Source: Planctomycetota bacterium
GTDB taxonomy: Bacteria > Planctomycetota > UBA1135 > UBA2386
Length of the DNA stretch: 64,000 bases
Direction: 5' to 3'
Assembly (NCBI GenBank): GCA_020848735.1
Contig: JADLHO010000065.1
Coordinates: 1-64,000 of the forward strand
Of the stretch, positions 1-64,000 are shown in pieces. Position numbers and translations under genes: made by a program. Under the pieces are notes generated by a model, which worked only from the letters and a program-made list of their open reading frames with translations, had not been told where the DNA came from and did not search any database. How positions within the stretch are numbered: position 1 is the stretch's first letter; every line of letters starts with the position of its first letter.

Positions 1-125
1 ACGGACTCGACGCGAGCGCCTGGCAGGCCGTGCCCGCCGACGACCCGACGCGCCCGCGGGATGTCTCGATGATCGGCGACCTGCCGGTGAAGCGCAGCCT
101 CGAGGAGATGCTGCGCGAGAGCTGA
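1..125 (+). CDS. C-terminal fragment of a probable NAD-dependent sugar epimerase/reductase (SDR)
   Basis: Only the last 40 codons are present, read in the frame starting at base 3 and ending with TGA at 123-125. The tail RPRDVSMIGDLPVKRSLEEM resembles the C-terminus of extended SDR sugar nucleotide epimerases and dTDP-4-dehydrorhamnose reductases, where an RPxDVS-like segment is followed by a short helix containing LEE. It converges on an RmlC-like cupin with only 7 bases between the stops, which fits a deoxysugar role. The active site lies outside the window, so the family call is tentative. Confidence 0.35.
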   Translation, partial: GLDASAWQAVPADDPTRPRDVSMIGDLPVKRSLEEMLRES

Positions 126-132
126 GCTCCTC

Positions 133-669
133 TCAGCCCTTCTGCACCTGCCAGATCTCCGCGCCCAGGAAGTCCCAGGGCAGACGGCCCTCGTCGGTCT
201 CCTTGGGGTCGGGCGAGAACTGCACGTCGACGAAGTAGAGGATGCGGCCCTTCTCGCGCGCGAGGTTCGTGCAGCCGTGGGCGACGCCGGGGGGGATGCG
301 CACGAGGCGGTCCTTGCCGTCGCCGAGGACGAAACGCATGGTCGCGCCTTCGGTCTTGCTGCCCTTGCGGCAGTCGTGCAGGACGAGCATGAGCTTGTCG
401 TGCGGGGGCACGTACCACACGTCCGTCTGGCGGAGGTGCATGTGGTAGGCCTTGATCGCGCCGGGCTCGATCTCGCTGTAGTTGACCTGCTTGACCTCGA
501 AGCCCGGGAGCTGTGAGTGCAGGCCGGCGCTCAGGCGACCGAGCTCGGTGATGGCGCCGCCGTCGTCGACGAAGCGCTTGAGCTCGACGATCTCGACGCC
601 CTCGATGCGGGTCGCGGGCGCGTAGTTCTGGCGGAAGAAGGCGTCCTTGGACCGGGCGTTGAGTTCCAC
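133..669 (-). CDS. dTDP-4-dehydrorhamnose 3,5-epimerase-like cupin
   Basis: This is a 178-residue protein if it starts at the GTG at 667-669 (MELNARSKDAFF). The track ORF runs on to 1113, but that extension lies over the neighbouring gene in another frame and looks like shadow sequence. RmlC-like features are the KAYHMHLRQTDVWYV strand, IPPGVAHG (compare the RmlC FAHGF strand), and DEGRLPWDFLG near the end, which resembles the terminal DE...WDDP segment of RmlC. The length matches RmlC (about 180). RmlC epimerises C3 and C5 of the 4-keto sugar nucleotide in the rhamnose pathway. The usual RGLHYQ motif is altered, so it may act on another 4-keto sugar. Its stop lies 7 bases from the partial SDR gene, tail to tail. 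Confidence 0.65.
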   Translation of the reverse strand: MELNARSKDAFFRQNYAPATRIEGVEIVELKRFVDDGGAITELGRLSAGLHSQLPGFEVKQVNYSEIEPGAIKAYHMHLRQTDVWYVPPHDKLMLVLHDCRKGSKTEGATMRFVLGDGKDRLVRIPPGVAHGCTNLAREKGRILYFVDVQFSPDPKETDEGRLPWDFLGAEIWQVQKG

Positions 670-728
670 GTCGTTCTCGTTCGTCGGCCGTCGCGGGCCC
701 GGCACTGGATCGGGTCTCCGTGACGCTG

Positions 729-750
729 CGCGCGGGGCCTGCCCCGCGCG
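729..750 (-). terminator. GC-rich hairpin after the SUMF1 protein gene
   Basis: A perfect 9-bp stem (CGCGCGGGG/CCCCGCGCG) with a CCTG tetraloop begins 9 bases past the stop of the SUMF1 gene on the minus strand. It is a strong hairpin in the right place for transcription termination. There is no T-tract after it, so it may be a U-less or processing hairpin. Confidence 0.45.
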
Positions 751-758
751 AGCGGGCC

Positions 759-2660
759 TCACTTGCCCGCGATGCGCCAGTTGTTGTCGATGGCGGCTTC
801 GGCGAGCTTGACCTCGAGCTTGACGAGATAGGCCTTGCCCCGCGCCTCGGGGATCGTGGGGACGCCGAACACGAAGTTCAGGTGCTTGCTGTCGCGCTCG
901 TCGACGACGAGGCTCGCGGGCTCCTCGTACTTGCTCTTCGTCTCGGGGCGGTGCTTCACGGGGAAGGTGGCGACCGCCTCGCCGACGGCGTTGCGCACGA
1001 CCCACATGTGCGTGTCGGTCGGGATCTTGACCGCGCCGATGCGGACGAAGTCGACCTTGCCGTCGAGCACGTCCTGCTTCGTGATGCCGAAGCGCTTGAG
1101 CGGGGCTTCCCACTCGCCGCTGACGTCGTCGAGCTTGAGCTCGCCCTTGCCGGCCTTCGTCTTCGCGAGCTTCAGGTCCTTGCTGGCCTGCGCCAACGCG
1201 TCCTGCAGGGGCTTCGGCATCCCGGAGTGACGGAAGCAGAGCGAGTAGATGCCGGGCTCGAGCGCCGGCTCGGCGAGCTTCTCGGTGCTCGCCAGCGTCG
1301 CGAGCGCGAGCGGATTGTGCTGCTCGACCGTGGCTTCCATCAGGCGGTCGATCGACGACTTCTCGTCGTCGCTCGCATGGCTGACGGGCGCGAGCGAGAC
1401 GGCGTGGTAGGCCTGCACCAGCTTGCCGTCGCCGCCGAGTTCGTAGCGCTCGGCGCCGGTCTGGTCGGCGATGTTCGGCTTGCGGGTGCCGCCGAAGTGC
1501 GACCAGTCGTAGTCGAGCTTCAGCAAGGACGCGAGGTAGTCGCGCGCGGGCCGCTCGCTCTTCGCGAGACGGAAGCCGAGGGCCGAGGCCGTCTGGAAGT
1601 GCTCGGTCGCCGCGCGGGTCCAGATGCGGAGGTCGAGCCCGTTCTCGGTGCCGAACATCCCGCCCTTCACGACCACCTTCTCACCGGCGAACTTCGGGCG
1701 GTAGGCGAGCGCCTTCTGGAGCCGCGGCGAGTCCTTGCCCTTGAAGAGCTTCTCCTTGAAGAGCTTCTCGAGCTCCGACTGGTTCGCGGCGGCGTCGAAG
1801 GCATAGAAGCCGATCTCGCCCATCCACTCGTAGACGCCGAGCTGCATGTGCCCGTGGCCGAACTTGCCGACCGCGGCGTCGCCGTGGTGGCCGACGGGCC
1901 ACATCTTGTCGAACTTCGTGCCGCGCTTGATCGGGTTCGCCTTCGGGTCGTCGCCCCAGAGGTACTGCTTGGGCTCACCGCCGCTCGCGGCCCAGACCCA
2001 CTCGTACTCGGTGGGGATGCGCATCCCGAGCCAGGCCGCGTATGCGTTCGCGTCGCGCCACGAGACGTAGACGACCGGGCAATCCTCGCCGGGCGTGTCG
2101 CCGCCGTTGTAGCTCGGGATCGCGTACGGCAGCTCCTTCCAGTGCCGCTCCCAGTACGGCATGTACGGATCCTTCGCCGAGGGGAACTCGGCCTTGATCG
2201 CATCGCGGCGCTGCTCGAGGTCGTCCTTGCGGCCCTCGGCCCACCAGTGGTAGGGATAGCGATGACCGGTCTTCTCGACGAAGACCTTGTACTGCGCATT
2301 CGTCACCGGATAGCGCCCCATGAAGAAGGGCACGACCGTGACGGACTTGCGACCGAGCTCCGCATAGAGCTTCGTGACCTCGTCGAGGCGCTTCTCTTCG
2401 CTGAGCGGAAACGCCTTCTCGATGGCATCGAGGATGGTCTTGGGATCGGCGCCGATCGAGAAGGTGCCGCCGGGGACCGGCAGCATGTCGGACGGCAGCG
2501 CGCTGTTGCTCGGGGCGGGCGACTGCGCGGGGCCCTTTGCCGAGGCCTTCGCCGCACCGTTCGCGCCGACGGCCCGCGCGGGCTCCTGCGTCGCGAGCGG
2601 AAGGGTGCAGAGAGACGACACGACGAGCGCAGCGAGCGCGGGCGAGAGGGTTGGTCTCAT
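759..2660 (-). CDS. Secreted SUMF1 (FGE-sulfatase) domain protein
   Basis: This is a 633-residue protein with an N-terminal signal peptide (hydrophobic stretch to about residue 24, ending near TQE) and an Ala/Pro-rich linker. The SUMF1 domain covers about 58-375: MLPVPGGTFSIGADP, a GRYPVTNAQYKVFV strand, CPVVYVSWRDANAYAAWLG, RIPTEYEWVWAASGG, VYEWMGE, KGGMFG and a closing GFRLAK. This fold includes formylglycine-generating enzyme, but the Cys pair that FGE needs is not visible near the domain end. A binding or structural role is therefore more likely than sulfatase maturation. Residues 380-633 form a second region rich in beta segments with no family I recognise. It probably acts in the periplasm or at the cell surface. 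Upstream on the same strand lies an HD-GYP regulator 177 bases away. Confidence 0.8.
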   Translation of the reverse strand: MRPTLSPALAALVVSSLCTLPLATQEPARAVGANGAAKASAKGPAQSPAPSNSALPSDMLPVPGGTFSIGADPKTILDAIEKAFPLSEEKRLDEVTKLYAELGRKSVTVVPFFMGRYPVTNAQYKVFVEKTGHRYPYHWWAEGRKDDLEQRRDAIKAEFPSAKDPYMPYWERHWKELPYAIPSYNGGDTPGEDCPVVYVSWRDANAYAAWLGMRIPTEYEWVWAASGGEPKQYLWGDDPKANPIKRGTKFDKMWPVGHHGDAAVGKFGHGHMQLGVYEWMGEIGFYAFDAAANQSELEKLFKEKLFKGKDSPRLQKALAYRPKFAGEKVVVKGGMFGTENGLDLRIWTRAATEHFQTASALGFRLAKSERPARDYLASLLKLDYDWSHFGGTRKPNIADQTGAERYELGGDGKLVQAYHAVSLAPVSHASDDEKSSIDRLMEATVEQHNPLALATLASTEKLAEPALEPGIYSLCFRHSGMPKPLQDALAQASKDLKLAKTKAGKGELKLDDVSGEWEAPLKRFGITKQDVLDGKVDFVRIGAVKIPTDTHMWVVRNAVGEAVATFPVKHRPETKSKYEEPASLVVDERDSKHLNFVFGVPTIPEARGKAYLVKLEVKLAEAAIDNNWRIAGK

Positions 2661-2757
2661 GACGACGCGAGTCGGAGCGTGCGAGTGCTCCGGGATCCGC
2701 GGGGCGGAGGGGGACGCCGAGCCGGGGGGAGGAAGGCGCGCGGATTCTCCGGACGGA

Positions 2758-2778
2758 GGGGCCTTCGGCCAAGGCCCC
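2758..2778 (-). terminator. Hairpin downstream of the HD-GYP gene
   Basis: GGGGCCTT and AAGGCCCC form an 8-bp perfect stem around a CGGCC loop. It lies 60 bases after the stop of the HD-GYP regulator and 97 bases before the SUMF1 gene start, on the minus strand. No T-run follows, so terminator function is a guess from position and stability. Confidence 0.3.
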
Positions 2779-2837
2779 TATTCACGAGGATCGGGTGCCT
2801 GCCGGATTCGCGGCGCGTGCCGGCGTCCGTCCTGCGG

Positions 2838-3857
2838 TCAGAAGAGCAGGTCGGGGCGCGGCGCGAAGAAGCGCCGTCCTTCCCGCTCGAGCCCGTCCGC
2901 GACCAGCCTCGCGAGATCGGGATCGAAGTGACCGCCGGCCTGCTTGCGGAAGAAGGCGACGATCTCCTGGATCGGCCAGGCCGGCTTGTAGGACCGCGCT
3001 TCCGCCAGGGCGTCGTAGACCTCGGCGAGGATCAGGATCCGGCCCGGCAGGGCGACCTCTTCCCCGCGGAGGCGGTTGGGATACCCCGCACCGTCCCAGC
3101 GCTCATGGTGCTGGTAGACCCAGTTGCGCGCGTCGTCGCAGCCTTCCATCCCGGCCAGGATCTCGTAGCCCACCTGCGGGTGCTGCTCGATCACCTTGCG
3201 CTCGGCGGCGTCGAGCGGACCCTCCTTGCAGAGGATCGTGCGCGGCACGCCGACCTTCCCGATGTCATGGAGCAGAGCGGCGAGGCGCAGGGACTCGCGA
3301 TCCTCCCCGCTGACCCCGCAGCGCTCGGCGAGGCGATCCGTGTAGTGCACCACCCGCTCGGCATGGCCCGAGGTGGTCGGGTCCTTCGCCTCGATCATCC
3401 GCGGCACCACGGCGCTCAGGACGCGGTTCTGCCCCTCGAGCATGCGCGCCCGTCGTTCGGCAGACGCCGCGTGGATCGCGCGGGCGCAGGCGGCGATCAG
3501 CGACTCGGGCTCGACCGGCTTCACGACGATCTCGCGCACGCTGGCGCGGAGCGCGTCGACGGCGCCGCGGAAGCTCGGCTGGCCCGTCAGCATGACGACG
3601 GGCACCTCGGGGCGGCAGCGCCGCGCCGCCTCCGCGACGTCGTAGCCGAGCTCGTCGTCGCCGAGGTAGAGGTCCGTGAGGACGAGGTCGAAACGTTGCG
3701 ACGCCAACGCCGCGCGCGCCGCACCTAGCCCCGCCACGCGGGTCGGCTGACCGCCGGCAGCGACGACGATGTCGGTGAGCGTGCCGAGGACGACGGCTTC
3801 GTCGTCGACGATCAAGATGCGCCGCGAAGCGAGCGCGGGGGACTCGAGGATCGTCAC
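2838..3857 (-). CDS. Response regulator with HD-GYP phosphodiesterase output domain
   Basis: This 339-residue protein starts with GTG. The receiver domain (about 11-125) shows the acidic pair D18/D19, the phospho-acceptor D62 in LVLTDLYLGDD and K113 in VVKPVEP. The HD-GYP domain (about 145-335) has HAERV, H197-D198 in LLHDIGKVGVP, and the HHERWDGAGYP signature. All metal ligands expected from the family seem to be present, so it should hydrolyse cyclic di-GMP under control of a partner histidine kinase. No kinase gene lies next to it in the window. A TAACCA box ends 10 bases before the GTG and may be its -10 promoter element. Confidence 0.9.
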   Translation of the reverse strand: MTILESPALASRRILIVDDEAVVLGTLTDIVVAAGGQPTRVAGLGAARAALASQRFDLVLTDLYLGDDELGYDVAEAARRCRPEVPVVMLTGQPSFRGAVDALRASVREIVVKPVEPESLIAACARAIHAASAERRARMLEGQNRVLSAVVPRMIEAKDPTTSGHAERVVHYTDRLAERCGVSGEDRESLRLAALLHDIGKVGVPRTILCKEGPLDAAERKVIEQHPQVGYEILAGMEGCDDARNWVYQHHERWDGAGYPNRLRGEEVALPGRILILAEVYDALAEARSYKPAWPIQEIVAFFRKQAGGHFDPDLARLVADGLEREGRRFFAPRPDLLF

Positions 3858-4160
3858 GGGAGCAAGCTGGTTACGAGCCAGGCAAGTCGCAGCGCGCGGA
3901 GTTCGGTGTCGAAGCCCGCGGGAGCGCGGCGAGCCGAAGGGAGAACGAGCGGGAGCAAGCGGAGAGCGGCGGGGAGGCTAGCGATCCCTTGCCATGGGCG
4001 GAAGCCGTTTTTCCACAGGCTCTCCACGAGGATGTGGAAAGCTCCGCGCGCCGCAGCCCGCGCGCGTCGACCCGGCCGCACGGGCCTTGCCGCGCAGACG
4101 CGGCGTTGCAGTCCGAGGCTTCGGGGATAGTTTTCCACGCCCTCCTTCCCAGGCGCTGAC
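3858..4160. other. Divergent intergenic region with TTTTCCACA-like boxes
   Basis: This 303-base gap separates the HD-GYP regulator (minus) from the RluD-like gene (plus). No credible coding sequence is visible; the ORFs drawn across it are GC shadows. It holds TTTTCCACA at 4009-4017, the inverted copy TGTGGAAAG at 4033-4041 and TTTTCCACG at 4131-4139, which stand out as AT-rich words. They resemble DnaA boxes but could equally be operators for the flanking genes. Confidence 0.5.
3868..3873 (-). promoter_or_regulatory. Candidate -10 element (TAACCA) for the HD-GYP gene
   Basis: TAACCA on the minus strand ends 10 bases before the GTG at 3857. It belongs to a set of TA-containing hexamers placed 7-10 bases before start codons in this window, a spacing expected for leaderless or near-leaderless transcripts. 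No clear -35 box is visible. Confidence 0.3.
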
Positions 4161-5210
4161 TTGCCCGAGGCCGACGTCGAATCCAGTACCGGTGAGCCGG
4201 CCCGAGAGAACCCGAGCCCGGGCGCCGCGCTCGACGCCCCGGCGGCGTACGTGGTGCCGCCCGACGCGGCGGGAATGCGGCTCGACGTCTTCCTCACCCA
4301 GGCGGTGGGGGTCGACTCACGGCGGCGCGTGAAGGCGATCGGTCGCGCCGGCGGTCTGCTCCTCGACGGCAAGCCGGCGAAACCCGGCTGGACGGTGCAG
4401 GCCGGGCAGCGGGTCATGGTGCTGCCGGTGAAGGTCGCCGAGGACGAGGAGGAGGAGCCCGAGCCCCCGCCGCCGCTCTTCGACCCGCGCATCCTCTACG
4501 AGGACGGCCTGCTCCTCGTGATCGACAAGCCGCCCGGCATCGCGGCGCACCGGACCGAGAAGCCCCGGCCCGGCGAGACGAACCTCGCCGACGTGATGGA
4601 GCGCCTGCGGCCGGGGCTGAGCCTCGCCGGCGGCGAGGATCGCCCGGGCATCGTTCATCGGCTCGACAAGGAGACCTCGGGTCTGATGGTGCTCGCGCGG
4701 ACCGATGCCGCGCTGCTCGCGCTGAAGGCGCAGTTCAAGGCGCGCAGCGTCGAGAAGGAATACCGCGCGATCGTCTACGGCGAGCCGCGCTTCGACTCGG
4801 ACTGGATCGACCGGCCGATCCAACCCCATCCCGAGAAGCACGACCGCATGGTCGTCGTGAAGGAAGGCGGCCGTGAGGCCAGCACCTTCTACGAGGTGAT
4901 CGAGCGCTTCCGCGGCATGACCTACGTGCGCTGCCTCCCGAAGACCGGCCGCACGCACCAGATCCGCGTGCACATGGCGAGCATCGGCCACTCGCTGGTC
5001 GGCGATCGCCTCTACCGCTCGCGCAACCAGCAGCAGGCGGAGCTGCCGGCGGGCGCGCCGGACCCGCAGCGGCATTGTCTGCACGCGCTGCGGCTCTGCT
5101 TCGAACACCCGCACACGCATGAGCGGCTCTGCTTCGAGTCGCCCTTGCCGAAGGACCTCTCCGATCTGCTCGCGTGGCTCCGGGCGCAAGGCGGTGGAGC
5201 CGCGTCGTGA
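4161..5210 (+). CDS. RluD-type 23S rRNA pseudouridine synthase
   Basis: This protein of up to 349 residues starts with TTG at 4161. The first 30 residues are low-complexity, and an in-frame GTG at 4251 is an alternative start. An S4-like RNA-binding domain (about 38-90, GMRLDVFLTQAVG...GLLLDGKP) is followed by an acidic Glu/Pro linker. The catalytic domain runs from about 108: IDKPPGIAAH, catalytic D169 in HRLDKETSGLMVLA, and KTGRTHQIRVHMASIGH. This is the RluA/RluC/RluD family, which isomerises uridine in large-subunit rRNA. The exact target (rluD versus rluC) cannot be assigned by eye. The stop overlaps the GTG start of the SGNH gene (GTGA), implying translational coupling. Confidence 0.88.
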   Translation: MPEADVESSTGEPARENPSPGAALDAPAAYVVPPDAAGMRLDVFLTQAVGVDSRRRVKAIGRAGGLLLDGKPAKPGWTVQAGQRVMVLPVKVAEDEEEEPEPPPPLFDPRILYEDGLLLVIDKPPGIAAHRTEKPRPGETNLADVMERLRPGLSLAGGEDRPGIVHRLDKETSGLMVLARTDAALLALKAQFKARSVEKEYRAIVYGEPRFDSDWIDRPIQPHPEKHDRMVVVKEGGREASTFYEVIERFRGMTYVRCLPKTGRTHQIRVHMASIGHSLVGDRLYRSRNQQQAELPAGAPDPQRHCLHALRLCFEHPHTHERLCFESPLPKDLSDLLAWLRAQGGGAAS

Positions 5211-6922
5211 AGCCGCGCGCGACGAAGCGGCTGCGGGCGGTGCTGGTCGGCGTCGCACTCGGTCTCGTGGCGCTGGAGCTCGCGATGCAGGTCGTCGCGT
5301 ACCTCGCCTGGCGTCAGGGCGACGGCTTCCGCGTGCGCGCGGTCGACTCCCGGACTCGCGTCCTCTGCGTCGGGGACTCCTTCACCTTCGGACTCGGTGC
5401 CGGTCCCGAGCGCGGCTATCCGCAGCAGCTCGAGGCGCTGCTGCGCGGCGAGGGCCGCGAGCTCGCGGTCGTGAACGGCGGCAAGCCGGGGCAGGACTCG
5501 GCGGCGGTCTTGAGGCGACTGCCGCGGCAGCTCGAGATCGTCCAACCGACGGAGCTGCTCGTGCTCGTCGGCTACAACGATCGCTGGAGCCACCCGCAGG
5601 CGGTCACCGAGGAGGAACTGACGGCCGCGCGCGGAGCGGAGGGCTTTCCCCTGCGGCTGCGCACGGGGACCTTCGCCGCGCTCCTCGCGCACGCGCTCTT
5701 TGGCGGCGAATCGAGCGATGGCGACGCGGCCCCGGCATTCCTCGGCACCTGGCACGCGGGGGACTTCGAGATCGAACTCGGCGCGGACGGCGCGCTCCGC
5801 GTCGCGGAACGGCGCTCGCGCTGGCAGCTCGAGGGCGAGGAACTCCTGCTCTCCCTGGAACTCGACAAGGTGACGCGCGCGCGCTGGCGCATCGTCGGCG
5901 ACCGGCTGCAGCTCGAGATGGAGCCCGGCAAGCCGGCGCTCGAGTTCGAACGGGGTGCGGCCGCGACCCGGCCGGCGGATCGCGCGCGCCGACACCTCGA
6001 GCGCGGCGAGTCGGCCGCTGCCGAGGCGATCGTCTCGGCAGCGCTCGCGGGCGATCCGGGGGACGTCGAGCTCCGCGCGCTCGCCGTCGGCCTCGCCCAC
6101 CGCGCCGGCCGCGACGTGAGCGCCGAGCTCGCGGGGCTCCGCGCGGCGGCCGAGGGCGGCGCCGAGCGCGAGGTCACGGCGCTGGTCGAAGCGCTGTTCG
6201 AGACGGGGGCCTCGGAGGAGGGCGTGGCGCGGGCCTGCGCCTGGCTGCGCACGCGGCCGCACGAGTCACGGCTCTGGTGGGCGCTGACGCGGCACGTCGC
6301 GGCGCGCGAGCTCTCGGACCAGGCGATCCTCGCGACGATCGACGCGGCCCTGCCGCTGCTCGGCGAGGGCGAGGTCTGGCGCGCGGCTCTCCTCCGGCTG
6401 CGCGCGGGCGTGCTCCGCAACGGTCGGCGCGAGCCGGTCGCCGCGCTCGCGAGCGCGTTCGCCGCGGCGCTCGTCGACGGCAACAAGGCCCACGCGGTGA
6501 CCTGGCTGCAGAGCGGCGAGTTCTCGTCGGCCGAGGCCGATGCCGCGCTCGCCTCGCTCGACCTCGACGAGGACTCGCGCGCGAAGCTCGCGGCCTGGCG
6601 TGCGGAGGCCGCGCGCGGCGAGAGCGGTGCGAACCCCGTCCTCGGTCGCCACCTGCGTCGGATCGCGTCGCTCTGCCGTGACCGTGGCACGCGGCTCTTC
6701 CTCCTCCCGTACCCCGAGGACGAGGGCGGCCTCGGTCAGGTGATCCGCGACGTGGCGCGCGAGGAGGGCGCGACGCTCATCGACTGCGAGGACGAGTTCC
6801 GCGGCGAGCTGCGAGGGACGTCCCGCGACGCGCTGTTCGTCGCCGACGGCCATTGCAACGAGGCGGGCTATGGCGTGATGGCCCGACGGGCCGCGCAGGC
6901 CCTGCGCGCGTTCGTGCGCTGA
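5207..6922 (+). CDS. Membrane-anchored SGNH/GDSL hydrolase-like protein with large central insertion
   Basis: This is a 571-residue protein starting with the GTG at 5207 that overlaps the upstream stop; the track start at 5174 lies inside the previous gene. A transmembrane anchor spans about residues 9-34. SGNH blocks are split: VLCVGDSFTFG (S58), VVNGGKPGQDS and VGYND (N124) near the N-terminus, and DGHCNEAGYG (D547, H549) near the C-terminus. Between them, about 150-240 is beta-rich with a GTW...W pattern recalling lipocalin-like strands, and about 255-470 is Ala/Leu-rich helical with TPR-like spacing. Such proteins often modify or deacetylate polysaccharides, but the substrate is unknown. 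Product and catalytic activity are inferred. Confidence 0.7.
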   Translation: MKPRATKRLRAVLVGVALGLVALELAMQVVAYLAWRQGDGFRVRAVDSRTRVLCVGDSFTFGLGAGPERGYPQQLEALLRGEGRELAVVNGGKPGQDSAAVLRRLPRQLEIVQPTELLVLVGYNDRWSHPQAVTEEELTAARGAEGFPLRLRTGTFAALLAHALFGGESSDGDAAPAFLGTWHAGDFEIELGADGALRVAERRSRWQLEGEELLLSLELDKVTRARWRIVGDRLQLEMEPGKPALEFERGAAATRPADRARRHLERGESAAAEAIVSAALAGDPGDVELRALAVGLAHRAGRDVSAELAGLRAAAEGGAEREVTALVEALFETGASEEGVARACAWLRTRPHESRLWWALTRHVAARELSDQAILATIDAALPLLGEGEVWRAALLRLRAGVLRNGRREPVAALASAFAAALVDGNKAHAVTWLQSGEFSSAEADAALASLDLDEDSRAKLAAWRAEAARGESGANPVLGRHLRRIASLCRDRGTRLFLLPYPEDEGGLGQVIRDVAREEGATLIDCEDEFRGELRGTSRDALFVADGHCNEAGYGVMARRAAQALRAFVR

Positions 6923-6934
6923 GGCCCAACGCGC

Positions 6935-6940
6935 TACCCT
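6935..6940 (+). promoter_or_regulatory. Candidate -10 element (TACCCT) before the aldolase/SDR gene
   Basis: GCTACCCT places TACCCT 8 bases before the GTG at 6949, just after the upstream SGNH stop. It fits the TANNNT pattern at this spacing seen before several other operon heads here. Confidence 0.35.
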
Positions 6941-6948
6941 TCCGCGCC

Positions 6949-9042
6949 GTGATCCAGGACCGTTGGCGCGACGACGAGGCCGCTGCCTGCGTCGAGCGGT
7001 ACGCGGGCGCGCACGGCGAGGACGTGGCGCTGCGCGTGTATTCGTCGCGCCTCATCGGGAGCGACCCGGCCCTCGTGCTGCACGGCGGCGGCAACACCTC
7101 GGTGAAGACGACGCGCCGCGACGCCCTCACCGGCGAGGTCCTGCCGGTGATGGCGGTGAAGGGCAGCGGCAGCGATCTCGCGGCGGTCGAGCCGCGCGAT
7201 CTGCCGCTCGTCCGGCTCGCGCCCTTGCACGCGCTCCGCGGGGTGGAGCGCCTGAGCGACGAGGAGATGGTGAACCGCGTGCGCGGCGCCCTGCTGGACG
7301 CGAGCGCCCCCAACCCCTCGGTCGAGGCCCTGCTGCACGCGTTCCTGCCGCACGCGTTCGTCGACCACACGCACGCCGATGCGATCCTCGTCGTCGGCAA
7401 CCAGCCCGACGGCGAAGCGCTGCTCCGCGAGGCGGTCGGGGAGGGGGTGCCGATCCTGCCCTGGACGATGCCCGGTCATCCGCTCGCCGAGGCGGTGGCG
7501 GCGGCGCACGCGCGCGCGCCGCACTGCGCGGCGATCGTGTTGCGGCACCACGGTGTCTTCAGCTTCGGCGCGAGCGCGCGCGAGAGCTATGCGCGGATGA
7601 TCGCGGTCTGCGATCGCGTGGCGCGCTTCGCCGCGCGGCGGGCCGCGGCGCGCATCACGGTGCCGGCCCTGCCGCGCGCGAGCGCGCCGACGGCGATCGA
7701 TGCGCTGCCCGCGCTGCGCGGTGCGCTGGCGGGCGACGAGGATCCGCCGCGGCGCGTCGTGCTCGCGCTGCGCGACGCCGCGGAGCTCGTCGCGGCTTCG
7801 CGTCGCGACGACGCGGCGTCGCTCTGCGCCGCCGGTCCGCTGACTCCCGACCACATCCTCCGCACGAAGGGGCCGAGTCTCTTCGTGCCGGCCGGCGATG
7901 CGCTCGATCCGCAGGCGCTGCGCGCTCGCGTCGCGCGCTACGTCGCGGAGTACCGCGAGGCCTTCGCCCGGCATGCGGGCGCACGGCGGCTGACGATGCT
8001 CGACCCGCGGCCGAAGGTCGCGCTCGTCGAAGGGCTCGGCGTCGTCGGCATCGGCGACGACGCGCGCGAGGCGGCGATCGTCGCGGACATCGCGGAGTGC
8101 ACCGTGCGGGGCAAGGTGCTGGCGCAGGCGATCGGCCGCTACGAGGCGCTGCCGCCGCACGAGCTCTTCGCGATGGAGTACTGGTCGCTCGAGCAGCAGA
8201 AGCTCGGGAAACGCGCCGTCGCCGCGCTGGGCGGCCAGGTCGCCCTGCTCACCGGCGCCGCGGGCGCGATCGGCTTCGGCATCGCGCAGGAACTGCTCGA
8301 GGCGGGCGCCTGCGTCGTGCTCACCGATCACGACGCCGTGCGGCTCGAGGCCGCACGCGTGCGGCTCGCCGCGGCGCACGGCGCCGGTCGCGTCGCCGCG
8401 GTGCCGCTCGACGTGACCGACGAGGCGAGCGTCGCCGCCGGTTTCGTCGCGGCCGTGCGCCGTTTCGGCGGCGTCGACATCGTCGTGCCGAACGCGGGCA
8501 TCGCCCACGTGAGCACGCTCGCGTCGATGGATCTCGCGCGGTTCCGGCGCGTGCTCGAGGTCAACCTCGTCGGCGTGATGCTCGTGCTCCGCGAGGCCGC
8601 GAAGCTCTTCGCCGTGCAGCGGAGCGGCGGCTGCGTCGTGCTCTCGGGCAGCAAGAACGTCCCGGCGCCCGGCGCGGGCTTCGGTGCGTATTCGGCGAGC
8701 AAGGCGGGTGCGACGCAGCTCGCCCGCGTCGCCGCGCTCGAGCTCGCGCCGCTCGGCGTGCGCGTGAACACGATCCACGCCGACGCGGTCTTCGGCGATG
8801 CGGCGGACGGCGACGCGGTGGAGAGCGGGCTCTGGGCCGAGGTGGGCCCGGAACGCATGCGCGCGCGCGGACTCGACCCCGCGGGGCTGCGCGCGCACTA
8901 CCGCGAGCGCAGCCTCCTGAAGCGGGCGGTGCGCGCGCGCGACGTCGGCCGCGCCGTCGTGTTCTTCGCCGCGCACGCGACCCGCACGACCGGCGCCGCG
9001 TTGCCCGTCGATGGCGGACTGCCCGAGGCCTTCCCGCGATGA
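6949..9042 (+). CDS. Bifunctional class II aldolase/short-chain dehydrogenase
   Basis: This 697-residue protein starts at the GTG at 6949; the track ORF from 6853 extends back into the SGNH gene. The N-terminal class II aldolase/adducin domain (about 1-420) carries HGGGNTSVK, the metal-binding HTHAD and LRHHGVFSFG. The C-terminal SDR domain (about 425-690) has the Rossmann motif LTGAAGAIGFG, PNAGIAHVS and the YSASKAG active site. This architecture is the RhaD/YteT-like enzyme of rhamnulose or fuculose catabolism, in which lactaldehyde released by the aldolase may be oxidised or reduced by the dehydrogenase. The sugar is not certain. The stop overlaps the ABC ATPase start (ATGA), an odd partner for a catabolic enzyme. 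Confidence 0.85.
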   Translation: MIQDRWRDDEAAACVERYAGAHGEDVALRVYSSRLIGSDPALVLHGGGNTSVKTTRRDALTGEVLPVMAVKGSGSDLAAVEPRDLPLVRLAPLHALRGVERLSDEEMVNRVRGALLDASAPNPSVEALLHAFLPHAFVDHTHADAILVVGNQPDGEALLREAVGEGVPILPWTMPGHPLAEAVAAAHARAPHCAAIVLRHHGVFSFGASARESYARMIAVCDRVARFAARRAAARITVPALPRASAPTAIDALPALRGALAGDEDPPRRVVLALRDAAELVAASRRDDAASLCAAGPLTPDHILRTKGPSLFVPAGDALDPQALRARVARYVAEYREAFARHAGARRLTMLDPRPKVALVEGLGVVGIGDDAREAAIVADIAECTVRGKVLAQAIGRYEALPPHELFAMEYWSLEQQKLGKRAVAALGGQVALLTGAAGAIGFGIAQELLEAGACVVLTDHDAVRLEAARVRLAAAHGAGRVAAVPLDVTDEASVAAGFVAAVRRFGGVDIVVPNAGIAHVSTLASMDLARFRRVLEVNLVGVMLVLREAAKLFAVQRSGGCVVLSGSKNVPAPGAGFGAYSASKAGATQLARVAALELAPLGVRVNTIHADAVFGDAADGDAVESGLWAEVGPERMRARGLDPAGLRAHYRERSLLKRAVRARDVGRAVVFFAAHATRTTGAALPVDGGLPEAFPR

Positions 9043-9992
9043 GCGCGATCGAGGTGCGCGCGCTGCGGCAGGTCTATCGCACGCCGGGGCGACCCGAGAC
9101 GGTCGCGGTCGACGGCCTCGACCTCGACGTCGCGCGCGGCGAGGTCTTCGGCCTGCTCGGCCCCAACGGCGCGGGCAAGACCACCACGATCGAGATCTGC
9201 GAGGGCCTGCTGCAGCCGACCAGCGGGACGGTGCGCGTGCTCGGCATGGACTGGGCGCACGACGCGGCGCGGCTCCGCGCGCGCATCGGGGTCACGCTCC
9301 AGGAGACGCGGCTCTTCGCGAAGCAGACCGTCCGTGAGCTGCTCGGGCTCTTCGCGGCGCTCTACGACGATGCGCGCAGCGTCGACGAACTGCTCGCGCT
9401 CGTCGCGCTCGAGGAGAAGGCCGACGCGCGCTACCAGCACCTCTCGGGTGGCCAGAAGCAGCGCCTCGCGGTCGCCGCCGCGCTCGCCGGCCGACCCGAG
9501 CTGCTCTTCCTCGACGAGCCGACGACCGGTCTCGATCCACAGTCACGGCGCTCGCTCTGGGATGTCATCCGGCGCTTCCGCGACGAGGAGCGCGGCACCG
9601 TCGTGATCACCACGCACTACATGGACGAGGCCGAGGTGCTCTGCGATCGCATCGGCATCGTCGATCACGGCCGCTCGATCGCGCTCGGCACGCCGCGCGA
9701 GCTGGTCTCGTCGCTGGGCGCCGCGCACGTGGTCGACGTCGAGGCCGAGGGCATCGAGAGCGCGCTCGACGCGGCGGAGCTGTCGGCCTTGCCGGGGGTG
9801 GTGGAGCATCAGCGCGAGGCATCGCGCCTGACCCTCACGGTGCGTCAGCCGCACGTGAGCGTGCCCGCGCTGCTGCGGCTCATGGAGGCGCGCGCCCTGC
9901 CGCTGCGCGGACTCTCGACGCGCCACACGAGCCTCGAGGACGTGTTCGTCCACCTCACCGGTCGCCATCTGCGCGACAGGGAGGCCGAATGA
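9039..9992 (+). CDS. ABC transporter ATP-binding protein (ABC-2/drug-export type)
   Basis: This 317-residue protein starts at ATG 9039, overlapping the preceding stop by 4 bases; longer track ORFs are read-back. The nucleotide-binding domain carries Walker A GPNGAGKTT, signature LSGGQKQR, Walker B LLFLDEPTTGLDP and the H-loop ITTHYMDEAE. The C-terminal 80 residues match the accessory region of CcmA/YhaQ-type exporters. It should form an exporter with the permease encoded by the next gene, which starts inside its stop codon. The exported substrate cannot be told from sequence. Confidence 0.92.
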   Translation: MSAIEVRALRQVYRTPGRPETVAVDGLDLDVARGEVFGLLGPNGAGKTTTIEICEGLLQPTSGTVRVLGMDWAHDAARLRARIGVTLQETRLFAKQTVRELLGLFAALYDDARSVDELLALVALEEKADARYQHLSGGQKQRLAVAAALAGRPELLFLDEPTTGLDPQSRRSLWDVIRRFRDEERGTVVITTHYMDEAEVLCDRIGIVDHGRSIALGTPRELVSSLGAAHVVDVEAEGIESALDAAELSALPGVVEHQREASRLTLTVRQPHVSVPALLRLMEARALPLRGLSTRHTSLEDVFVHLTGRHLRDREAE

Positions 9993-11041
9993 TCCGCGGC
10001 CGCGTGCTCGCGGCTCTGACGGGCGTGGCGTGGCGCGAGTACCTGCGCACGCCCGAGGCGGTGTTCTGGACCTACGGCTTCCCCCTCGTCATGGCCTTGG
10101 TGCTCGGCTTCGCCTTCGGCGAGGGCCGACCCGAGGCGGCGCGCATCGGTGTCGTGCGCGGCACGGAGGCGGTCGCCGCGGAGCGCTTCGCGACGCTCCT
10201 GCGCGAGCAGGGCGGTGGACGGCTGCACGTCGAGCTCGTCGACGACGAGCGGGCGCGCCGCGCGCTGACGCTCGGCGCCGTCGATCTGGTCGTACGGGGC
10301 GATGCCCAGCGACCGACCTTCGAGCTCGACCCCGTGCGACCCGGGTCGGAGCTCGCGCGCCTGCTCACCGAGGCGGCGCTCGCGCGAGCGCGGGGCGAGC
10401 GCGCGGCGGTCGAGGCCGAGGTCGTCGCGATCGACGAGCCGGGCGATCGCTACATCGACTTCCTCATCGCCGGTCTCGTCGGCCTCAACCTGCTCGGCGC
10501 CGGGCTCTATGGCATCGGCTACAACCTCGTGCTGATGCGCGAGAAGCACCTGCTGCGGCGACTCGCCGTCACGCCGCTCTCGCGCGGTGAGTTCCTGCTG
10601 AGCTACGTCGCGAGCCGGATGCTGCTCGCCCTCGTGCCGCCGCTCGTCATCGTCGGCTTCGGCAACCTCGTCTTCGGCGTGCCGGTGCGCGGGTCCTTCC
10701 TCGCGTTGATCGGGCTCTTCCTGCTCGGTGCGTTCACGTTCTGCGGCATCGGACTGCTGGTCGGCAGCCGGACGCGTTCGACCGAGACCGTGTCGGGCCT
10801 GATGAACCTCGTGATGCTGCCGATGTGGCTGCTCGGCGGCGTGTTCTTCGCAAACGATCGCTTCCCGGCGCTCGTCCAGCCGCTGGTCAAGGCCGTGCCG
10901 ATGGGCTGGCTCACCGAGGCGATGCGCGGGGTGATGCTCGGCTCGCTGGAGCCGGGTGGCGTCGCGTTCGCCGCCGGCATCCTCGCGGTGATCGGGCTGC
11001 TCTGCTTCGGTCTGGCGTTCCGGTTGTTCCGTTGGAGCTGA
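9989..11041 (+). CDS. ABC-2 type transporter permease
   Basis: This 350-residue integral membrane protein has one helix near the N-terminus (about 27-45, FWTYGFPLVMALVLGF), a periplasmic-type loop of about 110 residues rich in Arg/Glu, and five more helices from about 155 to the end. This is the usual ABC2_membrane layout. It shares an ATGA overlap with its ATPase, so the two subunits are almost certainly co-translated. The last helix ends FGLAFRLFRWS, a typical terminal motif of the family. Substrate is unknown; lipids, glycans and drugs are all possible. Confidence 0.88.
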   Translation: MIRGRVLAALTGVAWREYLRTPEAVFWTYGFPLVMALVLGFAFGEGRPEAARIGVVRGTEAVAAERFATLLREQGGGRLHVELVDDERARRALTLGAVDLVVRGDAQRPTFELDPVRPGSELARLLTEAALARARGERAAVEAEVVAIDEPGDRYIDFLIAGLVGLNLLGAGLYGIGYNLVLMREKHLLRRLAVTPLSRGEFLLSYVASRMLLALVPPLVIVGFGNLVFGVPVRGSFLALIGLFLLGAFTFCGIGLLVGSRTRSTETVSGLMNLVMLPMWLLGGVFFANDRFPALVQPLVKAVPMGWLTEAMRGVMLGSLEPGGVAFAAGILAVIGLLCFGLAFRLFRWS

Positions 11042-11081
11042 GCCGCCCGCGTCGCGCCATGGAACCGCTCTCACCGCTCGT

Positions 11082-11087
11082 TATCGT
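11082..11087 (+). promoter_or_regulatory. Candidate -10 element (TATCGT) for the methylmalonyl-CoA epimerase operon
   Basis: TATCGT lies 9 bases before the ATG at 11097, in a 55-base gap after the ABC permease. It fits the recurring start-proximal TANNNT pattern and would drive the epimerase/carboxylase operon with almost no leader. Confidence 0.35.
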
Positions 11088-11096
11088 CTCGCGCCG

Positions 11097-11510
11097 ATGA
11101 TCGAAGGCCTGCACCACATCGGCGTGGCCGTCCGCTCCCTGACCGAAGCCCTGCCGCAGTGGACCGCGGGCCTCGGCCTGCGCCTGGAAGGCGTGGAGGA
11201 GGTGCCGACGGAGCGCGTGCGGGTCGCGATCCTCTGGGCGGGGACCACGCGCATCGAACTGCTCGAGCCCACGTCCCCCGAATCGCCGATCGCGAAGTTC
11301 CTCGAGAAGCGCGGCCCCGGCGTGCACCACCTCGCGTTGAAGTGCGGCGACACCGCCGCGGCGATCCGCGTGCTCGTCGATGCCGGCGCCCCCTTGCTCG
11401 ACCAGGCGCCGCGGCGCGGCGCGCACGACACGCAGGTCGCGTTCATCCACCCCAAGTACCTCGGCGGCGTGCTCGCGGAGCTCGTCCAGGATCCGCCGGA
11501 AGCGCACTGA
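11097..11510 (+). CDS. mce: Methylmalonyl-CoA epimerase
   Basis: This 137-residue protein is a single vicinal-oxygen-chelate (glyoxalase) unit pair of normal family length. The expected metal ligands appear as H in LHHIGVAV, E in IELLEP, H in GPGVHHLAL and E in [23 protein letters not shown] is a characteristic epimerase segment. The enzyme interconverts (S)- and (R)-methylmalonyl-CoA between propionyl-CoA carboxylase and the B12-dependent mutase. It heads a cluster with carboxylase genes only 29 bases downstream, which supports the assignment. A mutase gene is not in the window. Confidence 0.93.
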
Positions 11511-11539
11511 CCGAACCGCATCGACCGAATCAGGACTTC

Positions 11540-13090
11540 ATGAAGGACGCCATCGCACGTCTGCAGGAGATGCGCGCGAAGTCGCTCGCGGGCGGCGGTC
11601 CCGCGCGCATCGAAGCGCAGCACCAGAAGGGCAAGCTCACCGCGCGCGAGCGCATCGACCTGCTCGTCGATCCCGGGAGCTTCGTCGAGATCGATCGCTT
11701 CGTCGTGCACCGCTGTCGCGACTTCGGCATGGATGCCGAGTCGAACAAGATCCTCGGCGACGGTGTCGTCTGTGGCTCCGCGAAGGTCGGAGGCCGCCCC
11801 GTCTACCTCTTCAGCCAGGACTTCACCGTCTTCGGCGGCTCGCTGTCGGAGACGCACGCCGCGAAGATCTGCAAGGTGATGGACCTCGCGCTCAAGATGG
11901 GCGTGCCGGTGCTCGGCCTGAACGACTCGGGCGGCGCGCGCATCCAGGAGGGCGTGGTGTCGCTCGGCGGCTACGCCGAGATCTTCCTGCGCAACACGCT
12001 CGCGTCGGGAGTGGTGCCGCAGATCAGCGCGATCCTCGGGCCCTGTGCCGGTGGTGCGGTGTACTCGCCCGCGATCACCGACTTCGTGCTCATGGTCGAA
12101 GGCACGAGCTTCATGCACATCACGGGCCCCGACGTGGTGAAGACGGTCACGCACGAGGACGTCACCTCCGAGGAGCTCGGTGGCGCGCGCGTGCATGCGA
12201 GCAAGAGCGGCGTGGCGCACTTCACGTCGCCCGACGACGCGGCGTGCCTGATGCTCGTCCGCGAGCTGCTCGGCTACCTGCCGCTCAACAACACCGAGGA
12301 CCCGCCGTTCTGCGCGACGAGCGACGACCCGAACCGCGCCGACGAGCAGCTCGATTCGATCGTGCCGCCGTCGAGCGACATGCCGTACGACATGCGCGAG
12401 GTGGTCAAGCGCGTCGTCGACGACGGCCGCTTCCTCGAGGTGCACGCGGCGTATGCGCGCAACCTGATCGTCGGTTTCGCGCGCCTCGGCGGTCGCGTCG
12501 TCGGCATCGTCGGCAACCAGCCGGCCTGGCTCGCCGGCGTGCTCGACATCCATGCGAGCATCAAGGGCGCGCGCTTCATCCGCTTCTGCGATTGCTTCAA
12601 CATCCCGATCGTCACCTTCGAGGACGTGCCGGGTTTCCTCCCGGGCAAGGACCAGGAGCACGACGGGATCATCGTCCACGGTGCGAAGCTGCTCTACGCG
12701 TACTGCGAGGCGACCGTCCCGAAGCTGACGGTCATCACGCGCAAGGCGTACGGCGGCGCCTACGACGTCATGTCGAGCAAGCACATCCGCGGCGACGTGA
12801 ATCTCGCGTGGCCCGGCGCCGAGATCGCGGTGATGGGCGCGGAGGGCGCGGCGAAGATCGTCTTCCGCAAGGAGATCGCCGCGGCGAAGGACCAGAAGGC
12901 CGAGGAGGCGCGCCTCGTCGCCGCCTACAAGGAGCGCTTCAACAACCCGTACCTCGCGGCGGCCCACGGCTACGTCGACGACGTGATCCTGCCGCGCGAG
13001 ACGCGTGCCACCTTGATCCGGGCGCTCGAGCTCACGTCGCGCAAGCGCGAGTCGAACCCGCCGCGCAAGCACGGCAACATCCCGCTCTGA
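11540..13090 (+). CDS. pccB: Acyl-CoA carboxylase carboxyltransferase (beta) subunit, propionyl-CoA type
   Basis: This 516-residue protein starts at ATG 11540 with AGGA a few bases upstream; the long track ORF reads back through the epimerase gene. Carboxyltransferase features include [17 protein letters not shown], the acyl-CoA oxyanion loop [25 protein letters not shown], the second oxyanion region [14 protein letters not shown] and [12 protein letters not shown]. Length and ending ([10 protein letters not shown]) match PccB. It transfers the carboxyl group from carboxybiotin to propionyl-CoA, making methylmalonyl-CoA. Its partners are the next two genes and the epimerase just upstream. Confidence 0.93.
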
Positions 13091-13115
13091 GCGCCCACCG
13101 CACGCGAGGTTCCGC

Positions 13116-14645
13116 ATGACGAGTCCCAACGCGCCGGGTCGCCCCGGTCAGCCGCTCTTCCGCCGCGTGCTCGTCGCCAACCGCGGCGAGATCGCGCTGC
13201 GCGTGATCCGCACCGCGAAGGAGATGGGCATCGAGTCCGTCGCCGTCTACTCCGACGCGGACCGCAACGCGATGCACGTCCGCCGCGCGGACCGCGCGGT
13301 GCGCATCGGTCCGCCGCCGCCGCGGGAGAGCTACCTGCGTGGCGACCTCATCATCGAGGCCGCGCGTGGCGTCGGCGCCGACTGCATCCACCCCGGCTAC
13401 GGTTTCCTCTCGGAGAACGCCGCGTTCTCGCAGCTCTGTCTCGATGCGGGGATCACCTTCCTCGGGCCTTCGCCCCACGCGATCCGCGCGATGGGCGACA
13501 AGGTCGAGGCGCGGCGCGCGGCGAAGGCGGCGAAGGTGCCGCTCGTGCCCGGTCTCGAGGACGACGTGAAGGACGACAGCCTTCTCGCCGCGACGGCCGC
13601 GAAGATCGGCTATCCCGTGATGCTGAAGGCCGCGGCCGGCGGTGGTGGCAAGGGCATCCGCATCGTCCGCGACGAGTCCGGTCTGCTCGACGCCGCGCGC
13701 CTCGCCCGCGCCGAGGCGAAGGGCGCCTTCGGCGACGACCGCATCTACCTCGAGAAGTTCGTGACGCGACCGCGGCACGTCGAGGTGCAGGTGATGGGGG
13801 ATCGCCACGGCAAGGTCGTCGCGTGGGGCGAGCGCGAGTGCTCGGTGCAACGGCGGCACCAGAAGCTCGTCGAGGAGTCGCCGAGCCCCGCGATCGACGC
13901 GTCGCTCCGCAAGGCGATGTGCGAGGCGGCGTGCCGACTCTCGCGCGCCGTCGACTACGTGGGGGCGGGCACCGTGGAGTTCCTCGCCTCGGGAGGTGAG
14001 TACTACTTCCTCGAGATGAACACGCGCCTGCAGGTCGAGCATCCCGTCACGGAGATGCGCTTCGGCGTCGACCTCGTGCGCGAGCAATTCCGGGTCGCCG
14101 CGGGACTTCCGGCGACCGACCCGGGCGAGCCGCGCGGGCATGCGATCGAGATCCGCGTGAACGCGGAGGACCCGGAGACCTGGTTCCCCGCGCTCGGCAC
14201 GGTGCGGCGCCTCGCGACGCCCGGTGGCCCGGGCGTGCGCCTCGACGCCGCGCTCTACCGCGGTCTCGAGGTCACGCCCCACTACGACAGCATGCTCGCG
14301 AAGCTGATCGTCTGGGCCGAGGACCGGCCGGCCGCGATCCAGCGCGCGATCCGTGCGCTGCGCGAGCTGCGCATCGTCGGCGTGACGACCTCGACCTCGG
14401 CGGCCTTGAAGGTGCTGCAGAGCGACGAGTTCCGCGGCGGCGACTACGACACGGGCATCCTCGAGCGCGTCGATCGCAAGCCGTCGGAGCGCGCCATCGA
14501 GCTCGCGAGCCTCGCGGCCGCGGTCGGCAAGCTGCTCGCCTCCGAGCGCATCGGCGAGGAGACGGCCGGCAGCCCCGCGCGTCAGGGCGTGCCGAACTGG
14601 GTGCTCGTCGATCGCATGCGTCGGCTCGGCGGCAGGTTGCATTGA
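13116..14645 (+). CDS. Biotin carboxylase subunit of acyl-CoA carboxylase
   Basis: This 509-residue protein has GAGG 7 bases before its ATG. Biotin carboxylase motifs are LVANRGEIALRVIRTAKE, HPGYGFLSENA, the ATP-grasp glycine loop AAGGGGKGIRIV, the EKFV region, EMNTRLQVEHPVTE and a catalytic RXN-type IEIRVNAEDP. The biotin carrier domain found fused in many PccA proteins is missing here and is encoded separately 34 bases downstream, so this is a split alpha subunit. It carboxylates biotin using ATP and bicarbonate. It could also serve acetyl-CoA carboxylase, but the operon context favours propionyl-CoA. Confidence 0.92.
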   Translation: MTSPNAPGRPGQPLFRRVLVANRGEIALRVIRTAKEMGIESVAVYSDADRNAMHVRRADRAVRIGPPPPRESYLRGDLIIEAARGVGADCIHPGYGFLSENAAFSQLCLDAGITFLGPSPHAIRAMGDKVEARRAAKAAKVPLVPGLEDDVKDDSLLAATAAKIGYPVMLKAAAGGGGKGIRIVRDESGLLDAARLARAEAKGAFGDDRIYLEKFVTRPRHVEVQVMGDRHGKVVAWGERECSVQRRHQKLVEESPSPAIDASLRKAMCEAACRLSRAVDYVGAGTVEFLASGGEYYFLEMNTRLQVEHPVTEMRFGVDLVREQFRVAAGLPATDPGEPRGHAIEIRVNAEDPETWFPALGTVRRLATPGGPGVRLDAALYRGLEVTPHYDSMLAKLIVWAEDRPAAIQRAIRALRELRIVGVTTSTSAALKVLQSDEFRGGDYDTGILERVDRKPSERAIELASLAAAVGKLLASERIGEETAGSPARQGVPNWVLVDRMRRLGGRLH

Positions 14646-14679
14646 GCGTCGTCGTCTCGGACCCACGAGTGAGATCCGC

Positions 14680-15201
14680 ATGAAGTACTGGACCAAGATC
14701 GGGACGCAGGAGCGGAGCTACGAGTTCGTGCACCGCGATCACGTGCTCTCCGCCGTGCGCGACGACGGCAAGCACTTCGAGGTCGATCTCTCGGCGGTCG
14801 GCGACGGCGGCGCCTTCTCGCTGATCGTCGACGGCCGCAGCTACGACTGCGTGCTCGAGCGCGAGAACGGTCGCTTCGTCGTGCAGGTCATCGGCGAGCG
14901 CATCGTCGTCGACGTGCAGGACGACCGCGAGCGCGCGGCCTCGCGGGTCGCCTCGCATCGTGCGGGTGGACGCCGCACGATCGAGGCGGCGATGCCAGGT
15001 GTCGTCGTCGATGTGCGTGTCGCGGTCGGGGACGTCGTCGCCGATGGGGCGACGCTCGTCGTCCTCGAGGCGATGAAGATGCAGAACCCGATCGCGGCCG
15101 AGGGGCACGGCAAGGTCGTGCGCGTGTGCGTCAAGCCGCGCGACGTCGTCGCGGCGGGTGCGGTGCTCGTCGAACTCGACGACGAACACGGAGCGACGTG
15201 A
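14680..15201 (+). CDS. Biotin carboxyl carrier protein of the split carboxylase
   Basis: This 173-residue protein carries a C-terminal biotinyl domain (about 100-170) with the biotinylation motif EAMKMQNPI and the flanking GVVVDVRVAVGDVV loop. The N-terminal 90 residues (KIGTQERSYEFVHRD...) form a beta-rich region like the BT linker domain in PccA, which docks the carrier to the carboxyltransferase. It thus looks like the detached C-terminal third of PccA. It follows the biotin carboxylase directly, and its stop overlaps the GTG start of the next lipoprotein gene. Confidence 0.9.
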   Translation: MKYWTKIGTQERSYEFVHRDHVLSAVRDDGKHFEVDLSAVGDGGAFSLIVDGRSYDCVLERENGRFVVQVIGERIVVDVQDDRERAASRVASHRAGGRRTIEAAMPGVVVDVRVAVGDVVADGATLVVLEAMKMQNPIAAEGHGKVVRVCVKPRDVVAAGAVLVELDDEHGAT

Positions 15202-15824
15202 GTCGCCGCGCGCTCGTCCTCGTGCTCGCGCTGACGGCCTGTGCAACCGGGCCGGCACCCACGCCGTTCCGCGGCAGCGCGCCGACGCGCCTGCTGCTGC
15301 TGCCGCAGAGCGGCGAGGCGGCGGTCAGCCGTGCGGAGCAGGAGGCGCTCGACACCGTGCTCCACGAGCTGCTCGTCGCGCGCGGTTACTCGGTCGTGCC
15401 GGTCGCCGTCGCCGCGGTTGCCCTGCGGGGGCGAGATGCCGAACCGGAGGTCGGCTGGGCTGCGCTCGCCTCCGAGTTCGACGCCGACGCCCTGCTCGTG
15501 CGCGAGGCGCAGTGGCAGGTGCCGAGCGATCCCGACCACGGCGCGGCGCTCGAGCTCGCGTGGCGCATCGTCGAGGGCGGGAGCCTCGCGCCGATCTGGT
15601 CGGCGGAGCTCCGGCTCCCCGAAGGCACGATCGTCGAGGAGCGCCTGACCGGCCCCGACCACGCGATCGCCCGCGACCCGCTGCTCGCCGACGAACCCGT
15701 CCGCGGTCGCGGCCAGGGCGATCTCCGCAGGGTCATTCGCGCCACGACTCCGCTCGCGCTGGCGGAGTTCGGCCAGGCCCGCCTGCTGGAGCGCCTGCCG
15801 CGGGGATCTGCGCAGGTGCGCTGA
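15198..15824 (+). CDS. Putative lipoprotein, GNA1162/DUF799-like
   Basis: This 208-residue protein begins at the GTG at 15198, overlapping the carrier gene stop by 4 bases; the track start at 15126 is inside that gene. It has a short Arg-rich n-region, a hydrophobic core and the lipobox LTAC, predicting lipidation at the Cys. The mature part contains a LHELLVARGYSVVP segment followed by ASEFDADALLVREAQW, an arrangement seen in GNA1162-type lipoproteins that act with TolB/CsgG-like envelope proteins. This similarity is weak and by eye. Its link with the carboxylase operon may only be transcriptional. Confidence 0.55.
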   Translation: MSRRALVLVLALTACATGPAPTPFRGSAPTRLLLLPQSGEAAVSRAEQEALDTVLHELLVARGYSVVPVAVAAVALRGRDAEPEVGWAALASEFDADALLVREAQWQVPSDPDHGAALELAWRIVEGGSLAPIWSAELRLPEGTIVEERLTGPDHAIARDPLLADEPVRGRGQGDLRRVIRATTPLALAEFGQARLLERLPRGSAQVR

Positions 15825-15845
15825 GACGGGCCCCGCGCGACGGTC

Positions 15846-16355
15846 TCAGGCCCCGGCCATCCACGCCGCCTGCTGCTCGCCCTCGTTCGTCAGGTACTCA
15901 CGGCGCAGGCGGAGGCGGAGGAACTCGCGGTAGAGGCGCGAGACGAGCTCGTGCAGGAGGAGGAAGTTCGCGATGCGGTCGCGGCTCCTGTCGGCGGGGC
16001 CTTCGGCCTCCTCGTCGTCGTCGGGGAGGCGCACCGAGCGCAGGCCCATGCAGGCGGCGTCGAGCACGAAGTTCCACTGGAGCTCCCCCTGGGCGAGCAC
16101 GAGCTTGGCACGCCGCAGGCGACGGCCGGCGCGCAGCGCCGCGCGCGCCGAGGAGCTGCGCGAGGGGACGCCCTTGCGCATCGTGTGCTCGGTCTCGTCG
16201 TCGTCGCGGGGTGCGAAGGCGAGGAAGTCGTCGAGCGAGATACCGACGACGTGACCGTCACCGAGGTCGAAGTCGCCGCCCTCGGTCTCGAGGCGGAACC
16301 AGAGCCAGGTGAGGAACTCCTCACCGAGGAAGGCAAAGCTCGTCTGTTCGCTCAT
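15846..16355 (-). CDS. RdgC-like protein, C-terminal half (split gene)
   Basis: This 169-residue protein begins with ATG overlapping the stop of the upstream RdgC-like gene (ATGA), so the two are translated as a pair. FLGEEFLTWLWFRLE near the N-terminus resembles a motif in the C-terminal part of RdgC-like proteins of delta-proteobacteria. The rest alternates charged segments and an Arg/Leu-rich helical tail. Together with the next protein the combined length is about 400 residues, near the size of one RdgC-like chain. A direct role in binding DNA and limiting RecA loading is inferred from this pairing only. Confidence 0.5.
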   Translation of the reverse strand: MSEQTSFAFLGEEFLTWLWFRLETEGGDFDLGDGHVVGISLDDFLAFAPRDDDETEHTMRKGVPSRSSSARAALRAGRRLRRAKLVLAQGELQWNFVLDAACMGLRSVRLPDDDEEAEGPADRSRDRIANFLLLHELVSRLYREFLRLRLRREYLTNEGEQQAAWMAGA

Positions 16356-17053
16356 CCGTTGCCGAGCTCCACGAGTTCGTCGCTGGTGTCGTCGTCGTCG
16401 CCGTCGTCGCGGCCGCTCGCGACGCTGAGAGGCCTGCGCGTCGTCGGCTCGTCCTCACCCTGTCGCGGCCAGCGCACGGGTGAGACCTCGTCGAGGTAGC
16501 GCAGCGCTTCGCGGGAGATCCCGCTCTGCGCAGCGAGCGTGCGCGGCTCCGCTTCGCTCAGGGGCACCCCGAAGCTTCGGATGAAGAGCTTCTGGAACTC
16601 CTCGCGCATCGCCGTGGACGTCGCGAAGAGCAGGAGCAGCTTGCGATCGGGATGCCAGAGCGCGTCGACGAGCTGCACGCTGGGCAGGATGCGCGGCAGG
16701 AGACGCTGCTCGAGCTCCTGGCGGAGCTCCTTGCGCTCGCGCGCCGACATCGGCTTGCCGCGGCTGCGCTCGGCTTCGGTGCGGTGGATCGAGACCCAGA
16801 TCGCCGGGAGCTTCTTCTTGTCGACGCGCACGCGGAGCCAGACGGCGTCGTCGTGGACGAGGTCCTCGACCTCGAAGCTGTCGCCGGTCGGATCACCGGG
16901 TGAGACCCAGCCGATCGACGATTCCTCGGAGGAGGCCGTCTCGATGCTGCGGAAACGCTGGGCGGCGAGCGCCGCAGCGAAGTCCGAGGAGTCGGCCGCC
17001 GGGATCTTCCCGTCGACGAAGTACGCGGTGAACCCGCCGGAGCGTCGGAACAT
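16352..17053 (-). CDS. RdgC-like recombination-associated protein, N-terminal half
   Basis: This is a 233-residue protein. The start GGFTAYFVDGKIP, the GWVSPGD turn, the LPAIWVSIHRTEAE segment, an RGKPMSARERKELRQELEQ helix and LLPRILPSVQL match the order of conserved elements in the N-terminal half of RdgC (GW.PP, then RGRKL..E...LK.E....LLP). E. coli RdgC is about 300 residues; here the chain ends in an acidic Asp-rich tail, and the rest seems to be the overlapping downstream gene. RdgC forms a ring on double-stranded DNA and modulates RecA. The assignment rests on motif order, not on a search. Confidence 0.6.
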   Translation of the reverse strand: MFRRSGGFTAYFVDGKIPAADSSDFAAALAAQRFRSIETASSEESSIGWVSPGDPTGDSFEVEDLVHDDAVWLRVRVDKKKLPAIWVSIHRTEAERSRGKPMSARERKELRQELEQRLLPRILPSVQLVDALWHPDRKLLLLFATSTAMREEFQKLFIRSFGVPLSEAEPRTLAAQSGISREALRYLDEVSPVRWPRQGEDEPTTRRPLSVASGRDDGDDDDTSDELVELGNG

Positions 17054-17152
17054 CGGGGTGAGAACGCGAGCAGCCGGCGCGCACTCGACGCGACCGGCTG
17101 CGAGGAGGGTGGATGACGCGAACCGGGTGCGCGTCGGGCCCGCGAGCGCGGA

Positions 17153-18139
17153 TCAGCGGGCGAACGGGTTCAGCTTCTGCCACTCCTCGTCGCGGAACGC
17201 GAGGTTGGAGCGGCCGCTCATCGCGTTGCGCGCGACGTTGCGCGCGGCGTTCGAATCGGCGTCGAACATCACCAGGATGTGGCTGGCGCGGACCTGGTCG
17301 GCGCTCGGGTTCTCACCCTTCTTGAAGCCGGTCGTCTTGACGAGGTGGTACCCGAAGCTCGTCTGGATGATCGGCGAGGTCTCGCCCATCTTCTGCGAGA
17401 ACGCGGCCTTCTCGAAGATGGGGTCCATCATCCCGCGGCCGAAGAAGTCGAGGTCGCCGCCCTGCGCCGACGAGGGGCACATCGAGTGCTTCTTCGCGAG
17501 CTCCGCGAAGTCGCCGCCGTTGGCGAGCTCGGCCTCGACCGACGCGAGCTTCGCGCGCGCCTCGGCAGCCTGGCCGGAGTAGGCCGCGAGCGCGGCCTTC
17601 TGGACGATCACGGCGCGCAAGGCCTGACGCTTGACGTCGTCGTCGCTCTGGTCGCCGGGATTCTGGCCGTAGTACTTCACCAACTCGTCGACCTCGGACT
17701 TCGTGACCGACTGGCCGTCGACGATCATCACCACGCTCTCGCCCAGCGAGGCCTTCTCATCGGCCGTCATCAGGCGTGCGCTGCCGGCCTTGGGCTCGGC
17801 GGGTGTCGCGATCGTCTCCGGCTGCGGCTTGATCTGGACCTCCACGCTGCGGGTGACGAGCGCGCGGTTCGTGAAGAACGGCCTGATGGCGGTGGCGAGG
17901 CCGCCCTCCGCACCGAGCTTCTTCGTCGCGGCGAGTTCGATCCGCTTGCGCTCGATCGAGCGTTCCAGCTCCGCGAGCGGGTTGATCACGTCCTGGGCCG
18001 ACTTCTCCTGCGGCTTGGCGTCTTGCGGCTTGGCCTCGCTGATGACGGTCGGGGGGACCGGCTGCGGCGGCTTCGCGGGTTCCTGGGCGGAGACGGCGCC
18101 GGCGAGCAGGCCGAGGGTCAAGAGCGTGAGGCGGGTCAT
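17153..18139 (-). CDS. Secreted parvulin-type peptidyl-prolyl isomerase with rearranged domain
   Basis: This 328-residue protein starts at ATG 18139, giving a clean signal peptide (TLLTLGLLAGAVSAQ); the longer track start adds an Arg/Pro-rich shadow. After a Pro/Lys-rich linker, residues about 125-160 (VVMIVDGQSVTKSEVDELV) look like the N-terminal helix region of SurA/PrsA. The parvulin core covers about 205-270: GGDFAELAKKHS, GGDLDFFGRGMM, FGYHLVKTT. The strand that normally opens the domain, ASHILV, instead comes after it at 285-290. The protein probably assists folding of exported proteins. Activity depends on whether this permuted layout still forms the active site. Confidence 0.8.
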   Translation of the reverse strand: MTRLTLLTLGLLAGAVSAQEPAKPPQPVPPTVISEAKPQDAKPQEKSAQDVINPLAELERSIERKRIELAATKKLGAEGGLATAIRPFFTNRALVTRSVEVQIKPQPETIATPAEPKAGSARLMTADEKASLGESVVMIVDGQSVTKSEVDELVKYYGQNPGDQSDDDVKRQALRAVIVQKAALAAYSGQAAEARAKLASVEAELANGGDFAELAKKHSMCPSSAQGGDLDFFGRGMMDPIFEKAAFSQKMGETSPIIQTSFGYHLVKTTGFKKGENPSADQVRASHILVMFDADSNAARNVARNAMSGRSNLAFRDEEWQKLNPFAR

Positions 18140-18459
18140 GATCGGAACTGGGGTGTGCAGGGAGTGCAGACCGGGGGGAGGATGAGACCGGCGCTCGTTG
18201 GTCTGCGCAAGGCCGGCGATCGCGCCGCAGGACGATGCGCGGCACCGGATCCTCCCGCGGCGTCGCGGATGGCGGTCCCGGGCCCGGCCGCATGCGGTTG
18301 GCCGTGGCCGGGTGACGGCGCGAGGGTGCCTTGGCGCCGGGAACTCGGTGGCACCCGGTCGTTCAGGCGGAGGCGGCGTCACGCCGATCAATGGACCCGA
18401 GATCGAAGCACCCGAGATCCGCGCACCCGAGGCCGGGTGCCGGCCCGCGGCCGCCGCCG
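18140..18459. other. Divergent intergenic region with a 15-bp tandem repeat
   Basis: This 320-base gap lies between the parvulin gene (minus) and the patatin-ferredoxin gene (plus). I see no separate gene in it. It contains three copies of a 15-base unit just before the patatin start, described separately. An in-frame ATG at 18391 could extend the patatin protein by 23 residues across those repeats, so part of the gap may be coding. Confidence 0.45.
18395..18439 (+). repeat. Three tandem 15-bp repeats (ACCCGAGATCNNNGC-like)
   Basis: The units are ACCCGAGATCGAAGC, ACCCGAGATCCGCGC and ACCCGAGGCCGGGTG, in exact 15-base register and ending 20 bases before the patatin ATG. They could be operator iterons. 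Alternatively they encode HPRSx/KHPRS repeats of an N-terminal extension, since the unit is a multiple of three and the frame is open. Confidence 0.6.
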
Positions 18460-19605
18460 ATGACGGACCAAGCACAACAGCGCCGCGACGAGCCGTCGCC
18501 GGGCCGACGGGCTCCGGAGCCCGAGCCGGGTTCGCGACGACCCCGCACCATCCTGGTGCTGGGCGGCGGTGGCATGCGCGGCTTCGCCCACATCGGCGTC
18601 ATCCGTGCGATCGAGCGCCTCGGGCTCCAGATCGACGAGATCGTCGGCACCAGCATGGGTGCCGTGATGGGGGGGCTCTGCGCCGCGGGTCACGCGAGTG
18701 ACGCCATCGAGTCCGTCGCGACCGAGATCTCGATCAAGGACTACCTCAAGCTCAACCTCGTGAAGTTCCTGGTGCGCGGCTACGGCCACGCCTCGGTCTA
18801 CAAGGGTCAGGCCTTCCGCGACTTCCTCGCCAAGAACCTGCCGTTCTCGACCTTCGACGAACTGCCGCGGCCGTTCTTCTGCAACGCGCTGTCGCTGACG
18901 CGCGGTCACATGCGCTACTTCGGCATGCCGGGCGACGTGCACGTCCCCGTGGCCGACGCGGTGTATGCCTCGGCCTGCCTGCCGGGGGTCTTCGAACCGC
19001 CGAAGATCGACGGCGACTGGTACATCGACGGCGGGATGGCCGAGTGCCTCGCTCTCAAGGTCGCGCACGCCCGAAAGCCTGATGTCGTCATCGCGGTCGA
19101 CCTCACCGCGATCGACCATCACCAGCCGGTGGCGTTCCGCGCCACGTTGCCGCACATCCTCTTCCAGACCTACGCGATCATGGGCAGCGTACTCAACGAG
19201 CACGCACTCCACCGCTACGCCGACGCGAAGGTCGTTCTGATCCGTCCCAAGGTGCACAAGGTCGGCGTGCTCGCACAGCCGGATACGCCCGAGGTCGTCC
19301 GGCTCGGCGAACGCGAGGCGCTCGAGGCGCTGACGACCAACTCGTTGACGCGCTACCTCTGCGATCCGAGCGTCGTCCGTGAGGTCGACCGCACGATCCG
19401 CAAGCCGCGTGACTACGTGCACCTCGACGTCGACCCCTCGCGCTGCATCCACTGCGGCATCTGCGCCGTCACCTGCGCGACCAACGGCTACGCCGATGTG
19501 CCGTTCGGCAGCGTCGTGCGCAAGCTCCACAACTACGAGTGCACACGGGACGCCGCCTGCGAGCGGGCGTGTCCAACCGACGCGATCCGCCTGCACAACC
19601 TCTGA
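18460..19605 (+). CDS. Patatin-like phospholipase fused to a C-terminal ferredoxin domain
   Basis: This 381-residue protein starts at ATG 18460 (an ATG at 18391 is possible). The patatin domain covers about 28-265: oxyanion loop GGGGMRG, nucleophile elbow GTSMG (S65) and the catalytic Asp in DGGMAE (D190), the Ser-Asp dyad of bacterial patatins. Residues 320-381 form a ferredoxin-like tail with CIHCGICAVTC (C329, C332, C335, C339) and CTRDAACERACPTDAI (C361, C367, C371). Seven Cys are present, enough for one [4Fe-4S] plus a three-ligand cluster. Lipid acyl hydrolysis plus electron transfer in one chain is unusual. It is followed by an SDR and a DprE1-like oxidase. Confidence 0.85.
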   Translation: MTDQAQQRRDEPSPGRRAPEPEPGSRRPRTILVLGGGGMRGFAHIGVIRAIERLGLQIDEIVGTSMGAVMGGLCAAGHASDAIESVATEISIKDYLKLNLVKFLVRGYGHASVYKGQAFRDFLAKNLPFSTFDELPRPFFCNALSLTRGHMRYFGMPGDVHVPVADAVYASACLPGVFEPPKIDGDWYIDGGMAECLALKVAHARKPDVVIAVDLTAIDHHQPVAFRATLPHILFQTYAIMGSVLNEHALHRYADAKVVLIRPKVHKVGVLAQPDTPEVVRLGEREALEALTTNSLTRYLCDPSVVREVDRTIRKPRDYVHLDVDPSRCIHCGICAVTCATNGYADVPFGSVVRKLHNYECTRDAACERACPTDAIRLHNL

Positions 19606-19669
19606 TCCCCGCCCGGTCCGGCCTCGCGCTGGCAGCGCCACGCGTCGACGGATAGGAAGCACGGCCTCC

Positions 19670-20422
19670 ATGCCCTCCCGACTGTCTGGAACCGCTGTCG
19701 TCGTCGGTGCGAGCTCGGGCATCGGCGCCGCGCTCGCGATGCGTCTCGCCCACGAGGCTCGCCCGGTCGCCTTGGTTGCGCGCCGGGCCTCCGAGCTCCA
19801 GGGGCTCGTCGCCGCGATCAACACGAAAGTCGGCACGACGCGTGCGCATGCCTTCGTGCAGGACGTCACCGACGCGGCGACGGTGCTCGCCGTGATCGAA
19901 CGAATCGAGCAGACGCTCGGACGGATCGAGGAGCTGCACTACACGGCAGGCGTGATGCCCGACGTGGCGCTCGACGAGTATCCGAGTGACAAGGATGCGG
20001 CCATGCTCGCGGTCAACGCGCTGGGCTGCATGCACTGGTGCAATGCGCTGGTGCCGCTCCTCGTGGAGCGCGGGCGTGGTCACATCGTGGGGGTCACGAG
20101 CGTCGCCGCGGTGCGCGGGCGGATGGATCGTCCGGGCTACAACGCGTCGAAGGCGGCGCAGGATGCGTACCTCGAGGCGCTGCGCAATCGCGTCTGGCGC
20201 CATGGCGTGCTCGTCACCACGGTCCGTTCCGGCCCGGTCCACACGCCGATGACCGAGGGCCTGAAGATCCCGATGCCGATCAGCGCCGAGCGCTGCGCGA
20301 TCGGAATCCTGCGCGCACGCGACCGCCGTCGCGCGATTGCGTATGTGCCGTGGCAGTGGTGGCCGATCATGACGGTGATCCGCGCGATTCCCTCGTTCCT
20401 CTTCCGCAAGATGAAGGTCTGA
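19670..20422 (+). CDS. Short-chain dehydrogenase/reductase, DprE2-like position
   Basis: This 250-residue classical SDR starts at ATG 19670; the track start lies inside the previous gene. The cofactor motif is VVGASSGIGAALA, the strand motif is LHYTAGVM in place of NNAG, the catalytic serine lies in VGVTSVAAVRG, and the active site is YNASKAA. The C-terminus is hydrophobic (WWPIMTVIRAIPSFLF), suggesting membrane association. It sits 4 bases before a DprE1-like oxidase. In actinobacteria DprE1 and the SDR DprE2 together epimerise polyprenyl-phosphoryl ribose to arabinose, so a similar two-step oxidation/reduction is a reasonable inference. Confidence 0.82.
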   Translation: MPSRLSGTAVVVGASSGIGAALAMRLAHEARPVALVARRASELQGLVAAINTKVGTTRAHAFVQDVTDAATVLAVIERIEQTLGRIEELHYTAGVMPDVALDEYPSDKDAAMLAVNALGCMHWCNALVPLLVERGRGHIVGVTSVAAVRGRMDRPGYNASKAAQDAYLEALRNRVWRHGVLVTTVRSGPVHTPMTEGLKIPMPISAERCAIGILRARDRRRAIAYVPWQWWPIMTVIRAIPSFLFRKMKV

Positions 20423-20426
20423 TTCC

Positions 20427-21848
20427 GTGAGCGCTGCGACGTTCCGTCCCGAGCCCGTTCTCGGTTGGGGCATGGCCATTGGCGGCGTGGCGCAGGTCTG
20501 CCGCCCGCGTTCGCTCGACGAACTCGCGTCGATCGTCACCTCGGGCGGCCACGGACCAAAGGGACTGGCGTTGCGGGGCAGCGGCTGCAGCTACGGCGAT
20601 GCGGCGACCAACGTCGGTGCTCGCGTGCTCGAGTTGTCGGCGCTGAATCGCATCCTCGCCTTCGACGCCGAGAAGGGCATCGCCCGCGTCGAGCCTGGCG
20701 TGCGCATCCGCGATCTCTGGCGCCACGCCATCCCGCATGGGTACTGGCCCGCCGTCGTGCCCGGGACGATGCAGGTCTCGATGGGTGGTGCCGCCTCGAT
20801 GAACATCCACGGGAAGAACGCCTTCGCCGTGGGGACCTTCGGCGATCACGTCCGCGGCTTCACACTCCTCACGCCGCGCGGCGAGACGCTGATCTGCGAC
20901 CGCGAGCGCAACTCCGAGGTCTTCCACGCGGCGATCTCGGGCTTCGGCATGCTCGGCGTCTTCACGGAGCTCACGGTCGAGCTCAAGAAGGTGCACAGCG
21001 GTCGCCTGCGCGTGTGGGGGATCCCGATGCGGAGCCTCGAGGACGGAATCGCCATCATCGAGGACCAGCGCCACAAGGCCGACTACCTGGTCGGCTGGTG
21101 CGACCTCTGCGCGAAGGGCACTGCCCTCGGCCGCGGTGTCATGCACCGCGCCGACCAACTCGAGCCCGGCGAGGACGACGAGGGCCTGGCACTCCTGCGA
21201 CCCGAACGGCAGGACGTGCCGGGCACGCTCTTCGGCGTCGTGCCCAAGGGCTGGATCTGGCCGGGCATGTGGTGCGCGTTCCACTTCGGTTTCGTGCCGG
21301 TGGTCAACGCGCTCAAGTACCGCGCCGGCTACCGCGAGGGTCTGCACTCGCCGTACCTGCAGACCCACGGGGCTTTCCACTTCCTGCTCGACTACGTCCC
21401 GCGCTGGCAGTGGATGGTCAAACCGGGTGGGCTGATCCAGTTCCAGCCCTTCGTTCCCGCAAGCGAAGCGCCGCGCGTGCTCCGCAAGGTCGCCGAACTC
21501 GCTCGAGCACGCGGCATCCGGCCGTACCTCGGCGTTCTCAAGCGCCATCGGCCCGATCCCTTCCTCATGACCCACGGCCTCGACGGTTTCTCGATGGCGA
21601 TGGACTTCGGCGTCCCGAAATCGCCGCTGGGCCGCGACCGGCTCTGGCGCCTGACGCACGAGATGGCCGAGATCGTGCTCAGCGCCGGCGGTCGGTTCTA
21701 CTGGGCAAAGGACGGAACCCTCCAATCCTCGTCGTTCGAACGCGTGCATGGCAGCGACGCGGTGCGCAGGTTCAGGGAGCTCAAGGCACGGCTCGACCCC
21801 GAGCGCGTGCTCCAGACCGACCTGTCGCGGCGCCTGATGGGGGACTGA
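20427..21848 (+). CDS. FAD-dependent oxidase, DprE1-like (VAO/PCMH family)
   Basis: This 473-residue protein (GTG start) aligns well by eye with decaprenylphosphoryl-ribose oxidase DprE1: LRGSGCSYGDAATN, VVPGTMQVSMGGA, NIHGKN, TFGDHVRGFTLLTP, an IQFQPFVP strand, and AKDG with K428 at the place of DprE1 K418. The DprE1 active-site-proximal Cys (C387, CVDF) is replaced: here the segment reads MAMDF with Ala391. It likely oxidises C2 of a lipid-linked sugar, handing the keto product to the SDR encoded just upstream. Its natural substrate is not known. The last 68 bases overlap the end of the HNH endonuclease gene on the other strand. Confidence 0.85.
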   Translation: MSAATFRPEPVLGWGMAIGGVAQVCRPRSLDELASIVTSGGHGPKGLALRGSGCSYGDAATNVGARVLELSALNRILAFDAEKGIARVEPGVRIRDLWRHAIPHGYWPAVVPGTMQVSMGGAASMNIHGKNAFAVGTFGDHVRGFTLLTPRGETLICDRERNSEVFHAAISGFGMLGVFTELTVELKKVHSGRLRVWGIPMRSLEDGIAIIEDQRHKADYLVGWCDLCAKGTALGRGVMHRADQLEPGEDDEGLALLRPERQDVPGTLFGVVPKGWIWPGMWCAFHFGFVPVVNALKYRAGYREGLHSPYLQTHGAFHFLLDYVPRWQWMVKPGGLIQFQPFVPASEAPRVLRKVAELARARGIRPYLGVLKRHRPDPFLMTHGLDGFSMAMDFGVPKSPLGRDRLWRLTHEMAEIVLSAGGRFYWAKDGTLQSSSFERVHGSDAVRRFRELKARLDPERVLQTDLSRRLMGD

Positions 21849-23007
21849 GCCCGCCCTCGGCGCCTGTCGACCCCGTCGCGAGTGGCGCGGCGCGTTGCGC
21901 CACCTCGCCAGCGAGACGCGGTCCCCCGAGTGAGCGGCCTCTGGCATCGCGGAACACGAAGCCCGGTTGCCTCCCATTCCGCTTCGTGCAATCGAGCGTC
22001 ACCACGAGGAAGCCCTCGTGCACGAGGCCGTGGCAGCGCACGCACAGCGTGACGAGATTGCCGAGTTCGGTGAGCCCGCCCTTGCTGCGCCACTGGACGT
22101 GATGCGCGTGCAGGCCTCGGCGGCCCTTGCAATGCACACAGGCGTGGCCATCGCGCGACAGCACTCTGGCGCGCAGCTTCGGCGGAGTCTCGGCATCACT
22201 CGTGATTCCCTCGGCCTTCGCCGGGTGGATTGGTTCCTCTCCATCCTCGCCGACGACCTTCTCGTCGCGGACCAGGACCTGGAACGCTCCGCCCTTGATG
22301 GCCTTTCGCCCCGGCACGTTCCCTTCAGCGTCGCTCGCCAGCACGAGCCTCAGCATCTCCTCGAGGATGTCGAGATCGCGGATCCCGGGGCCGCCTCCCA
22401 GCTCAGCGCGCAGCTTGCTGCGCGCGTTCTCCCACATCTGCCAGCGCGTGGCATCGAGTTCGAGACGCAGAGTGAAGCGCGCGTGCGGTAGCCCGCTCCC
22501 CTCCGGTGGCACCTCGCCAGCGCGAGCCCGCATGGTCAGCCGTTCGAGTTCGTCCTGCGACACGACCTGCGCCCGTTCCAGCCATGCTCCTTCCGTCTGC
22601 GGCGTGGCCACATCGCAGAGCCGACGCACTCGCGACCAGCAGATCCGGCTCCCGGCAAAGGCCTCGTCGATCGCACGCAGTTCCCTGAGGCGCAACCCCG
22701 CATGGAGCAGCTCCCGCGCCTTCCGCCGCGACATCCCCAACGCCCGCACCGCGTATGCGACCGTCGTCGGAAACCCGAGACTCTGGTGCAGCCCGCGCTC
22801 GTGCAGGTCCGCGAGGTAGAAGGCCGTCGTCCGATTGCCGAGGTCCGCGGTTCGGCAGCTTCGCCGCAACCGCACGTCGATCTCGTCAGCACCCAGCCCG
22901 TCCACGAGCTGGAACCCGGAGTCGTCCGCCGCCTCTGCCGTCGCCGCGCGCTCGAACGCGCCGTTGTCCGTGCTCGCGAACCTGCCCATGTCGACCTCGA
23001 CCTCCAT
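21781..23007 (-). CDS. HNH endonuclease domain protein (13E12/DUF222-like)
   Basis: This 408-residue protein starts at ATG 23007 with AAGGA just upstream; ATG 22989 is an alternative, and the track start at 23337 runs through the divergent gene. Residues about 60-250 are helical and Arg/Glu-rich, like the DUF222/13E12 repeat region. The HNH nuclease lies near about 285-345: LSRDGHACVHC, LHAHHVQWRSKGG, LGNLVTLCVRCHGLVHEG, including two zinc-binding CxxC pairs and the conserved N and H. Such genes are often mobile or repeated, with poorly known biology. The 3' end overlaps the DprE1-like gene by 68 bases, tail to tail. Confidence 0.82.
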   Translation of the reverse strand: MEVEVDMGRFASTDNGAFERAATAEAADDSGFQLVDGLGADEIDVRLRRSCRTADLGNRTTAFYLADLHERGLHQSLGFPTTVAYAVRALGMSRRKARELLHAGLRLRELRAIDEAFAGSRICWSRVRRLCDVATPQTEGAWLERAQVVSQDELERLTMRARAGEVPPEGSGLPHARFTLRLELDATRWQMWENARSKLRAELGGGPGIRDLDILEEMLRLVLASDAEGNVPGRKAIKGGAFQVLVRDEKVVGEDGEEPIHPAKAEGITSDAETPPKLRARVLSRDGHACVHCKGRRGLHAHHVQWRSKGGLTELGNLVTLCVRCHGLVHEGFLVVTLDCTKRNGRQPGFVFRDARGRSLGGPRLAGEVAQRAAPLATGSTGAEGGLSPPSGAATGRSGARARGRAVP

Positions 23008-23058
23008 CCGTCCTTGGGAAAACGAACGACTGCTGACCCAGCCGAAGCCCGGCAGCGA

Positions 23059-23076
23059 TCCCGATCTGGATCGGGA
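23059..23076. promoter_or_regulatory. 18-bp operator-like palindrome in a divergent promoter region
   Basis: TCCCGATC-TG-GATCGGGA is a perfect inverted repeat with 8-base arms and a 2-base centre. It lies in the 205-base gap between the HNH gene and the exported protein gene at 23213, which diverge. Spacing and symmetry suit a dimeric repressor site. Which protein would bind is unknown. Confidence 0.4.
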
Positions 23077-23212
23077 CCCGCTCCTCTCCGAGCCGCCGGT
23101 TCGATGAGCCCCGGCTGTGTGTCCACTCACGGAACGGCCACCCGGAAAAAACCCTGGGCGAGTCCGTGTGACGGCCCACTCCGCCTCCGGGTGGACCGGG
23201 CTCAGGTCCACC

Positions 23213-25522
23213 ATGCACTCACGCCCACGTTTCATCTGCGGCGCCCTGCTTCTCGTTCTCGCGTCCGCGTCCCTCTCGCCCGCGCCTTGCGCCCAGACGC
23301 CCCGTCCCCCGGTCTCGCCCGCGCTCCTCGCCGACATCGCACCGCCCCTCCACCGCGCCGCCGGTGAGGAGTCGCAGGACGCCGCCTGGTGGGCCGTTCG
23401 ACGCGACTACAAGGCCGAGCTGCGCTCGGGCTTCGAGTTCATCCCCGTGCTCGGCGCGGAGTTCCAGGACCGCCTCAGCCTGCGCTGGACCACGCGCTCC
23501 GTTCGCCTCGGCAGCCAGTCGCTCGTTCTCGCGCCAAGCCCTCGAGTCGTCGCAGAAGGCGATCGCTGCGAGTTCCGGCACGCGCAGTTCATCGAACGAT
23601 ACGACGTCCACCCCGAGGGCCTCGAGCAGTCGTTCGTGATCCACGCATCCGAGCAACCCGATGGCGACCTCGAGGTGCTCGGTCGGATCGCCACCTCGCT
23701 CCGACCCGACGCCTGCGCCGATGAACACCGCGCCGTGACGTTCCGCGACTCCCTCGGCCGCGCCATCCTCAGCGTCGGGGCCGCGACCGCGATCGACGCG
23801 CGGGGTCGTGTGTTTCCGATGACGACGAGCGTCGACGGCACCACGCTCCGCTACGTCCTCCCTGCGACCGAGCTCGGCGGCGCGACGTTTCCCATCACGG
23901 TCGACCCACTCATCGCGAACACCTGGCTCGCCACGACCAACGATCCGGCGGCGCTCATCACCTGGATCGACGTCGCGGTCGCCGGCGATCTCGCGGGCAC
24001 CGACCGCCGCATCGGCGTCGCGTGGTCGCGCACGGTGACCCAGTCGGACGTCGACACGTTCGTCTCGACCTTCCGCTCCGACTGGACGGGGCGCGTCGAC
24101 GTGTTCTCGGTCATCTCCGGCACTCCCGCGCTCGAGCCGTCGTTGGCATTCCATGGACCGACGCAGCAATGGTGTCTCGCCTACTCGAAGGGCCGCTACA
24201 TCGTGGAGACCTACTTCCACCCGGTCACCGAGCCCTTCACCAATCTCGGCGCCTTCCTGCCGCTCCAGTTCAGCTCCGCGTGGACCCGCTACCTCCGTCC
24301 GCGCATCTCCACGTCCCGCACGAGCGGTTCGCCGAGCGGTGTGCTCGTCGCCTACGACCGGGAGGAGCTGGTGGGGGTGGTGCAGCAGCGCGAGGTCGTG
24401 GGCGTCCTGATCGACCCCGTGGCGCTGACCCGCAGCCAGGATCTCCAGCTCGCCGCCGTCCCCGCCGGCAATGACTTCGATCGCAACCAGGTTGCGATCG
24501 CGGAGGCCGGCGGTGATCTCGGCGATGGCTGGCTCGTCGTCTGGCGCGAGCTCATGCGCAACGTCCCGAGCGACCGCTGGCGCGTCCACGGCGTGCGCCT
24601 CGACCGCTACGGCTCCGCGACCGGTCGCGCGGTCCTGGCCGATCTCCCGGGTGCCCACGTCCTCAATCCGCAGGTCGCGGGTCGCGCCGGGCGCTACCTG
24701 CTCGCCTTCGGCGTGTCGAGCGACCCCGGCTCCACCACGGCGTCGAGCATCGAAGCCGGCCGCATCGATTGGCCGGTCTTCCAGATCCCGACGCTCCTGC
24801 CGCGCCGCAACGTCGCGTCGCTGTCGGGCGGGATCCCGGGAACCGGCCTCGTGCCGAGCGACCTCAGCCACGACGAGGTCACGCGCTCGCACTGGACCCT
24901 GTGCTACACGCGCATCGCCTTCGGCGGTCTGTCCAATGAGCGCTCCTTGCGCGTCGCGATGCTCGGCCACTCGGCCGGCACCGTGCAGAGCGCCGTGCTG
25001 GTCCAGTCGAACAGCCTGCAGGTGGCAGACGCCCACGCCGCCTTCGACCCGGTCACGGGCGCGGTCATGCTCGCCTGGGGAACCTCGGGCAGCTTGCCGA
25101 ACGGCGCCCGCAACCCCCTCTACGGCGATCGGCTCACGCGCAGCGCCGCGAGCGTGTCCGTCACCGGTGCGAGCTGCGGTCCTTCGAGCGCCAGTGCAGA
25201 CACGCCACACGCCGGTCACGAGTTCTGTGGCCTGCGTTTGAGCGGCGCCCCGGGTTGGTCCCTCGCGGTCCTGCTGCTCGGCTTCGCTCCATTGGCCACT
25301 CCGCTCGACGTCCTCGGCATGAACGGCTGTGTCCTCCACTGCTCGGTCGACCTCAGCTTCCCGCTCGTCACGCGCGGCGACGGCAGCGCCGAGCAGATCC
25401 TGGCGATCCCCGATGCGCCGCCGTTGGTCGGTGATCTCTGGGCCCAGTTCGCGCATCAGGCCACCGGTCAGAACCCGTTCGGATGGGCGACGACCCACGC
25501 GTTGCGGATGCACCTCGAGTGA
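23213..25522 (+). CDS. Exported protein of unknown function with shared C-terminal module
   Basis: This 769-residue protein starts at ATG 23213, which gives a typical signal peptide (ICGALLLVLASASLSPAPCAQ); the track start adds a non-exported leader. I recognise no catalytic domain. Residues 50-280 are beta-rich with charged loops. The region 280-640 has repeated segments such as WLVVWRE, VLVAYDRE and VMLAWGTSG at roughly regular spacing, which recall blades of a beta-propeller. The last 100 residues (SLAVLLLGF...GSAEQILAIPDAPPLVGD...ALRMHL) resemble the C-terminal module seen in three other exported proteins here. It likely acts outside the inner membrane. Confidence 0.75.
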   Translation: MHSRPRFICGALLLVLASASLSPAPCAQTPRPPVSPALLADIAPPLHRAAGEESQDAAWWAVRRDYKAELRSGFEFIPVLGAEFQDRLSLRWTTRSVRLGSQSLVLAPSPRVVAEGDRCEFRHAQFIERYDVHPEGLEQSFVIHASEQPDGDLEVLGRIATSLRPDACADEHRAVTFRDSLGRAILSVGAATAIDARGRVFPMTTSVDGTTLRYVLPATELGGATFPITVDPLIANTWLATTNDPAALITWIDVAVAGDLAGTDRRIGVAWSRTVTQSDVDTFVSTFRSDWTGRVDVFSVISGTPALEPSLAFHGPTQQWCLAYSKGRYIVETYFHPVTEPFTNLGAFLPLQFSSAWTRYLRPRISTSRTSGSPSGVLVAYDREELVGVVQQREVVGVLIDPVALTRSQDLQLAAVPAGNDFDRNQVAIAEAGGDLGDGWLVVWRELMRNVPSDRWRVHGVRLDRYGSATGRAVLADLPGAHVLNPQVAGRAGRYLLAFGVSSDPGSTTASSIEAGRIDWPVFQIPTLLPRRNVASLSGGIPGTGLVPSDLSHDEVTRSHWTLCYTRIAFGGLSNERSLRVAMLGHSAGTVQSAVLVQSNSLQVADAHAAFDPVTGAVMLAWGTSGSLPNGARNPLYGDRLTRSAASVSVTGASCGPSSASADTPHAGHEFCGLRLSGAPGWSLAVLLLGFAPLATPLDVLGMNGCVLHCSVDLSFPLVTRGDGSAEQILAIPDAPPLVGDLWAQFAHQATGQNPFGWATTHALRMHLE

Positions 25523-25614
25523 GGACGGCGCTCGGGAGCCGGCGCGACGACCGCGCCGGGAATTCCCGCCCGCGCGCCGTGACGGCAGCCGCGCCGCGTT
25601 GCTCGAAGGACCGT

Positions 25615-25633
25615 GGCCGGCAGAGCGCCGGCC
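25615..25633 (+). terminator. Hairpin between two exported-protein genes
   Basis: GGCCGGC and GCCGGCC form a 7-bp stem with an AGAGC loop in the 135-base gap after the 25522 stop, ending 24 bases before the next ATG. It may end the upstream transcript or shape the 5' leader of the peptidase mRNA. No T-tract is present. Confidence 0.3.
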
Positions 25634-25657
25634 CGAACCCCAGTTCGGAGACCTTCG

Positions 25658-27241
25658 ATGAACAAGACCGCTGCTGTCCTCCTCGCCACCTCTCTCGGCG
25701 CGATGTCCCCGCAGGGCGTCGACGACCCGGGCTCCCGCCACCTCTCGCAGTCGCTCGTGATCGCATCGACTGCGCTCATCCCGCCGCTCGAGTTCCAGGG
25801 CGTCTTCGGACGTCTGCGGGTCGAGCTCGGCTCGGCGATCGTGCTGCCCTTCGACGAGAATCGGGGCAGCGTCAGCGAGTTCCTCGAGGCCGTCGGCCCG
25901 GCGGCGCAGATGTTCTACTTCCAGGTCCTGCGCCAGGACGAGCTCGGCCTGCACCTCTCGACGCTCCGCCGCGTCGGCGAGGACCGCGAGCTGCGCTTCG
26001 CCCAGACCGAGTCCCTCGAGGCCTGCCGCATCCGCGCCGAGACCTGCATCGCCGAGGCCGTGGGAACCAGCGTGGCCGAGGGCTGGCGAGGCAACCCGCT
26101 GGTTCTGGGAGCCAGTCCCCTGTTCCGGCCCGACGTGAGCGGCGTCGCCTACTTCGAGTTCGCCGTCGACCAGGGCGGCTTCATCGTCGTCGCGACCGGT
26201 GAGCATGACGTGCCGATCACCAACTGGAGCAGCCGGGGTGCGCCACCTTCCGCCCTGCTCCGCCAGCGCGCGCAGCAGCAGAGCCGCGTCGTCGCGCGGG
26301 TGCTCAAGGTCGACTCGCTGACCTGGGTCGCCGAAGACGCGAACGGCGCCATGATCGACAAGGTCGGCGAACTGCCGAACCAGCTCCACGACGTGCCCGC
26401 GCTCGTCGACGAGAGCACGCCCGAGTTCCGGCCGCTGCTCCGCGCCTGGCCGTCGTGGCGCGCACTCAAGGTCGGCTTCTCGGAGAGCTACCGCCCGTAT
26501 CTGCGCCGGCAGGCGGCCGCGGCCCGTGAGCGTTGGGAGGCGGATCGCGTCTCCGGCGGTCCGTCGATGACCTCCGACTGGAGTTCCTGGACGACCTACG
26601 AGGCGGACGGTGGCAGCAGCGAGCAGCCGTACTACGACCAGTTCACCTACGGGAGCTGCTACGTCGGCTGTGGCCCCGTCGCCTGGGCGATGCTCTTCGG
26701 TTGGGGCGATCGTCAGGCGCACGACGGCAACCCGGCCTGGTCCTCCCGCACCGGCCTCTACCGCACCGGCGGCGGAACCTCCGCATCGGGCGCTTCGAGT
26801 TCCGCGGTCGCACCGCTGGCGATGGACAGCGGCATCGAGAACGTCATCGAGGAGCTGAACGGCTGGGTCGACACCTACTGTCTCTTCGGCGGCGGCGCGA
26901 CCTGGCCGAGCGACATGGACGAGGCGCAGGGCTACCTCAGCGCGCGCACCAGCGCCACGTGCACGGGCACCGACAGCAACACCTTCATCACCTCGAGCAG
27001 CAAGCGGGAGGACGCCCGCGATTCGATCAAAGACCGCGATACCCCGGTGATCATCGGCACCAGCATGGGCGGCGGGCTCCACTACCCGGTGGCGTTCAAG
27101 TATCGCTGGCGCTCGAAGACGAACTGGCTCGGCGGCACGAGCTACGACCGCGAGTTCTACGTCAACCCCGGTTGGGGGAGCACCGGATCCTTCCAGTGGA
27201 TCGAGGCGAAGACCTGGTTCGTCGGTCAGCTCTACCCCTGA
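25658..27241 (+). CDS. Exported papain-like cysteine peptidase (C10/streptopain-like)
   Basis: This 527-residue protein starts at ATG 25658 with GGAG about 8 bases upstream. A weak signal sequence is present at the N-terminus. Residues about 20-290 look like a propeptide or inhibitory domain. The catalytic part begins near 310: Cys338 in YVGCGPVAWAMLFGWGDRQ, His475 in GGGLHYPVAFKYRW and the Asn/Trp pair in YVNPGWGS, the C-H-N order of papain-fold enzymes and close to peptidase C10. Its targets are unknown. The gene converges on the ECF sigma gene, with a large hairpin between them. Confidence 0.75.
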   Translation: MNKTAAVLLATSLGAMSPQGVDDPGSRHLSQSLVIASTALIPPLEFQGVFGRLRVELGSAIVLPFDENRGSVSEFLEAVGPAAQMFYFQVLRQDELGLHLSTLRRVGEDRELRFAQTESLEACRIRAETCIAEAVGTSVAEGWRGNPLVLGASPLFRPDVSGVAYFEFAVDQGGFIVVATGEHDVPITNWSSRGAPPSALLRQRAQQQSRVVARVLKVDSLTWVAEDANGAMIDKVGELPNQLHDVPALVDESTPEFRPLLRAWPSWRALKVGFSESYRPYLRRQAAAARERWEADRVSGGPSMTSDWSSWTTYEADGGSSEQPYYDQFTYGSCYVGCGPVAWAMLFGWGDRQAHDGNPAWSSRTGLYRTGGGTSASGASSSAVAPLAMDSGIENVIEELNGWVDTYCLFGGGATWPSDMDEAQGYLSARTSATCTGTDSNTFITSSSKREDARDSIKDRDTPVIIGTSMGGGLHYPVAFKYRWRSKTNWLGGTSYDREFYVNPGWGSTGSFQWIEAKTWFVGQLYP

Positions 27242-27259
27242 GGTCGCGCGGAAGCGCAG

Positions 27260-27311
27260 GAGCTGAAGCGGGTGTGGCGCAGCGGCGCCACGCCCGCGCG
27301 CGTTTCAGCTC
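27260..27311. terminator. Bidirectional terminator between peptidase and ECF sigma genes
   Basis: A long imperfect inverted repeat fills the 63-base convergent gap. The inner stem CGGGTGTGGCGC/GCGCCACGCCCG (12 bp with one G-U) has an AGCG loop, and outer arms GAGCTGAA/TTCAGCTC add 8 bp past a small internal loop. The right arm includes the sigma gene stop. Its symmetry suits termination from both sides. Confidence 0.6.
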
Positions 27312-27931
27312 GGATCGGCCCCGTCCGGCTCGTCGAGCAGCAGCGAGAGCCGGGCGAGCCCGCGGTGGACCAGGTTGCGCACCGCCCCTTCGCTGCGGCC
27401 CATCTCGACGGCGATCTCGGCGTGCGAGAGACCGGCGAGCCGATGGAGCGTGATCGCTTCCTGGTAGTCCGGCGGGAGCTTCGCGAACGCGCTCTCGAAG
27501 CGCGCCTCGGCCTCCTTCGCGGCGAGCGCCTCGCTCGGCGTGCCCATCGTCGCGTAGAGCTCCGCGAGGGGGACCTGCGGACCGGAACTCGATCCGCCTT
27601 CGATCGGCTGGAGCTCCTTGGCCGCGTCGCGCCGCCCGCGCCCCCAGAAGACGTTCTTGTTGACGATCTTGTGGAGCGCGTGTCGGAACAGCCACGCCCG
27701 GAATGGCCCCTCGCCCCGGTACTCGAACTCGCCTTCGTCGCGCAGCACCTCGACGCAGATCGACTGCACCACGTCGCGGATCGACTCCTTCGCGCGGATG
27801 CGCGCACCGAGCTTCAGCCGCACATACGCCTCGAGGGCCGGGAGGTGTTCGACGACCAGGCTCTCGAGCGCGCGCGCATCGCCCTTCCGCGCGCGCTCGA
27901 ACGCTCCGCCGTCCTCGTGCGGCGCGGTCAC
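27305..27931 (-). CDS. ECF RNA polymerase sigma factor
   Basis: This 208-residue protein starts at the GTG at 27931, overlapping the upstream stop (GTGA); the track start at 27994 lies inside that gene. Region 2 runs from about 20 to 100 with IRDVVQSICVEVLR and FRAWLFRHALHKIVN. Region 4 runs from about 145 to 200 with LPPDYQEAITLHRLAGLSHAEIA and the recognition helix MGRSEGAVRNLVHRGLARL. A linker of about 45 residues separates them. No anti-sigma gene is adjacent. Instead it is the third gene after a Ser/Thr kinase gene, which fits planctomycete ECF groups whose activity is controlled by kinases. Confidence 0.9.
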   Translation of the reverse strand: MTAPHEDGGAFERARKGDARALESLVVEHLPALEAYVRLKLGARIRAKESIRDVVQSICVEVLRDEGEFEYRGEGPFRAWLFRHALHKIVNKNVFWGRGRRDAAKELQPIEGGSSSGPQVPLAELYATMGTPSEALAAKEAEARFESAFAKLPPDYQEAITLHRLAGLSHAEIAVEMGRSEGAVRNLVHRGLARLSLLLDEPDGADPS

Positions 27932-29397
27932 AGGTGAATCGTCACGGGGTGGGAGAGCGCGAGATCGCCGGTCGTGGTGTTCACGGCGACCCACATGCCC
28001 TGGACCGGCGCGCTGTTGAGGTTGGTCAAGGGCGGCAACAGGATCGCCGCCTGCGAGGTCGGATCACCCGCGCCCGCCACCGGTCGGCCGAGCACGGTGA
28101 ACAGCGGTGTGCTGAATGCGCCGAGGTTCGGGATTCCGACCAGCCACACGGCAAGGCTCGACCCGCCGCCCGCCGGCAGTCCGGTGAGGTGCGCGGTGTA
28201 GGTCACGTTGCCGAGCGCATCGCAGCTCCGATGGGTCTGCGCCGCGAGCGAGGTCCACGCCGCGACCAGCGCTTCGTCGGGCGTTCCCCGCACGTGGGCC
28301 ATCAGGCCGACGGTCAGCGGGGGCTGCGAAGCCCGCACCGACGGGTCGTCGACGCAGACCCCGCTGACCTCGCCGCCGGAACCGGCGCCGGTCCCGTCTG
28401 CGACGCGGCGCGTGCCGGTCCCCGATGAATCGCGTTCGGTGAGGTCGGTCAGCGAGGTGCCGTCGACGCAGTTCGCCACGTAGACGAGCTGCGAGAGCCC
28501 CGCGGGTGTCGTTGCTCGCGTGAACGAGATCAGCAGGTCGTCGCCGCCTTCGTTGTAGGCCAGCGCATCGATGTCGGCGCTCGCGGGGACGCCGAGTTCC
28601 GCTGCGGTGTGGAGCGGCGGCAAGGTCCGCCAAGCGCCGCTCGTTGCATCCCATTTGCGCCGCAGGATCGTCGCACCGCTCGGCGTGCTCCCGGCCCACC
28701 AGGGCGTGGGGACCGCGGCCTTCGTCGCCTCGGTGACCGAGAAGTACACCGTCGGTTCGAGCGGCAGATGCGCGACCACCGCGTCGTCGAGCTCCCAGAG
28801 CGCGACGTAGGTATCGAGGCTGTCGATGCGGCCCTTGCTCGGCGTCGGCCCCGGCCGGAATGCGCCGAGTTCGGTCGAGTCCGCCGCGCGCGCGGTCTGA
28901 CCGCGCAGGTCCGTCGCGATCAGGCGGGCCGTGATCGGCACATAGGAGAACACGTCGGCGCCGGCGCCATCCGGCCGCGCGTGTTCCTGCGCGACGACTC
29001 CGGCCGCGCTCGCCGCCCCGGTCTGGTCCTCCACGGTGAAGAGCAGGACGTTCCAGCAGTTGCACGTGGTGAACTCCATGATCCCATCGCAGGTCGTATG
29101 GAGTTCATCCATCCCGATCGAGAAGGCGTCGACGCGGATCGGCAGGGCCAGACCGAAGACCGCGGCAAACGAGAAATCGGGTCGACCGGCCCGCGGACTG
29201 CTCGGGGCGAGCGCCCCGAACCCGGCCTTGCGCGCATAGCTGCGGGTCGTGCTCGCCGTTCCCGCACCGGCCGGATTGGGGGTGCCCGGTCCGAACGTGA
29301 CGTGCAGGGGGAGCGCGATCATCGGTCCCTGATCGCGTTGGCCGGGGACACTCGCCGCGATCAACGCGGCGACCACGAGTGGGCGGGCATCCATCAT
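27928..29397 (-). CDS. Exported protein of unknown function between kinase and sigma factor
   Basis: This 489-residue protein has a short signal peptide (VVAALIAASVPGQ). The central part has beta-rich segments with several Cys (TTCDGIMEFTTCNCW) and a C-terminal region (SLAVWLVGIPNLG...VQGMWVAVNTTTGDLALSHPVTIHL) similar to the module found in other exported proteins of this window. No enzyme motif is evident. It is co-oriented with the kinase gene upstream (81-base gap) and overlaps the sigma gene downstream, so a sensory or target role in that pathway is possible. Confidence 0.7.
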   Translation of the reverse strand: MMDARPLVVAALIAASVPGQRDQGPMIALPLHVTFGPGTPNPAGAGTASTTRSYARKAGFGALAPSSPRAGRPDFSFAAVFGLALPIRVDAFSIGMDELHTTCDGIMEFTTCNCWNVLLFTVEDQTGAASAAGVVAQEHARPDGAGADVFSYVPITARLIATDLRGQTARAADSTELGAFRPGPTPSKGRIDSLDTYVALWELDDAVVAHLPLEPTVYFSVTEATKAAVPTPWWAGSTPSGATILRRKWDATSGAWRTLPPLHTAAELGVPASADIDALAYNEGGDDLLISFTRATTPAGLSQLVYVANCVDGTSLTDLTERDSSGTGTRRVADGTGAGSGGEVSGVCVDDPSVRASQPPLTVGLMAHVRGTPDEALVAAWTSLAAQTHRSCDALGNVTYTAHLTGLPAGGGSSLAVWLVGIPNLGAFSTPLFTVLGRPVAGAGDPTSQAAILLPPLTNLNSAPVQGMWVAVNTTTGDLALSHPVTIHL

Positions 29398-29478
29398 GAA
29401 CTCGGATCCTGGTCGCGAGGCGGCGGATCCTAACGGACGGCGATCGCCCCGGCGGCCGCGTGTTCGCGGCGCGAGTGA

Positions 29479-32037
29479 TCACTCGTGCGACAGGGTCAGC
29501 ACCGGCCGGAGGCCGAGCAGGTGCTTGCGGTTCCTCGCCGCCTCGGCGACGCGGTATGTGATCCGCGCATTCGGTGCATCGCTCATGAAGCTGCCGCCGC
29601 GCCACGGTTGCACCGCGTCGGGATCGTCGGGGCCGTCGGTCCACTCGGTCACCCGGCACCATTCCCAGACGTTGCCGAGCACGTCGTGCAGACCGAAGGA
29701 GTTGGCGCGGAACGATCCGACCGGCGCGTGCACGGCATGGCCATCGTCGAAGTCCGGCTCCACGCGCCCGGCGACGCGGAAGCCCTCGGCCCGTGCCTTG
29801 TCCGAGAGGTTGGCCGCCCCGCGGAGCGAGCTGCGCTCCCGACCCGTCCACCACGGTGTGTCGGTGCCGGCGCGCGCCGCGTGCTCCCATTGCGCCTCGC
29901 TGGGGATCTCGAGGCCGAGACGCCGGCAGAACGCGGCGCATTCGAGCCACGAGACGGACTCGACCGGGTGCCGTCGCGACGCCACACCCACGGCCCGTCC
30001 CGCCTGCTGGTCGGACGCGAAGACGCTCGGTGTGCTGCCCATGACGCGCTGCCATTGCGCCTGGGTGATCTCGAACTTCGCGATGAGGTACGGGTCCAGC
30101 GCGAGTCGCGTGAACCGCGTCTCGTCCTGGCCGCGCGCCGCGTCGTGATGCGGCGCGTCCGGACGATCCGCCTGCGAGCCGATCGCGAGCTCGCCACCTT
30201 CGATCAGCACGAGGACCGGATCGTCGTCGTCGTGTGCGATCCGCAGGACCCCGTCGGGACCGCGCTCGGGCAATCGACCGTTCGCGGTGGCGACGGCGAA
30301 CTCGAACGAGCCGCTGGCCGGGTCCTGGCCGAGCGGGACCAGCCCGATGATCGGCCGCAGCTCGATCCCGTGCCGCGCCTTGATCCCCGCGATGGCGTGC
30401 GCCCAGGCCGCTGCGTGTTGCGTCACCGTGCGCGCTTCGATGTCCCGCGCCCGGTCGAGCCGTTGCGCGACCTCTGCGTACGTCCCGCCCTCTCCCACGA
30501 GCCGTGTGAGGTCCGCGTGGAGCATGCGCAGTCCCTCGAGCAGCACGGTCTCATGCGCGCTGAGCGCGGCACCGCGCCCCGCGAGCCCCTCGATCTCCGA
30601 GGCGATCTCCGCACAGCGCGCCCGACCGCCCGTCGCCGCGGCTCGCGCGAGCCAGGCTTCCAGGTCCGCGACGCGCCGCGGGTGCACCGGCCAGAGCTCC
30701 TCCTCGGCCTCGCGCAGGAGCTCGCGGACGGTGCCGCGCATCGCCAGGCGGTCGAAGCGGCGCAGGTTCTCACTCGCCTCCAGTCCCAGCCGGACGATGA
30801 CCGCGAGCGCGATGACCGCGGCGAGCAGCACCGCGCCGCCGATCGCGAGCGGCGCGCGGTGCCGCCGCGCGAACTTCAGGAAGCGATACCCCGCGCTCGG
30901 CGGCCCCGCGAGCACGGCCTCGCCGGCGAGATGACGGCGGAGGTCCGCAGCGAGCTCGGAGACGCTCGCATAGCGATCGCCCGCCGACTTCGCGATGGCC
31001 CGCGCGACGATCCAATCGAGCTCGCCGCGCAGGTCGCGGGCGAGTGCTCCGACCGTGGCTCCGCGTCGCTCCGCGATCGCGGCCGCGTCGGCCGGCGCCG
31101 CTGCGGCGAACCGGCGGCTCGGCGACGGCGGCTCCTCCTCGCGCAGGATCCTCAGCATCTCGGGCAACCCGGCGCATTCGAGGCGGTCGTCGGCGAAGGG
31201 ACGCAGTCCGCTGCCGAGCTCATAGAGCATCACGCCGAGCGCATAGACGTCGGTGCGCACGTCGACGCCCCGGCCGTCGCCCCGCGCCTGCTCGGGGCTC
31301 ATATAGGCCGGGGTGCCGATCGGTCGGCCCAGCTCGGTGTCCAGGGCCGACGTCATCCGCGTGCTGTCGAAGGCCTTGGCCAGGCCGAAGTCGATGACCT
31401 TCGGCCGCGCCCGACCTCCCGTCTCCTTCACCAGCACGTTCGACGGCTTGAGGTCGCGGTGGATCACGCCGTTCTGGTGCGCGTGGTGGACGGCATCGCA
31501 GACCTCGGCGAGCAGGGCGAGGCGCTCGCGGACCGGGAGTCGCCGCTGGTCGCACCAGGTGCTGAGCGCGACCCCGTCGACGTATTCCATCGCGAGGTAG
31601 GGGCGACCCTCGTCGGTGGCGCCGGCCTCGTAGACATGCGCGATCGCCGGGTGGTCCATGAGGGCCAGCGCCTGTCGCTCGGCGACGAAGCGCGCCAGCG
31701 CCTCGGGTCCACCGCGGTCGTCGCGCACGATCTTCAATGCCACGAGCCGCCGCACCGGCTCGCGCTGCTCGGCGAGGAAGACCTCGCCCATGCCGCCCCT
31801 GCCCAGCGTCCTCAGCACGAAGAACGACCCGACCTTCGAGATGGGCGGCCGCGCGAGCAGGCCACGGTCGCGCAGCCTCGCCACGCGGCGCAGGAGCTCG
31901 TCGGCGTGCGCCGGGTGCGCCGCGCACAGCGCTTCGAGGCCCTCCTCGCCGGTCGACTCGAGGCGCTGGAGCCCCTCGGCGAGCAGGGTCTCCATGCCGA
32001 ACTCGTCGGACGGGCGATCGGAATCGGTCTCGGCCAC
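29479..32037 (-). CDS. Transmembrane Ser/Thr protein kinase with C-terminal SUMF1 domain
   Basis: This 852-residue protein starts with GTG. The cytoplasmic kinase domain (about 70-355) has the glycine loop LGRGGMGEVF, VALKIV, the catalytic loop HRDLKPSNVL, DFGLAK and GTPAYMSPEQA, so it should be active (PknB/Hanks type). A transmembrane helix follows at about 393-413 (LAIGGAVLLAAVIALAVIV), then a helical stalk of about 200 residues. The outer C-terminal SUMF1-like domain (about 625-850) has LIEGGELAIGSQADRP, FEITQAQWQRVMG, HPVESVSWLECAAFCRRLG, IPSEAQWEHAARAG and GNVWEW. The extracytoplasmic domain is probably a sensor. A TAACCT box lies 9 bases before the start. Confidence 0.92.
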   Translation of the reverse strand: MAETDSDRPSDEFGMETLLAEGLQRLESTGEEGLEALCAAHPAHADELLRRVARLRDRGLLARPPISKVGSFFVLRTLGRGGMGEVFLAEQREPVRRLVALKIVRDDRGGPEALARFVAERQALALMDHPAIAHVYEAGATDEGRPYLAMEYVDGVALSTWCDQRRLPVRERLALLAEVCDAVHHAHQNGVIHRDLKPSNVLVKETGGRARPKVIDFGLAKAFDSTRMTSALDTELGRPIGTPAYMSPEQARGDGRGVDVRTDVYALGVMLYELGSGLRPFADDRLECAGLPEMLRILREEEPPSPSRRFAAAAPADAAAIAERRGATVGALARDLRGELDWIVARAIAKSAGDRYASVSELAADLRRHLAGEAVLAGPPSAGYRFLKFARRHRAPLAIGGAVLLAAVIALAVIVRLGLEASENLRRFDRLAMRGTVRELLREAEEELWPVHPRRVADLEAWLARAAATGGRARCAEIASEIEGLAGRGAALSAHETVLLEGLRMLHADLTRLVGEGGTYAEVAQRLDRARDIEARTVTQHAAAWAHAIAGIKARHGIELRPIIGLVPLGQDPASGSFEFAVATANGRLPERGPDGVLRIAHDDDDPVLVLIEGGELAIGSQADRPDAPHHDAARGQDETRFTRLALDPYLIAKFEITQAQWQRVMGSTPSVFASDQQAGRAVGVASRRHPVESVSWLECAAFCRRLGLEIPSEAQWEHAARAGTDTPWWTGRERSSLRGAANLSDKARAEGFRVAGRVEPDFDDGHAVHAPVGSFRANSFGLHDVLGNVWEWCRVTEWTDGPDDPDAVQPWRGGSFMSDAPNARITYRVAEAARNRKHLLGLRPVLTLSHE

Positions 32038-32046
32038 GGCGGCGCG

Positions 32047-32052
32047 AGGTTA
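32047..32052 (-). promoter_or_regulatory. Candidate -10 element (TAACCT) for the kinase gene
   Basis: GCTAACCT on the minus strand puts TAACCT 9 bases before the GTG at 32037. It matches the start-proximal pattern shared with other operon heads in the window. Confidence 0.35.
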
Positions 32053-32147
32053 GCGGGGGGCTGCGCGCGGGTCTGTCCGAAGGGCGGGTCTGCGGGGATT
32101 CGTGTGCTCGACCGTGACGGAACCGCGCGGGGCTTGCTGGAGAGGAC

Positions 32148-33491
32148 ATGGCACAACCACTCGCTTCCGGCGGCCCGCGCCGAGCCGCGGCCTTCCTCCC
32201 GCTCCTCCTCACGGCTCTCGCGCCCGACCGCGCAGCCCGCGCCCAGCAGCCCTCGATCCTCGACCTCTGCATCCTCGGCACGCGCCGCGAACTGCCGCTG
32301 CCGATCGCAGGCTTCGTCGGCCAGCTCGAGGCCGAGCCGCTCGCCCTCGTGACCCGGCAGCAGCTCGCGGCCGCCGTCGCGGCGGGACTCGTGCTCCACG
32401 ACAGCGTCGTCGTCCAGCAGCTCGCCGAGCGCCGAGCGGGACTCGGCTTCGGTCCGCTGCGGAGCGTGCCGTCCTTGCTCGACGGCGATCTCGAACTCGA
32501 CGCGGCGGTCCGCCTCACGGCGGCGAGCGACGAGGGTTCGCTCAACCGACCCGTGGCCTGCCGCGCGACGATGAGCCTGCGGAGCGAGCCGGCGCACACG
32601 GTGTTCACGCGACACATCCGCTTCCGCGACCACGAGGGTGCCGATCGCTTCCTGGCGCTCGAGTTCCGTCGCGATCACGATCTCCGCTTCTCGGCGACGC
32701 TGCCCGACGGCCTGACCGTCCTCGAGGATCTCGTCGACACCGGGGAGCGCAGCCATTGGGATCAGATGGCCCTCGTCAACCGCGGCGGTACGACGGCACT
32801 CGAGATCGCGCGTTTCGAGCTCGAGATCGACTACGACGTCGACGATTTCCTGCGCTCGCCGACGACGACGCGGATCACCATCCCGCTGGTCGATCGGAGG
32901 ATCGACGCCGTGCTCGGCGCCGGAGAGGCCGTCCTGCCTCTCTCGGACTTCGCGCGCGCGACGCGCCGCGCGTTCGCGGGAGTCGATTCCTCGTCCCCGG
33001 GCTGTGTCCTCCTCGCCATCGACGACCTCGGCAAGAGCGGCAGCGACGGCGGCTCGGGCCCCAACCCCAAATACGGCGGTCGGATCGACCTGCTCTGCAG
33101 CGAGTTCGTCTCCTGGTACTACCACCAGAGCGGCGTCTCGATCCTCGGCTTCGCCGAGGAATTCAAGGACATCACCGGCACCCAGCAGCTCCACGACCTG
33201 TTCCGGTCCGCACGACGGCTCTACCGCTACGACAGCGGCAGCTCGGCGCGCCGCTTCGAGGACCCCGACACCGGCGCGGTCTACACGCCCCGAGCCGGCG
33301 ACTTCCTGGAGTGGCGCAAGAACGGGTCCGCCATGCACTCCATGATGCTCCTCTCCTACGACGAAGCGACGAAGGTCGCGCGCGTCGTGAACGGCCCGTG
33401 GCCCGTCCGCCTCATGGACGCCGACCTGCAATGGTGGGAGGAGCTGAGCTCGAACGAGCACGACTTCTGGGTCGGCGCGATTCCGCGTTGA
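32148..33491 (+). CDS. Exported protein with NlpC/P60-like cysteine peptidase fold
   Basis: This 447-residue protein has an N-terminal signal region (AAFLPLLLTALAPDRAARAQ). Residues about 40-270 are of unknown beta-rich type. The C-terminal part from about 305 looks like an NlpC/P60 or CHAP-type amidase/peptidase: Cys317 in DLLCSEFVSWYYHQSG, followed by PRAGDFLEWRKN and His397 in SAMHSMMLLSYDE, in the order C then H seen in those families. Substrates there are peptidoglycan peptides or amides. The gene diverges from the kinase gene across 110 bases. The family call is by motif only. Confidence 0.6.
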   Translation: MAQPLASGGPRRAAAFLPLLLTALAPDRAARAQQPSILDLCILGTRRELPLPIAGFVGQLEAEPLALVTRQQLAAAVAAGLVLHDSVVVQQLAERRAGLGFGPLRSVPSLLDGDLELDAAVRLTAASDEGSLNRPVACRATMSLRSEPAHTVFTRHIRFRDHEGADRFLALEFRRDHDLRFSATLPDGLTVLEDLVDTGERSHWDQMALVNRGGTTALEIARFELEIDYDVDDFLRSPTTTRITIPLVDRRIDAVLGAGEAVLPLSDFARATRRAFAGVDSSSPGCVLLAIDDLGKSGSDGGSGPNPKYGGRIDLLCSEFVSWYYHQSGVSILGFAEEFKDITGTQQLHDLFRSARRLYRYDSGSSARRFEDPDTGAVYTPRAGDFLEWRKNGSAMHSMMLLSYDEATKVARVVNGPWPVRLMDADLQWWEELSSNEHDFWVGAIPR

Positions 33492-33607
33492 GCGGATGAA
33501 CGGATGGGCCGCGGGCCCTCCGGCACGGCCTGGGCACGGGAGCGAGGCCTCGCTCTGCCGCGACTCGCCGAGCGCACGCCCCCCTTGCCGCCTTTGCCCC
33601 ACGCGCC

Positions 33608-33613
33608 TAACGC
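33608..33613 (+). promoter_or_regulatory. Candidate -10 element (TAACGC) for the FG-GAP gene
   Basis: CCTAACGC sits 8 bases before the ATG at 33622, at the same distance as other TA-hexamers in the window. The sixth base is C instead of T, so it is a weaker case. Confidence 0.25.
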
Positions 33614-33621
33614 GGCCGGGC

Positions 33622-35259
33622 ATGGCGACACCGCCCGACCGCGCCGTTCGCGCGCTGCTCCTCCTGACGCTCGGCGCCACCGCTCCGGCGCAGAGCGTCG
33701 TGCGCAGCTTCGACGGCGCGCTCGCCGGGCAGCGCTTCGGCGGCGCCATCGATTTCGCGGGGGATGCGAACGGCGATGGCGTCGACGAGCTCGTCGTCGG
33801 GATGAGCCTGGACGCCCGCAATGGCGCGCAGGCGGGGGCGGTGGCCCTGCTCTCGGGACGGCACGGCGAGCCGCTGGTGGAGATGCTCGGCGCGGCCGGG
33901 GACCGGCTGGGATCTGCGGTCGCGGGATTGGGCGACGTCGACGGCGATGGGCGCGCGGACTTCGCCGTCGCGGCGCCCTATGACGACCGCGGCGGGCGCG
34001 ATGCGGGGGCCGTCGTCGTCGTCTCGGGGGCGAGCGGGGTGCTGCTCTGGACCGCGTTCGGGCATGCGCCCTTCGAGCAGCTCGGGCTCGCGCTGGCCAA
34101 TGCGGGGGACCTCGACGGCGACGGGCGCGAGGACCTGGCCGCGGGGGCCCCGCTCGCGACGGGCGCGGCCGAGCTCGCGGGCCTCGTGCGCGCGTATTCG
34201 GGGGCGAGCGGTGCGCTCCTGCACAGCTGGGCCGGCGTGCAGGCGGGGGAGAATCTCGGCAGCTCGCTCGCCGCGGCCGGTGACCTCGACCGCGATGGCC
34301 GCGGCGATCTCGCGATGGGCGGCATCGAGCGCCTGCGCTTCGGCGCGGGCCTCGTGCGGATCGTCTCGGGAGCGAGTGGCGTCGAGCTGCGCACGCTGCG
34401 CGGGATCGGCGGCGACGAATTCGGCCATGCGCTCGCCCTGGGACCGGATTGGAACCAGGATGGCTGGCCCGAGCTCGTGGTGGGGGCGCCCGCGCGCAAT
34501 GTGTCGAGCGCGCTGAGCAGCGCCGGTGCCGTGCTGGTGATCTCCGGCCGCGACGGCAGCACGCTCGCGACGATCGACGGCCGCGCGCGCTTCCAGCGCC
34601 TCGGTCACGCCCTTTCGATCCCCGCCGACCTCGACGGCGACGGCGCGCCCGATCTCGCCCTCGGCTCGCTCAATGGCAGCGTCGAGCTCTGGTCGCTCGT
34701 CGGGCCCACCCGCCTCTTCGCGCAATCCGGGGCCGGGCGCCACGGCTCGGTGCTCGGCGACGGCGGCGACGTCGACGGCGATGGCGCGCACGACCTGCTC
34801 GTCGCCGCGCCGCTGGCCGGCGCGGCGCAGGCGGGCCGCGTCGAGGTGCTCGCGTTCACGCCCAGGTCCTTCGTCGGGAGGCCGAGCTCCGTGCCCATCG
34901 CGGCGGGCGCGCGTCAGGACTGGCAGATCGACGCGGGACCGGCAAACGCCGGGCGCTTCTATCTGGTCCTCGGCTCGCTCTCGGGCATCGCGCCGGGCAC
35001 GCCGCTGGGTGCCGTGACGCTGCCGCTCAACCTCGACCCATACAGCGTGGCCTCGATCGGCGGCCTCAACCTGCCGCCCTTCGTGCAGTCGTTCGGCGTG
35101 CTCGATGCCGGCGGTCGCGCGAGCGCGGCCTTCGTCGTCTCACCGGCGCTCTTCACCGGTCTCGCCGGCCTCACGCTCGACCACGCCTTCGTGCTCCTGC
35201 CGAGCGGCGGTGGCATCGACTTCGCGAGCAACCCCGCACCCATGAGGCTCCGGCAATGA
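33622..35259 (+). CDS. Exported FG-GAP repeat (integrin-like beta-propeller) protein
   Basis: This 545-residue protein starts at ATG 33622, giving a short signal peptide ending near APAQS. Six or seven repeats of about 55-60 residues contain calcium-loop motifs such as DANGDGVDELVVG, DVDGDGRADFAVA, DLDGDGREDLAAG, DLDRDGRGDLAMG and DVDGDGAHDLLVA, each followed by GAV..LSG-type strands. This is the FG-GAP/integrin alpha propeller. The last 110 residues (FYLVLGSLSGIAPGTPLG...) form a separate beta module shared with neighbours. A surface binding or adhesion role is likely. Its stop overlaps the start of the sugar dehydrogenase gene (ATGA). Confidence 0.88.
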   Translation: MATPPDRAVRALLLLTLGATAPAQSVVRSFDGALAGQRFGGAIDFAGDANGDGVDELVVGMSLDARNGAQAGAVALLSGRHGEPLVEMLGAAGDRLGSAVAGLGDVDGDGRADFAVAAPYDDRGGRDAGAVVVVSGASGVLLWTAFGHAPFEQLGLALANAGDLDGDGREDLAAGAPLATGAAELAGLVRAYSGASGALLHSWAGVQAGENLGSSLAAAGDLDRDGRGDLAMGGIERLRFGAGLVRIVSGASGVELRTLRGIGGDEFGHALALGPDWNQDGWPELVVGAPARNVSSALSSAGAVLVISGRDGSTLATIDGRARFQRLGHALSIPADLDGDGAPDLALGSLNGSVELWSLVGPTRLFAQSGAGRHGSVLGDGGDVDGDGAHDLLVAAPLAGAAQAGRVEVLAFTPRSFVGRPSSVPIAAGARQDWQIDAGPANAGRFYLVLGSLSGIAPGTPLGAVTLPLNLDPYSVASIGGLNLPPFVQSFGVLDAGGRASAAFVVSPALFTGLAGLTLDHAFVLLPSGGGIDFASNPAPMRLRQ

Positions 35260-36677
35260 GGCGACGCCGACTGGCCGCATTCCTCGCCGCGGCAATCGGC
35301 CTGCCGCTCCCGGCGCAGGACCCGCCCGGGTTCACGACCGAGACGCTCGTGACCGGCCTGGATCTCGCGAGCGCCATGGCCTTCGCGCCCGACGGCCGGC
35401 TCTTCGTCCTCGAGCGCGGCTCGGGCACCGTGCGTTACGTGCGCGACGGCGTGCTGAGCGCGCCCTGGGCCACGATCGCGACGACCGGCGCCGTCGGCGA
35501 GGGCGGCCTGCTCGGCATCGCGATCGACCCCGACTTCACGACCACGCCGTACGTGTACCTCCTCTACACGCGCTCGATCGCCGGGCGCTGGGAGACGGTG
35601 ATCGAGCGCCGGCTCGAGGTCGCGGGCGTGGGCGTGCAGCCGCAGCCGATCGGCCCCGCGCTCTTCGCGGGCGGACGGCATTGCGGCGGCCCGCTGCTCT
35701 TCGGTCGCGATGGGACGCTCCTCGCCGTCCTCGGCGAGGGCGGCCTCGAGCTGCTCTCGCAATCGCTGGCGCACCCGAACGGCAAGGTGCTGCGCCTCCT
35801 GGTGCCGGGCGGCGCCGCACCGAGCGACAATCCCTTCGTCGGTATCGCCGGGGCCTCGCCGTATGTCTTCGCGTGGGGCATCCGCAATTCGTTCGGCCTC
35901 GCTTTGCATCCGTCGACCGGCGAGCTCTACGAGACGGAGAACACCGCCGCCGGCGGCGACGAACTCAATCGCATCCTCGCCGGTCGCAACTACGGTTGGC
36001 CGATCCACGACGGTCGCGAGCTCGTGCCGGATCCCGCGACCGAGGATCCGCTCTGGACGCAGCTGCCCGATCCGGCGCTCACGGGCGCGGACTTCGCGAC
36101 GGGACCGCATCTGCCGCCCTCGCTGCGCTCCGCGCTGATCGCCGCGGCCTACAACGACGGCACGCTGCGCGCCTTCGACATCGATGCGGCGACGGGCACC
36201 GTGCGCGGTCACTCCGTCTTCGCCACGCACGGCGCGGCCTTCGGCGTGCTGGATGGACCCGACGGCGCGATCTACGCGCTCGTCCATCCCACGCGCTTCG
36301 AACGCGGCGCGGACCGCATCGTGCGCTACGTGCCGCAGGCCGCACCCTCGCCGGCGTTGCAGATGAAGGCGGTCTCGAACGTCGCGCTCGGCGGCAGCCT
36401 CACCTTCGGCGTCACCGCGAACGCGGGGGAGATCGCGTTCGTCTGGGCGGCGCCGGGTCCGAATCCGCAGCCCGTGCCGACGCCGTTCGGCGAGCTGCTC
36501 GTACCCATCGTGTTGCCCCTGCCGGGCATCGCGATCGGCGCCGATCGGCGCGGCCATCTCGCCCTCGCGCTGCCCGACGATCCGACCCTGCGCGGCGTGA
36601 CGGTGTATGCGCAATGCGCCGCGATCGCCGGGCCCGCGCTGCGCATCGGCGGCATGGCCGCCTACGTCCTGCATTGA
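35256..36677 (+). CDS. Exported PQQ-type glucose/sorbosone dehydrogenase family protein
   Basis: This 473-residue protein starts at ATG 35256 inside the FG-GAP stop; the track ORF reads back through that gene. A signal peptide ends at LPAQD. The six-bladed propeller (about 25-365) shows LVTGLDLASAMAFAPDGRLFVLERG, GGLLGIAIDPDF, RHCGGPLLFGRDG, LAHPNGKVLRL, WGIRNSFGLALHPSTGELYETEN and YGWPIHDG, the standard pattern of soluble aldose sugar dehydrogenases (GSDH). The last 90 residues carry the shared C-terminal module (GHLALALPDDPTLRGVTVYAQ). Activity would need PQQ. The last 16 bases overlap the serine hydrolase gene on the other strand. Confidence 0.88.
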   Translation: MRRRRLAAFLAAAIGLPLPAQDPPGFTTETLVTGLDLASAMAFAPDGRLFVLERGSGTVRYVRDGVLSAPWATIATTGAVGEGGLLGIAIDPDFTTTPYVYLLYTRSIAGRWETVIERRLEVAGVGVQPQPIGPALFAGGRHCGGPLLFGRDGTLLAVLGEGGLELLSQSLAHPNGKVLRLLVPGGAAPSDNPFVGIAGASPYVFAWGIRNSFGLALHPSTGELYETENTAAGGDELNRILAGRNYGWPIHDGRELVPDPATEDPLWTQLPDPALTGADFATGPHLPPSLRSALIAAAYNDGTLRAFDIDAATGTVRGHSVFATHGAAFGVLDGPDGAIYALVHPTRFERGADRIVRYVPQAAPSPALQMKAVSNVALGGSLTFGVTANAGEIAFVWAAPGPNPQPVPTPFGELLVPIVLPLPGIAIGADRRGHLALALPDDPTLRGVTVYAQCAAIAGPALRIGGMAAYVLH

Positions 36678-37618
36678 GCGAGGTGCGCGGCGTGCACGCG
36701 CCGCGCGAATTCGGCACCGGCCGCGCAGGCCTCGCCCTCGTCGTCGAAGCCCGCGGTGAGCACGACGAGCACGTAGGGCGAGGGCCCGAAGGGGTCGACG
36801 ATCGCGGCGTCGTGCGCGATGCGGGTGATCGAGCCGGTCTTGTGCGCGACCACGGTGCCGTCCGGCAGCCCGGCCGGGATCATCGTCCTGAACTCCTGGC
36901 CGGCGAGGATCTCGAGCATCGCGCGGCAGGACGCCGCCGAGGCCGCCTCGCCCCGCGCGATCGCGCGCAGCAGCACGGCGAGGTCGCGCGCGGTGGCGAC
37001 GTTGTTCAGCCCGGCGCGGAAGGCCTTCCCATCCTCGACCCCGCGCCGCACCTGCATGCCGTGCGTGGCGCCGAGCGCCTCGATGCCGGCCTGCACGCGT
37101 CGCGCGTCGAGGCGCTCGATGAGCAGGTTCGTCGCGAGGTTGCTGCTCCGCCGGATCATGCGCGTGACGAGCTCGCGCGCGCTGCGCGTCGCGCCGCGGG
37201 CTTCGAAGAGCTCGGGATCGCTGTCGTCGCCCGCGCTCAGCGAGTAGGGCGAGCCGTCGACGATGCTCGCGAACTCGTCGTGGACGGGGAGCTGGGCCTC
37301 GAGATCGAAGTCGCCGGCGTCGGCGCGCCGGAAGGCCTCGATCATCACGGCGAGCTTCATCGTGCTCGCGGCGTGGAAGCTCGCGTCGGGGTCGAGCGCG
37401 ATCTCGGCGCCGCCGTCGAGAGCGAGGTAGACGAGGGCGATGCGCCGACCCGCGTGGGGTTCCGCGAGCGCGCGCAGCTCCGATTCGAGGTCGCCGAGCA
37501 CAGGGCGCTTCGTGGCGCAGGCGGCGAGCAGCACGAGGACGCCGGCGAGGGCCGCGCGCGGCGGGAGCGGAGGACGGGAGCGCGTCGGTCGGGGCACCTC
37601 GGGATCGGAGCGCCCCAT
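36662..37618 (-). CDS. Class A beta-lactamase-like serine hydrolase lipoprotein
   Basis: This 318-residue protein starts at ATG 37618; the 739-residue track ORF continues across the divergent helicase gene and is not real. A signal sequence ends in the lipobox LLAAC (C34). The transpeptidase-like fold has S85-T-M-K88 in AASTMKLAVMIEA, S158-S-N160 where SDN is usual, and K260-T-G in VAHKTGSITRIAHD. The omega-loop ExxLN motif needed for beta-lactam deacylation is not clear; the region reads VEDGKAFRAGLNN. It belongs to the beta-lactamase2 family, but a peptidase/esterase role is as likely as drug resistance. Confidence 0.82.
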   Translation of the reverse strand: MGRSDPEVPRPTRSRPPLPPRAALAGVLVLLAACATKRPVLGDLESELRALAEPHAGRRIALVYLALDGGAEIALDPDASFHAASTMKLAVMIEAFRRADAGDFDLEAQLPVHDEFASIVDGSPYSLSAGDDSDPELFEARGATRSARELVTRMIRRSSNLATNLLIERLDARRVQAGIEALGATHGMQVRRGVEDGKAFRAGLNNVATARDLAVLLRAIARGEAASAASCRAMLEILAGQEFRTMIPAGLPDGTVVAHKTGSITRIAHDAAIVDPFGPSPYVLVVLTAGFDDEGEACAAGAEFARRVHAAHLAQCRT

Positions 37619-37813
37619 GCGGTCCGCCGCGAGGGTCCCGTCGGGATCGCGGCGGCGCCGCGCTGGCCTGGCCCCGCCCTGAGCCCTAGAGTCCCCGCCA
37701 CGGCCGGCGGGCGGTGGCGATTGCTCGCGCCGCGCGGCGCAGCGATTCCGCACGGTCAGCGCGCACATTGTGCCGATGACCGTCCCGGCTCGATCCTCCC
37801 CACAGAAGACAGC

Positions 37814-39280
<1,467 letters not shown>

Positions 39281-39307
39281 ATCGGCGTCGTATCAGGACC
39301 TAGCAGG

Positions 39308-39324
39308 GCGCCGCCACGCGGCGC
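39308..39324 (+). terminator. Hairpin between helicase and metallopeptidase genes
   Basis: GCGCCGC and GCGGCGC form a 7-bp stem with a CAC loop, 27 bases after the helicase stop and 16 before the next ATG. It may terminate transcription, or it may hide the ribosome binding site of the downstream gene. No T-tract is seen. Confidence 0.35.
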
Positions 39325-39340
39325 AACGCCAAGCCCACCG

Positions 39341-40051
39341 ATGATCGGACTCGTCTTCGACTACCAGTACTTCCTCTACGTCGGCCCCTTCCTCCTCCTC
39401 GCGCTCTGGGCGCAGTGGAAGGTGAAGGGCACCTTCGCGCGCTACGCGCAGGTCGGACTGCGCTCGGGGGTCTCGGGCGCCGAGGTCGCGGCCCTGATCC
39501 TGCGGAACTCGGGCCTGCCCGACGTCCGCATCGAGGCGGTCGACGGGATGCTCTCGGATCACTACGACCCGCAGACGCGCACCGTGCGCCTCTCGCGCGA
39601 CGTGCTCACCGGCCGCTCCGCCGCGGCGGTCGCCGTCGCCGCGCACGAGTGCGGCCATGCGCTCCAGCACGCGCAGGGCTACCAGGCGATGCAGTGGCGC
39701 ACGGCGCTCGTGCCGGTCGTCAACCTGGTCAACACGCTGGCGATGCCGATGTTCCTGTTCGGCATGTTCCTCGTGCCCTTCCAGGTCTTCGCGCTCATCG
39801 CGGTGATCGCGTTCGGTGCGGGCACCCTCTTCCACCTGGTCACGCTGCCGGTCGAGTTCGACGCCTCGTCGCGCGCGATCCGCATCGTCGAGCAGTCGGG
39901 GATCGCGACCGCCGAGGAGATGGTCGGGGTCCGCAAGGTGCTCTACGCCGCGGGCTTCACCTACCTCGCCGCGACGCTGATGTCGGCCGCCGAGCTGGTC
40001 TACTGGCTCGTGCGCTCGGGGCTGCTGGGCGGGAACCGCAGCGAGGACTGA
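39341..40051 (+). CDS. Membrane zinc metallopeptidase, YugP family
   Basis: This 236-residue protein has one helix at about 9-25, the metallopeptidase motif AAHECGHALQHAQGYQ near residue 108, helices at about 125-170 (VNLVNTLAMPMFLFGMFLVPFQVF, IAVIAFGAGTLFHLVTL) and a C-terminal helix. EFDASSRA after the third helix supplies the third metal ligand region. Layout, length and LSDHYDPQTRTVRLS match the YugP/DUF peptidase group, thought to act on membrane proteins. Substrates are unknown. It stands alone between the helicase and the molybdoenzyme operon. Confidence 0.88.
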   Translation: MIGLVFDYQYFLYVGPFLLLALWAQWKVKGTFARYAQVGLRSGVSGAEVAALILRNSGLPDVRIEAVDGMLSDHYDPQTRTVRLSRDVLTGRSAAAVAVAAHECGHALQHAQGYQAMQWRTALVPVVNLVNTLAMPMFLFGMFLVPFQVFALIAVIAFGAGTLFHLVTLPVEFDASSRAIRIVEQSGIATAEEMVGVRKVLYAAGFTYLAATLMSAAELVYWLVRSGLLGGNRSED

Positions 40052-40119
40052 TGCGCCGCGCCGCGCCGCACGGTCGCGGCGTCGCGAACTCACCACAGGC
40101 GTCGGCGAATCGTCCCCGC

Positions 40120-40125
40120 TAGCAT
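40120..40125 (+). promoter_or_regulatory. Candidate -10 element (TAGCAT) for the molybdoenzyme operon
   Basis: TAGCAT ends 7 bases before the ATG at 40133. The ten bases GCTAGCATCG at 40118-40127 recur exactly at 53529-53538, with the same 5 bases to an ATGG start. With a start site 7 bases after the hexamer, the transcript would be leaderless. Confidence 0.45.
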
Positions 40126-40132
40126 CGCGCGG

Positions 40133-40651
40133 ATGGATAGGCGCAAGACGCTCGGCGAGTTCCGAGTGAACGGCGAGCGGCGTGAGGTGGCCTACGAGCC
40201 GCACCGCACGCTCCTCGAGGTGCTCCGTGAGGACCTCGGTCTCACGGGCACGAAGCACGGCTGCGAGCTCGGCGAATGCGGGGCCTGCACCGTGCTCATC
40301 GACGGCACCCCGGTGCTCTCCTGCCTCACCCTCGCCCAGGAGGTCGAGGACCGCCCGATCGAGACGATCGAAGGCATGGCCGACAAGGGCGAGCTGCACC
40401 CGCTGCAGGATTTCTCCGCGGAGCTCGGGGCCTCGCAGTGCGGCTACTGCTCGGCGGGCTTCATGCTCGCGGCGAAGGCGCTGCTCGCGGCGAACCCGGC
40501 GCCGACGCGCGACGAGATCCGCGCGGCGCTCGCGGGCAACCTCTGCCGCTGCACCGGCTACGTGAAGATCTTCGAGGCCGTCGAGCTCGCCGCGGCGAAG
40601 CAGCGCGGCGAGCCCTGCACGCCGAGCCGGGAGTGCACGCATGGCCACTGA
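40133..40651 (+). CDS. hcrC: [2Fe-2S] subunit of a 4-hydroxybenzoyl-CoA reductase-type molybdoenzyme
   Basis: This 172-residue protein has the plant-type [2Fe-2S] site GCELGECGACTVLIDG with a further Cys in LSCLTLAQE, and the second helical [2Fe-2S] domain with CGYCSAGFML and NLCRCTGYVKIFEAVE. This is the small subunit of xanthine oxidase family enzymes. The stop lies 11 bases inside the next gene (molybdenum subunit), so the two are coupled. Assignment to 4-hydroxybenzoyl-CoA reductase depends on the third gene of the operon, which has the special cluster loop. Confidence 0.85.
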   Translation: MDRRKTLGEFRVNGERREVAYEPHRTLLEVLREDLGLTGTKHGCELGECGACTVLIDGTPVLSCLTLAQEVEDRPIETIEGMADKGELHPLQDFSAELGASQCGYCSAGFMLAAKALLAANPAPTRDEIRAALAGNLCRCTGYVKIFEAVELAAAKQRGEPCTPSRECTHGH

Positions 40652-43178
40652 GGACAGGGGACCGGCGCCGATCGAGCGGCCCGAGGGCAAGCACCTCCAC
40701 GCCGTGCCGGACGATCGCCTCGCGGTGGTCGGCAAGCCCTGGCGCAAGATCGACGCGCGCGCGCGCGTGACCGGTCAGACGCGCTACGCCGACGACCTGA
40801 GCGCGCCGCGCATGGCGTTCTGCAAGCTGCTCCGCAGCACGCAGGCACACGCGCGCATCGTGCGGATCGACACGAGCGCGGCCGAGGCGATGCCGGGGGT
40901 CTACGCGGTGCTCGTCGGCAAGGAGCTGCCGATCGCCTTCGGCATCCTCCCCGTGAGCCAGGACGAGCACACGCTCTGCATCGAGAAGGTGCGCTTCGTC
41001 GGCGATCCCGTCGCGGCCGTCGCCGCGGTCGACGAGGACACGGCCTGGGAGGCGTGTCGGCGCATCGTCGTGGAGTACGCGCCGCTGCCGGTGGTGTCCG
41101 ACGTCTTCGAGTCGGCGGCGACGGATCCGCAGGCGCCCGCCGAGCACCGCATCCACGACTACGGCCGCGTCGGCAACTTCCACCGCCAGGAGAACCTCGA
41201 GTTCGGCGACCTCGCGCAGGGCTTCGCCGAGAGCGACCTGGTCCGCGAGGACTACTTCTTCTTCGAGGGGAACACGCACCTCCCGATGGAGGAGCACGCG
41301 ACGCTCGCGCAGTTCGATCCCGACGGCAAGCTCTGCGTGCAGTCGAGCACGCAGACGCCGCACTACCTGCACCGCGCGCTCGCGAAGGTGCTGGCCGAGC
41401 ACGTTCCCGCGCACAAGATCCGCGTGATCGCGTGTCCGAACGGCGGCGGCTTCGGCGGCAAGAGCGATCCGTTCAGCCACGAGATCGCGGTCGCGATGCT
41501 GTCGATCAAGACGGGTCGGCCCGTCAAGATCACGCTGACGCGCGAGGAGGTCTTCTACACGCACCGCGGGCGGCACCCGGTGCTCATGCGCTCGCGGATC
41601 GGGGTGTCGCGCAGCGGACGCATCAAGGCGCTCGACTTCGAGTCGCACCTCGATGGGGGCTCGTACGGCAGCTATGGCACCGCGAGCACCTTCTACACGG
41701 GTGCCCTGCAGTGCGTGACGTACCAGGTCGAGAACTACTGGTTCCGCGGCGCGCGCCACTTCACGAACAAGGCGCCCTGCGGGCCGAAGCGCGGCCATGG
41801 CACGCCGCAGCCGCGCTTCGCGCTCGAGGTGCAGCTCGACAAGCTCGCGGTCGAGCTCGGACTCGATCCGGTGCGCATCCGCCGCGACAACCTCACCGAG
41901 GCCAACTCGCTGACCGCGAACTGGATGCGCATCGGCACGCAGTCGCTGCGGCAGTGCATCGACAAGGTCGTCGATGGCTCGCGCTTCCTCGAGCGCTGGC
42001 AGAAGCAGCCCTACGGCAAGGGGCTCGGCCTCGCGTGCTCGAGCTACCTCTCGGGCGCGGGCCTGCCCATCTACTGGAACGCGCTGCCGCACTCCGGCGT
42101 GCAGCTCAAGCTCGACCGCAGCGGGCTCGTCACCGTGTTCTGCGGCAGCACCGACATCGGGCAGGGCAGCAACTCGATCCTCGCCTACGTGGTCGGCGAG
42201 GTGCTCGGGCTCGAGCCGCAGGATCTGCGCGTCGTGACGTCCGATACGGATCTCACGCCCGTCGACCTCGGCAGCTACAGCTCGCGCGTGACCCTCATGA
42301 CGGGCAACGCCGCGCTCCAGGCCGCCGAGCGCGCGCGCGATCTGATCGTGCCGCACGTCGCCGACAAGCTCGGCGTCCCGCGCAACCGCATCGGCTTCGC
42401 CAAGGGCCGCGTCTTCGACGTGGGGGACCCCGACCGCGGCATGCCCTTCGCCGATGCGGTCCAGCTCGCCGAGAGCAAGCTCGGCACGCTCGGCACGACG
42501 GGCTCGTACCGGCCGCCGAAGTCCCCGGCGCGCTACAAGGGCGGCGGCGTCGGTCCGAGCGCGAACTACTCGTACACCGCGGCGGTCGTGGAGGTCGACG
42601 TCGATCCCGAGACGGGCATCTACAAGGTGCCGCGCGTGTGGGTCGCGCACGACATCGGTCGCTCGATCAATCCGTGCCTCGTGATGGGGCAGGTCGAGGG
42701 TTCGGTCTACATGGGTCTCGGCGAGGCGATGATGGAGGAGATGAGCTATCGCCCGGATCGCTTCGGCGTGCACAAGATCCCGTCGATGCTCGACTACAAG
42801 TCGCTCACCTCGATGGAGATGCCCGAGGTCACCACCTGGCTCGTCGGCGATCCCGATCCGAACGGGCCCTTCGGTGCGAAGGAGGCCGGGCAGGGCCCGC
42901 TCCTGCCGATGATGCCTGCGGTCGCCAACGCGATCTTCGACGCGGTCGGCGTGCGCGTGGACGAGGTGCCCGTGACCCCCGAGAAGGTCTTCGCGGCGAT
43001 GGAGCTCGCCCGCAAGGGCAAGGACCCGCGCGTGGGACCGACGCGGACGCCACCCGTCGAGTGGCCGGAGGCGCGGCGCGTGCGCACGCCCTGGCAGGGC
43101 GGCACGGGCCTCGAGATCGAGCGCGAGCAGGAGGAACTCGCCGCGTCGCGGGGCAACGGCCCGAAGGGAGGTGCGTGA
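40641..43178 (+). CDS. hcrA: Molybdopterin-binding subunit of a 4-hydroxybenzoyl-CoA reductase-type enzyme
   Basis: This 845-residue protein has the aldehyde oxidase/xanthine dehydrogenase a/b hammerhead domain (about 30-150), then molybdopterin domains. Visible motifs are the cofactor loop CPNGGGFGGKSDPFSHE, KAPCGPKRGHGTPQPRFALE, GSTDIGQGSNS and, near the end, FGAKEAGQGPLLPMMPAVANAI with the Glu that acts as base in this family. The RP-rich tail after about 800 is variable. It should transfer electrons through the [2Fe-2S] and FAD subunits to or from a CoA-bound aromatic ring. Downstream overlap by one base (TGATG) with the FAD subunit gene. Confidence 0.87.
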   Translation: MATEDRGPAPIERPEGKHLHAVPDDRLAVVGKPWRKIDARARVTGQTRYADDLSAPRMAFCKLLRSTQAHARIVRIDTSAAEAMPGVYAVLVGKELPIAFGILPVSQDEHTLCIEKVRFVGDPVAAVAAVDEDTAWEACRRIVVEYAPLPVVSDVFESAATDPQAPAEHRIHDYGRVGNFHRQENLEFGDLAQGFAESDLVREDYFFFEGNTHLPMEEHATLAQFDPDGKLCVQSSTQTPHYLHRALAKVLAEHVPAHKIRVIACPNGGGFGGKSDPFSHEIAVAMLSIKTGRPVKITLTREEVFYTHRGRHPVLMRSRIGVSRSGRIKALDFESHLDGGSYGSYGTASTFYTGALQCVTYQVENYWFRGARHFTNKAPCGPKRGHGTPQPRFALEVQLDKLAVELGLDPVRIRRDNLTEANSLTANWMRIGTQSLRQCIDKVVDGSRFLERWQKQPYGKGLGLACSSYLSGAGLPIYWNALPHSGVQLKLDRSGLVTVFCGSTDIGQGSNSILAYVVGEVLGLEPQDLRVVTSDTDLTPVDLGSYSSRVTLMTGNAALQAAERARDLIVPHVADKLGVPRNRIGFAKGRVFDVGDPDRGMPFADAVQLAESKLGTLGTTGSYRPPKSPARYKGGGVGPSANYSYTAAVVEVDVDPETGIYKVPRVWVAHDIGRSINPCLVMGQVEGSVYMGLGEAMMEEMSYRPDRFGVHKIPSMLDYKSLTSMEMPEVTTWLVGDPDPNGPFGAKEAGQGPLLPMMPAVANAIFDAVGVRVDEVPVTPEKVFAAMELARKGKDPRVGPTRTPPVEWPEARRVRTPWQGGTGLEIEREQEELAASRGNGPKGGA

Positions 43179-44206
43179 TGCTGAGGCTGCCGAAGTTCAG
43201 CTATCACCGCCCGACGAGCGCCGCCGAGGCCCAGCGCATCGCGGCGGAGCACGGTCCCGATGCGCGCTTCGTCGCCGGGGGCACCGACCTCTACCCGAAC
43301 ATGAAGCGCCGCGTGCAGCGGCCGGGTCACGTCGTGGCGCTCTCGCAGTGCGCGGAGCTGCGCGGTGTCCGGGGCGACGCGCGGCAGGGGATCACCCTCG
43401 GCGCGATGACGACGCTCGCCGCGATCGAGCGCGATGCCCTGCTGCGCGCGCAGTACCCCGCGTTCGTGCACGCCGCATCGGTGGTGTCGACGCCGCTGCT
43501 GCGCAACATGGGCACGATCGGCGGCAACCTGCTGCTCGACACGCGCTGCAACTACTACGACCAGAGCCACGAGTGGCGCGAAGCGATCCAGTTCTGCAAG
43601 AAGTGCGACGGCACGGTGTGCTGGGTCGCGCCCTCGAGCCCGCGGTGCTGGGCCGTGCAGTCGAGCGACACCGTGCCGCTGCTCTGCGCGATCGGCGCCG
43701 AGGTCAGCCTGCTCTCGGGCGACGGCGAGCGCCGCGTGCCCCTGCGTGAGCTGTACCGCGACGACGGCATCGAGTACCTCAGCAAGCGCAGGGAGGAACT
43801 GCTGACCGCGTTGCACCTCCCGGCGAACGACGGCTGGCGCGCGTCGTACCGCAAGCTGCGCCGCCGCGGCTCCTTCGACTTCCCGGTGCTCGGCGTCGGC
43901 GCGTGCCTGCGGCTCGAGGGCGATCGCGTCGTCGAGGCGGACCTGCGCATCGGCGGCGCCGGCTCCTGGCCGATCCCGGCCACGCGCACGGTCGAGATGC
44001 TCCGGGGCGCGGAGCTGCGCTACGGCGATCCGGCGAGCGACGAGCTGATCCGCGCCGCCGCGCAGGAGGCCTACAAGCCGACCCGCGCGATGGACAACAC
44101 GGACCTCGACGCACACTGGCGCAAGAAGATGGCGCCGGTCTTCGTCGCCCGCGCGATCCGCGATTGCCTGCCCGGGGCACCCGAGCGCATCGACGAGCGC
44201 GAATGA
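43178..44206 (+). CDS. hcrB: FAD-binding subunit with extra [4Fe-4S] loop, HcrB-like
   Basis: This 342-residue protein has a good ribosome site (AGGGAGG) before ATG 43178. FAD-binding motifs are FVAGGTDLYPNMK, TIGGNLLLDTRC and a C-terminal CO-dehydrogenase flavoprotein domain. An insertion of about 40 residues follows TRC: Cys in RCNYYDQS, FCKKC, TVCWVAP and PRCWAVQSSD. This Cys-rich loop is diagnostic for the beta subunit of 4-hydroxybenzoyl-CoA reductase, where it binds a [4Fe-4S] cluster used for low-potential ring dehydroxylation. Other xanthine oxidase enzymes lack it. The stop overlaps the following SGNH gene (ATGA). Confidence 0.88.
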   Translation: MLRLPKFSYHRPTSAAEAQRIAAEHGPDARFVAGGTDLYPNMKRRVQRPGHVVALSQCAELRGVRGDARQGITLGAMTTLAAIERDALLRAQYPAFVHAASVVSTPLLRNMGTIGGNLLLDTRCNYYDQSHEWREAIQFCKKCDGTVCWVAPSSPRCWAVQSSDTVPLLCAIGAEVSLLSGDGERRVPLRELYRDDGIEYLSKRREELLTALHLPANDGWRASYRKLRRRGSFDFPVLGVGACLRLEGDRVVEADLRIGGAGSWPIPATRTVEMLRGAELRYGDPASDELIRAAAQEAYKPTRAMDNTDLDAHWRKKMAPVFVARAIRDCLPGAPERIDERE

Positions 44207-45177
44207 GCGGATCGCGTCGTCGACGGCGTCGCTTCCGCATCGCGGCGGTGTTGCTCGCCGTCCTCGCGGCGCTGTTCGCCGTGGAGTTGCTCTGTCGGGT
44301 GGTCTGGCCGACCCCGCTGTCGATCGCGGGCAGCGAGCGGGAGTCGTGGCGCGCCAATCCCGAGTTCGCGAAGCGCTACTTCGTCGCCGATGCCGAGCTC
44401 GGCTTCGCGCCGCGGCTCGGCAACGAGGTCTACGGCGAAGACGGGTGCCGGGTGCACGCGTATCCGCGCGAGCGGCAGGCGGGTGTGCGCCGCGTGCTCT
44501 TCCTCGGCGACTCGGTGACCTTCCGCGACCGTATCGTCGCCGCCATCCGCGCGCGCGCCGGCGAAGCGGGCCGCGAGTACTTCAATGCGGGAGTCGAGGG
44601 CTACAACACCGCGCAGGAGCTCGGCTGGTTCCGCCGCCACGGCGCGGCGCTGCGACCCGACCACGTCGTGATCGCGGTCCACATGAACGACTTCGAGTCG
44701 GGGCTCGTCGCGTTCCACGACGAGCAGGACCGCATGGTCGTGGTCGAGCCGGAACGCAGTGGCCTGCGCATCTGGCCCTGGCTCTTCGCGCGCAGCGCGG
44801 CCTATCGACGGGCGGTGGCGGTGTACTCGGCGCGCTTCGACCGCCATGACTTCGAGTCGGGGGCACGCGAGGTCGAGACGGCGCTCGCCGCGCTGCGCGA
44901 TGAACTCCGCGCGGGCGGGGCCGAGCTCAGCATCCTGGCACTGCCGGCCTTCGTCGCCGAGGCGGAGTGGAACGAGCACGAGCGGAAGAGCTACGCGCGC
45001 GTCCTCGCGATCGGCGAGGCGCTCGCGATCCGGACCTTCGACCTGCGCCCCGCCGTCGCAGAGCTCGCGGCCGCGGGGATCGCGATGGAGGAGACGCCCG
45101 GCGACCGCTGGCATCCGAACGATGCCGCCGCCGCGGCCATCGCCCGCGTGCTCGAACGGGCGGGCTTCGTGCCCTGA
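44203..45177 (+). CDS. Membrane-anchored SGNH hydrolase family protein
   Basis: This 324-residue protein starts at ATG 44203 inside the hcrB-like stop. An Arg-rich n-region and one transmembrane anchor (about 12-30) precede the SGNH domain: VLFLGDSVTFRD (block I with Ser), FNAGVEGYNTAQE, AVHMNDFESG (block III Asn) and GDRWHPNDAAAAAIA (Asp and His of block V). All catalytic positions appear to be present, unlike many pseudo-members. Why an SGNH protein is coupled to an aromatic-CoA reductase operon is not clear; similar anchored SGNH proteins act on cell-surface glycans. Confidence 0.8.
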   Translation: MSGSRRRRRRFRIAAVLLAVLAALFAVELLCRVVWPTPLSIAGSERESWRANPEFAKRYFVADAELGFAPRLGNEVYGEDGCRVHAYPRERQAGVRRVLFLGDSVTFRDRIVAAIRARAGEAGREYFNAGVEGYNTAQELGWFRRHGAALRPDHVVIAVHMNDFESGLVAFHDEQDRMVVVEPERSGLRIWPWLFARSAAYRRAVAVYSARFDRHDFESGAREVETALAALRDELRAGGAELSILALPAFVAEAEWNEHERKSYARVLAIGEALAIRTFDLRPAVAELAAAGIAMEETPGDRWHPNDAAAAAIARVLERAGFVP

Positions 45178-45214
45178 CTTGCAATCCGCCCCGCGCAGAC
45201 CACACTGACGGCGC

Positions 45215-45234
45215 CGTGGCCATGGTCGGCCACG
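45215..45234 (+). terminator. Hairpin after the SGNH gene
   Basis: CGTGGCC and GGCCACG form a 7-bp stem with an ATGGTC loop in the 87-base gap before the small lipoprotein gene. Position suggests termination of the reductase operon or a leader structure. No T-tract follows. Confidence 0.3.
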
Positions 45235-45264
45235 TCCGACTCCCCCAAATCGCAGGATTGCCCC

Positions 45265-45507
45265 ATGAAGCTCGTTGCCCTCGTCCTCGCCCTCGTCACG
45301 CTCTCCGCGTGTGGCACCGCCCCGCAGGCGAGCAGCGCCGTGAACCAGAAGTGCGTGCTCATGGCCGAGCACGACATCGACCCCGAGGTCACCACCGCCT
45401 GGCAGGGCAAGACCCTCGGCTTCTGCTGCGACAAGTGCAAGACGAAGTTCGAGGCGATGGACGACGCCGGCAAGGCGGCGGCCGTGGCGAAGGCCGGCGT
45501 GAAGTGA
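45265..45507 (+). CDS. Small YHS-like metal-binding lipoprotein
   Basis: This 80-residue protein has AGGA shortly before its ATG. The signal peptide ends in the lipobox LSAC (C16). The mature part contains NQKCVLMAEHDIDP and GKTLGFCCDKCKTKFEAM, which fits the YHS/TRASH domain pattern: a Cys near the start, then FCCxxC followed by a KF motif. YHS proteins bind copper or other heavy metals and sit beside metal efflux systems or stand alone. No transporter lies nearby. It ends in a short Ala/Lys-rich helix and converges on the dihaem peroxidase gene. Confidence 0.75.
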   Translation: MKLVALVLALVTLSACGTAPQASSAVNQKCVLMAEHDIDPEVTTAWQGKTLGFCCDKCKTKFEAMDDAGKAAAVAKAGVK

Positions 45508-45532
45508 CCGGAGCGAGCTGACCGGAAAGCAG

Positions 45533-45569
45533 GACGGCCGGCGCCGCGCATCGCGCGACGTCGGCCGTC
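45533..45569. terminator. Bidirectional hairpin between lipoprotein and dihaem gene
   Basis: GACGGCCG and CGGCCGTC pair over a GC-rich interior that can also pair (GCGC-ATC-GCGC). It lies in the 109-base convergent gap, 26 bases after the lipoprotein stop. A second hairpin, CTCCGGC/GCCGGAG at 45584-45604, follows at once. Together they probably end both transcripts. Confidence 0.55.
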
Positions 45570-45616
45570 GTCGTTCAAGAAGCCTCCGGCCGGACTTGCC
45601 GGAGTTCCGTCTGCCC

Positions 45617-47551
45617 TCAGTTGTTGACGCCGTCCTTGTAGCCCCGGGTCGTCGGCGCCGCGTCCCAGACGTCCGGCCAGCCATCGAGGTCGCTGTCGCT
45701 GTGCAGCGGCAGGTTGAGCCCGTAGGCCTGCATCACGTTGCGGCCCGCGAAGGAGCGGATCGTGACGCCGTCGTGGTTGGGCGCCGCGCCCTGGATGCGC
45801 AGCGGCACGCGGAAGAGCCACTCGGCGTTGAAGCGCTCGGGGCCGGTGTCCTGACCCGCGACCATGAAGTTCGACGCGATGCGGCCGTCGCCGTCGACGT
45901 CGGCCGGCAGGGTCTCGACGTCGTAGAGCACGAGCTTGCCGAGGAAGTCGAGGACCTGCGTGCGCACCGCGGACGTGGTGCCGAGCCACAGCGCCTTCGA
46001 CGCCGCGCCCTCGCCGTCGTGGCGCAGGATCGCGTGCTCGATCGTGAGCGACTGCCCGTCGTGGCCCCAGGGGAAGCCGCTGCCGACACCCCAGAGCGGC
46101 GCCGTGCGCCAGACCCGGTTGATCGAGCCGCCGAAGTCGATCTCCTCGAAGCCCGCGCCCATGTCGTGGTGCGCGAGGTCGGTGAAGAGGCCCCGCACCT
46201 CGTAGGCGCCGAGGTTGCGCACGAAGCGATCGCCCTGCTGCGTGTAGAGGCGGTTGAGGCGGCCGGTGAGGCGGTTCGACTGCGCGTCGAAGCGGACGTC
46301 GAGGTCGAAGAAGCGACGGTCACCCGCGAAGCGGGGCGCGTTCGGCGCGCTGCTCTGCGCCTCGATCCGCCAGTCCGGGACATGGCACTCGACGCAGCGG
46401 AGTTCGCGGAGGAGCTGGACACCGGCCTCGTATTCCCGGCTCGTGCCGAGGAACGCCGGGCGCGGCGCGTTGAGCATGAACCACTCGCCGAGGTCGAGGT
46501 CGCCCTCGCTGATCTCCGTGAGGTGGCCGTCGCGATCGGGGTCGTCGCGGCTGAAACCGCGCGGGTCGAGGTTGTTGCCGGCGTCGGGCGCCTTGTGCGT
46601 CGCGGGGAACTGGATCGCGCCCGCGAGGGTCGGCAGGCTCACGCCGTCGCCGTCGGGGTCGTTGCGCGTCGAGGGATCGTGCGCCTCGAGACCACCGTGG
46701 GCCTTCCAGGGGTCCCAGAGGAAGGCGCGGTTCGTCGGATTGAGCGCCGAGCGACCGACGCCCTGCCCCCAACCCCAGACGACCATCTCGAAGTTGTAGC
46801 CGAAGGTGTTGACCCCATCGACCTGCGTGGCCGTCGGGACCACGCGACCCTGAGCGTCGACGTACCAGACGCGGAAGATGTTGTTGAGCCTGGGCTTGCC
46901 CGTCAGGCCGTTGGAGAGACGCGGGTTGCCGTAGTCGATCTGGCGCCCACCGGGCTTGGTCTCGATCCAGGTGCTCGACCACGCGGCCTGGGCCTCGGTC
47001 GCGCTGATCCAGCCGTTCCGGTTGCCGTCGATGCGCGCGAGCATCTTCTCGCGCGTCTGGATCGCGAGCATCTCCATGATGCCGGCGCCGTAGTAGTGCG
47101 GCGAGTTGCGCCCGAAGCCCGAGTCCTTGTGGAAGGTGACGCCGCCGCCGGGATTGCCCTGCGGGAGGTTGTGGCAGCCCGAGCAGCTCACCTGGTTGTT
47201 CGCGGTGATCTTGCGCGTCGTGCCGTCGGGCATCGGCCCGGCGAGATTGCTGACCTTGGCGTCGAAGACGCCGTCGCGTTCGCGGAACTCGCGGAAGTTG
47301 AGGTTGCGGCCGAGCTGGTAGGCGAGGAAGGGATCGCGCTCGAAGAACCAGGCCGTCCCCCCGCGCAGCGCGGAGTCGGTCGTGTGGACCGCGCGCACGC
47401 GCGGCTCCTTGACCGAGCGACCGGAGCAGTCGACGTCCGGCTGACCGGAGCCGACCATCGAGCCGCGTTCGGCGAACTGCGCCGAGGCCGTGCCGGCGAG
47501 GAGCGCCGCGCCGAGCAGGGGGAGGAGTGCAGAGCGGACGGTGGACTTCAT
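45617..47551 (-). CDS. Exported dihaem oxidoreductase/peroxidase-like protein (DUF1111-like)
   Basis: This 644-residue protein has a signal peptide (LLPLLGAALLAGTASAQ). Two c-type haem motifs are visible: CSGCH near residue 134 and CVECH near residue 390. GLFTDLAHHDMGAGFEE, TAPLWGVGSG and WGHDGQSLTIEHAILRHDGE are typical of the dihaem oxidoreductase (DHOR) family. It should sit in the periplasm and take part in electron transfer; peroxidase activity is suggested by the family but not shown by sequence. The segment at about 150-350 with DGNRNGWISATEAQ and DPDGDGVSLP has calcium-binding-like loops. A TACCCT box about 40 bases upstream may be its -10. Confidence 0.82.
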   Translation of the reverse strand: MKSTVRSALLPLLGAALLAGTASAQFAERGSMVGSGQPDVDCSGRSVKEPRVRAVHTTDSALRGGTAWFFERDPFLAYQLGRNLNFREFRERDGVFDAKVSNLAGPMPDGTTRKITANNQVSCSGCHNLPQGNPGGGVTFHKDSGFGRNSPHYYGAGIMEMLAIQTREKMLARIDGNRNGWISATEAQAAWSSTWIETKPGGRQIDYGNPRLSNGLTGKPRLNNIFRVWYVDAQGRVVPTATQVDGVNTFGYNFEMVVWGWGQGVGRSALNPTNRAFLWDPWKAHGGLEAHDPSTRNDPDGDGVSLPTLAGAIQFPATHKAPDAGNNLDPRGFSRDDPDRDGHLTEISEGDLDLGEWFMLNAPRPAFLGTSREYEAGVQLLRELRCVECHVPDWRIEAQSSAPNAPRFAGDRRFFDLDVRFDAQSNRLTGRLNRLYTQQGDRFVRNLGAYEVRGLFTDLAHHDMGAGFEEIDFGGSINRVWRTAPLWGVGSGFPWGHDGQSLTIEHAILRHDGEGAASKALWLGTTSAVRTQVLDFLGKLVLYDVETLPADVDGDGRIASNFMVAGQDTGPERFNAEWLFRVPLRIQGAAPNHDGVTIRSFAGRNVMQAYGLNLPLHSDSDLDGWPDVWDAAPTTRGYKDGVNN

Positions 47552-47801
47552 GGCGAGAGCAGGAACGAGCGGGGCGAGTGAGCCCGCGAGAGGGTATCCC
47601 GTCGGGCGTGTTCCTGACGCTCAGACGGCTCCGCAGCGCGGACCGGTTCCGCTCGCGCTGGAATCCGCCGTCGACGGGGGACGCCACCCGGGGGGACGCG
47701 AGTCGTCGATGCGGTCGAGCGGAGCCGCCGACGCGTCCCGCCGCGCGCGCGACGCCGCAGCGGGCGCGCGGCTCGGTCCTGAGCCTGGACGACGGCGGCG
47801 A

Positions 47802-49118
<1,317 letters not shown>

Positions 49119-49198
49119 TGGGGCGAATCGGGCAAGGGGGACGACGATTGCAGGCGCGCGGACTCTAACCGACGATCCGCGGCCTCGTCATCGCCGCC

Positions 49199-50107
49199 AT
49201 GAACCTCGATCGTCGCGAGTTCCTCACCGGTGTCGCGGCTTCCGGCGCATGCGCCGGAGCCGCGGCGGTCCCTTCGCACGCGCTCCGGCAGGACGCGCCC
49301 TTCAGGCTCAAGTACGCGCCGCCGCTCGGCATGTTCCGCGAGCACTGCCCCGATCCCGTCGACCAGGTGAAGTTCATCGCCGATCACGGCTTCCGCGCGA
49401 TCGAGGACAACGGCATGGCGAGCCGCGGAATCGAGGTGCAGGAGCGCATCCGCGCGGAACTCGATCGCCACGGCATGGAGATGGGCGTCTTCGTCGCGTC
49501 CGCCGACTTCGCGAAGGTCGACTTCGCGTCGGACGACCCCGCGGTGGGCGACGCCATCGTCGCGCGCATGCAGAAGGCCGTGGAGGTCGCGAGGCGCGTC
49601 GGGGCGAAGTGGTGCACCGTCGTCCCGGGCTGCTACGACGATCGCCGCGAGTGGGACTACCAGACGGCGCGCGTCATCGACAACCTGCGCCGCGCCGCCG
49701 CGGTCTGCGAGCCGGCCGGACTGACGATGGTGCTCGAGCCGCTCAACTGGTGGCGCGATCACCCGCGCGTCTTCCTCACGAAGATCCCGCAGGCCTTCCT
49801 CATCTGCCGCGGCGTCAACTCGCCCGCGTGCAAGATCCTCTTCGACCTCTACCACCAGCAGATCACCGAGGGGAACCTCACGGGCAACCTCGACGCGGCC
49901 TGGTCCGAGGTCGCCTACGTGCAGATCGGCGACCATCCCGGGCGCTGCGAGCCCGGCACGGGGGAGATCCACTACCAGCACCTCTTCCGCCACCTGCACG
50001 GCAAGGGCTACCAGGGCATCCTCGGGATGGAGCACGGCAAGTCGAAGGGCGGCAAGGAGGGCGAGCTCGCCGTGATCGCCGCCTACCGCCGGGCCGACGC
50101 GTTCTGA
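49199..50107 (+). CDS. TIM-barrel sugar isomerase, hydroxypyruvate isomerase-like
   Basis: This 302-residue protein carries a probable Tat signal (DRREFLTGVAASGACAGAAA). The AP-endonuclease-2 TIM barrel covers about 40-295. VLEPLNWW holds the first catalytic Glu, LFDLYHQQITEGNLT a metal-site region, VQIGDHPGRCEPGTGEI and ILGMEHGKSKGG the second Glu area. These match hydroxypyruvate isomerase/otnI proteins. The exported form suggests action on small keto sugars outside the cytoplasm. It diverges from the Gfo/Idh/MocA gene and precedes hflK by 54 bases. Confidence 0.85.
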   Translation: MNLDRREFLTGVAASGACAGAAAVPSHALRQDAPFRLKYAPPLGMFREHCPDPVDQVKFIADHGFRAIEDNGMASRGIEVQERIRAELDRHGMEMGVFVASADFAKVDFASDDPAVGDAIVARMQKAVEVARRVGAKWCTVVPGCYDDRREWDYQTARVIDNLRRAAAVCEPAGLTMVLEPLNWWRDHPRVFLTKIPQAFLICRGVNSPACKILFDLYHQQITEGNLTGNLDAAWSEVAYVQIGDHPGRCEPGTGEIHYQHLFRHLHGKGYQGILGMEHGKSKGGKEGELAVIAAYRRADAF

Positions 50108-50161
50108 TCGCGGGCGCTCCGGCGCGGTCGCGAGGTTGAATGGCGTCCGCCCTGGCGCACT

Positions 50162-51181
50162 ATGGGCGCCGTGCGACCACTCGAAGACCTCCTGCGCCAG
50201 CGGATGCGGGGCCCCATGGGGCCTCGCGCCGTTCTGACGCTCATCGGAGCCGCCCTCGCGGCGCTCCTCCTCCTGATCGCGACGTTCTCGTCGTGGTACA
50301 CCGTCCCGACCGACAGCAAGGCGGTCGTCAAGCGCTTCGGGCGCGTCGTGGCCGTCACCGATCCCGGCCTGCACTTCAAGCTGCCCTTCGGCGTCGAGAC
50401 CGCGACGATCGTCCAGACCGAGCGCGTCCTGAAGACCGAGTTCGGCTTCCGCAGCGAACCCTCGCTGCAGTCGGGGCGCACGCGCTACGACAAGGCCGAC
50501 TTCCTCGCGGAGTCGCTCATGCTCACGGGCGACCTCAACGTCGTCGACGTCGAGTGGGTCGTGCAGTACAGCCTCGTCGATCCCGACCGCTGGTTGCACG
50601 CGTCGCGCGATCCGGTCGACACGATCCGCGACATCGCGGAGTCGGTGATGCGGCGCGAGGTGGGCAACACGATCGGCAGCCGCGTCCTCACGATCGGCCG
50701 CGTCGAGCTCGCGGCGAACGTCGCCGCCGAGATGCAGCGCACGCTCGACCAGTACCGGCTCGGCGTGAAGATCAAGGCGGTCGAGCTGCAGGACGTCGCG
50801 CCTCCGGACCCGGTCAAGCCCGCCTTCAACGAGGTGAACGAGGCCCGGCAGGAACGCGAGCGTGCGGTCAACGTCGCGGAGAAGGAGCGCAACGAGGTCC
50901 TGCCGCGCGCGCGCGGCGAGGCGCAGCAGACGATCTCCGAGGCGCAGGCCTACGCGATGGAGCGCGTCAACGAGGCGAAGGGCGCGGCCTCGCGCTTCTC
51001 GGCGCTGCTGGCCGAGTACCGCAAGTCGGTCGAGGTCACGCGCCGACGGCTCTTCCTCGAGGAGATCGACGACGTGCTCCCGCGCGTGCGGAGCCTCGTC
51101 GTCGTGGATCCCAAGGTCGGCGGTCCCCTGCCGCTGCTGAATCTCGACGCAGCCGCGACCAGGACGGGAGGTGAGCGATGA
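50162..51181 (+). CDS. hflK: HflK, SPFH-domain regulator of FtsH protease
   Basis: This 339-residue protein starts at ATG 50162. A transmembrane helix (about 23-42, VLTLIGAALAALLLLIATF) is followed by the SPFH/band-7 domain: WYTVPTDSKAVVKRFGRV, DPGLHFKLPFGVE and VEWVVQYSL. A long helical region rich in Ala/Glu/Arg (about 220-290, NEARQERERAVNVAEKERNE) closes the protein. HflK and HflC form a large membrane cage around FtsH that modulates membrane protein degradation. The N-terminal Gly-rich extension of E. coli HflK is short here. The start of hflC lies inside its stop codon (ATGA), confirming the pair. Confidence 0.93.
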   Translation: MGAVRPLEDLLRQRMRGPMGPRAVLTLIGAALAALLLLIATFSSWYTVPTDSKAVVKRFGRVVAVTDPGLHFKLPFGVETATIVQTERVLKTEFGFRSEPSLQSGRTRYDKADFLAESLMLTGDLNVVDVEWVVQYSLVDPDRWLHASRDPVDTIRDIAESVMRREVGNTIGSRVLTIGRVELAANVAAEMQRTLDQYRLGVKIKAVELQDVAPPDPVKPAFNEVNEARQERERAVNVAEKERNEVLPRARGEAQQTISEAQAYAMERVNEAKGAASRFSALLAEYRKSVEVTRRRLFLEEIDDVLPRVRSLVVVDPKVGGPLPLLNLDAAATRTGGER

Positions 51182-52179
51182 GCGGTTTCGGTTCCAACGC
51201 GCCGCGTCCGGCGGCTTCCCCCAGGACGATCCTGTTCCGCTTCGTCGCGGTGCTCGTCGTGCTCCTCGGCCTGATGACGCTCAGCGGCGGGCTCTACGTC
51301 GTCGATGCCGGCGAGCAGGCCGTCGTCCTGCAGTTCCAGCGCGCGGTCGGCGCGCCCGTCACCGAGCCGGGCCTGCACTTCAAGGTGCCCTTCCTCCAGG
51401 ACGTGGTGCGCTTCGACAAGCGCATCCTCTCGTGGGACGGCGATCCCGAGCAGATCACGACGCGCGGCCGCGAGTTCATCTCCGTCGACACGACGGCGCG
51501 CTGGCGCATCGTCGAGCCGCTGAAGTTCCTGCAGAGCGTGCGCGACGAACTCGGCGCGCGGTCGCGCCTCGACGACGTCCTCGACTCGGTCGTCAAGGAC
51601 ACGATCTCGAGCACGGAGCTCGTGGAGATCGTGCGGTCGTCGAACTGGACCGTCGCACCCGAGGATCTCGAGCGCGAGGTGGTCGGCGCCGACGGCCAGA
51701 CGGAGCTGTCCCGCAAGATCGTCGTCGGTCGCGAAGGCCTCGAGCGGGCGATCCTCGCCGAGGCCCAGAAGTCGATGCCGAACTACGGCATCGAGCTCGT
51801 CGACGTGCGGATCAAGCGCCTCAACTACGTGGTCTCGGTGCAGAAGCAGGTCTTCGATCGAATGATCTCGGAGCGGCAGCGCGTCGCCGCGCAGTTCCGT
51901 TCGGAGGGGCAGGGCGAGGGCGCGCGCATCCGCGGTGACACCGCGCGCGAGCTCGCGACGCTGCGCTCCGAGGCGAAGCGCCAGGCGGAGGTCATCCGCG
52001 GCGAGGCCGACGCCGAGGCGACGCGGATCTTCGCCGAGGCCTACGGTGCCGATCCGGAGTTCTTCGCCTTCGTGCGGACGCTGGAGAGCTATCGCACCTC
52101 GATCGGCGCGCAGTCGACGCTCGTCCTCTCGGCGGACAGCGGCTACTTCGATCTGCTCCGCGGCACCGGCGTGAAGTGA
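51178..52179 (+). CDS. hflC: HflC, SPFH-domain partner of HflK
   Basis: This 333-residue protein has a transmembrane helix (about 17-38, ILFRFVAVLVVLLGLMTL) and the SPFH domain: LYVVDAGEQAVVLQFQRAVG, EPGLHFKVPFLQDV, KRILSWDGDPEQITTRG. IELVDVRIKRLNYV and SEGQGEGARIRGDTARE are signature HflC segments. An insertion of about 35 residues at about 150-190 (WTVAPEDLEREVVGADGQTE) also occurs in some other HflC proteins. It overlaps hflK by 4 bases. A selenoprotein gene follows 63 bases downstream; whether they are co-transcribed is open. Confidence 0.93.
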   Translation: MSGFGSNAPRPAASPRTILFRFVAVLVVLLGLMTLSGGLYVVDAGEQAVVLQFQRAVGAPVTEPGLHFKVPFLQDVVRFDKRILSWDGDPEQITTRGREFISVDTTARWRIVEPLKFLQSVRDELGARSRLDDVLDSVVKDTISSTELVEIVRSSNWTVAPEDLEREVVGADGQTELSRKIVVGREGLERAILAEAQKSMPNYGIELVDVRIKRLNYVVSVQKQVFDRMISERQRVAAQFRSEGQGEGARIRGDTARELATLRSEAKRQAEVIRGEADAEATRIFAEAYGADPEFFAFVRTLESYRTSIGAQSTLVLSADSGYFDLLRGTGVK

Positions 52180-52242
52180 CGCGCGCCGGAGCCGCGACGG
52201 CGCACGCTTGTCCCAGGTCGCGCATCGGTCGATAGTCCGACC

Positions 52243-52473
52243 ATGCACGTCCGCATCGAATACTGCACGGCTTGAAGCTACCTCCCCCGCGCGTCCGGTC
52301 TGGGCGCGGCGATCCAGAAGGCGTTCCCCGAGGCGAAGGTCGAACTGAAGCCCGGCGGCCGCGGTGACTTCATCGTCACGGTCGACGGCAGGCAGCTCTG
52401 GGACAAGAAGCGCCAGGGCGATCAGTTTCCCGAACCCAAGGTGATCGTCGCGGCGATCCGTCCGGCGGGTTGA
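52243..52473 (+). CDS. SelW/Rdx-family selenoprotein with in-frame TGA (Sec)
   Basis: This gene is absent from the ORF track because TGA at 52273-52275 interrupts it. Read with TGA as selenocysteine, it is a 76-residue protein: RIEYCTAUSYLPRASGLG, then KVELKPGGRGDFIVTVDG, LWDKK and FPEPK. This matches the SelT/SelW/SelH (Rdx) thioredoxin-like family, which has a CxxC or CxxU redox motif exactly there, followed by PG.GG.F.V.VDG..LW.RK..G.FPE.K. The Sec sits at the second Cys position (C8-T-A-U11). The frame stays open on both sides and ends with TGA at 52471-52473. A SECIS-like hairpin lies just after the TGA. Likely role: thiol redox or antioxidant function. Sec biosynthesis genes are not in the window. 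Confidence 0.85.
52287..52309 (+). promoter_or_regulatory. SECIS-like hairpin for selenocysteine insertion
   Basis: Starting 11 bases after the in-frame TGA, CCGCGC pairs with GCGCGG (6 bp). A GU bulge is followed by CC/GG and the 5-base loop GGUCU. A bulged U on the 5' side and a GU in the apical loop are the SelB-binding features of bacterial SECIS elements, and the loop lies 21 bases after the TGA, within the usual range. Confidence 0.7.
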
Positions 52474-52591
52474 GGCCCGCCGCGGGCGCTCAGAGGTTGG
52501 GAGACAATCCGTCTCTCGACCTCTGCGTGGCCGCGAATGCGGCCACCAACAAGCATCTGGGAGCCCGAACCATGGATTCTCCCTCGGGCTC

Positions 52592-53470
52592 TCAGTCGTC
52601 CTGGAAGCAGCCGAGCGCGGCTTGCGCCTCGACGAGGACGCGGTCGCCCATCGCCCGGGAGAGGCCGAGCCCGTCGAGCAGCTGCGGCGCGGCGACGAGG
52701 TCGCGGCACAGCACATGTCCCCCGGCGAAGAGCCGCGCCTTCGCGTGCGCAGGCAAGGTCGAGAGCGCGCTCAGCGGCATCAGCCCGGCGCTCTCGATGC
52801 GCTCGCGCAGGCTGCCGCGTTCGGGCACGTCCCAGCCGAGCAGCATCAGGTGCATGCCGGTGCCGAAGCGCAGCGCATCGACCGTGAAGCGGCCATTGGT
52901 GATCAGCCAGAAGCGCGTGCGGCCGCGCAGGGCGTCGAGGTCGACGGCGCGGCCATAGACGTAGAGCGCGGTCTTCGCGTCGAGCTTGCCGTCGCTGCGC
53001 GTGACGAGCTTGCACTCGCAGAGCGCCCGCTCCGCCGCGCGCTCCGCGAGCACGTCGACCTCGTGGGAGATGAAGCGGCCCTCGAGGTGCACGCCGACGC
53101 GGGTGCGCCAGCCGGACGCGGCGAAGAGCTCGGCGACGAAGCGCTCGAACGGGAACCCGCTCGGGCCGAGATCCGCGAGCGCGCGGCGCAGGTTCCAGCG
53201 CGCGGCACAGGGCGCCGGCTCCCGACGCAGGGCGCGTGCGACGACGCGATCGATGCGTTCGGCGGGCACGATGTCGTCGAGCACCTGCTCGACGTCGGAC
53301 ACGACGGCCTCGCGACGGTGACGCGGTACGCCGATCCGCGTGAGCGCACGGCGGAGCTTCTGCGGTCGCCACGCCTCGAGTGCTCCGCTGCGCTTGCGCA
53401 CCAGCGGGCCGCGGCGGCTCTCGGCCTGGGCGACGAGTCGGTCGAACGGACGCGGCACCGCTCTCGGCAT
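52592..53470 (-). CDS. ATP-cone domain fused to Mrr-type restriction endonuclease-like domain
   Basis: This is a 292-residue protein. The ATP-cone domain (about 24-100) has VRKRSGALEAWRPQKLRRAL and ends RWNLRRALADLGPSGFPFE, as in ribonucleotide-reductase-type nucleotide-binding cones. The nuclease domain (about 105-230) has FERFVAELFAASGW, D139 in HEVDVLAE and E152/K154 in CECKLV, the D...ExK site of PD-(D/E)xK enzymes. The last 60 residues (LSTLPAHAKARLFAGGHVLC) are a conserved tail of this architecture. A nucleotide-sensing nuclease is implied. No methylase lies nearby, so it is probably not a classical restriction enzyme. It diverges from a pseudouridine synthase gene. Confidence 0.8.
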   Translation of the reverse strand: MPRAVPRPFDRLVAQAESRRGPLVRKRSGALEAWRPQKLRRALTRIGVPRHRREAVVSDVEQVLDDIVPAERIDRVVARALRREPAPCAARWNLRRALADLGPSGFPFERFVAELFAASGWRTRVGVHLEGRFISHEVDVLAERAAERALCECKLVTRSDGKLDAKTALYVYGRAVDLDALRGRTRFWLITNGRFTVDALRFGTGMHLMLLGWDVPERGSLRERIESAGLMPLSALSTLPAHAKARLFAGGHVLCRDLVAAPQLLDGLGLSRAMGDRVLVEAQAALGCFQDD

Positions 53471-53530
53471 CGCCGGCAGATCATTCCCCGAGAGACCACA
53501 CGGGGCCAGGGACGGTCGGGATCACGGCGC

Positions 53531-53536
53531 TAGCAT
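53531..53536 (+). promoter_or_regulatory. Candidate -10 element (TAGCAT) for the second pseudouridine synthase
   Basis: TAGCAT ends 7 bases before the ATG at 53544, inside GCTAGCATCG, the same ten bases found before the molybdoenzyme operon. The distance suggests a leaderless transcript. Confidence 0.45.
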
Positions 53537-53543
53537 CGGGTCG

Positions 53544-54527
53544 ATGGCCGAGGCCGATGGCACGACCGAGCTCGTCCTGCGTTGCCGCGTGCGTGCGCGC
53601 GAGGCCGGGCTCTCGCTCCTCGCATTCCTCGCGCAGCGTTTCCGCTACGTCTCGCGTGAGGGTTGGGATCGCGCGATCCGCGAGGGGCGGGTGACCGTCG
53701 ACGGGCGACGCGTCGAGGGCCGCACTCCGCTGCGCGCCGGCGTCGAGATCGCGACCCGGCAGTCGCTGCGCGAGCCGGCCGCACCGACCGACGTGCGGAT
53801 CGTGCACGACGCCTGCGGGGTGCTCGTCGTCGACAAGCCCGCGGGACTGCCCTTCCACGCCGACGGCGCCTTCGTGCCGCGCACCCTCGTCGCGGTGCTC
53901 CGCGCCCGCCTCGGCGAGGGGCTCCTGCCGCTGCAGCGACTCGACCGCGAGACCAGCGGGCTCTGCCTCTTCGCCCGCGACGCCACGACCGCGCGCGCGC
54001 TGCGCGCGGCGATCGACGCCGGGGCCCTCGACAAGCGCTACGACGCGATCGTCCACGGCCGCGTGGCCGTGGCCGACGGCGTCCTCGACGGCTGGATCGG
54101 TCGCGCGCACGGCTCGTCGATCACGCTGCGGCGCGGGATCGTCCCGCCGCACGAGCCCGGGGCCCAGAGCGCGCGGACCGAGTTCGCCGTGATCGCACGC
54201 GGCGATGCGACGAGCCTTCTGCGCTGCCGTCTCGTCACCGGCCGCACGCACCAGCTCCGCGTGCATCTCGAAGGCGCCGGCCACCCGATCGTCGGCGACA
54301 AGCTGTACGGCCGGAGCGACGACGAGTACCTCGCCTGGGTCGCGCACGTGAAGGCCGGCGGGGACGCGGCCTGGGGTGGCCGCCTCGGCGCGGCGCGCCA
54401 GCTCCTCCACGCGGCGAGCCTGCGCGTGCCCGCGCTCGCGGCGTCGCCGGCCCTCGCGCTGACGGCCCCCTGGCCCGACGACTTCGCCGTCGCCGCGCGC
54501 GCGGCCGGACCCGCACCGGCGCCGTGA
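53544..54527 (+). CDS. RluA-family pseudouridine synthase
   Basis: This 327-residue protein starts at ATG 53544; the track start lies in the divergent gene. An S4-like N-terminal part (about 20-70, SREGWDRAIREGRVTVDGRRV) precedes the catalytic domain with VVDKPAGLPFH, D134 in LQRLDRETSGLCLFA and VTGRTHQLRVHLEGAGHPIVGDKLYG. The usual His of HRLD is Gln here (QRLD), while the catalytic Asp remains. The C-terminal part has an insertion and an Ala-rich tail. It is a second, distinct synthase besides the one at 4161; its rRNA or tRNA target is unknown. It converges on the polysaccharide ligase gene with 18 bases between. Confidence 0.87.
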   Translation: MAEADGTTELVLRCRVRAREAGLSLLAFLAQRFRYVSREGWDRAIREGRVTVDGRRVEGRTPLRAGVEIATRQSLREPAAPTDVRIVHDACGVLVVDKPAGLPFHADGAFVPRTLVAVLRARLGEGLLPLQRLDRETSGLCLFARDATTARALRAAIDAGALDKRYDAIVHGRVAVADGVLDGWIGRAHGSSITLRRGIVPPHEPGAQSARTEFAVIARGDATSLLRCRLVTGRTHQLRVHLEGAGHPIVGDKLYGRSDDEYLAWVAHVKAGGDAAWGGRLGAARQLLHAASLRVPALAASPALALTAPWPDDFAVAARAAGPAPAP

Positions 54528-54545
54528 GCGGGGCGTGGTGCGGCG

Positions 54546-55856
54546 TCAGGCGTGGGCCTGCCGCACGGGATCGTCCTGCGCGAACTCGGCGTCGAACTCG
54601 TTGGGACCGCGGTTCTCGAGGAGGAGCAGGCCCCACACGGTGACGAACCACTGCAGCTTGTCCATGCGCAGGAAGAAGCTCTCGCTGCGCGCGGCGAGCG
54701 CGATCAGGACGACCGTGCTGGCGAAGATCGCCGCCGCGGCATCGCGACGGCGTGTGCCGCGACGCCCGGCACAACGCTGCCAGAACGAGAGCAGGCGCAG
54801 CGGCACGAGGACGAGGAAGGCGAAGAGGCCGGTCCAGCCGATCTCGACGAGCACGTCGATCCACGAGTTGTGCGCCTGCTTCGGGTTCCAGGTCAGCACG
54901 AGCTCGCGGCCGCGATCCGGGTACCAGAACGCACCGAAGCCGGTGCCGAGCAGCGGCGCATCGTCGGCCTCCTCGAGCACGCGCTCCCAGAGCTGATCGC
55001 GGCCCGAGAGCGAGGCGTCGCGGCCGGTGCTCGAGAAGAACGCCGCGCGCAACTCGTCGGCGCCGATCACCATCGCGATGCCGAAGGCGAAGACGAGGCC
55101 GAGCTGGATGAGTCCGGCGCGGTAGGAGTGGGTCGAGAGCAGCACGAAGACCCCGACGCCGGCGATCGTCGACGTGATCGAGGTCATCGAGTCCGTCTTC
55201 CACAGCGCGGCGAGCATGCCGGCCTGGAGCACCAGCAGCGCCAGGCGGCGGCTCGGCAGCACGGGCTTCACCGCGAGCGAGATCAGCAGCCCGACCTGCA
55301 TGCAGGGACCGAAGACGTTCGGATGGCCGCTGAGCCCGGCGAGGCCGGGACGCCAGGGGATGCTCCAGCAGGCCGGCGACCACACGACCTGCTGCGCGAG
55401 GGAGAGCCACGCGCAGGCGCCGAGCGCGATCGTCACCGTGCGCACGAAGAAGGTCACCGGTCGCGGATGCGAGTCGACGGTCGCGAGCAGCAGGAGGATG
55501 CCGAAGCCGTGCACGAGCGAACGCTTCAGCGTCAGCGAGCGATCGGTCGTCCAGAGCAGCGAGCCGACGAGCAGCAGCGAGAACGCGACCCAGGCGAGGT
55601 GCGCGCCGATGCGCAGTTGGAAGCGGCCCGACTGCATCATCGCGTGCACCGCGAGCAGTCCGCCGAACGTGAAGACCAGCTGCCGGCGCAGGCTGAAGGT
55701 CACGTCCTCGTCGAGCGGGATCGGCTCCCAGGGCATGCGGAAGCCGCCGATCAGGAAGACGAGCCAGAGGACGGAGTACGCGAGGACGACGCGCTCGAGC
55801 AGCGTGCGGCGCTCGTCGCGCACGAGGACGTCCGCGAAGGTCGCCGTCGCCGTCAT
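54546..55856 (-). CDS. O-antigen ligase/polymerase family (Wzy/WaaL-like) membrane protein
   Basis: This 436-residue polytopic protein starts at ATG 55856, overlapping the upstream stop (ATGA). About ten hydrophobic helices are visible. The large periplasmic loop near about 270-335 carries RDQLWERVLEEADDAPLLGTGFGAFW and KQAHNSWIDVLVEIGWTGL, the conserved R...H pattern of Wzy_C ligases and polymerases. It is the last gene of the minus-strand exopolysaccharide operon and probably polymerises the repeat units or ligates the finished chain. Which of the two cannot be told. An acidic C-terminal tail follows the last helix. Confidence 0.85.
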   Translation of the reverse strand: MTATATFADVLVRDERRTLLERVVLAYSVLWLVFLIGGFRMPWEPIPLDEDVTFSLRRQLVFTFGGLLAVHAMMQSGRFQLRIGAHLAWVAFSLLLVGSLLWTTDRSLTLKRSLVHGFGILLLLATVDSHPRPVTFFVRTVTIALGACAWLSLAQQVVWSPACWSIPWRPGLAGLSGHPNVFGPCMQVGLLISLAVKPVLPSRRLALLVLQAGMLAALWKTDSMTSITSTIAGVGVFVLLSTHSYRAGLIQLGLVFAFGIAMVIGADELRAAFFSSTGRDASLSGRDQLWERVLEEADDAPLLGTGFGAFWYPDRGRELVLTWNPKQAHNSWIDVLVEIGWTGLFAFLVLVPLRLLSFWQRCAGRRGTRRRDAAAAIFASTVVLIALAARSESFFLRMDKLQWFVTVWGLLLLENRGPNEFDAEFAQDDPVRQAHA

Positions 55857-57208
55857 GGAGCCGGCGTTCCGACGCGGTCCTCGGCGCCCGCGGCCGCGCG
55901 CGCGCGCTTCCCGTCCCGCGCACGGCGGAGCGACGGGGCGAGCATCCGCGCATGCTGCCGGATCTCCTCGGCGCGTTGCATGAGGTAGGGCTCGGTGGCG
56001 ACCTTGTTCCACTGCTCCCGGAGCATCACGACGACGATGCCGAGGATGAACGCGACGAGCATCGCGGCGCCGATCGTGTCGCGCTTGCTCGGACCGGCGC
56101 GCTCGCGCAGCGGGATCGCCGGCTTGATCACGGTGATGGCGCCCGCGGGCTGGCGCGCGCGGATCTCCCAGAGCTCCGCCTGGCTCTCGAGCGTGCCGGC
56201 GAGGTCGCGGCTGCGGCCGACCTGCTTCTGGAGCGCCTCCATGCGCAGGCGCACCTCCTGCACGCTCACCCGATCGGGACCGAAGCCCGCGTGCGCGCGT
56301 TCCCGGAGCTCCTCGATCTTCCGCGAGGCCTGGGCGATCTGCTCGGCGAGATTGCGTGCGACGTGGTCCTCCTCCGTGAAGGCCTGGAGCCGCTCGAGAC
56401 GCTGCTTCACGAGGACCTCCCTCGCGGTCTCCATCTCGCGCATCATCGAGAGCACGTCGCCGGTCTGCTTCTCGAGAGCGACGATGCCGTGGCCCTCGAC
56501 GTAGCTCGCGAGCGCCTTCTCGTCGCGCTCGAGGCGCGAGCGCGCGGCGACGAGCGCACCCTTGAGGTAGCCGACCTGCTGCTCGAGCATCTGCCGCTCG
56601 ACCGACTTGCTGGCCTCCGCCATCTCGTTGACCATCGCGTTCGCGACGTCGGCCGCGAGCGCGGGGTCCGAGGCGATGACCTCGACGTTGAACATCCCCT
56701 CCTCCGTCCCGGAGATGTTCACGAGGTTGCGCATGCGATGGACCAGCTCGCTCGAGCGCAGGTTGTCCGGCAGGCGGAGGCGCGAGGCGAAGCGCTCGCC
56801 GATCGCGGTCAGCACCGCGTCGCTGCGGAGGATCGACGCGTAGAGGTCGACGTCCGACGGCAGCATCAGGGCACCGGTGTTGCCGCGGTTCGCGATGTCG
56901 CGCGCCGTCTCGATGGACCCCACGGTGACCTCGACGTCGAGGGGCGGCTTCTCGCGCGGCATCAGCACCGCGACGCAGGTCGAGCGGTAGTAGGGCCGCG
57001 TCACGAAGAAGCGCCCGACGCCGAACATGAGCCCGAGCGAGAGGACGATCAGGAAGAGCTGCCAATGGCGCAGCACCGCGGACGTGAGGTCGAGCAGCGG
57101 GGCCTGCCAACCGACGGGCGGACGCGGCGCGACGCCCGCCGCGACGCGCGCCGGCTCCGGCAGACGGTCGGTTCCGACCGGCCCGCGGGTCTCCCCCGGC
57201 GAACTCAA
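55853..57208 (-). CDS. Wzz-like polysaccharide copolymerase (chain length regulator)
   Basis: This 451-residue protein starts with TTG at 57208 in a 4-base overlap with the glycosyltransferase stop. Transmembrane helices at about 50-70 (LFLIVLSLGLMFGVGRFFV) and about 375-395 (TIGAAMLVAFILGIVVVML) flank a long coiled-coil region rich in Leu/Glu/Arg (about 190-345), and the second helix is preceded by VIKPAIPLRERAGPSKR, the typical Wzz proline-rich box. No kinase domain follows, so it is a Wzz/PCP-1 or PCP-2a without kinase. It controls length and export of the polysaccharide together with the Wza-like protein. Confidence 0.88.
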   Translation of the reverse strand: MSSPGETRGPVGTDRLPEPARVAAGVAPRPPVGWQAPLLDLTSAVLRHWQLFLIVLSLGLMFGVGRFFVTRPYYRSTCVAVLMPREKPPLDVEVTVGSIETARDIANRGNTGALMLPSDVDLYASILRSDAVLTAIGERFASRLRLPDNLRSSELVHRMRNLVNISGTEEGMFNVEVIASDPALAADVANAMVNEMAEASKSVERQMLEQQVGYLKGALVAARSRLERDEKALASYVEGHGIVALEKQTGDVLSMMREMETAREVLVKQRLERLQAFTEEDHVARNLAEQIAQASRKIEELRERAHAGFGPDRVSVQEVRLRMEALQKQVGRSRDLAGTLESQAELWEIRARQPAGAITVIKPAIPLRERAGPSKRDTIGAAMLVAFILGIVVVMLREQWNKVATEPYLMQRAEEIRQHARMLAPSLRRARDGKRARAAAGAEDRVGTPAP

Positions 57209-58395
57209 GGGTGCGCCCTCCGCAGGTCCCGCAGGGTCGTGTCCTGGGGCATGGCGCGAGCGACCGCGACGCGGAACGACTCGGCGAGGCGCTCCGGTGT
57301 GAACGCGAGGGCCGCGGTGGCCGCACGCGCACCGAGCGTCGCGAGGTCGTCGCGGTCGAGGGCGGCGGCGAGTCCCGCGAGCAGACTCGCCGGCGACGAC
57401 GGATCGAAGAGCAGGCCGTCGACGCCGTCACGGACGAGGTCGTCCGCGCAGCCCGCGTGGATCGAGCAGAGGGTGGGGACGCCGCAGAGCATCGCCTCCT
57501 GCACGGTCAGGCCCCAGGCATCGGCCAGCGACGGGAACACGTGCAGGTCGGCGCTCGCGTAGTAGGCGGGCACGTCCGCCATCGGGACCCCGGCGATGCG
57601 CACGACGCCGAGCGCGGGCTCCGCGGTCTCGATCAACGGGGCGAGCGGGCCGTCCCCGACGAAGACCAGACGCCAGGCATCGCGCGTCGCCGCGGGGAGT
57701 GCCGCCCAGCCGGCGAGCAGCTCGCGGATGCCCTTGAAGGGCACGAGGCGACCGCAGAAGAGCGCGATGCGACGACCCGCGCCGAGCTCCGCGCGCAGGC
57801 GTGCGACGCTGCCATCCGCGCGCAGGGCGGCGAGGCGCGTGCGCACGAGCTCGACATCGGTCGCATTCGGCGCGTCGACGATGTGATCCGTCGGCACCGC
57901 CGAGGCGAGCAACACGTCGCGGGCCTGACGACCCATGCCCACGACGGCCCGCGCGCGGCCGAGCACCGCCGCGCGCACGCAGCGACGCAGCCGTCCGCCG
58001 GCGCTGCCCATCGCGCGGCTCTGGTACGACCACACCACGTACGGCACGCGATGCACGCGGCACCAGAGCGTGGCGAGCAGGCTGCGCGGACCGAGCTCGT
58101 GCGTGATGACCACGTCGGGACGGAAGCGCGAGAGATCGCGCCAGAGCCCGACCGGCACGTGGGTCGTCACGACCTGTTCGACGCGCACGGGCTCATGGCT
58201 CACGTGGGCGCGGCGGAAGCGCAGCGTGCGCGACTCGACGACGTCGACGCCGTCGCACGCGCCGTCCCAGCGGCGGTCGAACTCCGTGCGCGCGTTCACG
58301 AGGACGCGGAACTCCCATCCCGGCGTCCTGGCGAGCGAGCGGAAGACGGGTGCGCGGTAGGGGCTGATGACGTTCGTGAGGAACGCGACCCTCAT
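57205..58395 (-). CDS. Glycosyltransferase family 4 (GT-B) protein
   Basis: This 396-residue protein starts at ATG 58395 in a 4-base overlap with the upstream fusion gene; the track start lies within that gene. The N-terminal domain opens with RVAFLTNVISPYRAPVFRSLA. The C-terminal domain has FCGRLVPFKGIRELL, the donor-site SLADAWGLTVQEAMLCGVPT in place of EGFG..E and a DGLLFDP end. This is the retaining GT4 layout. It adds one sugar of the repeat unit on the cytoplasmic face. The donor sugar cannot be told from sequence. Confidence 0.88.
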   Translation of the reverse strand: MRVAFLTNVISPYRAPVFRSLARTPGWEFRVLVNARTEFDRRWDGACDGVDVVESRTLRFRRAHVSHEPVRVEQVVTTHVPVGLWRDLSRFRPDVVITHELGPRSLLATLWCRVHRVPYVVWSYQSRAMGSAGGRLRRCVRAAVLGRARAVVGMGRQARDVLLASAVPTDHIVDAPNATDVELVRTRLAALRADGSVARLRAELGAGRRIALFCGRLVPFKGIRELLAGWAALPAATRDAWRLVFVGDGPLAPLIETAEPALGVVRIAGVPMADVPAYYASADLHVFPSLADAWGLTVQEAMLCGVPTLCSIHAGCADDLVRDGVDGLLFDPSSPASLLAGLAAALDRDDLATLGARAATAALAFTPERLAESFRVAVARAMPQDTTLRDLRRAHP

Positions 58396-61154
58396 CCGCC
58401 GCCTCCGCGGTCCGCGGGGCCCGTCGGGTCCGGTCTGGTCGACGTGCGCTGCCGTTCGTCGAGGGTGCCGGCGCTGCGGTAGCCGCGCGCGTTCTCGAGG
58501 ACCTGCGGCCGCAGCCACCCCACGAGCCCGCCGCCCGCGAGCGCGAGGCCCTGCAGCGCACCGAAGAGGTGCTCGGGCCGACCACGCAACGCCGCGGGGA
58601 TCGCGCAGAGCGCGATGGGCACGCCGACCGCGATGCGCTTGAGGAAGCGGGCGAGCGGCGCGAACTTGCCGCGCTCGCTCGCGACGAGCCGCTCGTAGTT
58701 GCCGCCGCCGCGCCACGCACGCCGCAGGATCCATCCGAGCGTGCACTGCGCCGCGTTCGCGATCTCGCGCACCGCCGACGCCGGCGCGGCGCGGAAGCGA
58801 CCGCCGGCCGCGGCGATGCGACGGAAGAGATCGGTGTCCTCACCGCCCGAGCGGCCGAAGCGCGCGTCGAAGCGGTAGCCGTACTCGAAGAACCACACGC
58901 CGTCGACGAGCGTGTTCGAGGTGCGCGTGCGCTCCCAGCCGAGGTCGAGGTTCTCGGGACCCGCGGGCTTCTCGTGGAAGCCGCCGCGACGCACCCAGCC
59001 CGGTGCCTCGGGCGGGAGGATCGACTCGACGCGGCCGAACGCCGCATCGGCGCGCCCGGCCTGCATCGCATCCCAGAGCCCGCGCAACCACCAGCGATCG
59101 GCGCGCTCGTCGTCGTCGATGAACGCGACGTACCGCGCGGGACCGAACTCGAGCGCGCGATTGCGCGCGAGGGCGATGCTGCGCTCCGGCTCGACCGCAT
59201 ACCGCACGACGAAGCGCGGCGCGGCCTCGGCCGCGAAGGTGAGGACGGCGGCCTCTGCGGTCCGTTCGACGTCGTTGTCGACGACGCGGACCTCGACGCT
59301 GCGCACCCCCGGGGGGAGCTCGACCTCGAGCAGGCTCGCGAGCGTGCCCTTGAGGAGCTGCGGACGGCGGTAGCTCGCGATGCAGATCGCGAGATCGGCG
59401 CCGCCCGGCTTGGGCACCATGGCGTGCTCGGGTCTCGGACGTTGCGTGCGCGTCGTCGTCATGCGGGTGGAGTCGGTATCGGCGCCGAGTTCGACGCGGT
59501 AGCGGCGGCGGAGCAACCAGTGCTTCGCGAGCTGCACCGCGAGGAGCGTGACGAAGATCGGGTTGGTCGTCGCGTAGCGGCGGAAGAGCCGACGCGGTTC
59601 GCAGAGCAGTCGGAAGAACCACTCCATCCCGATCGACTGCAGCCAGGCGGGCGCCTGGCGCACCGCTCCGGCGTGGAAGTCGAATGCGGCGCCGACGCCG
59701 AGCATGACGCCCGGCACGCGCCCGCTGTGGTCTGCCATCCAGCGCTCCTGCTTCGGGCACCCGAGCCCCACGAGGATGAGGTCGGGCTGCAGCGCCGCGA
59801 GCCGTTTGGTCGTCGCGTCGTCCTCCTCCGGCGAGAGCGTGCGGAACGGCGGCGAGATCGCGGCCGCGATCTCGAGCTCGGGGAAGCGCTTCTCGAGGTT
59901 CTCGACGAGCCGCTCGAGGCGGTCGGAGCGACCGCCGTAGAGCACGACGCGCCAGCCGCGCTGCTCGGCGCGGGCGAGCGCGTGGAGCATCGTCGTCGGC
60001 CCGTAGACCCGCGACGCGTTGCGGTGGCCGAGGAGCTTCTGCGCCCACACGATCGGCATCCCGTCGGCGACGCAGAGCCCTGCGCCGCGGAGCGCCTCCT
60101 TGTGCGAGGGCCCGCGCGCACCCTCGACGACGCTGTGCACCGGGCAGAACGCGACGTAGCGCGGCTTGCCGCCCTCGATCCACGCATCGATCCGATCGAC
60201 CACCTCGTTCATCGCGAGATCGGCGATCGGGATGCCGAGCACCTCGGTGACGGTCGCGGCCCCGGCGCGCGGCTCCGGGCGTGGCGTTCCCCGCAGGACG
60301 CGCACGAACGAGCGCATCAGGAACACGAACGACATCAGCAGGACGACGAGGTCGTAGCCGAAGCACTTGCGGCGGATGTAGTGGAGCTCCGCCTCGAAGC
60401 GTTCGTGCCAATCCTCGACGAGGTCGGCGCCGACGCGATTGTCGACCACCGCGACCTGCGCGAGGCTCGTGAGGCCGGGCTTCACGCGGTTGCGCTCGAC
60501 GAAGCCCTGGATCTGCGTGCGGAGGCGATCCTCGAGCGCGATCGGGATCGGCCGCGGTCCGACGACCTCCATCTCGCCGCGGACGACGTTCCAGAGCTGC
60601 GGCAGCTCGTCGATCTTGAGCTGTCGCAGGAGGCGACCGATGCGCGTGATCTGCGGGTCCTGCTTCGTCACACCGAGCGCCGTCTTCTGCTCGGCACCGA
60701 CGCAGAGCGTCCGCACCTTGTAGATCGTGAACGGGCGCCCACCCTGGCCGCGGCGCGTCTGACGGAAGAAGAAGGGCCCGGGCGACGTGATCTTCACCGC
60801 GAGCCACACGAGCGGCACGAGCGGGAGGAGCAGTGCCGTCGCGACCACGGCGGCGAACCGCTGCGCCGCGCTCCAGAGGATCGGCGAGTGGATCGGCGAG
60901 AGGTCGCGCAACTCGGCGTCGGTGCGGCTTGTGGTCTCCTCGCGGCGCTGGTTGCGCGGCGCGGGACCGGCGCGCATGAGCGCGGCGAGGCGCTCGCCGC
61001 TCGAACGCGCCTCGTCGCGCGGGTCGATCGCCGGTGAGCCGAGCGTCGCGTGCACGTCGACGCCGTGCGACATGAGGGTCTCCAGCGGCGTCCCGACGAT
61101 GGTGCCCGCCGTCGCCGGATCGCTCGTCCACGGGTGCCGCTGTTCGCCGGTCAT
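58392..61154 (-). CDS. Three-domain fusion: initiating sugar transferase, WecG/TagA transferase, GT2 glycosyltransferase
   Basis: This 920-residue protein has three complete enzyme domains in one open frame. Residues 85-290: polyprenyl-phosphate sugar transferase (WcaJ/WbaP C-terminal type) with a membrane helix at 100-121, FTIYKVRTL, LKIDELPQLWNV and EMEVVGPRPIP. Residues 300-545: WecG/TagA/CpsF transferase with VADGMPIVW, LYGGRSDR, LVGLGCPKQERWM and GAAFDFHAGAVRQAP. Residues about 583-850: GT2 with ICIASYRRPQL and AFIDDDERADRWW. Two hydrophobic helices follow near the end. The protein could start and extend the lipid-linked unit by itself. An internal ATG at 59462 could yield a separate GT2 product. 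Confidence 0.87.
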   Translation of the reverse strand: MTGEQRHPWTSDPATAGTIVGTPLETLMSHGVDVHATLGSPAIDPRDEARSSGERLAALMRAGPAPRNQRREETTSRTDAELRDLSPIHSPILWSAAQRFAAVVATALLLPLVPLVWLAVKITSPGPFFFRQTRRGQGGRPFTIYKVRTLCVGAEQKTALGVTKQDPQITRIGRLLRQLKIDELPQLWNVVRGEMEVVGPRPIPIALEDRLRTQIQGFVERNRVKPGLTSLAQVAVVDNRVGADLVEDWHERFEAELHYIRRKCFGYDLVVLLMSFVFLMRSFVRVLRGTPRPEPRAGAATVTEVLGIPIADLAMNEVVDRIDAWIEGGKPRYVAFCPVHSVVEGARGPSHKEALRGAGLCVADGMPIVWAQKLLGHRNASRVYGPTTMLHALARAEQRGWRVVLYGGRSDRLERLVENLEKRFPELEIAAAISPPFRTLSPEEDDATTKRLAALQPDLILVGLGCPKQERWMADHSGRVPGVMLGVGAAFDFHAGAVRQAPAWLQSIGMEWFFRLLCEPRRLFRRYATTNPIFVTLLAVQLAKHWLLRRRYRVELGADTDSTRMTTTRTQRPRPEHAMVPKPGGADLAICIASYRRPQLLKGTLASLLEVELPPGVRSVEVRVVDNDVERTAEAAVLTFAAEAAPRFVVRYAVEPERSIALARNRALEFGPARYVAFIDDDERADRWWLRGLWDAMQAGRADAAFGRVESILPPEAPGWVRRGGFHEKPAGPENLDLGWERTRTSNTLVDGVWFFEYGYRFDARFGRSGGEDTDLFRRIAAAGGRFRAAPASAVREIANAAQCTLGWILRRAWRGGGNYERLVASERGKFAPLARFLKRIAVGVPIALCAIPAALRGRPEHLFGALQGLALAGGGLVGWLRPQVLENARGYRSAGTLDERQRTSTRPDPTGPADRGGGG

Positions 61155-61179
61155 GGTGTGTCGGGGTGCGCGTTCGCCT

Positions 61180-61638
61180 TCAGCTGAGTTCCTGGCGGTC
61201 CATGCGACGGTTCCACATCCGCACGAGGTCCGCCATCGAGCGCATCACGCCGAGCAGGCCGCGGGTCTCGGGGGCTTCCGCGCGGCGTGAGAGGAAGGCG
61301 CGGATGCGGACGTCGAGCGCCTCGACGTCGCCCGGCACCGATTCGTCGACGAGCGCGCCCGCGCCCGCGTTGACGACCTCCTTGAGGGCCGCGCGATCGA
61401 GGCCATCGACGATGGCGAGGATCAACGCGGTGGGGGTCTCCGCGTGCAGCGTGCGCACCACGTCGACTCCGAGCCGTCGGCAATCGACGAGGAACACGTC
61501 GAAGTCGTGCCCGTACGCGCTGGGCTCATCGGTGGTGACGACCACCATCCCGGGGAACGACGATCGCAGGCGCTCCGCGAGCGCACGGGCGCCCGTCGGT
61601 TCGTCGTGGACCACCAAGCTGCGGATCTCGTGGAGCAT
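61180..61638 (-). CDS. Receiver-like (pseudo-receiver) response regulator
   Basis: This 152-residue protein starts at ATG 61638; the track start adds shadow sequence. It reads LVVHDEPTGARALAERL, then DVFLVDCRRLG with the Asp where the phospho-acceptor sits, then ALILAIVDG and a terminal strand ALVDES where receivers normally have the Lys-Pro motif. The acidic pair is reduced to one residue and the Lys is missing, so normal phosphotransfer is doubtful. A helical tail of about 35 residues follows. It is first in the exopolysaccharide operon, 25 bases before the fusion gene, and may regulate it. Confidence 0.65.
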   Translation of the reverse strand: MLHEIRSLVVHDEPTGARALAERLRSSFPGMVVVTTDEPSAYGHDFDVFLVDCRRLGVDVVRTLHAETPTALILAIVDGLDRAALKEVVNAGAGALVDESVPGDVEALDVRIRAFLSRRAEAPETRGLLGVMRSMADLVRMWNRRMDRQELS

Positions 61639-62000
61639 GTTCCGAGTGCGGCGCGCGGTCGGCCGATCGTCGGGTCGATCGGCTGGCCCCCCGCATCGCC
61701 GAGAGCCGCGGACGGTCGCTGCGATCGCATCGACGACAGCGCATCGGGTCTTCGCTCGATGGTCCGCGAGACCACGGGGAATCCACCCGAGGGGCCGCTC
61801 GGCCGCCCCTCGGGCCCCTCGGCCCGAGAATCGTCGCGGAACGCGACGATCCGCGAGGTCGAGGGCCCCAGGCAACCGAGCGGCCGGGGCCGGCTGTGGC
61901 GGAGCGCAGCGAAGCCGCTGCGATCGGCAGGTTGCGGCCCCGTCCGCGATTCGAAGGCGCTCTCAACTCCGGTCGGGTGATCGCCCGATGACACCGAACG
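61639..62000. other. Divergent promoter region of the exopolysaccharide locus
   Basis: This 362-base gap separates the receiver-like gene (minus) from the Wza-like export gene (plus). I see no gene in it. Two strong hairpins lie near its middle: CCCGAGGGGC/GCCCCTCGGG at 61786-61814 and ATCGTCGCG/CGCGACGAT around a GAA loop at 61830-61850. They may be regulator sites or leader structures for one of the two diverging transcripts. Confidence 0.5.
61786..61850. repeat. Two adjacent perfect inverted repeats
   Basis: The first has 10-base arms with a 9-base spacer (61786-61795 and 61805-61814). The second has 9-base arms with a 3-base spacer (61830-61838 and 61842-61850). Both are perfect and lie 150-215 bases from the two flanking start codons. 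Confidence 0.7.
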
Positions 62001-64000
62001 GTGCGAGTCCCGAACCGACAGCTCATCGCCGGCGGCCTGGTCCTCTGCGGACTCGGCGGCTTCCTCGTCGCGTGCAAGAGTGCGACGGGTTCGACCGGGT
62101 TCGACCCGATCGCCCCGACCAATCCGCGACCCGCCTGGGTGACGAAGCTCGAGGAGCGCGTGCAACCGGTGCCTCCCGAGTCGCAGCCCGACGGCGCGCG
62201 GCTGTCCACGCCGACGGCCTGGCCGCCGACGGCGAGCGGCGTGGCGCGGGGGGTGCCCCACGGCTTCGCGACCTCGAAGGACGCGGCGGATGCCGCGGCG
62301 GCGAAGGCTGCGGCGGGCGATGCCGGCGCGGAGCGGAGCGCCGCGGCGGAGGCCGGCGCGCCGGCCGCGGCCCCGCGCGACCCGCGCAACGTCCACGAGC
62401 AGCTCGAGGGTGGCGTCGTCGTGCACGTCCACAACGTGGAGTCCGATGCCCCGGTCGAGCAGGGTCAGGACCCGCCCTCGCCGCTCGAACGCCTCTACGC
62501 CGGCGACTTCGCGACGACCTCGACGAAGGGCCTGCGGCAGTTCGGCTACGAGTTCTTCGAACGCGACCTCGGGACCGGCGGGCCGTCGAGCATCTCCGAG
62601 GATCACATCGTGCTGCCCGGCGACGAACTGCGCGTCGTGATGACGGGCACGTTCAAGGACCACATCTTCGGCACCGTCGAACCCGACGGCACGCTCGTCG
62701 TGCCCGAGGCCGGCTCGGTGATCGTGGCGGGCCGCAAGCTCGGCGAACTCGCCGACCTCATCAAGCGACAGATCGAGGAGCGCGCCCATCGCCGTGACTT
62801 CAACGTCGACGTGTCTCCCGGCCGCCTGCGCGGCTTCCGCGTGCACGTGGTCGGCGAGGTCGAGTCGCCCGGCATGGTCGAGGTCGCGGGTCGCGCGACC
62901 GTCCTCACCGCGCTCGCCGCGGCGAAGGGGCCGCGCAAGACCGGCTCGCTGCGCGCGGTGGAGGTGCGTCGCGAGGGGCGTCGCGTCGCGGTGATCGATC
63001 TCTACGAGTTCCTGCTCACCGGCGAGACCACGGGTCTCGAGGCCCTGCGCGGCGACGACGTGGTCTACGTCCCGTCGATCGGTCCGACCCTGGCCGTCGT
63101 CGGCGCGGTGCAACGGCCCGGGATCTACGAGGTGAGTCGGGACGCGACCGTGCGCGAGGCGCTGAGGCTCGCGGGCGGGCTCACCCCGTTCACGTTCATG
63201 CCGGGCGCCCAGATCGAACGCACGGTCGAGGGGCGTGGTCGCGCGCGCGTCGACGTCGGCCTCGACGAGGCGGGACTCGAGACGCGCATGGGCAATGGCG
63301 AGGTGTTGCTCGTCGGGGCGATCGACGCGGAGCGTCAGCCCTCGGTCGCGGTCGAGGGCCAGGTCGTGAGGCCGGGCTCGTATCCGTACCGCGAGCGGAT
63401 GACGGTCGGCGATCTCCTGCGCTCGGCCGACGGACTCACCATCGATGCCTTCATGCCGCAGGCCTTCCTCTCGCGGCAGATCGGCGAGCCGGGCAACGTG
63501 ACGATCGTCCCGGAGCGCGAGGCGATGCAGACCTCGCGCCGTGTGCTCGTCATCGACCTCGAGCGTGCGCTCGCGGGCGACCGTGAGCACGATCTGGAGC
63601 TGCGTCCGCTGGATCACCTGCTCGTCCGTGCCAGGCGCGATGCGGCGGCGACGCCGATCGTCGAGGTGATCGGCGGCGTGCGCGAGCCGGGCACCTACGA
63701 GCTCACGGCGGGGCTCACCGTCGCCCAGCTCGTGGCGATGGCCGGGAACGTCGTCCCCGAGGCGTACTACGACGAGGCGGAGTTGATCCGTCGCGCGTAC
63801 GACCCGTCGTCGCGCGGGCTCAGCGTGCAGCGCTACCGCTTCGATCTCGGCAAGGCGCTCCGCGAGGGCGGGGACGCCGACCCGCAGCTCGCGAACGGCG
63901 ACCAGCTCGTCGTGCGCACGCTGCACAGCGAACAGGTCCGCGTCCGGATCACCGGTCAGGTGCGCTTCCCCGGCGAGTATCCGTTCGCACGGGGGACGCG
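62001..64000 (+). CDS. Wza-like polysaccharide export lipoprotein with SLBB domains (3' end missing)
   Basis: The frame opens at GTG 62001 and has no stop before the window end (666 codons), so the track does not list it. The signal ends in the lipobox LVAC. After an Ala/Pro-rich linker, the polysaccharide-export domain (about 195-300) has LPGDELRVVMTG, GTVEPDGTLVVPEAGSV and GRKLGELADLIKRQIEE. SLBB-type units follow: VVGEVESPGMVEV, VVGAVQRPGIYEVS, VEGQVVRPGSYPY, VIGGVREPGTYELT and ITGQVRFPGEYPF, five so far. It should form the outer-membrane channel exporting the polysaccharide made by the divergent operon. Confidence 0.9.
   Translation, partial: MRVPNRQLIAGGLVLCGLGGFLVACKSATGSTGFDPIAPTNPRPAWVTKLEERVQPVPPESQPDGARLSTPTAWPPTASGVARGVPHGFATSKDAADAAAAKAAAGDAGAERSAAAEAGAPAAAPRDPRNVHEQLEGGVVVHVHNVESDAPVEQGQDPPSPLERLYAGDFATTSTKGLRQFGYEFFERDLGTGGPSSISEDHIVLPGDELRVVMTGTFKDHIFGTVEPDGTLVVPEAGSVIVAGRKLGELADLIKRQIEERAHRRDFNVDVSPGRLRGFRVHVVGEVESPGMVEVAGRATVLTALAAAKGPRKTGSLRAVEVRREGRRVAVIDLYEFLLTGETTGLEALRGDDVVYVPSIGPTLAVVGAVQRPGIYEVSRDATVREALRLAGGLTPFTFMPGAQIERTVEGRGRARVDVGLDEAGLETRMGNGEVLLVGAIDAERQPSVAVEGQVVRPGSYPYRERMTVGDLLRSADGLTIDAFMPQAFLSRQIGEPGNVTIVPEREAMQTSRRVLVIDLERALAGDREHDLELRPLDHLLVRARRDAAATPIVEVIGGVREPGTYELTAGLTVAQLVAMAGNVVPEAYYDEAELIRRAYDPSSRGLSVQRYRFDLGKALREGGDADPQLANGDQLVVRTLHSEQVRVRITGQVRFPGEYPFARGT

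Follow-up and report, generated by a model that had tools for sequence, protein, structure and literature searches.

The window analysed here, a stretch of 64,000 nucleotides from a planctomycete contig, carries on its forward strand the three genes that an earlier note had singled out. The first (18460-19605, ATG to stop) encodes a protein of 381 aa in which, as assessed by Pfam, alignment and a structure model, a patatin domain (approximately residues 30-195, with the core reaching to about residue 295) is fused to a ferredoxin domain (residues 319-381). The second gene (ATG at 19670, stop at 20422) encodes an SDR oxidoreductase of 250 aa with an adh_short (Pfam) match, and the third (20427-21848) encodes its partner, a DprE1-like FAD oxidase of 473 aa with a GTG start, which was recognised by FAD_binding_4 (Pfam) and a DprE1 match. 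The stop codon of the SDR gene (TGA, 20420-20422) is followed by TTCC and then by GTG, leaving exactly 4 bases between SDR and oxidase. The positions of the three genes and the 4-base gap were thus borne out by the ORF coordinates, and a codon-usage gene caller picked the same genes, with a later start for the oxidase. Upstream on the same strand lies an acyl-CoA carboxylase block (11097-15201) containing genes for a methylmalonyl-CoA epimerase-like protein, a carboxylase beta subunit (propionyl-CoA type), a biotin carboxylase and a biotin carrier, the first two of which were named by reading their sequences.

The patatin half of the fusion matched Patatin (PF01734) at 2e-35, with 123.1 bits against a cut-off of 27.7, and the same model matched in 80/80 aligned relatives. 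This alignment consisted of the window protein and 79 loci from a genome scan, with identities to the window protein of 40-90%. The intact Ser-Asp dyad reported in the note was found to be invariant in all 80 sequences: Ser65 lies in the nucleophile elbow GTSMG (codon 18652-18654, forward strand) and Asp190 in the DGG motif (codon 19027-19029, forward strand). Besides the kept GxSxG and DGG motifs, the Gly-rich oxyanion loop (G36-G41) was nearly invariant. Foldseek placed PlpD of Pseudomonas aeruginosa at the top (TM 0.85 by target length, E 2.5e-21), and PlpD was the best solved match by sequence as well (E 3.5e-26). The patatin half is most likely a lipid acyl hydrolase, predicted to act through Ser65 and Asp190. 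The patatin fold and the dyad are shared with PlpD and RssA-type patatins, but no ferredoxin domain is present in those matches, and the RssA model scored 84 bits, below its cut-off of 272. In PlpD, the partner domain is an outer-membrane barrel. The next best folds belonged to the CBASS phospholipases CapV and CapE, which share the patatin fold and have a regulated activity; however, these are controlled by cyclic nucleotides, and the NCBIfam CBASS lipase model reached 41 bits on the fusion against a cut-off of 200, so that a CBASS or defence lipase was rejected. A viral origin of the fusion was rejected too, with no relative found among viral contigs.

The ferredoxin half (19414-19602, forward strand) matched Fer4 (PF00037) at 7e-9, with 35.5 bits (cut-off 21.1). 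In the window protein, Fer4_21, the dicluster model, stayed below its cut-off (27.9 versus 35 bits), but it matched 80/80 relatives with E-values up to 1e-3. The domain has the layout C329-x2-C332-x2-C335-x3-C339 followed by C361-x2-D364-x2-C367-x3-C371-P, that is, a first motif CxxCxxCxxxC and a second motif CxxDxxCxxxCP. The seven cysteines described in the note are all present and invariant, but the picture was incomplete: the eighth ligand place of a dicluster 4Fe-4S domain is taken by Asp364, which is also invariant in the 80 sequences. With Asp at the place of the second Cys and the other Cys spacing intact, the second motif has the form of an Asp-ligated (CxxDxxC) site. One of the two seed patterns of the scan includes C361, so the invariance of this residue in the alignment is partly due to selection; a seed-free search, once aligned, gave the same ligand conservation, C361 included. 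Since the dyad and the domain cysteines remain invariant at 40-90% identity, the fusion is not a chance observation. C141 in the catalytic core is invariant as well, and the remaining cysteines outside the domain vary. The mean majority identity in the 80-row alignment was 0.74 for the ferredoxin domain versus 0.68 for the catalytic core. An AlphaFold model built from 23 sequences was poor in the ferredoxin half and was superseded by one from 80 sequences, whose pLDDT was 85.4 for the whole protein and about 90 in the ferredoxin domain (320-379); in Foldseek, ferredoxin-type entries matched the fusion model at weak E-values.

The ligand pattern CxxCxxCxxxC plus CxxDxxCxxxCP is shared with dicluster ferredoxins and with the ferredoxin of Pyrococcus furiosus, which carries one cluster. 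The difference is that here the domain is joined to a lipid hydrolase and its cluster content is predicted. In the Pyrococcus protein, the CxxDxxC(x)nCP arrangement holds an Asp-ligated cluster that was isolated in air as [3Fe-4S] and has an altered potential (PMC6237146). The seven invariant cysteines together with invariant Asp364 suggest that the fusion would bind one normal [4Fe-4S] cluster and a second at a Cys3-Asp site like that of Pyrococcus ferredoxin.

To see how far the architecture extends, 392 genomes of the phylum were searched. Full-length fusions, with matches reaching residue 381, were found in 22 more genomes from the order to which the window belongs, in the close family (f1) and the sister family (f2) of the window's lineage. 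In other families, matches stopped short of the ferredoxin part, at residues 295-314; three of these proteins had readable ends, and all three were without a ferredoxin domain. In a scan of 85,462 species, which detects only sequence relatives of this fusion, the 80 loci were the best matches and nearly all extended to the C-terminus; they were titled Planctomycetota or, in a few cases, with another planctomycete name, or simply as 'bacterium' MAGs. Patatins have many partner domains, and no description of a ferredoxin partner was found in the open-access literature searched. The fusion, called unusual in the note, is thus confirmed as real and, as far as this literature shows, gives a known enzyme family a new domain architecture that is conserved within a single planctomycete order.

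The distribution also bears on whether the ferredoxin domain does anything beyond holding the protein together. Its clusters, or another metal, might simply fix the C-terminus and play no part in redox chemistry or regulation. Ester hydrolysis proceeds without electrons, and as patatin relatives in other planctomycete families lack the domain, the catalytic core can do without it. However, the seven Cys and Asp364 are invariant in full dicluster spacing, conservation is higher in the domain than in the core, and an invariant Asp ligand would be odd for a purely structural site. We consider a purely structural domain improbable.

For the two downstream genes, the label DprE1-like was upheld: the best solved relative of the oxidase is DprE1 (E 3e-53, residues 5-470), and the NCBIfam DprE1 model gave 267 bits over residues 10-470, below its equivalog cut-off of 500. 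FAD_binding_4 is present, the IHGKN and AKD stretches are conserved, and H128, K130 and K428 were kept in 21/21 sequences. The label DprE2-like for the SDR, also from the note, needs qualification. The SDR does adjoin the DprE1-like oxidase, but the NCBIfam DprE2 model scored 91 bits, below its cut-off of 250, and was outscored by the generic SDR model PRK07102 (168.5 bits), so that the label rests mainly on the oxidase partner. With both proteins below their cut-offs, the pair was not filed as DprE1/DprE2 proper. A DprE1-like oxidase was found in 24/24 genomes tested, and the SDR gene lay within about 140 bases upstream of it on the same strand in 19 of the 20 regions fetched, the 20th being cut by a contig end.

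A decaprenyl-phosphate phosphoribosyltransferase (NF008977; identity confirmed on locus L192) was present in 22/24 of these genomes versus 1/14 controls (Corynebacterium glutamicum) at the same threshold. Such an enzyme is the partner to be expected of a DprE1/DprE2 route to polyprenyl-phospho-arabinofuranose, and this route has also been proposed for Gram-negative glycans (PMC11127046). Considering this co-occurrence, the SDR/DprE1 pair most likely represents the known polyprenyl-phospho-arabinose route, and the polyprenyl-linked sugar proposed in the note is plausible for the pair, in the form of a pentose. The likeness to the DprE1/DprE2 2-epimerase and its Gram-negative pentofuranose homologues (PMC11127046) consists of the full-length DprE1 match, the adjacent SDR and the phosphoribosyltransferase; besides the scores, the window pair differs in having Ala391 near the place where DprE1 of Mtb has the Cys of its N-I-C-V-D-F stretch. 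The phosphoribosyltransferase gave no match at 1e-20 in the window's genome (an 89%-complete draft) or in the draft G383, so for the window's genome the route is put forward by analogy with its relatives. An unusual UbiA-type gene of the window's genome (L103) was considered as the missing enzyme and rejected, as it matched no NCBIfam model at 1e-5 and nothing credible in the PDB.

Whether fusion, SDR and oxidase form one cassette was assessed from neighbourhoods in relatives, using gene calls and clustering in 20 genomes and homology in 80 loci, with identities assigned by Pfam and NCBIfam. The note had proposed a lipid or glycan remodelling pathway for the three-gene combination; in such a pathway, the patatin would release or trim a polyprenyl- or lipid-linked sugar and the SDR/DprE1 pair would epimerise it. 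The genes are indeed tightly packed on one strand in the window, in its sister L108 and in L127, the only loci in which the pair lies directly beside the fusion (gap <90 bases); in L127, a beta-oxidation operon is present together with all three genes. A looser synteny on the same strand was seen in L110 and L111 (2.5-2.8 kb) and in G383 (10.7 kb), and the pair was beyond reach in the other f1 loci. Against a single pathway, only 2 of the 18 close-family loci that could be tested have the SDR within 2.5 kb of the fusion, the near-identical sister of the window being one of the two, and among sister-family loci the count is 0/48. In the finished genomes Pla86 and Pla163, pair and fusion are 1.76 Mb and 1.83 Mb apart, respectively, and the close relative G054 has the pair with no match to the fusion at 1e-40. 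On these neighbourhoods, the three genes were rejected as a conserved unit, and we regard a common pathway as very unlikely. For the cassette, the outcome is the one that the note itself had named as refuting, namely a lack of neighbour conservation in relatives. As the pair lies downstream of the fusion on the same strand within 11 kb in five close-family genomes, a loose link between them may exist.

The conserved partner of the fusion is instead a divergent beta-oxidation operon. In relatives, the group upstream of the fusion encodes an AMP-dependent CoA ligase (PaaK/FlxY type), a thiolase and a FadB/FadJ-type multifunctional protein. Among loci with at least 1 kb of upstream sequence, one or more of the three were found in 19/20 f1-like and 44/56 f2-like loci, and five f2-like loci without them have an acyl-CoA carboxylase block upstream, of the same kind as that at 11097-15201 in the window. 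The Poly30-type sub-lineage also lacks CoA ligase, thiolase and FadB neighbours. Neither the window nor L108, its 90% identical sister, has the beta-oxidation genes beside the fusion; the fusion there adjoins PPIase-, RdgC- and c42-type genes, which in relatives follow beyond the beta-oxidation genes. This suggests that the operon was lost or moved at this locus in the window's lineage. Thiolase and FadB of the sister-family type are present elsewhere in the window's genome (contig C207); with no operon beside the fusion there, the link is not strictly local.

Taken together, the explanation we favour, with about even confidence, is that the fusion is an acyl hydrolase feeding beta-oxidation, equipped with a redox or localising Fe-S module and separate from the SDR/DprE1 pair. 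The patatin half would cleave acyl chains off a lipid, and because the fusion gene is divergent from CoA ligase, thiolase and FadB/FadJ-type genes in most relatives, the freed acids most likely enter beta-oxidation. The SDR and the DprE1-like oxidase would form a separate two-step 2-epimerase pair making a polyprenyl-phospho-pentofuranose donor, and their position next to the lipase would be due mainly to intervening genes having been lost or rearranged.

Alternatively, the ferredoxin half might carry electrons to or from a redox enzyme whose substrate is the lipid or the acyl chain released from it. Examples would be an aldehyde:ferredoxin oxidoreductase-like protein or a redox step at the acyl-CoA level, and hydrolysis would then only present the substrate. 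By sequence, the domain is closest to electron-transfer ferredoxin modules, namely formylmethanofuran dehydrogenase subunit F, NuoI and hydrogenase-type subunits, and 13/80 loci have an aldehyde ferredoxin oxidoreductase-like gene no more than 8 kb from the fusion. However, these genes match the AFOR models weakly, the remaining 67 loci (some of which are cut short) showed no such gene in the vicinity of the fusion, nor was one present beside it in the window, and among the typed clusters neither a ferredoxin reductase nor an acyl-CoA dehydrogenase was recognised as recurring next to the fusion. An electron carrier is thus rather unlikely in our assessment. Given that hydrolysis is electron-free and that no recurring redox partner was recognised beside the gene, control or localisation is moderately favoured over electron transfer.

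Under the favoured acyl-hydrolase reading, the ferredoxin half would most likely adjust the hydrolase, or localise it, in response to the redox, oxygen or iron state. The site formed by three Cys and Asp364, next to the all-Cys [4Fe-4S] site, would belong to those that can convert between a [3Fe-4S] and a [4Fe-4S] form, and we tentatively propose a lipase gated by redox or oxygen, in which this interconvertible site turns the patatin on and off. That an Fe-S domain is kept across much of the order on an electron-independent enzyme suggests that lipid turnover is under redox control or is localised; if the gating is real, one planctomycete order couples lipid breakdown to redox state in a single polypeptide. 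The fusion is present in the finished isolate genomes Pla86 (CP036296.1), Pla163 (CP036290.1) and Poly30 (CP036434.1), which makes its function directly testable.

Three neighbouring genes on the forward strand of the window (40133-44206) were judged by eye to resemble those for the small Fe-S, large and FAD subunits of a molybdenum hydroxylase. In G383, the genome of a relative, the SDR/DprE1-DEAD helicase group also had two of the three genes downstream of it, which suggests that the molybdenum hydroxylase-like genes and this group belong to an old gene order common to G383 and the window.

The 3′ end of the DprE1-like oxidase gene overlapped by 68 bases with a gene on the opposite strand (21781-23007, reverse), whose product contained an HNH-like stretch, CVHCKGRRGLHAHHVQWRSKGG, identified by eye. 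On the reverse strand at 16352-17053, a short RdgC-like protein (PF04381, 49 bits) was encoded together with an uncharacterised partner of 169 aa, and the order of this pair was conserved in relatives.

Among the 80 fusion loci, 13 carried a weak aldehyde ferredoxin oxidoreductase-like protein less than 8 kb from the fusion; such weak matches were located at 11537-13531 of region L044 and 10503-12593 of region L172. The gene was often flanked by genes for a glycosyltransferase of family 9 and a membrane protein judged by eye to be M50 peptidase-like.

In the window's own genome, a UbiA-family gene (L103:1360-2427) adjoined sugar transferase-like genes; it matched no NCBIfam model at 1e-5 and had no credible counterpart in the PDB. 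The thiolase-FadB pair of region L188, on contig C207 of the same genome, was of the sister-family type (64% identity for thiolase and 57% for FadB) rather than the own-family type, which could result from contamination of the draft (6.9%). Contig C207 stopped just upstream of the pair.

Follow-up and report, generated by a model that had tools for sequence, protein, structure and literature searches.

An open reading frame for three glycosyltransferase-type enzymes

Does one gene of this locus encode three glycosyltransferase-type enzymes in a single chain, and if so, how did that chain come about? The stretch of DNA analysed here (64,000 nucleotides; "the window") is part of the 6.4 Mb draft genome of an uncultured planctomycete, a metagenome assembly whose named close relatives are Planctomycetota. 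An earlier note on it had claimed three fused enzymes in one 920-residue frame without a stop. The frame indeed proved continuous, and it lies on the minus strand, which that note had not given: it runs from ATG 61154 to TGA 58392 (58392..61154) with zero internal stops, and joins a monotopic phosphoglycosyl transferase (PGT), a WecG/TagA/CpsF domain and a GT2 glycosyltransferase. In the domain searches that had been suggested, PF02397, PF03808 and PF00535 (GT2) all scored above their curated cut-offs, with family-level agreement between NCBIfam and Pfam. Since ATG 61154 is not preceded by a Shine-Dalgarno sequence, the real start may be residue 28 (ATG 61073), giving a protein of 893 aa; either choice includes all three domains.

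A chance open frame in high-GC DNA is ruled out by the domain scores, the codon-position GC and purifying selection. Around the WecG-GT2 junction, third-position GC is 0.83-0.97 in the frame of the ORF, versus 0.37-0.83 in the other two frames. Only one other genome of the genus is available (G001, with locus L005; hereafter the sister), an independent assembly with about 81% amino acid identity. Between the window and the sister, dN/dS is 0.27 for the PGT, 0.18 for WecG and 0.14 for GT2; purifying selection thus acts on all three domains.

Catalytic motifs and predicted folds of the three domains

The earlier note had also stated that each domain carries its own catalytic motifs, and key residues were found in all three. 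Two separate structural models were made, one for PGT-WecG and one for GT2; a joint alignment of 67 rows had misplaced GT2 rows. The PGT domain (residues 92-282; 60309..60881, minus strand, as for all features of the fused gene) matches PF02397 over residues 99-278 with 166.3 bits versus a cut-off of 27, and aligns with PglC and WbaP. Its catalytic Asp182-Glu183 pair, encoded at 60606-60611, and its GPRP motif (VVGPRP at 197) both align with PglC. The PGT-WecG model has a pLDDT of 91.9 and a TM score of 0.70-0.75 to PglC; in this predicted structure, broken helices are seen at residues 92-109 and 112-123, which may correspond to the single re-entrant membrane helix of monotopic PGTs.

The WecG/TagA/CpsF (GT26) domain with its C-terminal appendage occupies residues 304-552 (59499..60245). 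PF03808 matches residues 358-527 with 195 bits (cut-off 27.4), and the modelled fold is TagA-like, with a TM score of about 0.93. In the alignment to TagA (7mpk), D364 is the equivalent of Asp65, and the appendage arginines R515, R522 and R525 are those of Arg214, Arg221 and Arg224; Q469 and E470 are also present. The roles of the TagA residues are those given in PMC6493773, with Arg214 and Arg224 lying outside the tests of that paper. Two sugar-pocket residues, Thr37 and Asn39, are replaced by F336 and P338 (60141-60149). We therefore do not assign this domain to TagA proper, a ManNAc transferase: the sugar used is probably a different one, and the acceptor may differ as well. Most of the fused relatives have CPVHS instead of CNVHS, with the proline shared by L006, L086 and L007; this proline in place of the TagA asparagine may be a sign of a different sugar specificity.

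A second linker, residues 553-586 (59397..59498), spans the fusion point and is in frame in the sister too. Model confidence is low there, so the stretch just before GT2 is probably flexible. The GT2 catalytic domain that follows (residues 587-820; 58695..59396) matches PF00535 over residues 590-723 with 44.9 bits versus a cut-off of 23.3. Its DxD-type motif is DDDE at 680-683, of which DDD is invariant in 9/9 sequences, and the GT2 model (pLDDT 86.4) matches GT-A enzymes. The model ends in partly hydrophobic helices (residues 806-881; 58512..58739), with hydropathy peaks at about 834-881, for which membrane contact is probable.

The PGT-WecG half is shared with relatives

We looked for the same fusion in related genomes, as the earlier note had proposed, with a divided outcome: the PGT-WecG half is common to several genera, but in L006 and L086 (G018) GT2 has a gene of its own, and in the sister its frame is broken. 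Besides the window, five further loci (L005, L006, L007, L008 and L086) have PGT and WecG in a single open frame, and no GT2 match was found after PGT-WecG in L008. The first approximately 80 residues in L006 were left out of the conservation analysis, as that stretch partly overlaps a neighbouring small gene. In a WecG tree, the WecG parts of the fused loci and of the window form one clade (100/99); in the PGT tree the grouping is less clear-cut, as unfused PGTs fall between the fused ones. The PGT-WecG fusion evidently predates the addition of GT2. Apart from the window and the sister, the three-domain fusion was not found in the genomes searched, 154 from the class and 392 from the phylum. 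The best 80 loci from 84,980 species' genomes, retrieved with short peptide patterns that reach close relatives only, included no other three-domain ORF, and plasmid records had no place covering 80% of the query. Convergent fusions in other phyla are possible.

Some neighbouring arrangements deserve mention in their own right. L007:7977-10205 (G152:C143) encodes two tandem PF02397 domains and WecG in one frame, 743 aa from its ATG, with the DELPQL motif in both PGT copies. An open frame of 487 aa with a diverged PGT-like part and WecG (L097:1165-2625, minus strand; G093:C94) is a weak case; its PGT part has no DELPQL motif (ALPRLENV is found there), and the protein may combine an inactive PGT with WecG. 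In L125 (G467:C8), PGT and WecG are in the same frame with only a TGA and a short spacer between them, resembling a not-yet-fused arrangement. Other phyla also gave apparent PGT-WecG matches (e.g. L036, L039, L059 and L084), which were rejected because the two domains are not in one open frame.

A relic gene overlap at the WecG-GT2 junction

In L006 and L086, where GT2 is a gene of its own, its ATG and the WecG stop overlap in the four letters ATGA, and a ribosome-binding site lies in front of the ATG. The window and the sister have kept this ATGA (59459..59462 in the window), but here the WecG frame is that of the ATG, which has become residue 565, so that the TGA is out of frame and unread and GT2 is fused. 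The fusion probably formed in two steps, in which an older PGT-WecG join would have been followed, in this genus, by the joining of GT2; in the second step, the tail of WecG would have changed frame right before the ATGA overlap. On the simplest reading, the WecG-GT2 join is older than the split of the window and sister species. The direction, from separate to fused, is suggested by the two more distant relatives, L006 and L086.

The earlier note had taken the ATG at 59462 as a hint that a shorter GT2 product may also be made. That codon exists and appears to be the ancestral GT2 start, retained in the sister, and one could imagine two products, a long fusion and a free GT2 starting at residue 565, with GT2 mainly working as the free enzyme. 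Initiation of this kind is conceivable here, given that the start of the long form also has no Shine-Dalgarno sequence. However, calculated Shine-Dalgarno pairing at the GT2 ATG is 0.1 kcal/mol in the window and -2.5 kcal/mol in the sister, no better than for arbitrary ATGs (median -3.0 kcal/mol), versus -5.9 and -9.6 kcal/mol in L006 and L086, where GT2 is separate; for the GT4 starts in the window, L005 and L006, the values are -9.5 to -12.6 kcal/mol. The loss of the ribosome-binding site in both genomes argues against a separate GT2 product, and we consider the two-product alternative unlikely.

The broken GT2 frame of the sister genome

Relative to the window, L005 has a 5-base deletion near codon 608 (around L005 9786) beyond which GT2 continues in another frame; the genome of the window is therefore the one genome in which an unbroken three-enzyme ORF is documented. 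Past the deletion, the catalytic part of the sister GT2 is 87% identical to that of the window, with a dN/dS of 0.14, similar to WecG and the PGT. Because GT2 beyond the deletion is conserved in this way, the deletion would be either a very recent mutation or an assembly error.

The broken frame might also be taken to mean that GT2 is on its way out, i.e., that the cell tolerates an accidental fusion whose GT2 part it can do without or has a substitute for, with the PGT-WecG half as the working enzyme. G152 would fit this, since a GT4 directly follows its PGT-PGT-WecG chain and its GT2 relative is on another contig. Yet in the comparison of the two species GT2 is under as much constraint as WecG, the motifs of the window's GT2 are intact, and a second GT2 of the same kind was not found in the genome; we regard this explanation as improbable, more so than a second product. 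An indel error fusing genes that truly overlap as in L006 is very improbable despite the draft metagenome assembly and the frame problem nearby in the sister, since codon-position GC backs the frame throughout and the junction is in frame in both of the separate assemblies, which differ by an indel of exactly 3 bases directly before it, so that the junction is neither a chance frame nor a one-off error.

The fused gene and its operon

The stop of the fused gene overlaps, again as ATGA, the ATG of a GT4-type glycosyltransferase (57205..58395, minus strand; PF00534/PF13692). This is followed on the same strand by a Wzz-like chain-length protein (55853..57208; PF02706, slightly below cut-off) and a Wzy/O-antigen-ligase type protein (54582..55856, start approximate; PF04932). 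Directly upstream of the PGT gene is a small protein (61180..61602, minus strand, start not fixed) with no Pfam match, conserved in L005, L006 and L086; by eye, its sequence is receiver-like. A divergent Wza-like polysaccharide export protein with PF02563 and SLBB domains runs off the window (62001..64000, plus strand), and a GDP-mannose 4,6-dehydratase comes after it, beyond the window. A flippase (Wzx) was not found adjoining the locus, and candidates are present on other contigs of the genome. L005 and L006 have the same gene order, as does L086 up to the end of that short locus. Together, these genes resemble a locus for a Wzy-type polysaccharide.

We favour a three-enzyme fusion that heads a Wzy-type exopolysaccharide operon and was formed in two steps, a reading to which we assign a probability of roughly 0.6. 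The PGT domain would transfer the first sugar phosphate to a polyprenyl phosphate carrier and the WecG/TagA domain would add the second sugar; GT2, tethered by a flexible linker and ending in hydrophobic helices of its own, would attach another sugar, probably the third. The GT4, encoded by its own gene, would follow, and the Wzz-, Wzy- and Wza-like proteins would serve length control, polymerisation and export. Enzymes of the WecG family are believed to extend a lipid-linked monosaccharide by the second sugar (PMC11340318; PMC6493773). Family knowledge thus suggests that the PGT-WecG chain covers steps one and two, and gene order alone points to GT2 as step three. The families together with the operon order make it likely that the fused protein performs the first three lipid-linked steps; the activities, the identities of the sugars, the order of reactions and production of the full-length protein are what we infer here.

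In lipid-linked glycan assembly, the enzymes are believed to act side by side at the membrane, and joining them would keep them together there. Whether the joining goes as far as a three-step assembly line, one membrane-bound chain along which the lipid-linked sugar is passed without release, is doubtful, and we offer it as a tentative idea; such a protein would be a trifunctional enzyme headed by a PGT. A natural chain that joins the first steps in gene order would be a ready construct to test the hand-over of intermediates. The relatives keep the intermediate stages, from PGT-WecG with an overlapping GT2 gene to the full fusion with its relic ATGA, which makes this a clean case of tightly overlapping genes turned into one gene. 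The fusion also ties PGT, GT26 and GT2 to one pathway and so helps the annotation of planctomycete polysaccharide clusters.

Comparison with known systems

A survey of PGT fusions that appeared in PNAS in 2021 reportedly found fusions to glycosyltransferases to be common. Our literature searches, made outside that survey's list of types, found no description of a PGT-WecG-GT2 architecture. What we judge to be new is that one chain unites three enzymes, each with a different fold, and that the way in which the third was joined on is still well recorded. The fusion is real, but it departs modestly from fusion enzymes of a sort already known. Proteins in which a PGT core is joined to another functional domain form an established class, the bifunctional monotopic phosphoglycosyl transferases or Bi-PGTs (O'Toole, Imperiali and Allen 2021, as summarised in PMC10942596), and the protein described here, with WecG and GT2 domains in frame with its PGT core, belongs with them. 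As far as that summary describes the class, the likeness lies in a monotopic PGT core joined to an enzyme of the same pathway, and the difference in that the PGT of the window carries two glycosyltransferases of different folds, making three enzymes in all.

The nearest counterparts are the PGT-WecG proteins of L006, L008 and L086, which have the same two halves in one frame; L006 and L086 also share the operon and gene order, but with GT2 as a separate gene in ATGA overlap. TagA/TarA (GT26) of wall teichoic acid synthesis (PMC6493773) resembles the central domain in its fold, the equivalents of Asp65 and Arg214/221/224 and the C-terminal appendage; it differs in that the window has Phe/Pro for Thr37/Asn39, has PGT and GT2 joined on, and belongs to a different pathway. 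In the Caulobacter holdfast system (PMC11340318), HfsE and HfsJ likewise represent an initiating transferase and a WecG-family enzyme that act in succession on the lipid carrier, but these are encoded by separate, unfused genes.
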